DNA from: a virus
DNA: 39,289 nt
Reading direction: 5' to 3' (one strand)
IMG/VR virus record: IMGVR_UViG_3300046515_000273
Coordinates: 1-39,289 of that record
A model generated the notes under the pieces. The model had not been told where the DNA came from and did no database searches. It saw only the letters and a list, made by a program, of their open reading frames with translations. The position numbers and the translations under genes were made by a program. Every line of letters begins with the position of its first letter. Position 1 is the stretch's first letter. Below are positions 1 through 39,289 of this stretch, piece by piece.

Positions 1-972
1 ATGGCGAGCATCTACAAGGTAGGCAAGAAGTGGCGGGCCCAGGTGTCCATCAAGGGTGTTCGGGAGACGGAGGTATTCGCTACCAAGCAGCAGGCGTCAG
101 CATGGGCTTTAGACAAGGAGGCCGCTGGTAGGGTCGGTAAGCTCCCCGTCAAGACGCTGCGGGAGGCCCTAGAGCGTTACGGGAAGGAAGTGGCCCCCAC
201 GCGCAGCGGTGAATCGTGGGAGGTGATCCGGTGCACGGCTATAGCTCGTCTCGCCATTGGGAATATTCTCCTTCGTGACCTGTCCAAGACTGACCTGGCG
301 ACGTGGCGGGATACTCGCCTCAAGACTGTCCAGCCATCCACGGTGCTTCGGGACATAAACCTGCTTCGCGGTGTCTTCAAGGTGTGTATGGGCGACTGGG
401 GTTGGATGACCGATAGTCCGATTAAGGGGCTTGGCTTACCTAAGCCGCCAGCTAGCCGGAAAAGACGTGTCACTGCGGCAGAAATCGAGGCCATAAGGAT
501 TTCCGCAGGGCTCGATAAAGGCTACGCGGTCAAGACGGCTACCGAGCGTACCTGCATGGCCTTCCTGTTCGCCCTAGAGACGGCCATGAGGTCTGGAGAA
601 ATAGTCAGCCTTACGTGGCCTAACATCGACCTTAAGCGGCGCTTCGTCCATCTGCCGAAGACCAAGAACGGGGATGCTCGGGACGTGCCCTTGTCCACGG
701 AGGCAGTCCGCATACTCAGGGAGTTCCCTAAGACGAACCCGACGTGCTTCGCCTTGGACGACAGGAGTCGGGATGCACTGTGGCGAAAGATCGTAAACCG
801 GAGCGGCGTCGAGAACCTTCATTTTCACGACAGCCGGGCCGAGGCCATCTGGCGCTTGTCGAAGAAACTCGATGTGATGCAGTTAGCCCGAGCTATCGGC
901 CACAAGGACCTCAAGAGTCTGCTGATTTACTATCACGAGTCGGCCGAGGATATGGCTAAGCGACTCGACTAG
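1..972 (+). CDS. int: Tyrosine recombinase integrase
   Basis: Phage integrase of 323 aa that would recombine attP with the host attB. An N-terminal arm-type DNA-binding region (about residues 1-60) and a SAM-like core-binding domain precede the catalytic domain. The catalytic set is visible: R197 (AMRSGE), beta-hairpin K222, H276-x-x-R279 (HFHDSR), H301 (GHKDLKS) and nucleophile Y310. The start coincides with the window edge, so a longer N-terminus cannot be excluded. It ends with TAG at 970-972, used as a real stop: reading through would only add about 20 residues antisense to the excisionase-like gene. It converges on, and overlaps by a few bases, that minus-strand gene. No attP core could be identified. 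Confidence 0.95.
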   Translation: MASIYKVGKKWRAQVSIKGVRETEVFATKQQASAWALDKEAAGRVGKLPVKTLREALERYGKEVAPTRSGESWEVIRCTAIARLAIGNILLRDLSKTDLATWRDTRLKTVQPSTVLRDINLLRGVFKVCMGDWGWMTDSPIKGLGLPKPPASRKRRVTAAEIEAIRISAGLDKGYAVKTATERTCMAFLFALETAMRSGEIVSLTWPNIDLKRRFVHLPKTKNGDARDVPLSTEAVRILREFPKTNPTCFALDDRSRDALWRKIVNRSGVENLHFHDSRAEAIWRLSKKLDVMQLARAIGHKDLKSLLIYYHESAEDMAKRLD

Positions 973-1162
973 CCCGGTTACGCCGAACCCATTCGCGAAC
1001 CTCGTCCGGATACCAGAACCGGGACTTTCGGCTGAGTTCGAACGGTCGCGGGAAATCCGGCTTGCAGGCCACCCTTTCAAGGAAGTGGCGACGCGATATC
1101 CCGCCCATGTAGGCGCACACGGCATCGGCTGTCCACAGTGGATCATCGTTAGCAGCACTCAC
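956..1162 (-). CDS. Excisionase / AlpA-like DNA-binding protein
   Basis: Protein of 68 aa with the winged-helix MerR/AlpA pattern: WTADAVCAYMGG, then RRHFLERV, then FPRPFELSRKSRFWYPDEV and a basic end. AlpA/Xis-type proteins bend DNA at att sites to favour excision, and the place beside int fits that. I chose the GTG at 1162 because it overlaps the TGA of the upstream gene (GTGA) and has a GGGAGG ribosome site just before it; a longer frame to 1228 is open but lies inside the upstream gene. It is the last gene of the minus-strand operon and ends in TAG (956-958), read as a stop. Confidence 0.75.
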   Translation of the reverse strand: MSAANDDPLWTADAVCAYMGGISRRHFLERVACKPDFPRPFELSRKSRFWYPDEVREWVRRNRASRVA

Positions 1163-1515
1163 ACCGCACCTCCCGCGCTGGCCTTGGTTCGGGCGAGGTC
1201 GATGGCTTCCAGTATTGATGGCTTCCATTCTTCCGGATCGACAAACGACGTGATGGACACTGTTTCAGTGAATCCACCATCTTCAGGAACGGGCTGAAAC
1301 CCACTGGTGCTCACCGCCCATCGTCCGTCGTCATCGCTGATGAGGTTGCAGCCAACGTTGTCAGTTAGCCACTTCGCAGCATCCGACAAGGACACGGCCT
1401 CAACAAGCGCCTGGCCGTGGTCGCGGAGGAAGCGGGCCACGTCGCAGTCTGTTCGCGTGTCCTCGATATCTTTGAACGCCGCGATGACCGCCTTCAATTC
1501 CTCAACCATGCTCAC
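1159..1515 (-). CDS. Hypothetical protein, 118 aa
   Basis: No family recognised. An acidic soluble protein with an N-terminal helix rich in Glu/Asp and a central part (WLTDNVGCNLISDDDGRWAV) that looks like a small alpha/beta domain. The GTG start overlaps the TGA of the upstream gene and follows AAAGGAGGTG, one of the best ribosome sites in the operon; an ATG two codons in is the alternative. Coupled overlaps on both sides place it firmly in the early operon. Confidence 0.7.
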   Translation of the reverse strand: MSMVEELKAVIAAFKDIEDTRTDCDVARFLRDHGQALVEAVSLSDAAKWLTDNVGCNLISDDDGRWAVSTSGFQPVPEDGGFTETVSITSFVDPEEWKPSILEAIDLARTKASAGGAV

Positions 1516-1688
1516 TGCCCACCTCCTTTCGGCGGTTCTTCATCATTCATCGCGTTGAGAAGTGCAGCGTAGGCTTCCTGCATTCCGCTTAGGGTTTCGA
1601 ACTTGCAATGGATCATGTAGTGATTGTCAGTGCCGCATGATTCGCGAGTTATGAAGCTATCTTTGAATGCTTCGGCCAACTGATTCAT
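1512..1688 (-). CDS. Small hypothetical protein, 58 aa
   Basis: Small gene starting MNQLAEAFKDSF and ending PPKGGGQ. The ATG overlaps the TGA of the upstream gene (ATGA) and its own TGA overlaps the next GTG, so translational coupling supports it. No recognised domain. The N-terminus is amphipathic helix followed by a Cys/His-containing stretch (SCGTDNHYMIHC). Confidence 0.65.
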   Translation of the reverse strand: MNQLAEAFKDSFITRESCGTDNHYMIHCKFETLSGMQEAYAALLNAMNDEEPPKGGGQ

Positions 1689-1819
1689 TTGGCGTCACCT
1701 GCTGCCTCAAGGATCGCACTGATAACCCACTCATGAGGCTGGAAAGGTTCGGCGTAGTAGCTCTGTGGGTTCGCCTTAGCGTGCTTGCGTGCGAGTTCGA
1801 CTGCTTCTTCGTAGGTCAT
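1685..1819 (-). CDS. Small hypothetical protein, 44 aa
   Basis: Starts MTYEEAVELARKHAK and continues with an aromatic stretch (YYAEPFQPHEWV). The ATG at 1819 is chosen because a GGGAGA ribosome site lies 6 bases upstream and the ATG overlaps the preceding TGA; a longer open frame to 1894 lacks these signals. Function unknown. Accessory early gene. Confidence 0.65.
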   Translation of the reverse strand: MTYEEAVELARKHAKANPQSYYAEPFQPHEWVISAILEAAGDAK

Positions 1820-1980
1820 GTGAAATCTCCCGATTCGTATCGTTCGACAGTGATAACGCTGAAATGCGTTCCGCAGAATTGCGAGTAGTACCACTCAAGC
1901 CAAATCACGCTATCGCCGATCTTCACTGGAAGAAAGGCAAACCTCTTTTTGTACCCATCAACTGGGGCATTCCATTTCAC
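1816..1980 (-). CDS. Small hypothetical protein, 54 aa
   Basis: GTG-started small protein beginning MKWNAPVDGYKKRFAF and ending VERYESGDFT. It fills the gap between two overlapping neighbours exactly, with an ATGA overlap at its end and a 1-base gap after the upstream TGA. Rich in aromatic residues (WLEWYYSQF), so probably a small beta domain. No family recognised. The GTG start has only a weak GAGG ahead of it. Confidence 0.55.
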   Translation of the reverse strand: MKWNAPVDGYKKRFAFLPVKIGDSVIWLEWYYSQFCGTHFSVITVERYESGDFT

Positions 1981-1981
1981 C

Positions 1982-2311
1982 TCAATCCCCCTCGCCGATG
2001 ATGGCGGTTAGGTCTTCGTACTTGTAGACGATGGATATTGTAGGGAAGCTCTTGAGCGAGCCCTCCGGGTCGGTTTCTTCGTCCAGCGCTTGGTCGTTCC
2101 AGTCGCACCAGTAAGGCTGCAATGCCTTCAACTTCTCGATGCTGACCACCTTGCCCTGGCTGCGGAGGGCGGCCTGCCACGATTCCCAAGCACCCTCGGT
2201 TTCGCTACCGCAATAAGTGCCTACTCCGTTACATGAAGGCAACATCCACATACCGCGTGACTGCGCCCAAGCCTCAAAATCCTTCCGATCATCTGTGCCA
2301 ATGGTGGTCAT
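1982..2311 (-). CDS. Hypothetical protein with AWESWQAA-type motif, 109 aa
   Basis: The N-terminal half (DFEAWAQSRG ... AWESWQAAL) is a motif seen in many short phage early proteins of proteobacterial phages, function unknown. The C-terminal half is acidic (DEETDPEGSLKSFPTI). The ATG overlaps the TGA of the upstream gene, supporting the start. Ends with TGA. Confidence 0.75.
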   Translation of the reverse strand: MTTIGTDDRKDFEAWAQSRGMWMLPSCNGVGTYCGSETEGAWESWQAALRSQGKVVSIEKLKALQPYWCDWNDQALDEETDPEGSLKSFPTISIVYKYEDLTAIIGEGD

Positions 2312-2505
2312 GGCTTTACCTCAAGTAGATCTGCGTACCTGCGAATCCAGTAGGGTGCAAATAGTTCGACGTGTGCCCATCCTGCGGGCGATGGCCGTTC
2401 GTTTTCTATGACGCGATCCAGTGCATCCGCAGCCTCGCGAAGACGCTCTGGTCTTGCCTGCATATCATCCGGGAACATCGCGACGTAACTAGCGCTGCGT
2501 CTCAT
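2308..2505 (-). CDS. Hypothetical protein, 65 aa
   Basis: Helical small protein: REAADALDRVIENE then AGWAHVELFAPYWIRRYADLLEVKP. The ATG at 2505 overlaps the upstream TGA (TGATG); a GTG one codon earlier is also possible. Coupled to both neighbours. The family is not recognised. Confidence 0.65.
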   Translation of the reverse strand: MRRSASYVAMFPDDMQARPERLREAADALDRVIENERPSPAGWAHVELFAPYWIRRYADLLEVKP

Positions 2506-2996
2506 CACACACCCCCGGCGGAAGGTGAGGCGGCGAGTAACGCGTTACCTATCGCACGGTCAACGTGCTCAATGGCGTCGTTAAATTCTTGGTCTGTGCA
2601 GCATCCCTCGGCAACATCTTCTCCGGTCCAACCGGGGACTTTTCTGGCAACTTCCAGCAGGTGCAGGAATCGGCTGCCAATCCACACATTATCCATGTCT
2701 TCAGTGTCCGATACTGGTACGACCCTGTGGCCGGTGGGGATGGTGTACAGCTTAGTTCCGACTTCCGGCGTTACGCCATTCGCAAAGTAGGTAACCACAA
2801 GACGATTTCCAGTAGACGGATCGGTCACGACCTCGGCGCAAGCCACAACCTCCCCCTGCGCAACGGGCTGGGGTTGGGACATGTGGGCGTCGATGGCGTC
2901 GGCCATGTCTGCGCAGTCACCCGCACGAAGATGAATGTGCCCGACCGAATTCGGCGCAGCACGCAACATGTCACGAACCTTCTCAAGCTTCATCAT
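2505..2996 (-). CDS. Hypothetical protein, 163 aa
   Basis: Starts MMKLEKVRDMLRAAPNS. The C-terminal part (VPGWTGEDVAEGCCTDQEFN) contains a CC pair and an acidic helix. The start is set at the ATGATG preceded by GGGAGCAGAAG and overlapping the TGA of the small gene upstream; an upstream in-frame extension to 3077 would overlap that gene and is rejected. The N-terminal part resembles short helical phage proteins preceding variable domains, but I cannot name a family. Confidence 0.65.
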   Translation of the reverse strand: MMKLEKVRDMLRAAPNSVGHIHLRAGDCADMADAIDAHMSQPQPVAQGEVVACAEVVTDPSTGNRLVVTYFANGVTPEVGTKLYTIPTGHRVVPVSDTEDMDNVWIGSRFLHLLEVARKVPGWTGEDVAEGCCTDQEFNDAIEHVDRAIGNALLAASPSAGGV

Positions 2997-3154
2997 TTCT
3001 TCTGCTCCCTGGGGGTGCGGGTGGCGGCTTTCACAAGGATCGTTTCGTCGGCTTGATGAAATGCGATGCCCTGGCAATAGACGATTGGACAGTTACGACG
3101 AGAAGCCCATTCGTAGACGAATACCGGCAATAGCTTCCATATCTTGCGGATCAC
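2993..3154 (-). CDS. Small hypothetical protein, 53 aa
   Basis: GTG-started frame beginning MIRKIWKLLPVFVYEWASRR, with a basic C-terminus (AATRTPREQKK). Both ends overlap their neighbours (GTGA upstream, ATGA downstream). The first 15 residues could be a short membrane-associated helix. Function unknown. Confidence 0.6.
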   Translation of the reverse strand: MIRKIWKLLPVFVYEWASRRNCPIVYCQGIAFHQADETILVKAATRTPREQKK

Positions 3155-3591
3155 TTCAAAGCCTCCATAGCAAGACGACGGGCGTCGCTTGCCTCATTGA
3201 GCGCGCACTCGGCCGCCCCTAAATCGTCTCCATTCGTTGCAGACACCTTCATCGACATGGCTTCGTCATAGTCCTTATCGGCCTCGACGACCCGGCTAAG
3301 GGCCTCTCGCTCGGCAAGTAAGGCGGCGTAACGTTTTGCCAATTCTTCTTTGCCTAGTATGTGAGCGTCCACGTCCCCAACCCTAACCCGCAGCGCCGCA
3401 AGTTCTTCCTCAAGCGCCCTGTAGTCGGCATGGGCAGCTTCGGATGCTTTGTAGCCGTCCTTGTACATGAGCGCCATCACATTGCGATGGATCGATACTG
3501 AGGACTTCTCGTGCGCGTTGAATGGAGCCCTTGCGATAGATGCGTCGATGGCAGCCTGATCGAGTTCCTTGCCTGACAGAACCTTAGTCAT
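3151..3591 (-). CDS. Hypothetical coiled-coil protein, 146 aa
   Basis: Starts MTKVLSGKELDQAAIDASI. The middle (ALEEELAALRVRVGDVDAHI and onward) is predicted coiled coil, and the C-terminus is Ala/Glu-rich helix. The ATG at 3591 overlaps the upstream TGA (TGATG). No enzyme motif. Probably a soluble early accessory protein. Confidence 0.65.
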   Translation of the reverse strand: MTKVLSGKELDQAAIDASIARAPFNAHEKSSVSIHRNVMALMYKDGYKASEAAHADYRALEEELAALRVRVGDVDAHILGKEELAKRYAALLAEREALSRVVEADKDYDEAMSMKVSATNGDDLGAAECALNEASDARRLAMEALK

Positions 3592-4040
3592 CACACCCCA
3601 TCCTTCAGCGCGTTGCGGGCGATGCTCTTGTTCCAAGAAGTCCAGTAATCCAGACCAGTGGCATCGTCTGCGGCCTGATACTTAACGCCCGCCTTGAAAC
3701 CTTCCTCATATCCCTGAGTGACCGCTACACGAAGCGAAGCAATCTCAGCGGTGAGTTCGGCAACCGTCTTGTCCTGATCGGCATTCATCGCATTGGCGAA
3801 GTCAAGCTTCGACTTCAGGTCCGCGACTTCCGTGGCGAGCTTGTCCTTTGCTCGCATTTCGGCAACTAGCAACCGATCCGACAAGGACAAGGACAACTGT
3901 TCGGTGAGTTCGGCAATGCGGGCGTCTTGCTCTGCCTTGATCCGGCGAAGCTGACCAAACGTCATTCCGACCACTTGCTGGCTATCCGAAGCACTCGTCG
4001 TGCTACCGGCAAGAATGAAACGTCCCAATACGGTGCTCAT
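3591..4040 (-). CDS. Hypothetical coiled-coil protein, 149 aa
   Basis: Long helical protein with heptads from about residue 30 to 105 (AELTEQLSLSLSDRLLVAEM and onward) and a C-terminal aromatic segment (TGLDYWTSWNKSIARNAL). The C-terminal pattern resembles short phage proteins that end in a W/Y-rich tail. The ATG directly follows the upstream TGA with GGAGACGAAG ahead of it. Function unknown. Confidence 0.65.
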   Translation of the reverse strand: MSTVLGRFILAGSTTSASDSQQVVGMTFGQLRRIKAEQDARIAELTEQLSLSLSDRLLVAEMRAKDKLATEVADLKSKLDFANAMNADQDKTVAELTAEIASLRVAVTQGYEEGFKAGVKYQAADDATGLDYWTSWNKSIARNALKDGV

Positions 4041-4400
4041 TCACTTCGTCTCCATGGCGGCGATCAGTTCGTCGTACTTTCGGCACATCACCATGTGGTT
4101 GCGGCGGGCCATCTCGGGATCATTGGCAGGCTCAGAATCAATCTCCATGGGAACGATGACAGGCATACCGCATCCGCAATCGCATTTGGCTCCAGTCGTG
4201 TCGAAAACGAACGTCTCGTAGGTTCTTCCGAAACCGACTTCCCTTCGTTCGCCTCGGTCTCCGTTGCGCTCCCTTGAGCGAAGATCGCCTACCGTGGAGA
4301 CCATGTAGCTTCCGACTTCGGTAGCCATGTGGAACAGGCAGTCACCAGCACAGATGAAGTGAGCCGCCATTCCGTACCATTTCCAGTCTGCCGTGCTCAC
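4041..4400 (-). CDS. Cys-rich hypothetical protein, 119 aa
   Basis: Contains CAGDC near residue 17 and CDCGCGMPV near residue 75, a likely metal-binding arrangement, but no known zinc-ribbon family could be assigned. The GTG start overlaps the TGA of the upstream gene. Ends with TGA immediately before the next ATG. Confidence 0.6.
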   Translation of the reverse strand: MSTADWKWYGMAAHFICAGDCLFHMATEVGSYMVSTVGDLRSRERNGDRGERREVGFGRTYETFVFDTTGAKCDCGCGMPVIVPMEIDSEPANDPEMARRNHMVMCRKYDELIAAMETK

Positions 4401-4708
4401 GTTTCTTCCCCCTCGGCACGCTGGAGGGCGGCGCGGGCCTTGGCTATGACAGGATGGTCGTGCTCAAGCATGTTCGCGGCGTAGGGAAGTAGCGCATCAA
4501 GGGCTTCGAAAAGGTCCGGCGCCGAAGCTATAAGGCGCGAATTTGCACGCTGCCGCTCGCCTTCCATGCAATACATTCCGGCGATTTCAAGGCCACGGAA
4601 ATGATTCCGCGTAGCCACATCAATGCTGGCATGGCCCTTAGCTGTTTCAGCATCGGGGTGATCGTGGTGAACAGCCCACGGCCCCTTCGTCCATTTCCTC
4701 TCGCTCAC
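4397..4708 (-). CDS. Phage hypothetical protein with SRLIASAPDLFEAL motif, 103 aa
   Basis: The central motif (ANSRLIASAPDLFEALDALL) is very common in early-region proteins of lambdoid and other phages; the biochemical role is not established. The GTG start follows GAGGA with 7 bases spacing. The reading frame is continuous with the SSB-like gene upstream through its TAG stop (4733-4735), so read-through of that TAG would make a fused protein. Confidence 0.75.
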   Translation of the reverse strand: MSERKWTKGPWAVHHDHPDAETAKGHASIDVATRNHFRGLEIAGMYCMEGERQRANSRLIASAPDLFEALDALLPYAANMLEHDHPVIAKARAALQRAEGEET

Positions 4709-4732
4709 TGGCGTGTCCTCAGTAGGTGTCCT

Positions 4733-5005
4733 CTAGAACGGAAGGTCGTCGTCTGACTCAGGAGCAGAGCCGCGAGCGGGGCGCTGACGAGACGGCGCCG
4801 CCTGGTCGTCCTTCTTTTCTTCGAAAAGACTGATCTTGCCGTCGAACCAGTTTCCAGTCGGGACCGCATGGAGTTCGATGGAGATCCCGCCGTCATCCCA
4901 CTGAGTGGCACGACCAAGATTCACCCACTGCTTCTTTTCTTCGCCATCGCGAGTGGTATACGGACGGCCAGCGGCGACGTTGAAACGCTTAGTGACAGTG
5001 CTCAT
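4733..5005 (-). CDS. SSB-like protein with DDDLPF tail
   Basis: Protein of 90 aa with a small beta-rich N-terminal part (KRFNVAAGRPYTTRDGEEKK) and a disordered acidic end finishing DDDLPF, the tip used by single-stranded-DNA-binding proteins to recruit partner enzymes. Its place directly after the YqaJ exonuclease supports a role in phage recombination or replication. It is shorter than a classical SSB, so it may be a reduced OB-fold or an SSB mimic. It stops at TAG (4733-4735), used here as a stop. ATGA overlap with the exonuclease gene. Confidence 0.7.
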   Translation of the reverse strand: MSTVTKRFNVAAGRPYTTRDGEEKKQWVNLGRATQWDDGGISIELHAVPTGNWFDGKISLFEEKKDDQAAPSRQRPARGSAPESDDDLPF

Positions 5006-5655
5006 GCTGCTTTCCTTTCAAGTTCGTTGAGGATGGATTTCACGTCAGCTTCCATTTGGAGGCAGGCGTCTTTCATGTTGGCGATGAAATTCTCATCGCG
5101 GTTGACTCGCTGGACGTAAAGACGATGCTGTTCGACGAAACTCGGGTGGTAGCTAACGAAGTCCCACCACTGCCGCCCCGTCACCCAGAGCCCTGCCTGA
5201 ATCTGCGCAACGTGTTCGTCAGGCAGACCGTTGAGAAGCGTTTCCAGATGAACCTCGGCGGACTCTGGCGATTTGATTTCGCCGCCACCGTCGCCACCGA
5301 CGAGGAAGTCAGGAGACGCCCCGATGAAGTCATAATCGGGATGGATGAAGAATCCGCATTCCTCGACGATGAAGCCGGTCTCCGCCTGGTACGCCGCCGT
5401 GGCCGCTGGCTCAACCTCGCGACCCCACGTCAGGGCCGAAGCCTTGACCTGTTTACGCGGCAGCCCTGTGAGCCGTTCTGCGGCCAACTGGTAGGCGTAG
5501 TCGGTTAGGTTCTTCGGCTGCGGTTTCGTCTGCCCCTTTCGTGGCCCTGACTTGAACTCGCCCCGCTCACGCTCGGTCAGGACATCGGCCATACGGGATG
5601 CTGTTATCTTCCCGGCCCTGGCGGTGAACCACTCGTCGGTGCGCTGCTCCATCAT
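5002..5655 (-). CDS. YqaJ-type viral recombinase (5'-3' exonuclease)
   Basis: 217 aa, PD-(D/E)XK fold of the lambda Exo/YqaJ group, which chews the 5' strand of double-stranded ends for single-strand annealing. Visible elements: QRTDEWFTARAGKITAS at the N-terminus, WGREVEP (E80/E82), GASPDFLV with D116, and E126-I-K128 (GEIKSP). The gene overlaps the annealing-protein candidate upstream (ATGA) and the SSB-like gene downstream, a standard recombination module. Ends with TGA. Confidence 0.9.
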   Translation of the reverse strand: MMEQRTDEWFTARAGKITASRMADVLTERERGEFKSGPRKGQTKPQPKNLTDYAYQLAAERLTGLPRKQVKASALTWGREVEPAATAAYQAETGFIVEECGFFIHPDYDFIGASPDFLVGGDGGGEIKSPESAEVHLETLLNGLPDEHVAQIQAGLWVTGRQWWDFVSYHPSFVEQHRLYVQRVNRDENFIANMKDACLQMEADVKSILNELERKAA

Positions 5656-6485
5656 TCGCCCTCCAAGATCTTGGAATCGGCTTCAGCGGCGATGCGTTGA
5701 TACTTGGAGAGAAGATCAGCCACGAGGTTTCGACGATCCTTCGCCCAGCCGGCCCACATCTTGCGGAATGCCTCGGTGCCCATATCGGCAACGTCCGTAG
5801 CTTCCTTGTCAGCCGCATCGCGTTCCCGGCCATCGGGTATGGTCTTCTGCACGGCAGCGGTGGCGGGTGACGCGCTACGTCCAACAATCTCGGCCACCAC
5901 CTCGTCCGGCAAGTCCTCGATGTCTTGCGTAAAGATGTCGGATGCGGCGGTGGCGGTAATGACGGCATCCACCTGGGCGCGCTTCTTGGCCATCTTCAAA
6001 ATGGTGTTAGCCACATCGGACGGGTTGGTCCGAACCTGCTTCTTCTTCTCGACCTTGCCCTGATACTTGGCGAACTTGATGCGACGGCGATTCTCCGGCG
6101 TAAGGTCGAATTCCTCATCACAGATCGATGCACGCCACGCGTACTTGTCCTCGTTGCTGCTGCACTCGCCGATGCCAGCCCCCACGAACACATCGCCAGG
6201 TGCAAGCAGGTTGACAGTCACCCGATAGGCCACTTCGCCATTCGCGGACAAGTCGTCAACCTCCGGCTTGGCGGCCAGTCGGAACGTCGCCATAAGCTTC
6301 TCGGCACCGGCCTTGTACAAACTCTTTGATTTGGTGCCGGGGATGGTCCCGTAATGGGTCCCATCCTTCATGACTTCCATCATCACGTCCTGCATCAGGT
6401 TGACGTGAGAACGGACATCGGCGGCTGTCATCGAGCGGGAGCCGTAGGCATCAACCGCAGGCTGGAATTGGACTACCTGATTCAT
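5652..6485 (-). CDS. Probable single-strand annealing protein (recombinase)
   Basis: 277 aa. I recognise the phage pattern MKDGTHYGTIPGT ... LYKAGAEKLMATF and the late segment ANTILKMAKKRAQVDAV, found in proteins encoded beside Exo/YqaJ nucleases and often labelled as recombination proteins. The fold class (RecT, ERF or Rad52-like) is not clear to me. The direct overlap with the YqaJ gene is the strongest argument. A GGCGGAGAA ribosome site precedes the ATG. C-terminal 80 residues are charged and likely flexible. Confidence 0.65.
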   Translation of the reverse strand: MNQVVQFQPAVDAYGSRSMTAADVRSHVNLMQDVMMEVMKDGTHYGTIPGTKSKSLYKAGAEKLMATFRLAAKPEVDDLSANGEVAYRVTVNLLAPGDVFVGAGIGECSSNEDKYAWRASICDEEFDLTPENRRRIKFAKYQGKVEKKKQVRTNPSDVANTILKMAKKRAQVDAVITATAASDIFTQDIEDLPDEVVAEIVGRSASPATAAVQKTIPDGRERDAADKEATDVADMGTEAFRKMWAGWAKDRRNLVADLLSKYQRIAAEADSKILEGE

Positions 6486-6592
6486 AAAATTCTCCGCCGG
6501 TTACCGCCGGCACGGTGTTGGAATAAGTTGCGCGTTGCTGGTGTGAGGACACGCGCGGGAACCCAGGAGTACGGCACCAGCTACCGTGGCGT

Positions 6593-7471
6593 TCAATCCT
6601 CGACGAGGAAAAGGAACTCGCAGCCTGGCGACTTGAGTTCGATCAAGGCGTAGAGGCCGATCTGACAAGAAATCCGAAGGATTTCGTCGCGTTTTGCGTC
6701 AGCGGCATCGGCAGCGGCAGCGGCAGCGGCATAGGCAGCGTCAGCGGCAGCGGCAGCGGCATCGGCATCGGCAGCGGCAGCGGCAGCGGCATAGGCAGCG
6801 GCAGCGGCATAGGCAGCGTCAGCGGCATAGGCAGCGTCAGCGGCATAGGCAGCGTCAGCGGCATAGGCAGCGTCAGCGGCATAGGCAGCGTCAGCGGCAT
6901 AGGCAGCGGCAGCGGCATAGGCAGCGTCAGCGGCATAGGCAGCGTCAGCGGCATAGGCAGCGTCAGCGGCATAGGCAGCGGCATAGGCACGAACACGACG
7001 AGCCAATTCACGAGCATCGCGTGCCGCCGAACCAGTACCCTCTACCTCGCAACGAACCGAGGCCGCCTCAAGCTCGTCGGCGAACTTCGGATTACGCTTC
7101 GCCGCTGCCCGCAGGGCTACCGGGACGATCTTCTGAATAGTGCCTTTAGCGACCAGCCTTGAGAATGCCTTTTGGTCAATCGACTCGCTTCCCAACTGCG
7201 CAATGGCGAGCTTGCGGAGACCGTCAGTGCGGGCGGCATTGTTGCTCCACTTGGAATCGTTTAGGCGAATCTTGAATGCACGGACCGCATCACCAACACA
7301 CGACGGACGGTCCGAATGCGGCAAGTCCATGGCGTAGCACACGGCTGCTTCAACGCACATCTTGCCGGGGGTCGGCTCGCCCATTCCCGAGACAAGGCCA
7401 GCGTTAACGACAGCCAGAACCTTCTTGGCGACTTCAAGGTTCACAGCGGGATTTACGGCTTGCTGATTCAT
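6593..7471 (-). CDS. Ala-rich repeat protein (AAYAAD repeats), 292 aa
   Basis: The N-terminal 150 residues form a compact helical domain (VAKKVLAVVNAGLVSGMGEP, Cys-containing). Residues about 175-275 are an almost perfect AAYAAD hexapeptide repeat, probably an extended alpha-helical rod, followed by a short C-terminal cap (RDEILRISCQIGLYALIELK). Proteins with an Ala-rich spacer of this type occur in phages and as putative immunity-type proteins, but no activity is known. The start at MNQQAVNP is preferred over the longer frame to 7516, which would overlap a small membrane-protein gene. Ends with TGA. Confidence 0.7.
   Translation of the reverse strand: MNQQAVNPAVNLEVAKKVLAVVNAGLVSGMGEPTPGKMCVEAAVCYAMDLPHSDRPSCVGDAVRAFKIRLNDSKWSNNAARTDGLRKLAIAQLGSESIDQKAFSRLVAKGTIQKIVPVALRAAAKRNPKFADELEAASVRCEVEGTGSAARDARELARRVRAYAAAYAADAAYAADAAYAADAAYAAAAAYAADAAYAADAAYAADAAYAADAAYAADAAYAAAAAYAAAAAAADADAAAAAADAAYAAAAAAADAADAKRDEILRISCQIGLYALIELKSPGCEFLFLVED
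6709..6988. repeat. 18-bp tandem repeat array inside the Ala-rich gene
   Basis: About ten near-identical 18-bp units (core ATAGGCAGCGTCAGCGGC on the plus strand) run contiguously from about 6791 to 6979, flanked by more degenerate GGCAGC repeats to either side. They encode the AAYAAD repeat on the minus strand. Such arrays change copy number by slippage or recombination, so length may differ between phage copies. Other frames stay open across the array only because of the repeat. Confidence 0.9.
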
Positions 7472-7475
7472 GGGA

Positions 7476-7580
7476 TTATCCGAAGTGATGAAGAATGAGA
7501 TAGACAGCGAGGTCAATTGCCAGCGCGATACCGCAAGCCTTAGCCGGACCCTTCCAGTAGCTAACCGATAGCGAAGTCAT
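7476..7580 (-). CDS. Small membrane protein, 34 aa
   Basis: Begins MTSLSVSYWKGPAKA and consists mainly of one hydrophobic helix (CGIALAIDLAVYLILHHFG). The ATG lies inside the end of the upstream gene with GAGGACG 8 bases before it, and the TAA lies 4 bases before the next start, so it fills a gap in the operon. It is likely a single-span inner-membrane peptide. Function unknown. Confidence 0.5.
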   Translation of the reverse strand: MTSLSVSYWKGPAKACGIALAIDLAVYLILHHFG

Positions 7581-7887
7581 TGGCCGCGTCCTCGTCCTGT
7601 CGGTGGATGGAAACCTCGGCCTGGTCTTTCGCATAGACCGTGGTGATGTAGTTCCGAATCAGTCGGCCCGCTTCCAGTTCGTCGCCGGAGATCAGCGCGT
7701 CGAGGATCGGATTGGGACGACCCGGATGTTCGATGCTGGCCTCGGACATCCCCAGTTCCCACGTCTCGCGGCTGCGAAGTTCCGTGGCGATCTGCTTGTT
7801 GAGGCGATCCTGTGCCGCCTCGGCGTCGGCCTGCTGCTCTAGGTACTGAGCGACGGCCCAGCTTGCGTAGTCGGGTTGGGCGCTCAT
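7561..7887 (-). CDS. Hypothetical protein, 108 aa
   Basis: Mostly helical and acidic: YLEQQADAEAAQDRLNKQIA then ILDALISGDELEAGRLIRNY. No recognised family. The ATG overlaps the upstream TGA. It ends with TAG (7561-7563), one of five early genes that use TAG as stop; reading through would add five codons before TAA. Confidence 0.7.
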   Translation of the reverse strand: MSAQPDYASWAVAQYLEQQADAEAAQDRLNKQIATELRSRETWELGMSEASIEHPGRPNPILDALISGDELEAGRLIRNYITTVYAKDQAEVSIHRQDEDAANDFAIG

Positions 7888-8195
7888 GGCAACACCTCGA
7901 TAAACTTCTTCATGGACACCCAGTGATTCCGCGCACGAACAGCGGATAGAGCGTCCGCTTCCGTATAGATCCCAGGCCCCATCCGGCCCTCATGGTCAAC
8001 GAGGGCATATCGAACAAGAGGTTCGGGCTTGATACGGTAGTTGTTGCAAGAAAAATCCCATGCCATCTTCCATCCATCAGAATCGGGGCTTATGGACCAC
8101 CAATGGCCGTCCTTTCCGTTTTGGCATTCGATCACCCTTCCATCCACGAAAGCCTGCATAACGGCAATCGCTGCAATGGTTTCTTCACGATTCAT
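7884..8195 (-). CDS. Hypothetical protein, 103 aa
   Basis: Starts MNREETIAAIAVMQAFVDG, then an aromatic central part (GHWWSISPDSDGWKMAWDF) ending YRIKPEPL, a pattern shared by many short phage proteins that carry an RIKPEP-like segment; role unknown. The ATG at 8195 is chosen for TGGAGG 8 bases upstream and the overlap with the preceding TGA; the longer frame to 8300 lacks both. Confidence 0.7.
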   Translation of the reverse strand: MNREETIAAIAVMQAFVDGRVIECQNGKDGHWWSISPDSDGWKMAWDFSCNNYRIKPEPLVRYALVDHEGRMGPGIYTEADALSAVRARNHWVSMKKFIEVLP

Positions 8196-8443
8196 GCGGA
8201 AGGCCTCCAGTCTAGGAAGACGCCGATGCACATCGGGCGTTCGGAGTCGGCTCCTTCGTGATGTAGATCGGCGTCTTGCCAGTACATGGCATTCATCCAT
8301 CCGCCGTCTTCGAACCAGCCATTGGCATCACCAACGCCCATCCGCCAAGCACGAAGTGCTTCCCATGCGAGGTCGTGCTCTCGCTCTGTGCTTGAGTTGT
8401 TGACTGTGGCGATCATTTCGCGATGTTTCATTTCGAGACTCAT
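8192..8443 (-). CDS. Hypothetical protein, 83 aa
   Basis: Starts MSLEMKHREMIATVNN. Rich in Trp and acidic residues (GWFEDGGWMNAMYWQDADLH). The ATG at 8443 follows GGGGTGGGTGG and overlaps the TGA of the upstream small gene; an open extension to 8611 runs antisense-frame through that gene and is rejected. No family recognised. Confidence 0.6.
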   Translation of the reverse strand: MSLEMKHREMIATVNNSSTEREHDLAWEALRAWRMGVGDANGWFEDGGWMNAMYWQDADLHHEGADSERPMCIGVFLDWRPSA

Positions 8444-8604
8444 GCCACCCACCCCTTGTGGTCGTTGACCCTTTTGCACACCACCGACCAGCCACGCGGG
8501 CAATCGGTCCAGATGCCAGGAATCGTCCGGTACTCCATCGTTCCGTTGTTCATGCGGCAGATGCGCAAGGTCGAACGGGGGAAGGGAATGATCTGTGCGC
8601 TCAT
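8440..8604 (-). CDS. Small hypothetical protein, 54 aa
   Basis: Starts MSAQIIPFPRSTLRICRM and ends NDHKGWVA. Basic, with two Cys in the C-terminal half (TDCPRGWSVVCKR). The start lies 3 bases after the upstream TGA and the end overlaps the next ATG (ATGA). Similar short proteins beginning with a PFP-type stretch are frequent in phage early operons. Function unknown. Confidence 0.6.
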   Translation of the reverse strand: MSAQIIPFPRSTLRICRMNNGTMEYRTIPGIWTDCPRGWSVVCKRVNDHKGWVA

Positions 8605-8607
8605 GAC

Positions 8608-8823
8608 TCAAGCCTCCGTAGTCTGTGCATCTGTGGCGACGACTGCTCCGAACTTCCGCATCATCCGCATGACAATGAATTTCTTGCCGGGATTCTTCAG
8701 TGCTAGGCGATTAGCCTCGGCATTGGCTATCGCGAGAGAATTGTGGAATGCAGTCGGACGATGGCCCGTCTTCGTCCAGATGCAGTAGGTGGAAACCTTC
8801 TCGACGTTCACTTGTGCGCTCAT
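8608..8823 (-). CDS. Hypothetical protein, 71 aa
   Basis: A small alpha/beta protein: VEKVSTYCIWTKTGHRPTAF, then an Ala-rich helix (AIANAEANRLALKNPGKKFI) and an RMMRKFGAV strand. No family recognised. The ATG overlaps the TGA of the upstream gene. Ends with TGA. Confidence 0.65.
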   Translation of the reverse strand: MSAQVNVEKVSTYCIWTKTGHRPTAFHNSLAIANAEANRLALKNPGKKFIVMRMMRKFGAVVATDAQTTEA

Positions 8824-9065
8824 GGCGTGGTCTCCAAACCGAGTCGGATGAGTCCCTCGATATCACTGCGAAGCCGAGCATGGAGGGATGGCTGATCTGC
8901 CACGGACATCGAGTCGCGGATGACCTTGGCCGTCTCCAGCAGACGAAGCGTCGCGTTCTTCTGTGCGTTCTCGTCTGCCCACTTTCGAGCAGCGGAAGCG
9001 TTGGCTTCGACGACGTACTCAATCGCGGGGTCGAAGATTTCGTGACCGGTGATGAGGGTCATCAC
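8820..9065 (-). CDS. Hypothetical protein, 81 aa
   Basis: Helical soluble protein beginning MMTLITGHEIFDPAIEYV, with an Ala/Asn-rich central helix and a C-terminal SDIEGLIRLGLETTP. The start overlaps the TGA of the upstream gene. Unknown role in the early operon. Confidence 0.65.
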   Translation of the reverse strand: MMTLITGHEIFDPAIEYVVEANASAARKWADENAQKNATLRLLETAKVIRDSMSVADQPSLHARLRSDIEGLIRLGLETTP

Positions 9066-9193
9066 ACAATCTCCCGGACTTCGTAGTCGTTGCAGACACG
9101 GCCCAGGCTGTAGCCAAGACCACCATTGGCGCGCAGGGAGGCAAGAAACTCGTTGGCCTCGACCTGGCTCGGGAAGTAGTGGTAGCGGATCAT
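9062..9193 (-). CDS. First gene of the minus-strand early operon, 43 aa
   Basis: Begins MIRYHYFPSQVEANEFLASL and ends NDYEVREIV. The ATG at 9193 follows GGGAGA 8 bases upstream and lies about 38 bases after the predicted start of transcription, so it is the promoter-proximal gene. The longer frame to 9340 would run across the operator and terminator and is rejected. Function unknown. Confidence 0.65.
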   Translation of the reverse strand: MIRYHYFPSQVEANEFLASLRANGGLGYSLGRVCNDYEVREIV

Positions 9194-9237
9194 CTGGAGT
9201 CTCCCGTTGCGTAGCGGTCTGTTTCGACCGTTGATAA

Positions 9238-9266
9238 AGCGTAACACGCAGTTACGGCGTGCGCAA
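9238..9266 (-). promoter_or_regulatory. Early minus-strand promoter
   Basis: On the minus strand, -35 TTGCGC (9261-9266) and -10 TACGCT (9238-9243) are separated by exactly 17 bp. The hexamers and spacing are identical to the cro promoter at 10072-10100. Transcription would begin near 9231 and read the operon down to 956. An operator overlaps the spacer and -10. Confidence 0.75.
9241..9255. promoter_or_regulatory. Repressor operator, early promoter
   Basis: Dyad GTAAC-ACGCA-GTTAC, the same half-sites and 5-bp spacer as the sites in the repressor/cro gap. It covers the -10 and part of the spacer of the early minus-strand promoter, so repressor binding should block it. Confidence 0.75.
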
Positions 9267-9307
9267 CAGGGAGTTTCGATCTTTCTTCTAAGAATTTTTC
9301 CTAGGCA

Positions 9308-9332
9308 AGAAAAAGCCCGCTCTAGGCGGGCT
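9308..9332 (-). terminator. Rho-independent terminator after the lipoprotein gene
   Basis: On the minus strand a 7-bp stem (AGCCCGC/GCGGGCT, loop of 5) is followed by TTTTTCTT. It ends the repressor-lipoprotein transcript before the early promoter, separating the lysogenic unit from the lytic early operon. Confidence 0.85.
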
Positions 9333-9368
9333 AAATTCACACTGAGTTGATTTCTCGTGGTGTCGGGT

Positions 9369-9656
9369 TTACGCCTTGCAGGCGACCATCATCGCCCGGC
9401 TGCTACCAGATGCGCCAAAAAAACCACGACCGGAGCCACCAGCCATCCCGTTCCCGCCATCACCGTCCTTGCTGATGATGTCGTAGCCGTTTGGGCACTT
9501 ATCACCGGCTTTCTCATAGCACTGATTCCAGGACATTGCGGCCCCCGAACAGTTGATGGACAGGCCCGCTCTCCCATCAGGCATCACCGTCTTGTGTGCA
9601 GCGGCACAGCCTGTAAGGCCCACGGCTACAAGTATCGCTATCGCTACCTTACTCAC
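9369..9656 (-). CDS. Small prophage lipoprotein, 95 aa
   Basis: Signal peptide with lipobox LTGC (SKVAIAILVAVGLTGC), then a Cys-containing domain (LSINCSGAAMSWNQCYEKAG) and a Gly-rich end. The family is common in proteobacterial genomes and prophages, function not established. The GTG at 9656 is chosen because TGGAGG lies 8 bases upstream and the signal peptide then starts correctly. It follows the repressor on the same strand and is closed by a strong terminator, so it should be expressed in the lysogen. Cell-surface placement makes superinfection exclusion or lysogenic conversion possible (inference). Confidence 0.8.
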   Translation of the reverse strand: MSKVAIAILVAVGLTGCAAAHKTVMPDGRAGLSINCSGAAMSWNQCYEKAGDKCPNGYDIISKDGDGGNGMAGGSGRGFFGASGSSRAMMVACKA

Positions 9657-9669
9657 GACCCACCTCCAT

Positions 9670-9993
9670 CTAGTTGGGTGAATTCCCCACAAAACTACGC
9701 ATCATATTCAGGATCGAAGTACGTTGGTCCGTATTCAACAGCCTGAACAGCTTAAGTAGTTCTTCCTCGTCAAGGCTCCGGACGAATCCCTCGTCATCGG
9801 CTACCAGTTCGGCAACGCTCACGTTCACCAGCCTCGCTATCACAGCGATTTCTTCTACGGTTGTTGGCCTCTTACCGGCCAGTTTCATCGAGGCCGACTG
9901 GGCGCTCTGCCCAATCGCCTCCCCCACGGTAACCCGGGAAATATCCAGCTTTCCAAGAAGGGCGTTTGCCCGGTCGTACCACTTCGTAGTCAT
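9670..9993 (-). CDS. XRE-family phage repressor (CI-like)
   Basis: 107 aa. Helix-turn-helix region around residues 17-45 (ISRVTVGEAIGQSAQSASMK then RPTTVEEIAVIARLVNVSV) of the Cro/CI type, followed by a short C-terminal helix (EEELLKLFRLLNTDQRTSIL) probably for dimerisation. It has no LexA-like autoprotease domain, so induction cannot proceed by the usual RecA-stimulated self-cleavage. Divergent from the cro-like gene across three operators. It stops at TAG (9670-9672); read-through would add seven codons before TAA. No clear ribosome site. Confidence 0.85.
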   Translation of the reverse strand: MTTKWYDRANALLGKLDISRVTVGEAIGQSAQSASMKLAGKRPTTVEEIAVIARLVNVSVAELVADDEGFVRSLDEEELLKLFRLLNTDQRTSILNMMRSFVGNSPN

Positions 9994-10032
9994 ACAAACA
10001 TTGTGCCGTTGCAGGTGTTGAGACGGGCCTTA

Positions 10033-10038
10033 ATTGTA
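10033..10038 (-). promoter_or_regulatory. Repressor promoter -10 (PRM-like)
   Basis: TACAAT on the minus strand, about 33 bases from the repressor ATG after allowing for the start site. There is no recognisable -35 at 16-18 bp, which is what is expected of a promoter helped by repressor bound at the neighbouring operator. The -10 overlaps the operator at 10036-10050. Confidence 0.45.
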
Positions 10039-10050
10039 ACTAAGAGTTAC
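10036..10050. promoter_or_regulatory. Repressor operator 1
   Basis: Perfect dyad GTAAC-TAAGA-GTTAC beside the repressor gene, overlapping the predicted repressor -10, so binding here should shut off repressor synthesis. Confidence 0.75.
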
Positions 10051-10060
10051 AAATCAGGGC

Positions 10061-10075
10061 GTAACTGGCAGTTGC
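10061..10075. promoter_or_regulatory. Repressor operator 2
   Basis: GTAAC-TGGCA-GTTGC, one mismatch from the dyad. It overlaps the -35 of the cro promoter. Centre-to-centre distances are 25 bp to operator 1 and 22 bp to operator 3. Confidence 0.65.
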
Positions 10076-10100
10076 GCTAGCCGTAACCATGAGTTACGCT
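10072..10100 (+). promoter_or_regulatory. Cro/early plus-strand promoter (PR-like)
   Basis: -35 TTGCGC (10072-10077), 17 bp, -10 TACGCT (10095-10100). It is identical in both hexamers to the minus-strand early promoter. The expected start of transcription, about 7 bases after the -10, falls on the ATG at 10107, so the first message is probably leaderless. Confidence 0.75.
10083..10097. promoter_or_regulatory. Repressor operator 3
   Basis: Perfect dyad GTAAC-CATGA-GTTAC spanning the spacer and -10 of the cro promoter. Confidence 0.75.
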
Positions 10101-10106
10101 TGGCAC

Positions 10107-10331
10107 ATGAAGGCAATTCAAAAGCTGCTCGACAGCGGGCTGACCCGCAAACAGATCGCCTTGACCATCGGCGTCACGTCTCACGCCGTTGCCATGTACG
10201 AAGACGGACGGAGATTCCCCGGCGCTCTCCCATTTATGGGCCTTGTGAAGCTCGCCGAGGAAAGAGGAATCCTACTTACTTGTCGCGACTTCTTTATCGA
10301 CCGGGCTGCGAAGCCCGGCACCGAAACCTGA
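10107..10331 (+). CDS. Cro-like regulator
   Basis: 74 aa starting MKAIQKLLDSGLTRKQIALT, with a helix-turn-helix (LTRKQIALTIGVTSHAVAMY) and a conserved phage tail ARG/GRRFPGALPF-type segment. Divergent from the repressor and first in the rightward transcript, so Cro-like control is the natural inference. I prefer the ATG at 10107 over the one at 10089: the latter lies inside operator 3 and upstream of the predicted transcription start. No Shine-Dalgarno is present, fitting a leaderless message. Confidence 0.7.
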   Translation: MKAIQKLLDSGLTRKQIALTIGVTSHAVAMYEDGRRFPGALPFMGLVKLAEERGILLTCRDFFIDRAAKPGTET

Positions 10332-10364
10332 CTTACCCAAAACGAGTCCTGAAAGGAACCACCG

Positions 10365-10550
10365 ATGTACGCCGATCCGACGCATGTAAGGGATAACCCG
10401 ATCAAGGTTCGCCTCAACGACGAGGAATACGCCGTCATTGAAGCCCTTGCCCGAATCAACAAGCGACAGCCCGCTGCGTTCGCTCGTGAGCTTCTTATGG
10501 CTGGCGTCGAACTGCTGGCGAAGAGTAACGACGAAGCGCGTGCGGCTTGA
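10365..10550 (+). CDS. Ribbon-helix-helix-like regulator, 61 aa
   Basis: The segment NPIKVRLNDEEYAVIEALA fits the strand-helix of Arc/MetJ-type DNA-binding proteins, followed by a second helix (AFARELLMAGVELL). AAAGGAAC precedes the ATG. It may act as a CII-like or Arc-like early regulator; the target is unknown. Ends with TGA. Confidence 0.65.
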   Translation: MYADPTHVRDNPIKVRLNDEEYAVIEALARINKRQPAAFARELLMAGVELLAKSNDEARAA

Positions 10551-10580
10551 AGTGTCTAGGGAGTCCCTGGGGAGGGCCAC

Positions 10581-10793
10581 ATGCCCGTAATCACATGCGA
10601 CCTGACCAATCACCAGCTCTCGGTACTTACCGAGGCGGCGAGTAGGGCAGGGATGTCGATAGAGGAATTCGCCGCACATGCGGCAGAGGTAGCCGTAGCG
10701 GCTCGCTACAAGCTGCCCGAGGTACGAAACAACGTGGTGCCTCTACAGGCCCTCAATAGGCAGTTGCGAGGACCGCCGAAATCTACGGGCTGA
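10581..10793 (+). CDS. Small putative regulator, 70 aa
   Basis: Starts MPVITCDLTNHQLSVLTEAA; strand-helix-helix outline similar to ribbon-helix-helix proteins (GMSIEEFAAHAAEVAV). GGGGAGG lies 8 bases before the ATG. Ends with TGA. The 74 bases after it show no feature. Confidence 0.55.
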   Translation: MPVITCDLTNHQLSVLTEAASRAGMSIEEFAAHAAEVAVAARYKLPEVRNNVVPLQALNRQLRGPPKSTG

Positions 10794-10867
10794 TCCACGG
10801 GACGAATCTTTCCTAGCGTCCGTAATCGAACCACACAGAACGTCAACACTGCATCAAGAGACCGTCG

Positions 10868-11428
10868 ATGACCCTTCGCAAGCCAATGTCAAAGAAGCTC
10901 CGCTTTGAGGTCTTTAAGCGCGATGGCTTCGCTTGCCAGTATTGCGGTGCTAAGGCTCCTGAAGTCCGACTGCACGTTGACCACATTGTGCCGGTAGCTA
11001 AGGGCGGTGAGGACGATATGTCAAACCTCACGACTGCCTGTGCTGAATGCAACCACGGGAAAGCTGCGAATTTCCATGACCCGCTTCTCCAGCGCATCAG
11101 CTATCTGGAGGTCCAACTTCGGGCGAATGAGTCTCTTCTCATGGAGTATCGCGACGCGATCTGGCACTTCAAGGAAAAGGGGATCAGGACCACCGAGTAC
11201 ATCCTCCGTGACTTCGACTTGGATCGCGTCATCACGGACGACGACTTCAACCGGGTCCACGAGCATGTGTGGAAGCTTGGCTATGTGGACGCGGCTGACG
11301 AATTCGCTATCGCGGCGCATGTTGTCGGAGAGGATTCCGAGGCGCGGGTGGTCATTGAATCCGCTATCGCGCACCTAGCCAGGGCCTCGCGAACAGATAT
11401 CGCCGGGCACGAGGCAGTTCTCGTATGA
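10868..11428 (+). CDS. HNH endonuclease
   Basis: 186 aa. The N-terminal HNH domain is complete: C23-x-x-C26 (FACQYCG), LHVDHIVPVAKGG with D38-H39, N53, C58-x-x-C61-N-H63. The C-terminal 110 residues are a helical region without known motif. In this position (just before the DUF1376 replication gene) HNH proteins are frequent in phages; a role in DNA processing is likely but it could be a homing-type nuclease. ATGA overlap with the next gene supports membership in the operon. Confidence 0.85.
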   Translation: MTLRKPMSKKLRFEVFKRDGFACQYCGAKAPEVRLHVDHIVPVAKGGEDDMSNLTTACAECNHGKAANFHDPLLQRISYLEVQLRANESLLMEYRDAIWHFKEKGIRTTEYILRDFDLDRVITDDDFNRVHEHVWKLGYVDAADEFAIAAHVVGEDSEARVVIESAIAHLARASRTDIAGHEAVLV

Positions 11429-12279
11429 ACTACTACAAACGCCATGTAGGCGACTACACGAAGGATGCCAGCCATCTCTCCCTCATGGAGCATGGCGCCT
11501 ACACACTGATCCTTGACCGCTACTACGCAACCGAGCGGCCCATCAGCCGCAGCGATGCTATGCGTGTCACCCATGCCCGATCCGAAGATGAGGTATCGGC
11601 GGTCGATTTCGTCCTGACTGAGTTCTTTGTCCTCCACGGCGACGTGTATCGCAGCAAACGGGCGGATGAGGAATTGAACGAATACCAGGCTAAGGCCGAC
11701 CTAAACCGAGAGAACGGGAAGCTCGGTGGCAGGCCCCCAAAGAAACCCAAAGAAAACCCAGACGGTAACCCAGAAATAACCCAGACGGTTTCCGAAACGA
11801 AACCCAGACAGGAACCCAAACGTAACCCAGAAGAAACCTTAGCCATTAGCCATAAGCCATTAGCCATTAAAAAAGCAAAAGCCTCTTTGGTTCCGACCAA
11901 TGAAACGGTCGAAACGATCCTGGCGGCTTATCACGAGATTCTTCCCCGGTGTAAGCGCATCGCTGTCCTAACCGACAAGCGGCTCAAGCGAGTGAGTGAG
12001 GCTGAGGCTATGGCCCGGAAGGTTTGCACTCAGCAAGGATGGGACTACGACCCCGCCCAGTTCTGGACTGGCTACTTCGAACAATGCTCTCTGGACGCTT
12101 GGCTTCGGGGCGACACCGCTAACCCGAAGAACCCTGCCTGGAAACAGCACCTCCTGTGTCTGATCGCCGAAGAACGCTTCGCCGACATCATGGACGCCGC
12201 TATCGCCGAGATTCAGGGCGAAGAAAAAATGAGGCCCTCAATCGGGGACGTTGCGAACCTGACCGAGGACGCCGCATGA
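11425..12279 (+). CDS. DUF1376 replication initiation protein
   Basis: 284 aa. The N-terminal DUF1376 domain (YYKRHVGDYTKDASHLSLME, then GAYTLILDRYY) is a winged-helix domain of phage replication initiators that occupies the place of lambda O. The middle (residues about 95-150) is a Lys/Pro/Asn-rich linker, and the C-terminal domain (WDYDPAQFWTGYFEQC) is typical of the same proteins. It overlaps the helicase gene downstream, as in an O-P pair. Ends with TGA. Confidence 0.85.
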   Translation: MNYYKRHVGDYTKDASHLSLMEHGAYTLILDRYYATERPISRSDAMRVTHARSEDEVSAVDFVLTEFFVLHGDVYRSKRADEELNEYQAKADLNRENGKLGGRPPKKPKENPDGNPEITQTVSETKPRQEPKRNPEETLAISHKPLAIKKAKASLVPTNETVETILAAYHEILPRCKRIAVLTDKRLKRVSEAEAMARKVCTQQGWDYDPAQFWTGYFEQCSLDAWLRGDTANPKNPAWKQHLLCLIAEERFADIMDAAIAEIQGEEKMRPSIGDVANLTEDAA

Positions 12280-13610
12280 GCGCATCCGAGCAGGCCGTGA
12301 TTGGCGCGATCTTCCTCGACCCGTCGTCGTACTGGCAGGTTGCGGACGTGGTTGGTGTGGAGGACTTCGGCGACCAGCGTTGCGCCCGACTGTTCGCGAA
12401 GCTGAAGGAACTTTGCGACGCCGCCCAGCCGGTAGACGTGTTCGTGGTGGGCGAGTCGTTTGACGATAACCAGATGGCCGCGTACGCCATGGAGGTGACG
12501 AACAACGCCGCCTCTGCTGCGAACGCTCGTGCATACGCCGAAGTGGTGCGCAGTGACAGTGAGCGCCGGAAGGTAGTCGCCGCAGGCCGCAGGATGGCCC
12601 TGGAAGCTCCTACGTTCAACGAGGCGCAAGCGATCCTGGCACAGGTAGCGCCTAGGCATACGAAGGCCGCCAAGCTCGCTCCAGAGGTCTTGGCGGAAGT
12701 CATGGATGCGATGCAGGCGAAGATCGAAATGGAGGGCCAGACGATGGGCTTGTCCACAGGGATTGGCAACTTCGACCGGCGCACTGGTGGGCTCTATCCG
12801 CAGACGTTGACGATCATCGCTGGCCGACCCTCGATGGGCAAGACCGCACTGGCGATGCAGATCGCCGTCAACGTGGCCTTGTCTGGCAAGCGGGTTTACA
12901 TCGCCACCATGGAGATGTCGGCGAAGGCGCTCATGGAGCGGGCTATCTCCTACGTGTCCAAAGTGGACTACGGCCTGATCCGCCGACCGAAGCTTTTGCA
13001 GGATTCGGACTGGATGAAGATCGTGGCGGCAACGGAGGTGCTGAACAAGTCCGGCCTGATCATCGACGAAACGCCGGCACAGACCCGCGAGTCGTTCATT
13101 GCCAGGGCGACGCAGCACCACATGCAGGATCCGCTAGCCCTGATGGTCGCCGACCACCTTGGCCTGTTCCAGCTTCCCGGCAAGGGTCGTCCGGACCTTG
13201 AGACCGGAAACATCACGAAGGGCATCCGCAACCTAAGCAAGACGCTGAACATCCCAGCCGTCTGCCTCGTGCAGTTGAATCGCAAAGTCGAGGAACGCCA
13301 GAACAAGCGTCCGCTGATGTCTGACCTTCGCGAGTCTGGCGGTATCGAGGAAGACGCCGATGTCGTGGCGATGGTCTACCGGGATGAGTACTACAACCCG
13401 GAAAGCCCGCAGAAGGGTTACGCCGAAATCCGCTTCCCGAAGAACCGGGAAGACGAGACGGGCATGGAGCCGCTACGCACCCACCTGAACCAAATGCACT
13501 TCGCCGATTGCGAGGAACTTCCCTTTGAGCCAGCCCCTGAGCCCCGTCGAACGAGTCGCAGCTTTGGCGGCTTCGCAAATCGCCAAGCGGGAGGCCGCCC
13601 GGACTCGTAA
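12276..13610 (+). CDS. dnaB: Replicative DNA helicase, DnaB type
   Basis: 444 aa. N-terminal DnaB domain (SASEQAVIGAIFLDPSSYW), then RecA-like ATPase with Walker A GRPSMGKTAL near residue 185, and the conserved SDLRESGGIEEDADVV arginine-finger region. It unwinds the phage replication fork and is likely loaded at an origin by the DUF1376 protein. The ATG at 12276 overlaps the previous TGA. The longer frame upstream lies within the DUF1376 gene. Ends with TAA. Confidence 0.92.
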   Translation: MSASEQAVIGAIFLDPSSYWQVADVVGVEDFGDQRCARLFAKLKELCDAAQPVDVFVVGESFDDNQMAAYAMEVTNNAASAANARAYAEVVRSDSERRKVVAAGRRMALEAPTFNEAQAILAQVAPRHTKAAKLAPEVLAEVMDAMQAKIEMEGQTMGLSTGIGNFDRRTGGLYPQTLTIIAGRPSMGKTALAMQIAVNVALSGKRVYIATMEMSAKALMERAISYVSKVDYGLIRRPKLLQDSDWMKIVAATEVLNKSGLIIDETPAQTRESFIARATQHHMQDPLALMVADHLGLFQLPGKGRPDLETGNITKGIRNLSKTLNIPAVCLVQLNRKVEERQNKRPLMSDLRESGGIEEDADVVAMVYRDEYYNPESPQKGYAEIRFPKNREDETGMEPLRTHLNQMHFADCEELPFEPAPEPRRTSRSFGGFANRQAGGRPDS

Positions 13611-13809
13611 CCGCGAGCAGTTCCCCTACGCCGCCGAGCTAATGGACCAGTTCGCGGAGTTCGATCCAAAGCTGATCTACGCAGAAGAAAACGGACGATC
13701 CATCGGGAAGCGACCGGACCAATCCAACAGCCTGGACGGCGACCGACTAGTAGCGATGCACGACCAGTTTGAACGTACCTCAACCCTGATGAACAAGAGG
13801 CGCAAATGA
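13525..13809 (+). CDS. Hypothetical protein, 94 aa
   Basis: TTG start at 13525 with GAGGAA about 8 bases upstream; it overlaps the end of the helicase gene in another frame. Helical and basic at the start (AALAASQIAKREAARTRNRE), acidic later. No family recognised. The next ATG overlaps its TGA. Confidence 0.55.
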   Translation: MSQPLSPVERVAALAASQIAKREAARTRNREQFPYAAELMDQFAEFDPKLIYAEENGRSIGKRPDQSNSLDGDRLVAMHDQFERTSTLMNKRRK

Positions 13810-14105
13810 ACAACTACACAAGCGAAGCGAATTACGTTGGCGATGCAGCGGCCCAGGTGGTCAGCCCGATATACGAACAGATCGAGTCTCTCGATAAGAG
13901 GCTTGAGACGACATATCAAGAGTTTCTGACTCTCCTTCAGCGTCTGTCCCCGGTGCTGACGAGCCCGAGCGATACCAATGAGTCGGGCGCCTCGTCTCGG
14001 GAGGCAGGCCAGTCGCCTCTACACGAACGACTCATCACGCTGAATACGAAGGCATCTGCCTTTGCCCGTGCAGTCTCCGAAACCCACAACCGCGTCACTG
14101 TCTGA
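13806..14105 (+). CDS. Hypothetical protein, 99 aa
   Basis: Helical protein starting MNNYTSEANYVGDAAAQVV with a coiled-coil-like stretch (IYEQIESLDKRLETTYQEFL), then a Ser-rich linker. The ATG overlaps the TGA of the previous gene. The function is unknown. Confidence 0.65.
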   Translation: MNNYTSEANYVGDAAAQVVSPIYEQIESLDKRLETTYQEFLTLLQRLSPVLTSPSDTNESGASSREAGQSPLHERLITLNTKASAFARAVSETHNRVTV

Positions 14106-14115
14106 GGAAATGGTC

Positions 14116-14328
14116 ATGAGTAGTGTCTACGAAGAAACCACCCTCCGGACCGGAGATTACGTCGATGCCATCCTGACCGACGTGCCCGGCTGGTGCGTTG
14201 TGGACAAGAAGACTCGTAAGGTCGTCACGTTTGCCAATACCCGCGAATGGGCCCGTGAGTTTGCCAACCCGCAGAAGGGCGAACGGATCGCTAAGGTTCA
14301 CTCGGTCACCTACGAGGTGGCTCACTGA
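14116..14328 (+). CDS. Hypothetical protein, 70 aa
   Basis: Starts MSSVYEETTLRTGDYVDAIL. A small beta-rich protein. The ATG at 14116 has GAGG about 7 bases upstream; an in-frame ATG at 14110 sits too close to it. Ends with TGA overlapping the next ATG. Confidence 0.6.
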   Translation: MSSVYEETTLRTGDYVDAILTDVPGWCVVDKKTRKVVTFANTREWAREFANPQKGERIAKVHSVTYEVAH

Positions 14329-14501
14329 TGAAGGCACATCTGATCGCTGCAGCATCTGTGATCACTTTCTGTTTTGCAGCGGTGTACTTCGGAACGCACC
14401 CCCTGGCGTTTCTACAGGCGATGGTGGTCGTGCTCATCTTAGCCATCCTCTGGACCGTTTACCTCGTCGCGTACCTTCTGGCTGGTGGTGGCTTCCGTTG
14501 A
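14328..14501 (+). CDS. Small two-span membrane protein, 57 aa
   Basis: Starts MKAHLIAAASVITFCFAAVY, and a second hydrophobic stretch (MVVVLILAILWTVYLVAYLL) follows. It overlaps both neighbours (TGATG upstream, TTGA downstream). Likely an inner-membrane protein of unknown role in the nin-type region. Confidence 0.6.
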   Translation: MKAHLIAAASVITFCFAAVYFGTHPLAFLQAMVVVLILAILWTVYLVAYLLAGGGFR

Positions 14502-14896
14502 TCGCCGTCCTGCCAGCAACCGACAGGGAGTCGGATATCAGCCGCCTAGCTGCCGTGTTGCTGGCAGCGCTTCCGGGCAAGCGGGTCAAGGTCGAGGTGA
14601 AGGAGTACGCCGACACCCGTAGCAGCGCACAGAACCGGTTCCTCTGGGGTAGTGCATACCCCGACATCCTGGCAAGCGGTCAGCTCGACGGATGGAACGC
14701 CGAAGACCTGCACGGATATTTCCTCGGCGAAATCTACGGATGGGAGACAGTCGAAGGGTTTGGACGTAAGCGCCTGCGTCCCGTCCGCCGTAGCTCCCGT
14801 ATGAGCAAGGCCGAATTTCTCAACTACGTAGCCGAGATCCAGCGCCGCATGGCCGAGATCGGTATCTACGTCTGCGATCCCAACGAGGTGACGTGA
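14498..14896 (+). CDS. ninB: NinB-family recombination protein
   Basis: 132 aa. The segment VKVEVKEYADTRSSAQNRFL followed by W-G and DLHGYFLGEIYG matches NinB (lambda Orf), a DNA-binding recombination mediator acting with exonuclease/annealing systems. The TTG start at 14498 overlaps the preceding TGA; a longer frame to 14198 runs through two other genes. The family is usually about 140-150 aa, so the length fits. Confidence 0.85.
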   Translation: MIAVLPATDRESDISRLAAVLLAALPGKRVKVEVKEYADTRSSAQNRFLWGSAYPDILASGQLDGWNAEDLHGYFLGEIYGWETVEGFGRKRLRPVRRSSRMSKAEFLNYVAEIQRRMAEIGIYVCDPNEVT

Positions 14897-14988
14897 TGCT
14901 TAAGTGGATTGCCATTGTTCTGGTTCTTGTCGGGCAATACGGGTGGGCCTGCGCTTTCTTCTGCCTCAACGAACTGGTGCGTGACTGA
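14896..14988 (+). CDS. Small membrane peptide, 30 aa
   Basis: Starts MLKWIAIVLVLVGQYGWACA, essentially one hydrophobic helix followed by a short tail (FFCLNELVRD). The ATG overlaps the NinB TGA and the TGA ends 1 base before the next ATG, so it is embedded in the operon. Unknown role. Confidence 0.5.
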   Translation: MLKWIAIVLVLVGQYGWACAFFCLNELVRD

Positions 14989-14989
14989 T

Positions 14990-15280
14990 ATGGCCGACCT
15001 ACGCAAAGCCGCGAGGGGTCGTGAGTGCCTAATCCGCTTGCCTACGGTGTGTAACCACAACCCGGAGACTGTCGTGCTCTGCCACGTACGCCTCGCCGGG
15101 ATCACTGGGGCAGGGCAGAAGGCTCCTGACATCCTTGGCGCATACGGGTGCAGCGACTGCCACGCGGAATGCGACCGCCGAACACAACTTCTTGCCACCG
15201 AGGACGTACGTCGGTGGTTCTACGAGGGCGTCCTACGAACGATCGCTCTCCTTGCCAACGAGAGGGTACTGAAATGGTGA
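14990..15280 (+). CDS. YbcO-like nuclease (DUF1364)
   Basis: 96 aa, the same length as E. coli DLP12 YbcO. It begins MADLRKAARGRECLIRLP and contains C-x-H (VCNHNPET), VVLCHVRL and YGCSDCHAECDRR, the metal-binding His/Cys set of the DUF1364 family. Known members are small nuclease-like proteins of lambdoid nin regions. An in-frame extension upstream overlaps the previous small gene and is rejected. Confidence 0.85.
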   Translation: MADLRKAARGRECLIRLPTVCNHNPETVVLCHVRLAGITGAGQKAPDILGAYGCSDCHAECDRRTQLLATEDVRRWFYEGVLRTIALLANERVLKW

Positions 15281-15528
15281 TTCTAGTTTTGATTGTCGCC
15301 CTCATCGGGGCAGGTGCATGGGTTCGTTCTGACTTCAAGTATCGCTACTGGAAAGAGCGCTGCGAGAACTATCAGGAACTTTACGAGAACGAGCGGGATG
15401 ATCGCATTGACTACGAGGCCGAGCTTGGGCGAACACAGGTCCAGCTTGAGGATTCCCGGCAGGCTTATGGCCGATTGATCGGGACGAAATGCCAGGGATG
15501 GGCCTCAGCCACCGTGACGAGGCACTGA
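15274..15528 (+). CDS. Membrane-anchored coiled-coil protein, 84 aa
   Basis: N-terminal membrane helix (MVILVLIVALIGAGAWV), then a charged coiled coil (RYWKERCENYQELYENERDD) with a basic tail. It overlaps the nuclease gene and is followed 2 bases later by the next ATG. Topology resembles an i-spanin, but it is far from the lysis genes. Unknown function. Confidence 0.6.
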   Translation: MVILVLIVALIGAGAWVRSDFKYRYWKERCENYQELYENERDDRIDYEAELGRTQVQLEDSRQAYGRLIGTKCQGWASATVTRH

Positions 15529-15530
15529 CC

Positions 15531-15830
15531 ATGGCTAAGCTCTACGTGGGATGCCGAGTGCGCATCAAGTGGTCCACGCACTTTCCTGAACTGGCAGGCG
15601 AAGTCGGGACCATTACGGATAAGGCCAGTGATGGCGGACTGGATGGTACATCCGATTGGATGGTCGCCCCGGACTGCTGGGGTTCGCCGAAGTCACCGAC
15701 GACGCGCGATGGAAATATTGGATTCTTCGCCCCTAACTCGGATCAGTTAGAGCCGGCGACGGATTCCTACGACAAGATCGAGTGGTCCGAGTGCATCTGG
15801 GCGCCCGAGCACCTTCGGGAGAAGGTATGA
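15531..15830 (+). CDS. Hypothetical protein, 99 aa
   Basis: Begins MAKLYVGCRVRIKWSTHFPE; the start resembles a small SH3-like barrel (YVGCRVRIKW ... GEVGTIT). The rest contains DWMVAPDCWGSP and a WSECIWAPEHL end, found in other phage proteins of unknown role. GAGG precedes the ATG. Overlaps the resolvase start. Confidence 0.65.
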   Translation: MAKLYVGCRVRIKWSTHFPELAGEVGTITDKASDGGLDGTSDWMVAPDCWGSPKSPTTRDGNIGFFAPNSDQLEPATDSYDKIEWSECIWAPEHLREKV

Positions 15831-16279
15831 CCACCTCAGTGCTCGGTATCGATCCCGGAACCCACGAGTCGGGTTACGCGCACTACGTCCATGGAGGCGG
15901 CGTGTTGTCCGCTGGTGTGGCTGCGAATGAAGACATCCTCGACCTTATCCGCTCGACGGATGCAGACCTCCTGGCGATTGAGAAGATCGTGAACTACGGC
16001 GTAGCGGTTGGGCAGGAAACGTTTGATACCTGTGTCTGGATTGGCCGCATGACTCAGGTGTGGCCGACACCTAGTGAGGTGGTGCTCGTGCCCCGCATGG
16101 CTGTGAAAAAGCACGTCTGCGGAACTGGTAAGGCGAAGGATCCACAGGTTCGCGATGGCCTTATCGCCATGGTCGGGCCCGTAGGCAACAAGAAATCTCC
16201 CGGCCCGACCTACGGCGTGAAGTCACACGCATGGTCAGCCCTCGGGGTGGCACTAACCGCAATTTCCACGAGGGCATGA
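15827..16279 (+). CDS. RuvC-like Holliday junction resolvase
   Basis: 150 aa. RNase H-fold resolvase signature: LGIDPGTHESGYAH (first Asp), LLAIEKI (Glu), and the C-terminal helix with SHAWSALGVAL. In lambdoid phages a resolvase (Rap, RusA or RuvC-type) is placed here to process replication and recombination branches. The ATG at 15827 overlaps the TGA of the previous gene. Ends with TGA. Confidence 0.8.
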   Translation: MTTSVLGIDPGTHESGYAHYVHGGGVLSAGVAANEDILDLIRSTDADLLAIEKIVNYGVAVGQETFDTCVWIGRMTQVWPTPSEVVLVPRMAVKKHVCGTGKAKDPQVRDGLIAMVGPVGNKKSPGPTYGVKSHAWSALGVALTAISTRA

Positions 16280-16680
16280 TGATGAACAGTCAGCATCTAA
16301 GCAAGACACTCCGGATCGCCCTGTACCACATCGCCTCGGCTTCGCCGGCACACGAGCGGAAATCAGACAGTCATGAAAACCATGGCGTCATCACCGTGCG
16401 TCCGTCGCCCCACCTGTCGTCGGACTGGCGGACTCGTGAGCATGAATTCTTGTGGGCCATCTACTCGCGGGCCGTCTATGACTACTTCGGCTTCGGTCTG
16501 AGTGGTGGCAAGTACGTCAACGCGGACATTCCGGCTAGTGATCTCGCCGTCCGTGGGGTGATCGAACTCCCTGGCGGTCAAGAGCGGAACATTCTGGAAC
16601 TTCTCGGCATATCGCCTGACTGGGCATGGGCGCAGCTACAGACGGCGGTTAACTACACGAAGATGAAGGAGGCGGCGTGA
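16276..16680 (+). CDS. Hypothetical protein, 134 aa
   Basis: Starts at ATGATGATG (MMMNSQHLSKTL) with GAGGG just upstream; any of the three could be used. Contains REHEFLWAIYSRAVYDYFGF and NILELLGISPDWAWAQL. No family recognised. Translationally coupled to the next gene. Confidence 0.6.
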   Translation: MMMNSQHLSKTLRIALYHIASASPAHERKSDSHENHGVITVRPSPHLSSDWRTREHEFLWAIYSRAVYDYFGFGLSGGKYVNADIPASDLAVRGVIELPGGQERNILELLGISPDWAWAQLQTAVNYTKMKEAA

Positions 16681-16871
16681 AGATCGTCAAGTTCAGTGAT
16701 GGGAAATACGGTGTTCGAAAGTGGAGCCTTTTCGGATACGAGTACCTTAGCCTTAGGTTTCCGCTCATGTTTTGGTGGACTAGAGGGTCAACATTCTACG
16801 ACGAATGCCGGGGAACACTTGGCGAGGCAAGCGCCGCCTTTGCGAAAATGGACAAGGGGACGCCAGTATGA
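16677..16871 (+). CDS. Small hypothetical protein, 64 aa
   Basis: GTG start with AAGGAGGCGGC immediately upstream and overlapping the TGA of the previous gene. Aromatic-rich start (MKIVKFSDGKYGVRKWSLFG); similar short phage proteins begin with KFSDGKYGVR-type sequence. Unknown role. Confidence 0.6.
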   Translation: MKIVKFSDGKYGVRKWSLFGYEYLSLRFPLMFWWTRGSTFYDECRGTLGEASAAFAKMDKGTPV

Positions 16872-17359
16872 CCACCCACGACATCCTAGGCCGCGACACG
16901 GACGAGGCATTTGCCATGCCGGAACTGTCCGATGCGTGTATCGACGCGGCTAACCGGACGGCGAGGTTGTTTGATGCCCATTACCCCGGATGGCAGTTGT
17001 ATTCGAGGGTAGTGCGTGGCGACACCGTCTACGACCGCCAGCTAGCCGCGTGGGCCATCGGTATGGCTAGGCAGCACACCCGCACCCGGAAGACGAACGG
17101 GCAGGCCGTGGTGGCTCCTAGGGGGCGTAGGAACGATTGGATTGCGCAGGCGGGAATCGATGCATTGGAGTTTGTGCTGACCGGACGCCACGAGGAAAAC
17201 TCTTGGGACGCTGAGGCCCGCCTGGGAATCCACCATGCCATCTACGCCAAGATCAGGGGGGAGCTTGGGGCGCTGATGGCCGAGGGGCTTGAGTGCTATT
17301 CGGTGGAGTTGCGGCACCAGTATTACTACGCCCTTCGCGACTCTCGCATGACTGCATAA
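16868..17359 (+). CDS. Hypothetical protein, last middle gene, 163 aa
   Basis: Starts MTTHDILGRDTDEAFAMPEL. Mostly helical, containing AAWAIGMARQHTRTRKTNGQ and a basic segment (APRGRRNDW). I recognise no family. It occupies the place where lambdoid phages carry a late antiterminator (Q), but no Q-like zinc motif is seen. Ends with TAA and is the last gene before the TAG-containing half. Confidence 0.6.
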   Translation: MTTHDILGRDTDEAFAMPELSDACIDAANRTARLFDAHYPGWQLYSRVVRGDTVYDRQLAAWAIGMARQHTRTRKTNGQAVVAPRGRRNDWIAQAGIDALEFVLTGRHEENSWDAEARLGIHHAIYAKIRGELGALMAEGLECYSVELRHQYYYALRDSRMTA

Positions 17360-17417
17360 ACGCCGGATAAACAGCCAGAAGGAGGACTACCGGCAGTGCG
17401 AAATACGGCTTTATCCT

Positions 17418-17444
17418 GAACCTACCTCTAGCAAATATAGGTTC
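17418..17444 (+). promoter_or_regulatory. Hairpin over the start region of the GIY-YIG gene
   Basis: 7-bp perfect stem GAACCTA/TAGGTTC with a 13-base loop and no T run, ending 3 bases before the ATG at 17448. The only purine-rich ribosome-site candidate (AGG) lies in the 3' arm, so the stem could hide it. A strong AAGGAGG at 17379-17385 upstream leads to a GTG with a 7-codon frame (17396-17419), possibly a leader peptide. Confidence 0.35.
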
Positions 17445-17447
17445 TGT

Positions 17448-17861
17448 ATGTTCCCCGTTGTCTATCTAATCGAGTGCTTTGATATCAGTGGAAACAGGTA
17501 CATGAAGGTTGGCCGGAGTAGTCGGCTAACACACCGGATTTCAGAGATTTAGACAGGTTGCCCGTTCCCGATACGAAGGTGTAGGTATTTCTGCCTAGCT
17601 AGCGTTCAAGAATCAAAGGTCGCCGAGCGGTGCGTTCATGCCGCCCTGATTAGGCATCAGTGCTTGGGGGAGTGGTTCTATGCCGGGGCAGGGGATTTGC
17701 GTGCATAGGACGACCTAGAGAACGTGCCAGTAGAGGCAATCTCACTGGCAGCACAACGACCAGTAAGGCCAAGGGGATATAAGCCGAAGCAGTCTAAGCT
17801 GACGAGACGTAGGGCTGAGGCAGGTCACGCGTCTATGACCGGGAATTATTTTCCGCGCTGA
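17448..17861 (+). CDS. GIY-YIG (T5orf172/MUG113-type) nuclease, TAG-recoded
   Basis: 137 aa when TAG at 17550 and 17706 is read as Gln. Visible family pattern: VVYLIE near the start, RYMKVGRSSRLTHRISEI, then Q(TAG)-TGCPFPI, a Glu/His helix (SKVAERCVHAAL) and LGEWFYAG. The first TAG falls where the family typically has Gln before TG-x-P, one of the best single arguments for the decoding. Tail is basic (RPRGYKPKQSKLTRRRA). Under the standard code only 34 codons remain, so the gene is invisible to ordinary annotation. It may be a mobile nuclease or phage defence/DNA-processing gene. Confidence 0.8.
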
Positions 17862-18104
17862 CTGTGACTACGTCGAAATCCACCCCTACCCTAGGTGTCG
17901 AGGGCGGATTACACGCCTGAGATTCCCGGAAGCCTCTGTGGGCCCGTTCATCGAACGGCAGTCGCCGCATAGCCAGAAAGGCCGGGGATTACTGTCGCAA
18001 GGACAGGCCGGCATTGGTGGATGCCTCCGCATCCGGTAAGCGGAACCGACATATACCTCAAGATTCCAGCGAACCGGCTGATTCTTGAGAGGAATATCAA
18101 GATT
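17862..18104 (+). other. Boundary segment before tRNA-Gly
   Basis: No gene can be assigned with confidence. With TAG (17970) as sense, a 72-codon GTG frame 17895-18113 is open, ending TDIYLKIPANRLILERNIKI-A-G, but it lacks a ribosome site and runs into the tRNA. Strong hairpins occur: CCGTTC-ATC-GAACGG near 17944, GGATGC-CTCC-GCATCC near 18019, and CTCAAGA/TCTTGAG around 18057-18089. The octamer TCAAGATT occurs twice. I looked here for a CUA-anticodon tRNA and did not find one. Confidence 0.4.
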
Positions 18105-18183
18105 GCGGGTTAACAAGCGTAAAGGGCGCGCAACGGCCTTCCAAGCCGCAGAACGCGGAGTTCGATTCTCCTGGCCCGCTCCA
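18105..18183 (+). tRNA. tRNA-Gly (TCC)
   Basis: Acceptor stem GCGGGTT/GGCCCGC (two G-T pairs), discriminator T and encoded CCA; anticodon loop CTTCCAA with TCC at 18140-18142; T-arm GGAG-TTCGATT-CTCC. It resembles bacterial tRNA-Gly(UCC). The D-arm region has about three extra bases and there are mismatches at the ends of the anticodon and T stems, so it is somewhat degenerate and its activity is uncertain. It lies at the border between the standard-code and TAG-recoded halves. Confidence 0.75.
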
Positions 18184-18477
18184 GTTTCAGCCCATCCGGT
18201 CTCGGTCGGTGGCTTCGGGTGCAAATCCCGACTTACAGAAGTGGCGTTATTCCACCGGTTTCGGGCCGGGACGCACACGAAAGTGACATTTTTGCCGGTT
18301 GTGGCGTACAGCCCGCGATGCCCGATTCATCGCACCGGCACCCTAGTCGAGCGTGACCACTGCCGTGGGGATCGATGCTACCTGATGGCAGTTCAGGCGA
18401 AAGGGGTCTAGGCCGGCGGGCCGAGTGATCGCTGGATGGCTCAACCAGCAAACTAATTCAATGCCTTCGGGGGCGAC
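18184..18477 (+). other. Boundary segment after tRNA-Gly
   Basis: No certain gene. GGGTGCAAATCCC near 18208 looks like a T-arm, but no acceptor or anticodon arm can be matched to it. With TAG (18409) as Gln, a small GTG frame 18283-18456 (57 aa) is open and contains CPIH and C-x4-C (HCRGDRC), a possible zinc-binding peptide; there is no clear ribosome site. Hairpins GTGG-CGTTATT-CCAC and a CCGG-rich stem lie between. Confidence 0.35.
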
Positions 18478-18981
18478 ATGATTCGTGCAACGGTTAACCA
18501 AAAGGGAAATCCCGAAAAGGATCGGAGCGAACTCCCCGAGTGGATGCAGCAGAGGTATGTGGACAATGCCCGCTACTCTGAGCAGCTTCAGGCAAACGCC
18601 TCCATTCGCCAGTTCGACACCGGCGCAACCCGCGATACGGATGCTGGGAAGATCGACTTCGACGGCTTCCTCAGCCCGTATGCCCTGAAGGCGTTCGGCG
18701 AGTACATGGACCGGCACCGCCATCATGCTGACGGCAAGGTCCGCGACTCAGATAACTGGCAGCGGGGGATCCCTCTCGATGCCTACATGAAGTCCATGTG
18801 GCGCCACTTCTTCGATGTCTGGTCCGAGCACCGTGGGGTTTCGACGCTGGCAGGACTCAAAGAGAACCTCTGCGCCCTCAAGTTCAACGTTGACGGGATG
18901 CTGCACGAGCTGGTTAAGGCTGAGCACGATCACACGCCGAGCGCTGGCTATGCCATGCCGCTTGCCGATCGGGAGGACTGA
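18478..18981 (+). CDS. DUF5664-type dATP/dGTP diphosphohydrolase-like protein
   Basis: 167 aa. The segment TGATRDTDAGKIDFDGFLSP, then RHRHHADGKVRDSDNWQRGI and YMKSMWRHFFDVW match the phage family annotated as dATP/dGTP diphosphohydrolase N-terminal domain (DUF5664), thought to adjust nucleotide pools. The closing helix (NLCALKFNVDGMLHELV) fits. No internal TAG, ends with TGA. No PurZ-like gene was seen, so a modified-base role is not supported here. Confidence 0.65.
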   Translation: MIRATVNQKGNPEKDRSELPEWMQQRYVDNARYSEQLQANASIRQFDTGATRDTDAGKIDFDGFLSPYALKAFGEYMDRHRHHADGKVRDSDNWQRGIPLDAYMKSMWRHFFDVWSEHRGVSTLAGLKENLCALKFNVDGMLHELVKAEHDHTPSAGYAMPLADRED

Positions 18982-18982
18982 T

Positions 18983-19819
18983 ATGGCTCGTCTAGGCAAG
19001 CGCATATTCGTCATTCCAGACACTCAGGTACGTCCTGGCGACCCGACTGACCACCTTGTGTGGATCGGTAAGGCCATCAAGGAATACGCCCCGGACTATT
19101 TGGTCCACTTGGGCGACCATTACGACATGCCCAGCATGTCTACATGGGCCCAGCCGGGATCGATTGGTCGCGAAGGTGTGCGGTATGCGGAAGACATCGA
19201 GGCAGGCAACGACGCCCTGAGCAAGCTCCACGAGGCCATGGGTGGCTTCCGTCCCGAGCGGAAAATCATCCTTACCGGCAATCATGAGCAAAGAATTCAA
19301 CGAGTTGTAGACGCCGATCCTAAGCTTGCTGGCACGCTCGGATACCACAATTTCAATGATCGATCGCTCGGATGGGAACGTGTCGATTACCTCGGGTCAA
19401 CGCCTGGCGTGATCGAGATTGAGGGGGTTAGCTTCGCGCACTACTTCGCGCAACCACTGACTAGCAAGCCCATTGGTGGAACGGCGGCATACAAGCTCAA
19501 CGCCATCGGTACGCCCTATGTCATGGGGCACGTTCAGGGCTACGACATCGGAACCAAGCAGTACGCCACGGGGCGGGTGATTCGAGGGATTGTCGCCGGT
19601 AGCTGCTACTTGGTGGACGAGGAATATCGGGGCAACGCGAATACCCATTTCCGGGGTTGCGTGGTGCTCAACGAGGTCAAGCGCGGCGACTTCTCGGAGA
19701 TGCCGATCACGCTAGAGCATTTATGCCACAAGCATACGGGGCGGACGCTGGGAAGCTACCTGCGCAGGAACTACAAGCGCGCCTCTGAGCGGTTCTCCCT
19801 GGCACGAGCAGCCTAGTAA
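18983..19819 (+). CDS. Calcineurin-like metallophosphoesterase
   Basis: About 277 aa. Metal-binding motifs: VIPDTQV (D13), HLGDHYD (G44-D45, D48), LTGNHEQR (N100-H101) and a later GHVQGYD. Substrate unknown: related phage enzymes are nucleases, phosphatases or cyclic-nucleotide phosphodiesterases. The gene ends in a tandem TAG-TAA (19814-19819). Under the standard code it stops at TAG; under the late code it gains one Gln and stops at TAA. The ATG at 18983 follows GGGAGG. Confidence 0.85.
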
Positions 19820-19872
19820 ATGTCCGCTACCTGATGCCATAACCGGCTTTACGTACCACGAAGCGCACATCG

Positions 19873-19922
19873 TTATTAAAGAATCCGGCCCTAAGCTTTA
19901 ATAAGCCGGGTCGTTATTAAAG
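19873..19922 (+). promoter_or_regulatory. Alternative-hairpin leader
   Basis: TTATTAAAG at 19873-19881, its reverse complement CTTTAATAA at 19896-19904, and a second TTATTAAAG at 19914-19922. The middle element can pair with either flank (loops of 14 and 9), giving two mutually exclusive stems. The 3' copy contains most of the AAAGG ribosome site of the next gene, so one fold would hide it and the other free it. Confidence 0.5.
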
Positions 19923-19930
19923 GTTATTTA

Positions 19931-20380
19931 CTGAGGATCGCTGTCATCACGACCATCGCAGTCAGCAAAGGTACGGTGGCCGCCGACAGCCAGATCACGG
20001 GCAATTTCAAGTTTCACGGCAACGTAAAGGTTCGCCGAGTCGAGAGTGGCCCGTATGCAGGGTGGATCTTCTGCGCTGCGGGTCGCCTCGATTACGTCCC
20101 GGTCGCATACGGACAGGTGGTAGCCGGCGAGTTCTCCCCGGTGTGTGGCCCTGAGGATGATGACGGTGGGTGCTACCTGCTGGTCGGTCGGTCCAAGGTC
20201 TACTGCCTGGAGGCCGACAAGATGATCCCGTACGAGGTAGCGAAGTCCTTCGCCATCGGTTCGGGTGCTAAATACGCGATGGCCGCGATGGCCTGCGGCA
20301 AGTCCCCGGCTGAGGCCGTGAGAGTCGCCGCCAAGTTCGATCCGTTCACCGGGGGAGCAGTGCGCTCCTTCGCCGTCTAA
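19931..20380 (+). CDS. Proteasome/HslV-like Ntn hydrolase family protein
   Basis: 149 aa from a CTG start. The sequence TTIAVSKGTVAADSQITGN matches the N-terminus of phage proteins related to proteasome beta/HslV subunits (TTIA...ADSQ), in which the Thr after Met is the catalytic nucleophile; a late segment (AIGSGAKYAMAAMACGKSPA) also fits. No ATG/GTG/TTG is placed correctly: CTG at 19931 has AAAGG 7 bases upstream, and the GTG at 19976 would delete the catalytic Thr. If CTG is used, about six residues precede the TT. No internal TAG. Confidence 0.6.
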   Translation: MRIAVITTIAVSKGTVAADSQITGNFKFHGNVKVRRVESGPYAGWIFCAAGRLDYVPVAYGQVVAGEFSPVCGPEDDDGGCYLLVGRSKVYCLEADKMIPYEVAKSFAIGSGAKYAMAAMACGKSPAEAVRVAAKFDPFTGGAVRSFAV

Positions 20381-20401
20381 CTAACAGGGGAAGCATCAGC
20401 G

Positions 20402-20599
20402 ATGCAGACCGAGCATATCGCTGACGCGATCAAGGCAACGCCCGTAGCAGGGTTCATTGGGACCTCATTGATGGGCTGGTAGTGGGATACGTTTTCGTAC
20501 GTCGTGGCGTCGGCGTACACATGCCTGATGATCTGCGAGAAGTTGTGGCGCTGGTACAAGGCTTGGCAGGCGAAGAAGAATGACGTTACGGAGTCCTAA
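20402..20599 (+). CDS. Holin, TAG-recoded
   Basis: 65 aa with TAG at 20480 (codon 27) read as Gln. A hydrophobic region (VAGFIGTSLMGW-Q-WDTFSYVVASAYTCLMI) is followed by a basic tail (EKLWRWYKAWQAKKND). Position just before, and overlapping, the endolysin gene supports a holin. The TAG lies inside the membrane region, so without decoding no functional holin can form. GGGGAAG lies upstream of the ATG. Confidence 0.65.
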
Positions 20600-21050
20600 G
20601 CTAGCCGCTGCGTTCCTGGCCGCCGTAGTAGCCGCAGCAGCAGCCTTCACCCAGCCATGGGAGGGTACGGTCTATGTGGGCTATCAGGATGTTGTGGGGG
20701 TCACGACGGCCTGCACCGGGCATACGGGGCCAGAGGTGGTACTGGGCAGGGTCTACAGCCAGTACCAATGTGACTTGTGGTTCAAGCGCGACTTGTAGAT
20801 TGCAGCCGAGGGAGTCCTGTCATGCGTTCCATCATCAAAACTGGCGGTTAACCAAGCCGCAGCATTCACAAGTACCACGTTCAACATTGGGGTGACCGCC
20901 TTCTGCGGCTCCACGATGGCCCGTAAAGCGAACGAGGGTGATCGTGCCGGATCCTGCAAGGCCCTGCTTATGTGGGTTTATGCAGGCGGCCATAAGATTC
21001 AGGGGTTGGTAAACAGGCGCAATGCCGAGTACCGGCTGTGTATGTCATGA
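20580..21050 (+). CDS. SAR endolysin, GH24 lysozyme, TAG-recoded
   Basis: 156 aa with TAG at 20796 as Gln. The weakly hydrophobic N-terminus (residues about 8-23) is a signal-arrest-release segment as in the P21 lysozyme. The catalytic triad spacing of T4-type lysozyme is exact: E28 (PWEGT), D37 (YQDVVG), T43. The C-terminal half (TFNIGVTAFCGSTMARKAN) and GSCKALLMWVYAGG are conserved in the family. Reading TAG as stop would remove more than half of the enzyme. It cuts the peptidoglycan between MurNAc and GlcNAc. Confidence 0.88.
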
Positions 21051-21241
21051 CTGACTGGTTCATTCGAAGCAAGTTGAAGATGGCTGTAGGTGCGTACCTC
21101 ATCGCCCTCGCCCTCCTTGTCTTCCATCAAATCGATTCCGCCCAGTGGGTGACCTACACCACATGGGTACTCGGCCTTTACTTCTCAGCGAATGTCGCAG
21201 AAGCGGTGGCCACCAAGAAGTCCCCGGATTCACCGGGTTGA
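21047..21241 (+). CDS. Small membrane protein of the lysis cassette, 64 aa
   Basis: Two hydrophobic stretches (MAVGAYLIALALLVFHQI and WVTYTTWVLGLYFSANVA), charged ends. The ATG overlaps the endolysin TGA. It could be a second holin or an antiholin. No TAG; ends with TGA. Confidence 0.6.
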   Translation: MTDWFIRSKLKMAVGAYLIALALLVFHQIDSAQWVTYTTWVLGLYFSANVAEAVATKKSPDSPG

Positions 21242-21250
21242 GGCCGTAAG

Positions 21251-21874
21251 ATGAAAACTCGCGCACTGGTCTACCTCGTCGCAATCTTGGCCACGGTAGG
21301 GTGCGCGACGCATTCACCGCGAGACGATCTGCTCAGTCGAAGTCGAGCAGTAGCCCTCCGGTTGGAAATGGACGGTAACGGGGTGTGTAGCGGTACGGCC
21401 ATTGGCCCGCACCTGATCCTGTCGGCGACACATTGCTTCGTAGGGATGAAGGCGCTGACGGTCAACGGTAAGGACGTCAAGGTCTAGCAGCAGATCGAGG
21501 ATGGTAACGACCACACGATGCTGGTCGTGGATACCACGTTCACCTCGTGGGCCAAGTTGGGGGAGTCGCCTAAGCCTGGCGATTTCATCTTCCTCTGGGG
21601 CCAGCCGGCGTTCCTGAACTTCCTCTATCGCGAAGGCCATGTGGCCGGATACGACGAGAAGGAAGGGGTCGTTACGACGATCTACGATGTCAACGGGTTC
21701 TACGGGGATAGCGGCTCAGGAATTTTCAACCTGTCCGGTCAGGTCGTTGGGGTGACGAGCTACGCGGTAGTCATCAACTACAACGACACCCAGTTCAAGC
21801 TCATGGGCTCGATCCCCTTTAAGTTCACCGCCGAGCAGTACCGAGACGTTGGCTATGGCACAGACCATCAGTAA
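21251..21874 (+). CDS. Trypsin-like serine protease lipoprotein, TAG-recoded
   Basis: 207 aa with TAG at 21485 (codon 79) as Gln, beside two CAG codons. Signal peptide with a lipobox-like ATVGC at Cys18, then a chymotrypsin-fold domain: CSGTAIGPHLILSATHCF with H61, D87 (GNDHTMLV) and S154 in GDSGSG. It is probably exported or anchored in the envelope, and its place between the endolysin and spanin genes suggests a role in lysis or envelope attack; such a protease is unusual in a lysis cassette. Unrecoded, the Asp and Ser are lost. Confidence 0.8.
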
Positions 21875-21950
21875 CTGGATAACCCTAGGACTGATCGTAG
21901 CGGCGGGCGTAATCACCCTCCGCATGTACTTCGGCCCTGGCGATGATTGA
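21855..21950 (+). CDS. Small membrane peptide, 31 aa
   Basis: MAQTISNWITLGLIVAAGVI followed by a short tail (TLRMYFGPGDD). One membrane helix. It overlaps the end of the protease and the start of the next gene. Tiny membrane genes are common in spanin regions; the role is unknown. Confidence 0.5.
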   Translation: MAQTISNWITLGLIVAAGVITLRMYFGPGDD

Positions 21951-22215
21951 CCCTCGTGAGTGGCTAAACGAACGGCTCGCTTGGGCATACATTCAGGCCA
22001 GCGGGAAAGCCACCCACACGAACACATGCAGCACCAGCGTGGCACCGGCTAGACAGCCCGGACCCTGTGACTGTGAGGCGGAAGACGATGCAGCGATGGC
22101 TATGGATCACTGGGGGCATACTCGCGCTGTGGCTGTCCAGCCTGCTGTGGGTTCACCACTCAGCGGTGACCAGCGAGCGACAGGCTCAGGCTCAGAAGAC
22201 CGAGAAGGTTGTTAA
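21943..22215 (+). CDS. Small Cys-containing phage protein, 90 aa
   Basis: Begins MIDPREWLNERLAWAYIQAS. The centre has CSTSVAPARQPGPCDC, a spaced Cys pattern seen in other phage proteins of lysis/packaging regions. The ATG overlaps the TGA of the preceding peptide; the C-terminal third lies over the i-spanin start in another frame and may be non-essential. Unknown role. Confidence 0.5.
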   Translation: MIDPREWLNERLAWAYIQASGKATHTNTCSTSVAPARQPGPCDCEAEDDAAMAMDHWGHTRAVAVQPAVGSPLSGDQRATGSGSEDREGC

Positions 22216-22351
22216 GAAGAACAAGAAGGTTCGGGAGAAGGTAGATGGTCAAGTCAGCGCGCTCCCCGAGGCCCCTACTACTCCTGTAGCTACTGCCCCT
22301 GATGGTAGTGCCGCTTCTGAGCTGCTGCGCGACTGGTCCCGGCCCCGTTGA
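22088..22351 (+). CDS. i-spanin (Rz-like)
   Basis: 87 aa: N-terminal membrane anchor (MQRWLWITGGILALWLSSLL) followed by a Lys/Glu-rich periplasmic coiled coil (QKTEKVVKKNKKVREKVDGQ) and a Pro-rich end. It pairs with the o-spanin to fuse inner and outer membranes in the last step of lysis. The ATG at 22088 is preceded by AGGCGGAAG; the GTG at 22067 is less likely. The o-spanin gene is nested from codon 53 onward in another frame. No TAG; ends with TGA. Confidence 0.8.
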   Translation: MQRWLWITGGILALWLSSLLWVHHSAVTSERQAQAQKTEKVVKKNKKVREKVDGQVSALPEAPTTPVATAPDGSAASELLRDWSRPR

Positions 22352-22493
22352 CGGGTGTTCGTGGGCCCGCCCAATTCTCGTGTCGCCCGATGACTCACTG
22401 ACGGACGGCACTGCCAAACAGATCCTTTCGCATGACCGTACAGGCGCAGAGATATGCGGCTGGCAGAAATCAACCCACAAGGACACAGAATGA
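22245..22493 (+). CDS. o-spanin (Rz1-like) lipoprotein, TAG in the signal peptide
   Basis: 82 aa with TAG at 22287 (codon 15) as Gln. Signal peptide SPRPLLLL-Q-LLPLMVVPLL, lipobox LLSC, then Pro-containing linker and the conserved end DSLTDGTAKQILSHDRTGAE plus CGWQ. The ATG lies inside the i-spanin gene. Without TAG decoding the message stops after 14 residues; an ATG at 22302 downstream would give a too-short signal. Outer-membrane partner of the i-spanin. Confidence 0.8.
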
Positions 22494-22660
22494 CCGGTAT
22501 CCCCACTTGGATCCACAACGACAGCGTAGTGGTCTGCCGCACGATGAACGGCTTCGCCATCATCGAGACTCCGACCTCTCCGGTGTCGCAGTCCGTCAGC
22601 TTCGAAACGTGGGATGCGCTGGCCTACTACCTCAACGCGAACTTCTCGCCCTCTGCATGA
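22490..22660 (+). CDS. Hypothetical protein, 56 aa
   Basis: Begins MTGIPTWIHNDSVVVCRTMN. Likely a small beta/alpha protein. AAGGA lies 7 bases before the ATG, which overlaps the o-spanin TGA. No TAG; ends with TGA overlapping the next ATG. Confidence 0.55.
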   Translation: MTGIPTWIHNDSVVVCRTMNGFAIIETPTSPVSQSVSFETWDALAYYLNANFSPSA

Positions 22661-23070
22661 GCGGCAAGGGCGATGACCGTCGTCCGCTGAGTGTGGATGA
22701 GCAGACGTTCTCGGATAACTGGGATCGAGTGTTTGCGGCCAAGAAGGATTACTACGCAAGTGTCCGCGAGAAGAACTACGTGGATAGCTTGCGGTTGGAA
22801 GGTTTAGTGGGGAGTGGTGTAACCGGCAGCATTTCTGGCTCTAACCCAGAAGGTTCCAGATCGTCTCTGGACTCCCCCGCCACACACGAGGTAACACATG
22901 GAAATGCTAGTGAATCGTCACACGAACCTGTGGCGCAAGCCGCTGCCTCGTCCAGCACGGACCGGGAAGACGGCGAAGGATAGGGCAAGATCTCGGTGAT
23001 CTACTGGGATCCGGTGAGCAAGCGTGAGGTTAGCTACGACTGGTGGCCAGGTGATGAGACAAGTCCCTGA
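22657..23070 (+). CDS. Hypothetical protein before terminase, TAG-recoded
   Basis: 137 aa if TAG at 22981 is Gln. N-terminal part (VDEQTFSDNWDRVFAAKKDY), then a Ser-rich linker, then ISVIYWDPVSKREVSYDWWP. The alternative is that the frame ends at TAG and a separate small gene (ATG near 22899 with GAGG upstream) uses another frame. I prefer read-through, with moderate confidence. Confidence 0.5.
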
Positions 23071-23106
23071 CCGAAGCCAACTAACGTTCGCTGTTCACGC
23101 ATCGTG

Positions 23107-23148
23107 AACGCCCCTCAGAATTGAACGGGCGTTTGATTAATATCAAAC
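23107..23148 (+). terminator. Terminator and dyad between lysis and packaging genes
   Basis: Stem AACGCCC/GGGCGTT (13-base loop) followed by a T/A-rich stretch; immediately downstream is a perfect dyad GTTTGAT-TAAT-ATCAAAC (23131-23148). Just upstream GTTCACG-CAT-CGTGAAC (23093-23109) forms another 7-bp stem. A weak terminator, a promoter region or a packaging signal ahead of terminase are all possible. Confidence 0.45.
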
Positions 23149-23164
23149 AATCAAAGGAAATCAG

Positions 23165-23443
23165 ATGGCACGCGGAGGTACGCGTCCAGGCGCGGGTAGA
23201 CCGCCGCTTGCAGAGAACAAAGTTCCCATGGCCGCTAAGGAAATGATCGCTGATGTAGCGGCCGGCCTTGGCGGCTGCGACCGTATGTTGGCTTGGGTCA
23301 AGGAAGACTCGTAGAATGAAAAGGCTTTCTGGGTGACGATCTACCCGAAGCTGCTTCCGTTGCAGTTGGCCGGCGACCCTAGCAATCCCATCACCACCAG
23401 CCTTAGCGTCTCGTTCGTCGATGCTGAGGCCAAGGGTGAGTAA
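23165..23443 (+). CDS. Small terminase subunit-like protein, TAG-recoded
   Basis: 92 aa with TAG at 23312 as Gln. Starts MARGGTRPGAGRPPLAENKV; the G/R-rich opening is typical of many phage small terminases, followed by a helical part and WVTIYPKLLPLQLAGDPSNP. It lies directly upstream of and overlaps the large subunit. The subunit would recognise the packaging site. AAAGGAAATC precedes the ATG. Confidence 0.65.
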
Positions 23444-24695
23444 CATCGAGTTCCCCGCCAAGCTACGCGGCCTGTTCGATGCCCATCGCTACAAGGTGGC
23501 ATATGGCGGGCGAGGCTCCGGCAAGTCTTGGGGTTACGCCCGCGCATTGCTCCTGTAGGGCGCTGAGCGGCCGTTGCGGATCCTCTGCACACGGGAAATC
23601 CAGAAGTCCATCAAGGATTCCGTACACAAGCTCCTAGGCGACCAGATAGCCTCTATGGGCCTTGGCGCGTTCTACGAGGTGCAGGCGACGGTCATCAAGG
23701 GCCTGAATGGCACGGAGATCACCTTTGCCGGCCTGAGTGACCAGACCGCCGAGTCCGTGAAGTCCTATGAGGGTGTGGACATCGTGTGGTGCGAGGAAGC
23801 CCAGGCGATCACGGAGCGGAGTTGGAAGATCCTGATCCCGACCATCCGAAAGGATGGGTCCGAAGTCTGGATCACGTTCAATCCGGAACTGGACACCGAT
23901 CCGACGTACGTACGCTTCGTGGAGAACGCTCCCGAAGACTCGTTCGTCGTGAAGATGAACTACTCGGATAATCCGTGGTTCAACGGCATCCTTGAGGCCG
24001 AGCGGCTTCGCGACAAGGAAATGCTGACCAAGGCCGAGTACGACCACACATGGGAAGGCGTATGTCTGCCTGCCGTATCTGGTGCGATCTACGCCGACGA
24101 GATAGCCAGTGCAAAGGAGGCCACGCCTAGCCGTATCTGCGACGTGCCATACGATCCGTCCCTGAAGGTCCATGTGGTATTCGACCTTGGCTGGAACGAC
24201 CAGATGACGCTGATCCTCGTCCAGAAGCACCTTAGCCAGCTTCGCGTCATCGAGTACGTTGAGGGCAACCACAAGACGCTTGACTGGTACTCGACGGAAC
24301 TGAAGACCCGCAAGCACAACTGGGGCACGATCTGGCTTCCGCACGATGGCGAGAACCGGGACTTCAAGACCGGAAAGTCCTCGCAGGAGATCATGCAGGA
24401 GCTTGGCTGGAAGGTGTAGATCGTACCCAAGCTTGGTATTGAGGAAGGCATCAGGTTGGCCCGTAGGCAGTTCGGCCAGGTCTACTTCGACAAGGTCAGG
24501 ACTGCGGCACTGATCGAGTGCCTGAAGCGTTACAGGCGCTCCCTGCCACTATCCACTGGCGAGCCTGGCGCTCCACTGCACGACCAGTTCAGCCACGGTG
24601 CCGATGCGTTCCGCTACCTACACGTCGTCGCCCCGAAGCTCTCTAACGAGGACTGGGGCGGCAAACTGACTTACAAGACACTGGCGACCGCTTAA
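23436..24695 (+). CDS. terL: Large terminase subunit, TAG-recoded
   Basis: 419 aa with TAG at 23556 and 24417 as Gln. Walker A GGRGSGKS at residues 24-31, LRILCTREIQKSI motif, Walker B VDIVWCEEAQ near residue 115, ITFNPE coupling motif, and nuclease-domain residues (VFDLGW, later DQFSHGADAFRYL). It is the packaging ATPase/nuclease. GTG start overlaps the small subunit. Under the standard code it is broken into three pieces, none functional. Ends with TAA. Confidence 0.92.
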
Positions 24696-26899
24696 TGGCA
24701 GAGAAATCCAAGAAGATGACGGACGGCGAGCTTTGCGCCCTCATCGACCACGAGCGGGCGAACGGCATCGGCTACGCGGACTAGCTGTCGTCTGACCGTA
24801 CGCGGGCTATGGCGTACTACCTGGGCGAGGCGACGCATGAGCTGACCCCTCCTGACGTGGATGGCCGGTCCAAGGTCGTCAGCAAGGATCTGCTGGAAGT
24901 CGTCGAGTCCGCCATGCCTTCGCTCATGCGGATGTTCTGCGGGGCTGACGATGTGATCCGTTTTGAGGCAGAAGGCCCCGAGGACGAGAAGAACGCCAAC
25001 GATGCCACGGAATACTGCGGTTGGATGCTGTTTCGCAAGAACCAGGGCTTTACGGTCCTGCACGACGCCATTAAGTCGGCCCTTATCTCCCGCATGGGTG
25101 TGGTCAAGGTCTACTGCGAAGAAGCGTGGGACGAGCGCGAGGAACACTACGAGTACCTGTCGGAACAGGATGTCCAGGCGCTTGCCGTTGACGAGAATGT
25201 GGAGATCGTCGAGCAGGTTCCCGTGCAGGCCATGCCGGGCCCTGATGGCACTCCGCCTCAGCCGACGTTCAACGTCACGGCCAAGCGCAAGACCAAGCAG
25301 CACAACATCGTGGTTGAGGGCGTACCGCCCGAAGAAATGTGGTTCAGCAAGGACAGCCGAGATATCGAGAAGCTTCGCTGCGTCGGCTAGAACACCGAAC
25401 GCACCGTATCCGATCTGATCTCGATGGGCTACGACCCGGACAAAGTTGCCGAGATTCCCACGGGCGACGACGAGGGCGACACGTACGGCGAGCGCATGGA
25501 GCGCGAATCCTACGATGGCAGCTTCACGGTGTCCGAGGATGACGATTCCCCGGATCCGAGCCAGCGAGTCGTAACCCTACAGCTCGTGTACATCCGGGTG
25601 GACGCAGATGGCGACGGCATTGCCGAGTATCGTCGCATCGTCAAGGCCGGCACGGTCATCTTCGAAAACGAGATCGTTGACGACCACGAGTTTGCCCTGT
25701 GCTGCCCCAACCTCATGCCGTACAAGCTCATTGGCCTGAGCATGTGGGATCTGACCGAGGACATCCAGCGGATCAAGACCGCCGTGACCCGTCAGTACCT
25801 CGACAACCTGTACCTGGCGAACAACCCCCAGAAGATCGTGGTAGCTGGTCAGGTGAACCTCGACGATCTGCTCAACCCGCGACCTGGCGGCATTATCCGT
25901 GCCGATAATCCGGACGCCATCCGCGAACTGACCACGACCGATATCGGCCCGAACGCTCAGGCTGGAATCAACTACTTCGATAGCGTGCGAGACAACCGCA
26001 CCGGCATCAAGCAGTTCTCGCAGGGCCTTGTTGGCGAGGAACTTTCCAAGTCGCAGATCGGCTCCGAGGGCGTCGCAACCCTTCAGGACCAGGCTGACCA
26101 GCGCCTTGAACTGATCGCCCGCGTCATCGCCGAGACGTTCATCAGCCGGGTGTACCGCCTGCTGCTCAAGAACGCGACCCAGTATCAGGACCGCGAGGCC
26201 CAGATCAAGGTCAACGGCAACTGGATGGCCGTCGATCCCCGGGCGTGGAAGAACAACTACTCGATGTCTGTGTCTATCGGCATCGGCACGTCGAGCAAGG
26301 CCAAGCAGATCCAGAACGCGATGATGCTGCTCTAGATTCAGCAGCAAGCCGCACAGTACGGTCTCGTGCAGCCACAGAACGCCTACAGCAGCCTTGAGGA
26401 CCTCCTGGCTGCGATGGGCAAGAAGGACGTAGGTCGGTACTTCACTCCCGGAGAAGGCCCACAGCAGCAGGACAAGCCCGATCCGGCCATCCTCAAGATT
26501 CAGGCCGACTCGCAGGCCAAGCAGGCCGAGTTGCAGCAGCAGGGCCAGCTCCAGCAGGCCAAGCAGCAGGGTGACGTAGAAGTCGAGCGGATGAAGCAGG
26601 AGTTCCAAGCGCAACAGTCGCAGCAGGAAACCCAGCTTGAAGCCCAGCGCAACCAGTTGCAGTCGCAGAGTGATCTCGCACTGGCCCGCGAAAAGGCCCA
26701 GATTGAGGCGCAGCTCACGATGCAGAAGGCCCAGATGAGCATGGAGTCGGCCGAGCGTATCGAGGCAATGAAACTTGCCTCTGCCGAGCGCATCGCCCGC
26801 ATCAACGCTGAGGCCAAGATCCTGTCCGCCAAGACCATGGGCGCGAAAGACCCGTCTACGGCTGACGCAGATGCCGACTACCAAGAGGCTCGCGAATGA
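24695..26899 (+). CDS. Portal protein (P22/SU10 type), TAG-recoded
   Basis: 734 aa with TAG at 24782, 25388 and 26333 as Gln; the length fits P22-type portals (about 725 aa). Start MAEKSKKMTDGELCALIDHE; core includes AISIDE-like phage signature segments, FENEIVDDHEFALCCPNLMP and RQYLDNLYLANNPQKI; the C-terminal 150 residues are a Gln/Ala-rich coiled-coil barrel. It forms the dodecameric DNA gate. The antisense frame 25577-26986 is a codon-bias shadow. ATG overlaps the terminase TAA. Confidence 0.9.
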
Positions 26900-27186
26900 C
26901 CGACCTGATGGAAGCCGAGATTCAGCGCGGTCAGAAGGCCGCTCAACTGCTCGCCGAGCCCCTTCTGGCCGAAGCATTTGCCACATTCGCTAACGAGGTG
27001 CAGGAAAGATGGTCAAAGTCCCCGGCAAGAGACGTGGAAGGCCGCGAAAAGTTGTACCTGATGCTGAAGGCGTCGGAACGGGTGCAAGCGCACCTGTCGT
27101 CGCTGATCGAATCGGGGAAGATGGCCGAGGCCACCCTGAAGATGCGCGTGGCCCAAGCAACTGGCCGGGGCTCTGTAGCGTTCTGA
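26896..27186 (+). CDS. Hypothetical head-region protein, 96 aa
   Basis: Helical protein starting MTDLMEAEIQRGQKAAQLLA with ERVQAHLSSLIESGKMAEAT later. Small proteins of this shape follow portal genes in many podophages; role unknown. Overlaps the portal TGA. No internal TAG. Confidence 0.65.
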   Translation: MTDLMEAEIQRGQKAAQLLAEPLLAEAFATFANEVQERWSKSPARDVEGREKLYLMLKASERVQAHLSSLIESGKMAEATLKMRVAQATGRGSVAF

Positions 27187-27203
27187 GCGGCCTTGAGTGC
27201 CTT

Positions 27204-27341
27204 GTGCGCCCCTTGACCGTGTGTCGCATCACCGTACCGTTCGAATGCCAGGAGACGTGGACTGGGGTCTACTCAGGCGCTCCGGTAGATAGAGGCAACT
27301 GGAAGGTCCTGCTCAACAACGGGACCACAATTTCACCATAA
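27204..27341 (+). CDS. Possible small protein, 45 aa
   Basis: GTG frame beginning MRPLTVCRITVPFECQETWT and ending NNGTTISP, placed in the gap before the scaffold gene. Composition is protein-like, but there is no good ribosome site; it could be untranslated spacer. Confidence 0.35.
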   Translation: MRPLTVCRITVPFECQETWTGVYSGAPVDRGNWKVLLNNGTTISP

Positions 27342-27353
27342 CGAGGAACCACC

Positions 27354-28370
27354 ATGACCAATCCCACTGGGGAAGTCGATAACACCGCCATTGAACCTTC
27401 GCAGGGCATGACGGAAGACGAAATTCTCAAGCGGCTGGAGCCGAAGTACCTCGAAGACGAGTAGGAGGCGTCTGCAACGACTGACGAACCCGAGGCCGAG
27501 GCTGAAGATGCCACGGAACAGGAGTAGTCTGATGCGCAGGACGACGACGGGAGCACGCCGGAGGAAAAGGAAGCCGCCGCAGCCAAGTCCAAGGAAGACG
27601 AATGGCTGACCAAGAGCAAAAAGATCACCGTCCAGGGTGAGGAACTGGAAGTCACCGCAGATGAAGCCTTCAAGGGCTACATGCGGCAGCAGGATTACAC
27701 CCGCAAGACGCAGGAAGCTGCACAGCTAACCTCGCAGATCACGCAAGAACGCCAGTTCGTTAAGCAGGAATACGAGAACCGTATCAACCAGCTAAATGTC
27801 CTGGGTAGCGTGCTCTATCAGGAGCTTGTAGGGGACCAAGCGAAACTTGCCGAGCTAGCTCAGAGCGATCCAGCGGCTTGGGTCGCAAAACAGCAGGAAA
27901 TGGCGTCCAAATCGGCACGCCTCAACGAAATCCAGCACCACCACTCGGCCATTGAGCAGATGAAGAAGAACGAGGCGGAGAAAGCCCGCAGCGAATCTTT
28001 CCGCGAGAACGAGGAATTGCTACTGGAGAAGTTGCCTGAGTGGCGTGACCAGACGAAGCGAGCAGCAGCACAACGCGAAGTGGCTGACTTTCTCGTGTCG
28101 AACGGTTACAGCCCCGAAGAACTGAAGGATCTCATCGACCATCGCGCAGTCCTGATTGCCCACAAGGCAGCTATGTGGGATCGCGCACAGGCAGTTAAGC
28201 AGAAACAGGTAGTGCAGGCCAAAACCCCGCCCAAGGCGGTCCAGGCAGGCAATGCCAACACCCCCACAAACACGCCAGCACAGAAACGGGCCGACGACCT
28301 AGCCAAGCGCGCCAAGCGCACCGGCAATGTCGATGATGTAGCGGCCTACCTGCTGGCCCGCTCTAAATAA
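27354..28370 (+). CDS. Scaffolding protein, TAG-recoded
   Basis: 338 aa with TAG at 27462 and 27525 as Gln, both in the acidic, disordered N-terminal third (KYLEDE-Q-EASATTDEPE, EATEQE-like). The centre has the family signature EAFKGYMRQQDYTRKTQ followed by a long coiled coil; the C-terminus is basic (AKRAKRTGNVDDVAAYLLA), as needed to touch capsid protein. It guides capsid assembly and then leaves. Immediately upstream of the major capsid gene. GAGGAAC precedes the ATG. Confidence 0.85.
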
Positions 28371-28383
28371 CGAGGATAGCTAA

Positions 28384-29319
28384 GTGACGATTGTTGCCAA
28401 TACCTTTACCACGTACACCGCCATCGGCTAGCGTGAAGACCTGTCGGACGTGATCGATATGATCTCGCCGACGGACACCCCGTTCTACTCGGCAGTCAAG
28501 AAGGGCAAGGCATCGGCCCGCTTCTTCGAATGGCAGACCGATGCGCTGGCGGCTGCGGCCAACAACTCCCAGCTTGAAGGCGATGACGTTGCCAGCTTCA
28601 CGGCTGTCACTCCGTCCACCCGCTGGGGCAACTACTGCCAGGTCTCGACCAAGAACTTCATCATTTCCGATACTGAGGAAGTGGTGGACAAGGCGGGCCG
28701 TAAGTCGGAAATCGCCTACCAGAAGTCGAAGAAGCTCAAGGAGCTGAAGCGCGACGCCGAGACGGGTCTGGTCCAGAACACCACGTTCAACGCTGGCTCA
28801 ACGACCGTTGCACGTCAGACGCGTGGTCTTGCTGGCTGGATCACGCAGGGTTCCGTGGGCGCCGGTGCTGGCGTGTTCCCCGTCCCGTCCACCAACACGG
28901 CTCCGGTTGCCGGTACGGCTCGTGCGCTGTCTGAGGCACTGGTCAAGTCGGCGATGCAGACGGCCTACACGGCCGGTGGCGCTCCGACCCAGTTGCTCGT
29001 CCGTCCGTCCGATAAGGTGATCGTTTCCAGCTTCACGGGCAACGCCACCCGCTTCGAACAGGCCGACAGCAACAAGCTCCACGCCGCGTATGACGTGTAC
29101 GTGACCGACTTCGGTTCGCTGAAGGTGGTTCCGGATCGTTTCATCGACGCTGCGGCCTACCTGCTCGACTACGATCACGTCAGCTTCAAGACGCTGCGTA
29201 ACGTCGAGGCAAAGCCGCTGGCGAAGACGGGCGATGCGGAGAAGATGTTGATCACCTGGGAGTTTGGCCTCCAGATGGACAACAAGGACGCGCACGCGGT
29301 CATTCGCGACCTCACCTGA
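28384..29319 (+). CDS. Major capsid protein, SU10 family, TAG-recoded
   Basis: 311 aa with TAG at 28429 (codon 16) as Gln. N-terminus TYTAIG-Q-REDLSDVIDM and then SPTDTPFYSAVKKGKA is the signature of the SU10/DUF5309-type HK97-fold capsids; later DTEEVVDKAGRKSEIAYQ and HAVIRDLT. The TAG lies in the conserved start segment, so the most abundant virion protein cannot be made without decoding. GTG start; GAGGATAGCTAA is the ribosome-site region. Ends with TGA. Confidence 0.9.
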
Positions 29320-29336
29320 TCCACTGCAATGTGGTT

Positions 29337-29355
29337 GGCCCCCCGAAAGGGGGCC
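29337..29355 (+). terminator. Hairpin after the major capsid gene
   Basis: 7-bp GC stem GGCCCCC/GGGGGCC with a CGAAA loop, followed by a short T/C-rich run (TTCCCTT). It lies in the usual place for a partial terminator or mRNA-stability element after a capsid gene. Confidence 0.6.
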
Positions 29356-29373
29356 TTCCCTTGGGAGTAACGA

Positions 29374-29685
29374 ATGTCCTTCAAGTCCACCATTACGTGC
29401 CTCAACATCGATATGCCAGGAATCACCGTGGCATCCGGTGCAACGACGGCACAGACACCTATCCCGGTCAATTCGGCGGGCGTGGTTGCCAAGTACGTCC
29501 GCGTGGCCGCTACGGTCGCCGCACACATCCGGTTCAACAAGACGACGGCGGTAGCTACCGCCAACGATCTGCTGCTCATGCCCGGTGATGCCGTCATTAT
29601 CAACGTTTAGAACTACGATGTATTCGCCGTCATTCAGGACGCGGCCGCTGGTACGGTCAACGTGGTTCCCATCGAATGGGCCTGA
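29374..29685 (+). CDS. Virion accessory (decoration-like) protein, TAG-recoded
   Basis: 103 aa with TAG at 29608 (codon 79) as Gln. Beta-rich with Ala/Thr/Val: SFKSTITCLNIDMPGITVAS and VAAHIRFNKTTAVATANDLL. The read-through end NYDVFAVIQDAAAGTVNVVP completes a strand-rich domain. Position after the capsid gene suits a head-decoration or stabilisation protein, an inference. GGGAG precedes the ATG. Confidence 0.65.
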
Positions 29686-29963
29686 TCCAGACACGCGTCT
29701 CCTTCGACGGGGACGACATGACCTAGAACCGGGTCCAGGATGTTGAGCCGGTGCTTGAGTCGTGTGCCAATCTGCGGTCCATTGGGGCTGTGGGATCGGC
29801 CGAAATGAAGCACGCCATGCGACTGCCGATGGTCTTCGTCGAGAAGTACATCAACGAACACGGCATCACGCTGCACGAGTTCGAAGTTAACCCCGAGCAC
29901 CTCAAGCGGATCATGAATTCTTCGGAATTTGCCGCTTTCCGCATCTGGCAGGGCAAGGTCTAA
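29676..29963 (+). CDS. Hypothetical head-completion region protein, TAG-recoded
   Basis: 95 aa with TAG at 29724 (codon 17) as Gln: FDGDDMT-Q-NRVQDVEPVL. The remainder (EMKHAMRLPMVFVEKYINEH) is helical and ends RIWQGKV. Such small proteins between capsid and connector genes are conserved in related podophages, role unknown. Overlaps the previous gene. Confidence 0.65.
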
Positions 29964-29966
29964 GGC

Positions 29967-30569
29967 ATGATTAACGACTTTTCCACCCTACAATCGAAAG
30001 TCGCGTAGTTCCTTGCGCGTGCCGACCTGACGGCGGTCATTCCAGACTTCATTCAGCTCGCCGAAGCTCGGATGAATAACGATTTGCGCCTTTCGCCACA
30101 GCAGATGCTTGTCGCTGGCACCTCTGTGGGCGGTGTCATCACGCCACCTGTCGGGTTCAGGCAGGTCCAGGCGCTGATTGTCAGCCTTGACGGCGTAGAG
30201 CGTGAGATTTACCCCGTCCCGCCCATTCAGGACACCAACGCCGAACTTTTCGTGCTGCCGATTGGCTACACGATGGTCAACGGCGTGATCAACATTGTAG
30301 GCGCTGCGGACACGGACTATCGTCTGTACTACTACAGCTACATCCCCAACCTGTCCGACGCCGCCAACCAGAACTGGCTCATTCTCGCCCAGCCCCAGAT
30401 GTACCTCTACGGTACGCTGCTGGAGGCGTGCATCTACCTGCGCGATGATCAGCGCACGGCCCTGTTCGGTCAGGGCTACAACACGGCCCTGGCGGCCATG
30501 AAGAAGAACGACGACATGCTGCGTTACGGCCCGTCGCCCCGTCCTCGCGTGGACTTCATCACCGCATGA
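29967..30569 (+). CDS. Head-to-tail adaptor protein, TAG-recoded
   Basis: 200 aa with TAG at 30006 (codon 14) as Gln: DFSTLQSKVA-Q-FLARADL. The segment FIQLAEARMNNDLRLSPQQM and the C-terminal NDDMLRYGPSPRPR resemble phage adaptor proteins that ring the portal. In standard code only 13 codons precede the stop. Overlaps the next gene (ATGA). Confidence 0.7.
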
Positions 30570-32020
30570 GTTCCATACCCTTCATCGGATTCGCCCCCGA
30601 CACTGACCCGGCAACGCCTGGTGTCATCGTGGACTGCGACAACATTATCCCGACGACCAAGGGCTTCTCGGCGGGTAATAGCCTTGTGGATGCAGGTTTG
30701 GCCGCTCTGGACAGTGCGTGCAAGGGCGCCTATGTCGGCACGCTTCTGGACGGCACAAAGCGCATCGTCGCCGGCACCAATGCCAAGTTGTGGGACATCG
30801 CGGGTGGTGCTTGGGTAGACCGCAGTAAGGTCGGCGGCTACACGGGCCTCGCTCCGTGGCGCTTCACCATGTTCGGCAGCAACATCATCGCGACCAACCG
30901 GGCCCAGCGGATCCAGTAGGCCGCTCCGTCTGGTTCGTTTGCCGACATCCCCACGGCCCCGCTCGCTGCGATCGTTTGCTCGGCCTCTAATTTCGTCATG
31001 GCCTTCAACTGGTCGGACCAGACCGGAAGCTCCGGCGACCAGCCGGACGGGTGGTGGTGCTCCAACCTGTTCGACCAGACCGCATGGACGCCCACCGTCG
31101 GCTCTCAGGCAGCCAATGCGCGCCTCGTGGACTCTCCGGGGCCCATTACTGCGGGTCGTGAGTTCGGCGCTGACGTGATCGCGTACAAGGAGAAATCCAT
31201 GTATCGCGGCCAATATGTCGGCCCTCCGTTGATCTGGTCGTGGCAGCGCATTCCTGGCGATATCGGGTGCTCTGGTCAGGAAGCCGTAGTGGTGGTGGCC
31301 GCATCCCACTTCTTCGTCGGACCGTCAGACTTCTTCGTCTATGACGGCACGGTCCCGCGATCCATCGGTGCGCCCATCCGCGAGTGGTTCTTCACCAACC
31401 TCAATGGTTCGCAGCGGTCCAACATCAAGGGCGGTGCCGACCTGACCCGAGATCTCGTGTACTGGTACTTCCCCAGCACCGCATCCTCGGGCATCTGCGA
31501 TTTGTGCGTGGTGTACAATATCCGTACGAACCAGTGGGGCAAGTTCGCCCGGTCCATCGAGGCCGTGATCCAGTACTCGTCCGGCAACGTCACCTACGAC
31601 GGCCTTGGCACGCTGTACAGCACCTACGACAACCTGCCGAACATCGCCTACGACTCGCCGTTCTGGATCGCCGACAACACGGTCCCGGGCGTTATCTCGA
31701 CCGACCACAAGCTCTACAGTCTCACGGGCGTTCCGGGTGCCTCGTATCTGGTAACGGGTGACCTTGGCGACGAGACCAACTTCTCCCTGTTCAGCCGCTA
31801 CACTCCGCGTTACAGGGTACAGCCGACCACGGCTCAGGCCACGAACTACTACCGCTACGACTTCGGTGCCGATCCTGTGCAGGACAGCACGATTGCCCAG
31901 TCACTCGGTCGGTTCGACTTCCACCGCGATGCCCGCTGGCACCGTCTGCGCATGGACTGGACCGGCACGGTGGTCATCAACGGCGGAACCCCGGCCATCA
32001 TGGCGACGACGCCCGAATGA
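30566..32020 (+). CDS. Tail nozzle / DNA-stabilisation protein (gp10-like), TAG-recoded
   Basis: 484 aa with TAG at 30917 as Gln, directly after a CAG. Start MSSIPFIGFAPDTDPATPGV with DCDNIIPTTKGF; beta-propeller-like Gly/Trp repeats follow (CVVYNIRTNQWGKFARSIEA). Length and place match P22 gp10-type tail hub proteins (about 470 aa). It would plug the portal and carry the tail. Ends with TGA overlapping the next ATG. Confidence 0.65.
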
Positions 32021-32322
32021 AGCTCCAGCAGAACCCGACACTACCGGGCGACACCCAGTAGCTAGTCCTTCGCCTATCCGACCTGTACAGGTTGACGGCG
32101 GTGCAGGTAAACCTTCTCACTGAAGGTCGTGCAGCGGCGGTCTACAACGCCCTTCCTTCTATCCCGACAGCGGGCCAGAACGCCATCGGTGACTTCGTGC
32201 GCAACTCAGCACCGGCAGAACTTGGCACCGCAGGCTCCAAGTACCTCGTATTCGGCTGGACCTGCACCGTCGCCGGCACCCCCGGCACATGGCTCCCCGT
32301 CCGCACACTGACAGGTAACTAA
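32017..32322 (+). CDS. Hypothetical tail-region protein, TAG-recoded
   Basis: 101 aa with TAG at 32059 (codon 15) as Gln: LPGDTQ-Q-LVLRLSDLYR. The second half (AELGTAGSKYLVFGWTCTVA) is beta-rich and ends WLPVRTLTGN, as in short phage tail-associated proteins. Overlaps both neighbours. Confidence 0.65.
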
Positions 32323-32750
32323 TGCTTCCTCCTATTTCAGGCGTCACCGCAGACGGGTCGATTTCCTATAACCACGTCGCCAACATTCGGCAGATCTGGC
32401 CGGTCATCCTTCCGGGCATCCAGAAGGTCAAGGAGACCAACGGCGAGCCGTGGATTCCCGAAGACATCTATGCCGCCTTGTTGATGAGCAGTGCATCGCT
32501 CTACGTCGGCTACCGTCAGGGTGCCTACACCGGGTTCGCCGTTCTCCAGGCCATCACATTCCCGTATGAGGACAGCCCCGTCCTGAACGTCTGGATCGGC
32601 TATTCGGTGGAGAAATCCAGCGGCCACCTCGGGGCAGAGTGCGCACGTCAGGTTGCCAACGAGGCAGCAATTGAACGCGTCGTCTTCTCCAGCCCCCAAG
32701 AAGGCTGGACGGCGAAATACAAGAAAATCACCACTTGGTACGAGGTATAA
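32322..32750 (+). CDS. Hypothetical tail-region protein, 142 aa
   Basis: Contains YRQGAYTGFAVLQAITFPYE and LNVWIGYSVEKSSGHLGAEC. The strand-helix pattern is reminiscent of a GNAT fold, but the acetyl-CoA loop is not convincing. Similar proteins lie among connector and injection genes in podophages. No TAG, ends with TAA. One-base overlap with the previous stop. Confidence 0.65.
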   Translation: MLPPISGVTADGSISYNHVANIRQIWPVILPGIQKVKETNGEPWIPEDIYAALLMSSASLYVGYRQGAYTGFAVLQAITFPYEDSPVLNVWIGYSVEKSSGHLGAECARQVANEAAIERVVFSSPQEGWTAKYKKITTWYEV

Positions 32751-32751
32751 C

Positions 32752-33714
32752 ATGGGCGGCGGCGGAGCACCAAAGAACACCACGACCACCACCGAGACCA
32801 AAATCCCGGACTGGCTGGCGAATGATTACTAGCAGTTCATTGGGTCAACCAATGCGCAGAACGCGAAGCCGTACCAGTCGTACAACGGCACGTTGAATGC
32901 CACGCCATCGAACCAGCAGGCGCAGGCATCGACTAACGCCATTTACGGAGCGGGTGGCAACGGCAACCAGTACAACGCACTGACCGGCGTGCTCGGCGGC
33001 AACCAGAACGTTTACGCGCAAACGAGCCCGTATGCGGGCCAGAACACGTACCTTGATGGTGTCGTCAACGACTCCAACCGCGATATCACCACTGCGTACA
33101 AGCAGGGTGCGGGCGTGTAGCTTCCGACCCAGTTCGCACAGGGTGGCGCGTTCGGTGGTTCAGCCATGCAGCAGGCCGCGACGGCAAGCCAGTAGCAGCT
33201 CGCACAGAGCCTTGCAACGAACACCGACAATCTTCGGTATCAGGACTACAACGATCAGGCGAATCGCTGGCAGCAGGGATTCCAGAACCAGCTAGCGGCA
33301 TCGCAGAACAACACACAGAACATCCTCGGGGCATCCAACGCCCTGAACGGGGCGGGCGCCTTGCAGGCCCAGTACAACAGCCAGCTCGCCGGCATCGGTC
33401 AGGTCTATCAGGATCAGGCGCAGGGCAATATCGACCAGGCATATAACGACTGGTATCAGAAGACATACGGCTACGACCAGCAGAAGCTCAACAACTACGG
33501 CAATGCCCTGAACGCGGTGTCGGGCAACTTCACTGGCTCTGCTGTAACAGGTGCCAATCCTGCCTACAAGCCACGCACGGTTGGCGGTGCAGCGACCTCG
33601 GCACTAGGCGGCGCGGCAACAGGAGCAGCCCTGGGCAGCGTCGTCCCGGGCATCGGCACGGCTATCGGTGCGGTTGCCGGTGGCGTCATGGGTGCAGCGG
33701 GCTACTACCTCTAA
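32752..33714 (+). CDS. Internal virion / DNA-injection protein, Gln-rich, TAG-recoded
   Basis: 320 aa with TAG at 32830, 33118 and 33193 as Gln; two of them flank or sit within CAG runs (AS-Q-Q-Q-LAQSL). Starts MGGGGAPKNTTTTTETKIPD, then Gln/Asn/Ala-rich helices, and ends with a Gly/Ala-rich hydrophobic segment (GTAIGAVAGGVMGAAGYYL) that could enter membrane. Probably part of the ejected DNA channel. Confidence 0.7.
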
Positions 33715-33723
33715 GGCGGACAT

Positions 33724-34116
33724 ATGGGCACTTTCGATTTCCTCTCCGGCATGTCTGCACCGAACGCGAACGCTCAAGCGTATGCACCCATGCAGCAGTA
33801 CCAGCAATTCCAGCCGACCACTGACTACTCCCAGGTTCTCGGCGGCGGGCAGGCTCAATCACCCGCTACGCAGGGCCTAGATTTCTCCAAGATCGGCCAG
33901 TGGGCCATGCAGCAGAGCCAGTACCCGGGCCAGTAGGCACAGGCATAGCAGACTCTTGGCGGCATGGGTCCGACGCAGCCGACACAGGGGACGATGCCAA
34001 CGCAGTCGCCGCAGCAGGCCCATGCCCGTCAGGTGCAACTCGGACAGGTTAACCAGTAGCAGGCCGGATACATTGGCGGGGGTGCCCGTCTCGGACTTCT
34101 CGGGAGTGTCCGCTAA
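33724..34116 (+). CDS. Gln-rich virion protein, TAG-recoded
   Basis: 130 aa with TAG at 33934, 33946 and 34057 as Gln, each next to a CAG (PG-Q-Q-AQA-Q-QTLGG and VN-Q-Q-QAGY). Low-complexity Gln/Pro/Ala sequence starting MGTFDFLSGMSAPNANAQAY and a Gly-rich end. Overlaps the next gene by one base. Probably a small injection or tail accessory protein. Confidence 0.65.
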
Positions 34117-35504
34117 TGGCATGGCAGGACATCTTTACCGGGAACCAACCCGGCCTTTCTGATGACGACAAGAAGTCGCTGGCGAATAGTGGTCTCCTGC
34201 AAGCTGGCCTGTCGGCTTTGGCCGCTAACGGACAGCCGGGGACTACGCCGTTCCAGGCTCTATCGGGCGGCCTTCTCGGCGGCATCCAGTCGGCCCAGTA
34301 GGGCGGTCAGCAGTTGGTCAAGCAGCGTTACCAGCAGGCGCAGATGGACGACCAGCAGCAGCAGATGCAGCGTCGCCAGCAGATTCAGGATCTGGCGCTG
34401 AAGTTCGCCAAGCCGGATGGCACGTTCGATATGCCGGGGTATCAGTCGGCACTAGCCCAGTTCGACCCGCAGGCTGCGATAGAGCTTCATCAGAACGAAC
34501 TCCAGTCGAAGAATGCCGAGTTGCAGGGGCAGAAGGCCCAGCGCGACCTCAATACGGCCCAGACTCGCGAAATCGACATGGGCAACAACAAAGTCACGCA
34601 GGAGCAGCAGTCAGACGGTACGTGGAAGACCATCGCCACGGCAGGGCGGTTCGCGCCTCAGCAGTCGGCAGCGTCTTCACTTGCCCAGTAGATCGCGCTC
34701 ATTAAGCAGTATGGTGGCACGGACGACGATGTTAAGCGCAAGCTAGGCATCAGCGGTGCCTCCGACCCTGACGCCATTCCAACCATCGAGAGCCTTTCGC
34801 CATCGGACAAGTCCACCGTTCAGGCCATCGTTGACGGGCGATACCCGGTCCCCACTGGCAAGCAAGCCATGGATCCGAACTGGCAGCGCCTTATCTCGGT
34901 CGCCCAGCAGGTTGATCCGACACTGGACGCTGGAACCTACAAGGCTCGTGCAGCGGCTCGCCAGAACTTCACCTCGGGCAAGATTGGTGAGCAGATCAAG
35001 TCCCTGAACACGCTTGCGCACCATCTGGACGAATTCGGCTCGACCATTGACCAGTTGGATAACTCCAACGTCAAACCCCTTAACGCCGTGTCGAACCTGG
35101 CATCGTCCACGTTCGGCGGTCCGGGGCAGGCCAAGTTGTCTAAGTTCAACATCGCTTCCGGTGCGGTGGGCGATGAGCTGGCGAAGACCTTCGCGGGTGG
35201 ACAGAGCGCTCTTGGTGACCGTGAGCACAACAAGGCCATATTCGACGCCAACAACGGTGCCGATGCGCTCCGTGCTGCCCATCAGGAAGCCTCACGGCTC
35301 GTACTGGGCCGCCTCCAAGCTCTCCAAGATCAGGCAGACCAAGCCCTAGGCTACGGATCGCACAGCATTCAGGTCATCGACCCCAAGGCCAAGAAGCTTT
35401 TCGACAAGTTCTCGGGCGATGGCGGCGGATCCTCGCACGCTTCGATGCCTTCCGGTGGAAAGGTTGACCTCAACGCAAAAGACCCCCTTGGACTTGGCCT
35501 GTGA
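34116..35504 (+). CDS. DNA-injection protein, TAG-recoded
   Basis: 462 aa with TAG at 34299 and 34689 as Gln, both right after CAG. Residues about 65-190 are a Gln-rich coiled coil (YQQAQMDDQQQQMQRRQQIQ); the C-terminal 200 residues are helical with NTLAHHLDEFGSTIDQLDNS. Position and composition match P22-type ejection proteins (gp16/gp20/gp7 role). Overlaps the next GTG. Confidence 0.7.
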
Positions 35505-37564
35505 CGATACTCGACGACATCCGGCAGCAGTACCCGCAGTACGCCGATGTGCCGGACGGGAAACTGGCGTCCGCCATTCGTCAGAAGTACTACCCCGATG
35601 CGAATCCAACGGAGTTTTACAAGAAGGCTGGTCTGTATCACCTGATCGACGCCAATGCTCCGGATGACGGCGCCAAGGCAGCGAATGGTCTCGGGTCAGA
35701 CTCGCAGAACTTCGCCGCAGGGGCAGGCAAGGCCGTCTTGGACACCCTGCGAGGCGCCAAGCAGGCGGCCATCGCCATCCCGGCATTCATCGACCGCCAC
35801 TCGCTGGCCCCTGAAGGCAGCAACCCGAACTTCTTTGGCAGCGCCTACGACAGCCTTAAGGCCGACCAGACGGACGCCAATGCCACCGACACGGCACTCA
35901 TGCACACCAAGGCTGGCTTGGGGGGTGACATCGCGGGTAACGTGGGCCTCGGCCTGCTCGGTGGTGGGCTGCTCAAGGGTGCCGGCGTGGCTGGATCGGT
36001 AGTCCCGGCGGGGTATCGGGGTGCGGCGGCCACTGGGGCGGCTCTGGGTGCCGTGCAGCCGCTAGCGACGGGGCAGGGCGAGGGTAGTCGTGCCTTGAAC
36101 ACGGGAATCGGCGGCGTCGCTGGCTTGCTGGGTCAGGGCGTCGTCAACGTTGGTGGAGCGGCCATTCGGGCGGGGAAAGGTCTTCTGGCCCCGTTTTTTG
36201 AGGGCGGTCAGGACCAGATCGTCGCCAACACCCTTAGCCGGTTCGGCGGTGATGCCGCCAAGCGGGCTACGCCTAGCGTCGTGCCCGGCGTCAACGCGGA
36301 CCTTGCCGAACAGACTGGTGACGCGGGCATTGCCCAGCTTCGCCGAGCTGTTTCGGATAGTGACCCGGCTATCGCTAGGCAGTTTGCCGAACAGCAGGCT
36401 GGAAACAACGCCTCCCGCCTTGGACTTTTGCAATAGACGGCAGGTACGGACGCCGACATCGCTGCTGCCAAATCGGCCCGAGACACACTGGCTCAGGCTA
36501 AGTACGGCCAAGCGTTCACGGATTTCAATTCCCAGTAGCTCGCCAGGGAGCAGAATGCCGCTGCCACGCTGGCTCAGGGGAAGGCGGACGCTGCTGGGAA
36601 GTTCTGGCCGGACGAGGCGGCTAAGACGCTGGAGACCGCGCAGACATAGGCGGATAGCATCCTCGCCCCATCCGCCAAGATGCAGGAGCTTGGGCAGCGC
36701 CCGATCATCCAGCAGGCCGCTAAGCAGGCTCGTACCATCGCAGCCAATGCAGGGATCGACATCGGCGACCCGATGAATACCCTGTAGGGCCAGCACTACG
36801 TAAAAATGGCTCTGGACGATGCTCTGAACGTCGCGCCTCAGTTGGGTATCGGCAAGGCGGAACAGAACGCCATTGCGAGTGCCAAGAGGGAGTTCGTCGG
36901 TGAACTGGAGAGGCAGAACCCTGCCTACGGATCCGCACGAGACGCCTTCCGCACAGGTAGTGGACCTGTTAATCGCCTTGAACTTGCTCAGGGCCTACTA
37001 GGCCGCGTGACTGGTAATCCTGCCGACATCGACGCACTGGGCAATCAGGTGCTGCGTCCGGACGCCTTCGGTCGTGCCGTTGGCAGTCTCGATCAGATGG
37101 CGGCGAAGGTGACGGGGCAGAAGAACGCATCTGCCGCTGACATCCTTAGCCCGCAGCAACAGGGAAACATCCAGTCGCTTCTCGGCGACCTGAGCCGCGT
37201 CAAGGTAGCGAACAACGTCGGCAAGTCCGCAGGCTCCAATACCGTCCAGAACCTCGCCAGTCAAAATCTCTTGGGTGAGGCAGCCAACGGCCTGGGCTTG
37301 CCGGGGCTGGCTGACAGCGGGCTGCTGGGAACCGTCCTGCGGCCTATGGACACCCTGTACAAGCTGTTCGGCACAAACGACACGATCAAGTCGAAGCTGG
37401 CTAGCGTCATCGCCAACCCGCAGTCCGCTGAATCACAGGCGATCATCGCCCGGATGACTGCAAAGCAGCGATCAGCCCTTGCGGATGTCGCTGCCGGAGC
37501 TTCGGGGCTTGTAGGCCAGTCGGCCGCTCTCGGTGTCCGTCAGTAGCCTGCGCTTCAGCGCTGA
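35501..37564 (+). CDS. Large DNA-injection (ejection) protein, five TAGs
   Basis: 687 aa with TAG at 36434, 36536, 36647, 36785 and 37544 as Gln. N-terminal small domain (DIRQQYPQYADVPDGKLASA), then a Gly/Ala-rich hydrophobic stretch (GNVGLGLLGGGLLKGAGVAG) likely to insert in membrane, then long helices. The last TAG follows CAG and is five codons from a TGA; it is the normal stop in the standard code, so the true C-terminus (RQ or RQQPALQR) is uncertain. The 3' end overlaps a minus-strand gene. Confidence 0.75.
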
Positions 37565-37687
37565 CTCTGGCATCCACTTCGCTAGGCCCATCGCAATGAG
37601 TCGTGCGGTTCCGTAGAAAAGGAATCCCATGACCGGGGCGATGAGCATCCCCATAAAGAACCGCACGAAGATATTTTGAGGGTCCAC
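37472..37687 (-). CDS. Small membrane protein on the opposite strand, 71 aa
   Basis: GTG-started frame MDPQNIFVRFFMGMLIAPVM then GFLFYGTARLIAMGL, WMPESALKRRLL and a hydrophilic end. This outline (one or two membrane helices, then W-M-P-E and basic residues) occurs in phages of proteobacteria. It is the only supported minus-strand gene in the late half and fills a plus-strand gap. No internal TAG; ends with TGA. An upstream in-frame start at 37768 would overlap the tail-fibre gene. Confidence 0.6.
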   Translation of the reverse strand: MDPQNIFVRFFMGMLIAPVMGFLFYGTARLIAMGLAKWMPESALKRRLLTDTESGRLAYKPRSSGSDIRKG

Positions 37688-37688
37688 A

Positions 37689-38798
37689 ATGCCCGTCCCG
37701 TCTAAAATGGCTGATCTTTTCACCCTTCCGGCTAGCAATAGCCCGTAGGGATCGGATGCTATCGGCAACAGTCTTGATGACTACATTCGCGCCATCCAGG
37801 CTATTGTACGCTCCACTAACGCCCTGTCCTCTGCGTCCATCGCCAGTGGATCCACCACGGACCTCGGATCGTCCGATGGCGAGGCCGTCACGGTCACCGG
37901 CACGACCGGCATCACCAGCTTCGGCACGTCCCCGGCTGGCCTCGTCCGCGAGGTGACTTTCTCCGGCGTCTTGACGATTACTAACTCGTCGGCCATCGTC
38001 CTTGGCGGCGGTGTCGGTGGAAACTACACCACAACGGCAGGCGACGTGCTCCGATTCCGCAGTCTGGGAGCTGGCAACTGGAAGTAGGTCGGGTCGAATC
38101 CTATCGGATACATCCCGGTCAACAAGACGGGTGACACGATGACCGGCGCCCTCACGGCCACGGCCCTCGCGGCAACAAACGGCGTTACAGCGGGAACCAA
38201 CGTCACCGCTACGGCTGGCACGTTCACCGGGTCCCCCTCCATTGCGGTTTTGCAGGCCGCAGCGGCCAGCGGCCAGGTTGCGATTCGCCCTAACGGAGGG
38301 TCTACCACCGGGCAGACGGTATTTACCAGCGCTGGCGTCGTGTCGGTGGGGGCCTCTGTCTAGGTTCCTAACGGTGGCAACATCAACGCTAACGGCGCCT
38401 TCATGATCGTTGCCGCAGCGGGCGGCGGCTTCGTCACGATCCGACCCAAGGGTCCGTCTGACGGCAGCGTAGCCCTAAACGTCAATGCCACCGGTACGGC
38501 GGACTTCACTGGCGTGTTTTCAGCCGCCGATTTTACCTACACGTCGGACGTGCGACTGAAGAAGAACATCAAGGACGTGGAGCTTCGCGACCTGTCTGGC
38601 GTACCGCTGGTGACGTGGGACTGGAGGCAGAAGGGCAAGGGTAGCGGTCGTGGCGTGCTGGCCCAGGCGCTACAGAAGCTCGCCCCGGAACTGGTTACAG
38701 CCGACGACAAGGGTCATCTGTCCGTGGACAAGGTGAACATGCTGCTTGAGCGTGTGGCCTACCTTGAGCAGAAGCTCAAGAAAGCGGGTCTCTGGTAA
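37689..38798 (+). CDS. Tail fibre with S74 peptidase chaperone, TAG-recoded
   Basis: 369 aa with TAG at 37746, 38085 and 38361 as Gln. N-terminal part MPVPSKMADLFTLPASNSP links to the virion, the middle is Thr/Gly/Ala-rich repeat (GDTMTGALTATALAATNGVT), and the C-terminus is an intramolecular chaperone of the S74 family: FTYTSDVRLKKNIKDVE with S286-D287 at the self-cleavage site, ending in a coiled coil (LLERVAYLEQKLKKA). It trimerises, matures by self-cleavage and binds the host. Confidence 0.85.
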
Positions 38799-39289
38799 TG
38801 GCATCCGTACCGGGATCCCCACCGTTCACACTGTCATTCTGTCTAGCCGTGTTCGGACTCGGCGTTGGCAGTTCCCTTAGCCAGCTAAGGCGGGCACCTG
38901 GCGGAGTCGTGCCGAATACCGGACCCAACGCTGGCGTACCTCAGACGGCACCTATGTAGATGTCGCAGCTAAGCGGGGCAACCTCCGGGTCCGCCCTGGC
39001 AATGTCTATTTCCAACGTCACGGGGTCTACAACCGTTGGCGTTAGCAATGACCTTGTTGGCAGCGGATTTATCTCTGTCAGTGGCGGCACCCCGCCTTAC
39101 ACGTACAATACGGTCTTCAAAAGCGGGTCAACCTTCACACTTTCTTCGGCAACCACAATCGCCCCTACATTTCGCCGAGCCGGCAACCCACCCGCAGGCA
39201 ACATTTCGGGCATCTATACCGCGTCTGTCACAGATGCCGCTGCGACGGTCAAATCTCAGGACTTCACGGTGACCGACAACCGGTCCTAA
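38798..39289 (+). CDS. Putative tail-associated Ig-like protein, TAG-recoded
   Basis: 163 aa with TAG at 38957 (codon 54) as Gln. A hydrophobic N-terminal stretch (FTLSFCLAVFGLGVGSSL) precedes a linker and an immunoglobulin-like/PKD-like beta domain: FISVSGGTPPYTYNTVFKSG with GIYTASVTDAAATVKSQDF. It starts in the TAA of the fibre gene and ends at the last base of the window. Could be a secreted, membrane or fibre-associated protein. Confidence 0.65.

Follow-up and report, generated by a model that had tools for sequence, protein, structure and literature searches.

A GIY-YIG nuclease gene with two in-frame TAG codons in an exchanged slot at the end of a phage early region

Introduction

How can a phage reading frame that is broken by two amber codons encode a nuclease, and what would such a gene be doing close to the place where the genome begins to use TAG as a sense codon? 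We examine this question in a whole virus record of 39,289 bases (the window), using related genomes and loci, which we name by G numbers and L numbers respectively. Both parts of the puzzle have precedents. Among phage homing endonucleases, the T5orf172 nucleases form an established group and are located at exchange boundaries (Barth et al. 2023, PMC10448857); those described usually carry zinc fingers, and one of them, Odn of phage ICP1, cuts the replication origin of a parasite (PMC10448857). Reading of TAG as glutamine in late phage genes is also known, an intein-bearing gene included (PMC7886860), with proteomic proof (PMC9523058), and code-15 phages with TAG recoding of late genes are further described by Borges et al. 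2022, as cited in PMC9523058. The features that we discuss are collected in Table 1.

Table 1. Features of the nuclease locus, with positions in the window unless a locus is named
Feature	Position	Strand	Basis
T5orf172/MUG113-type GIY-YIG nuclease (137 aa with Gln at the TAGs)	17448..17861	+	Pfam matches, purifying selection, modelled fold compared with PDB structures
In-frame TAG (codon 35), within the nuclease domain at the conserved Gln position of IQTGCP	17550..17552	+	TAG in 3/3 genomes
In-frame TAG, codon 87, just past the nuclease domain	17706..17708	+	TAG in G001, CAA (Gln) in G002
Predicted 7-bp hairpin GAACCTA/TAGGTTC	17418..17444	+	In 3/3 genomes, -6.7 kcal/mol
GGAGG, then a conserved minicistron of seven codons (GTG/ATG CGA AAT ACG NNN TTA YCC TGA)	17381..17419	+	Three-genome alignment
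Last early gene, 163 aa, family unnamed	16868..17359	+	First 300 nt conserved; 3' third varies with the slot allele
Exchange cassette, comprising the nuclease gene, its leader and the last third of the gene upstream	17172..17899	.	Identity break points against GIY-free relatives
Amber suppressor tRNA (CTA), 1:72 mismatch, G73, Gln-type identity	22808..22882	+	ARAGORN, Rfam, 1:72 check, residue opposite TAG
Suppressor tRNAs of relatives	L008:3960-4053, L009:18287-18380, L012:7494-7568, L018:8027-8116, L027:9553-9646, L031:8225-8298		

Results

The interrupted frame is maintained as a protein

The original prediction held that a frame of 137 codons is open here only when TAG is sense, with TAGs at 17550 and 17706, and we find exactly this. 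To ask whether such a frame is a gene at all is to ask how it evolves. Copies are present in two relatives, G001 (IMGVR 3300047469_000098, 97% identical) and G002 (IMGVR 3300049460_000379, 90% identical), and in both the frame is undegraded. The 63 changes that separate the window from G002 fall 10, 6 and 47 times at the first, second and third codon positions, and the dN/dS ratio is 0.087 for the window against G001 and 0.082 against G002. Retention in two relatives, third-position bias and low dN/dS together mark the frame as a real gene and not a chance opening. The alternative that it is a decaying pseudogene, with the TAGs as ordinary stop mutations, would fit the two stops under the standard code and a codon score that is low for this genome. 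Against this, the window-G002 ratio stays low in every segment (0.10 for codons 1-34, 0.03 for codons 36-86 and 0.15 for codons 88-137); no segment that follows a TAG reaches 0.16, and after the second TAG the ratio is 0.13-0.15. Selection therefore maintains the protein sequence downstream of the two TAGs as well. In addition, the TAG at codon 87 is replaced in G002 by another glutamine codon with the flanking residues conserved, and every nuclease-bearing genome also encodes a CTA tRNA. Judged by these substitution patterns the gene is intact and under purifying selection, and we regard decay as very improbable.

The protein belongs to the T5orf172/MUG113 branch of GIY-YIG nucleases

A T5orf172/MUG113 pattern had been noticed in this frame from the sequence alone, and a profile search with TAG read as glutamine bears it out: the protein matches T5orf172 (PF10544) with 37.1 bits against a gathering cut-off of 20 (4.9e-9) and MUG113 (PF13455) with 30.8 bits against a cut-off of 22.3 (4.6e-7), and the G002 copy matches likewise. 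The residues typical of the family (K-x-G, Arg, Glu, His and E-W-F) are all found, and K20, G22, R30, P39, E60, H64, G74, E75, W76 and F77 are invariant among the eight sequences aligned. An AlphaFold model built from four sequences has a mean pLDDT of 68.9, rising to about 82 over residues 1-80. When this model is compared with the PDB by VIA-align, the best 15 rows are all GIY-YIG proteins, with Z scores of 7.0 for At-HIGLE, 5.7-6.3 for Slx1, 4.7-5.7 for the UvrC N-domain and 4.7 for UPF0213, and unrelated rows start at 4.0. A Foldseek search of the PDB with the same model gave no match under E 0.28, so that the structural support consists of VIA-align Z scores of at most 7 together with the profile matches, and the family assignment leans mainly on the profiles and conserved residues. 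Sequence searches of the PDB returned nothing with the single sequence and nothing credible with a profile; NCBIfam gave no match, and a scan of genome contigs found no relative. From the model and the profiles together we conclude that the protein, as modelled, adopts the GIY-YIG fold, and it is presumably a DNA-cutting enzyme.

Pfam has no match at residues 80-137, the model there is mostly below pLDDT 50, and no DNA-binding domain is recognised in these C-terminal 57 residues. This bears on a second alternative, in which the protein is an anti-satellite or anti-competitor nuclease in the manner of ICP1 Odn. Odn is itself a phage T5orf172 protein (PMC10448857), and small size and patchy distribution would suit such a role. 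The nuclease shows no RepA_N or other DNA-binding part recognised by Pfam, however, and has no match in PADLOC. To our knowledge no satellite of this phage has been described, and we consider the anti-satellite role improbable.

TAG is read as glutamine in the late region and as stop in the early region

The first TAG lies where a glutamine is expected, as the original prediction proposed: glutamine occupies this position in four of five distant homologues, within the motif (I/L/V)Q(T/S)GCP. The same assignment emerges genome-wide. Where relatives have a sense codon opposite a TAG of the window, glutamine is by far the commonest residue (11.4 of 31 positions), and it ranks first in 11 of 12 genomes compared across the wider group, the exception being G015; informative positions are few in G015 (five) and in G001 (six). 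The window encodes a tRNA that could do the reading, with 42.4 bits to the Rfam tRNA model. Every suppressor tRNA that we examined combines a CTA anticodon with a mismatch at 1:72 and with G73. In G001 and G002 two ordinary tRNAs lie beside the suppressor, and in these 1:72 is paired. In E. coli, a weak 1:72 pair converts amber tRNA-Ser, and also amber tRNA-Asn, to glutamine acceptors (PMC9976931). We considered whether TAG might mean serine in G001, G002 and G012, where the suppressor has a long variable arm and a Ser-like body, and rejected this, given that TAG aligns mainly with glutamine and that the 1:72 mismatch and G73 fit glutamine identity. On this comparative evidence, the phage decodes both TAGs of the nuclease as glutamine with an amber suppressor tRNA of its own.

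The bodies of these tRNAs vary: some are 75 nt long, one type has 94 nt and a long arm, and others have 74 or 90 nt. Related phages thus carry, at the same place upstream of the terminase, amber tRNAs with very different bodies, a variety that looks like the repeated conversion of different tRNAs to glutamine identity.

In the early region TAG still serves as a stop. The integrase gene ends at a TAG (970-972) where its G008 homologue ends, and the gene at 7561-7887 likewise ends at a TAG at the end of its homologues. Late suppression would extend the integrase by 20 codons past its TAG. Among glutamine codons, an in-frame TAG is used at none of 51 in the early plus-strand genes (10089-17360) and at 32 of 394 in the late part. 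The nuclease had been described as the first recoded gene, lying exactly at the code boundary and next to the tRNA. It is indeed the first plus-strand gene with in-frame TAGs. Its place at the boundary is right in a loose sense; the boundary itself is not sharp, as the next three genes (18478-20380) are free of in-frame TAG, among them a metallophosphoesterase gene that ends in TAG and then at once TGA (19814-19819). The third point does not stand: the CTA tRNA sits 4.9 kb downstream, and what adjoins the nuclease is a structured, tRNA-like RNA without a CTA anticodon.

Do the TAGs themselves appear to be kept? The TAG at codon 35 is present in all three nuclease-bearing genomes; in relatives at similar distance about half of TAGs are retained, and codon 35 does not exceed this background, so there is no sign of selection on the TAGs themselves. 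We therefore dropped selection to keep this TAG as an unneeded explanation. Two of the five glutamine codons of the nuclease are TAG against 8% in late genes, an excess that a binomial estimate of ~0.06 leaves unconvincing.

The gene sits in a slot whose content is exchanged

The original prediction also suggested a mobile passenger, and here the support is good: it comes from patchy presence, incongruent divergence, replacement of the slot content, the HNH nuclease that fills the slot of one sibling, and a deviant GC3. The nuclease is found in three of the 16 available records that carry the upstream gene, some of these records being nearly identical to each other. Between the window and G001, dS is 0.15 for the nuclease against 0.59-0.66 for terminase and portal, and identity reaches 92-100% across 17408-17887 but drops on either side. 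G002 is about 30% identical to the window in terminase and portal and 90% in the nuclease. G003 and G007, whose backbones are much closer (dS to the window of 0.12-0.32 in the terminase, portal, scaffold-position and capsid genes), are without the nuclease. Its GC3 of 0.56 is the minimum of the genome, where the value is 0.715 +/- 0.055.

The borders of the exchanged segment can be placed closely. Against most GIY-free relatives, identity collapses at 17169-17175 and returns at 17899. In the pair G002 and G006, identity is 93-100% up to 17172 on the left and 87-97% from 17899 on the right, and between these flanks 727 nt in G002 take the place of 241 nt in G006. The slot holds an HNH_3 nuclease in G007, another ORF in G012 (with an HNH gene further on), and no ORF in G003, G004, G006 and G011. 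The gene to its left has no Pfam match and could not be named. To its right lie about 600 bases of structured, tRNA-like sequence and then the lysis region, with the endolysin at 20580. We conclude from these comparisons that the nuclease has been exchanged between phage backbones, recently and together with flanking sequence.

Such a pattern is what homing would leave, and it does not prove homing, as modular recombination in conserved flanks looks similar; since the surroundings of the gene are modular in all pairs, the exchange could be ordinary recombination of this kind. We found no target site for the nuclease. The main alternative accordingly takes the protein for a resident phage nuclease (for DNA processing, host DNA degradation or phage exclusion) that is not self-mobile and is carried along by ordinary homologous recombination. 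Near-identical break points in most pairs, whatever the cargo, count towards it, as does the change of the 3' third of the upstream gene with the cargo, as one would expect of a regulator that is swapped jointly with its downstream site, and the lack of a recognised DNA-binding domain. In G016 a distant GIY-YIG relative that has no in-frame TAG (L034:1020-1529) occupies a similar position: the gene directly before it weakly matches a zinc finger (DnaJ-type CxxCxGxG) and lysis genes follow, an arrangement that would also suit a resident enzyme. Speaking against residence, the latest tract shared by the window and G001 spans little beyond the leader and the nuclease gene, a sibling has another nuclease family in the slot, most relatives do without the gene, and its GC3 is deviant. 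We rate a resident nuclease as rather unlikely, and homing-type mobility as the better account.

Two RNA elements occupy the structured stretch to the right of the slot. At 18104-18180 lies a tRNA-Gly(TCC)-like element with an odd D-arm that scores 24.6 bits to tRNA-Sec, below the Rfam cut-off; it recurs in L012, L017 and L027, with an anticodon stem that varies while its pairing is kept. At 18293-18342 a 50-nt three-way-junction RNA (outer stem GCCGGT...ACCGGC) has equivalents in L010, L012, L013, L017, L021 and L027, with compensatory changes (94% of cells paired, four pairs changed on both sides) and no Rfam match. It ends the RNA-rich stretch, often directly 5' of the next reading frame.

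The leader may hide the ribosome site

The only Shine-Dalgarno-like sequence before the nuclease ATG is an AGG (17439-17441), and it lies within the 3' arm of the predicted hairpin. In T4 I-TevI to III and segB, and in Aeh1 mobE, hairpins that hide the ribosome site delay translation (PMC2988022); by analogy, the hairpin here may act in the same way. Over its full length, the leader region is no more stably folded than shuffled sequence (z 0.94). Three further matches to the hairpin elsewhere share only the 17-mer searched for and look like chance. The conserved minicistron, which has a strong GGAGG before it, is possibly a leader. At 17396-17447 it ends TCC/CCC TGA A, and in all three genomes the frame downstream stays open as far as the nuclease start; a +1 frameshift that fuses the minicistron to the nuclease is conceivable.

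Discussion

This locus is an intact T5orf172-type GIY-YIG gene whose TAGs are read as glutamine through the phage's own tRNA, and we think it probable, if far from certain, that it is a free-standing passenger of the homing type that can be translated only where the suppressor tRNA is present. Related phages fill the slot that closes the early operon with different nucleases or leave it empty, and this nuclease would have moved in by homing. An early transcript, in the absence of the suppressor tRNA, would give only a 34-residue fragment; the TAG at codon 35 lies inside the nuclease domain, and so without suppression the product stops before most of the domain. Once the late operon that holds the tRNA gene is expressed, the full enzyme would be made, and the hairpin over a weak ribosome site may be a second brake, as in the T4 homing nucleases. 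The full-length enzyme would then be a late product with its activity confined to the recoded phase, as the original prediction had offered for one of its readings.

This locus can be set beside three known systems. It resembles the T5orf172 homing endonucleases of ICP1 and T5-like phages (PMC10448857) in its domain, in being free-standing, in its exchange boundary and in its patchy distribution; it differs in its size of 137 aa, in having no recognised zinc-finger or DNA-binding domain, in the reading of TAG as glutamine, and in lying between early and lysis genes, whereas those lie beside terminase or reductase genes. With the T4 Seg proteins, SegB in particular (PMC2988022, PMC13096335), it shares a free-standing GIY-YIG enzyme, a predicted hairpin-hidden ribosome site and probably late timing; the segB gene lies in a tRNA gene region, and the nuclease here adjoins a tRNA-like RNA. 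The GIY-YIG subfamily is nonetheless another one, homing has been demonstrated for several Seg proteins and is only our reading here, and T4 has no TAG recoding. As in the code-15 crAss-like phages (PMC7886860, PMC9523058), a phage CTA suppressor tRNA goes with TAG as glutamine in late structural genes and as stop in early ones. Unlike those phages, ours belong to a group of roughly 39 kb with an integrase, and what is recoded is a passenger nuclease gene that borders the early region.

A further step would be to see in the TAGs a lock that times a mobile nuclease, which is transcribed early with the operon and translated only after the late operon has supplied the tRNA. We put this forward tentatively and think it unlikely on present evidence. 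If it is true, the code switch takes over a job that in the T4 homing nucleases falls to late promoters and to hairpins at the ribosome site, and the lock limits the spread of the nuclease to phages with the same code. T5orf172 homing nucleases and late reading of TAG as glutamine are already known, and the novelty would lie in the code switch as a timer for a nuclease.

Gene finders that use the standard code miss this gene, and nuclease cargo in recoded phages is therefore probably undercounted. Relatives with the slot empty, with this nuclease or with an HNH nuclease would offer a natural test of whether a private code controls the timing of a mobile nuclease and the range of phages that it can reach.
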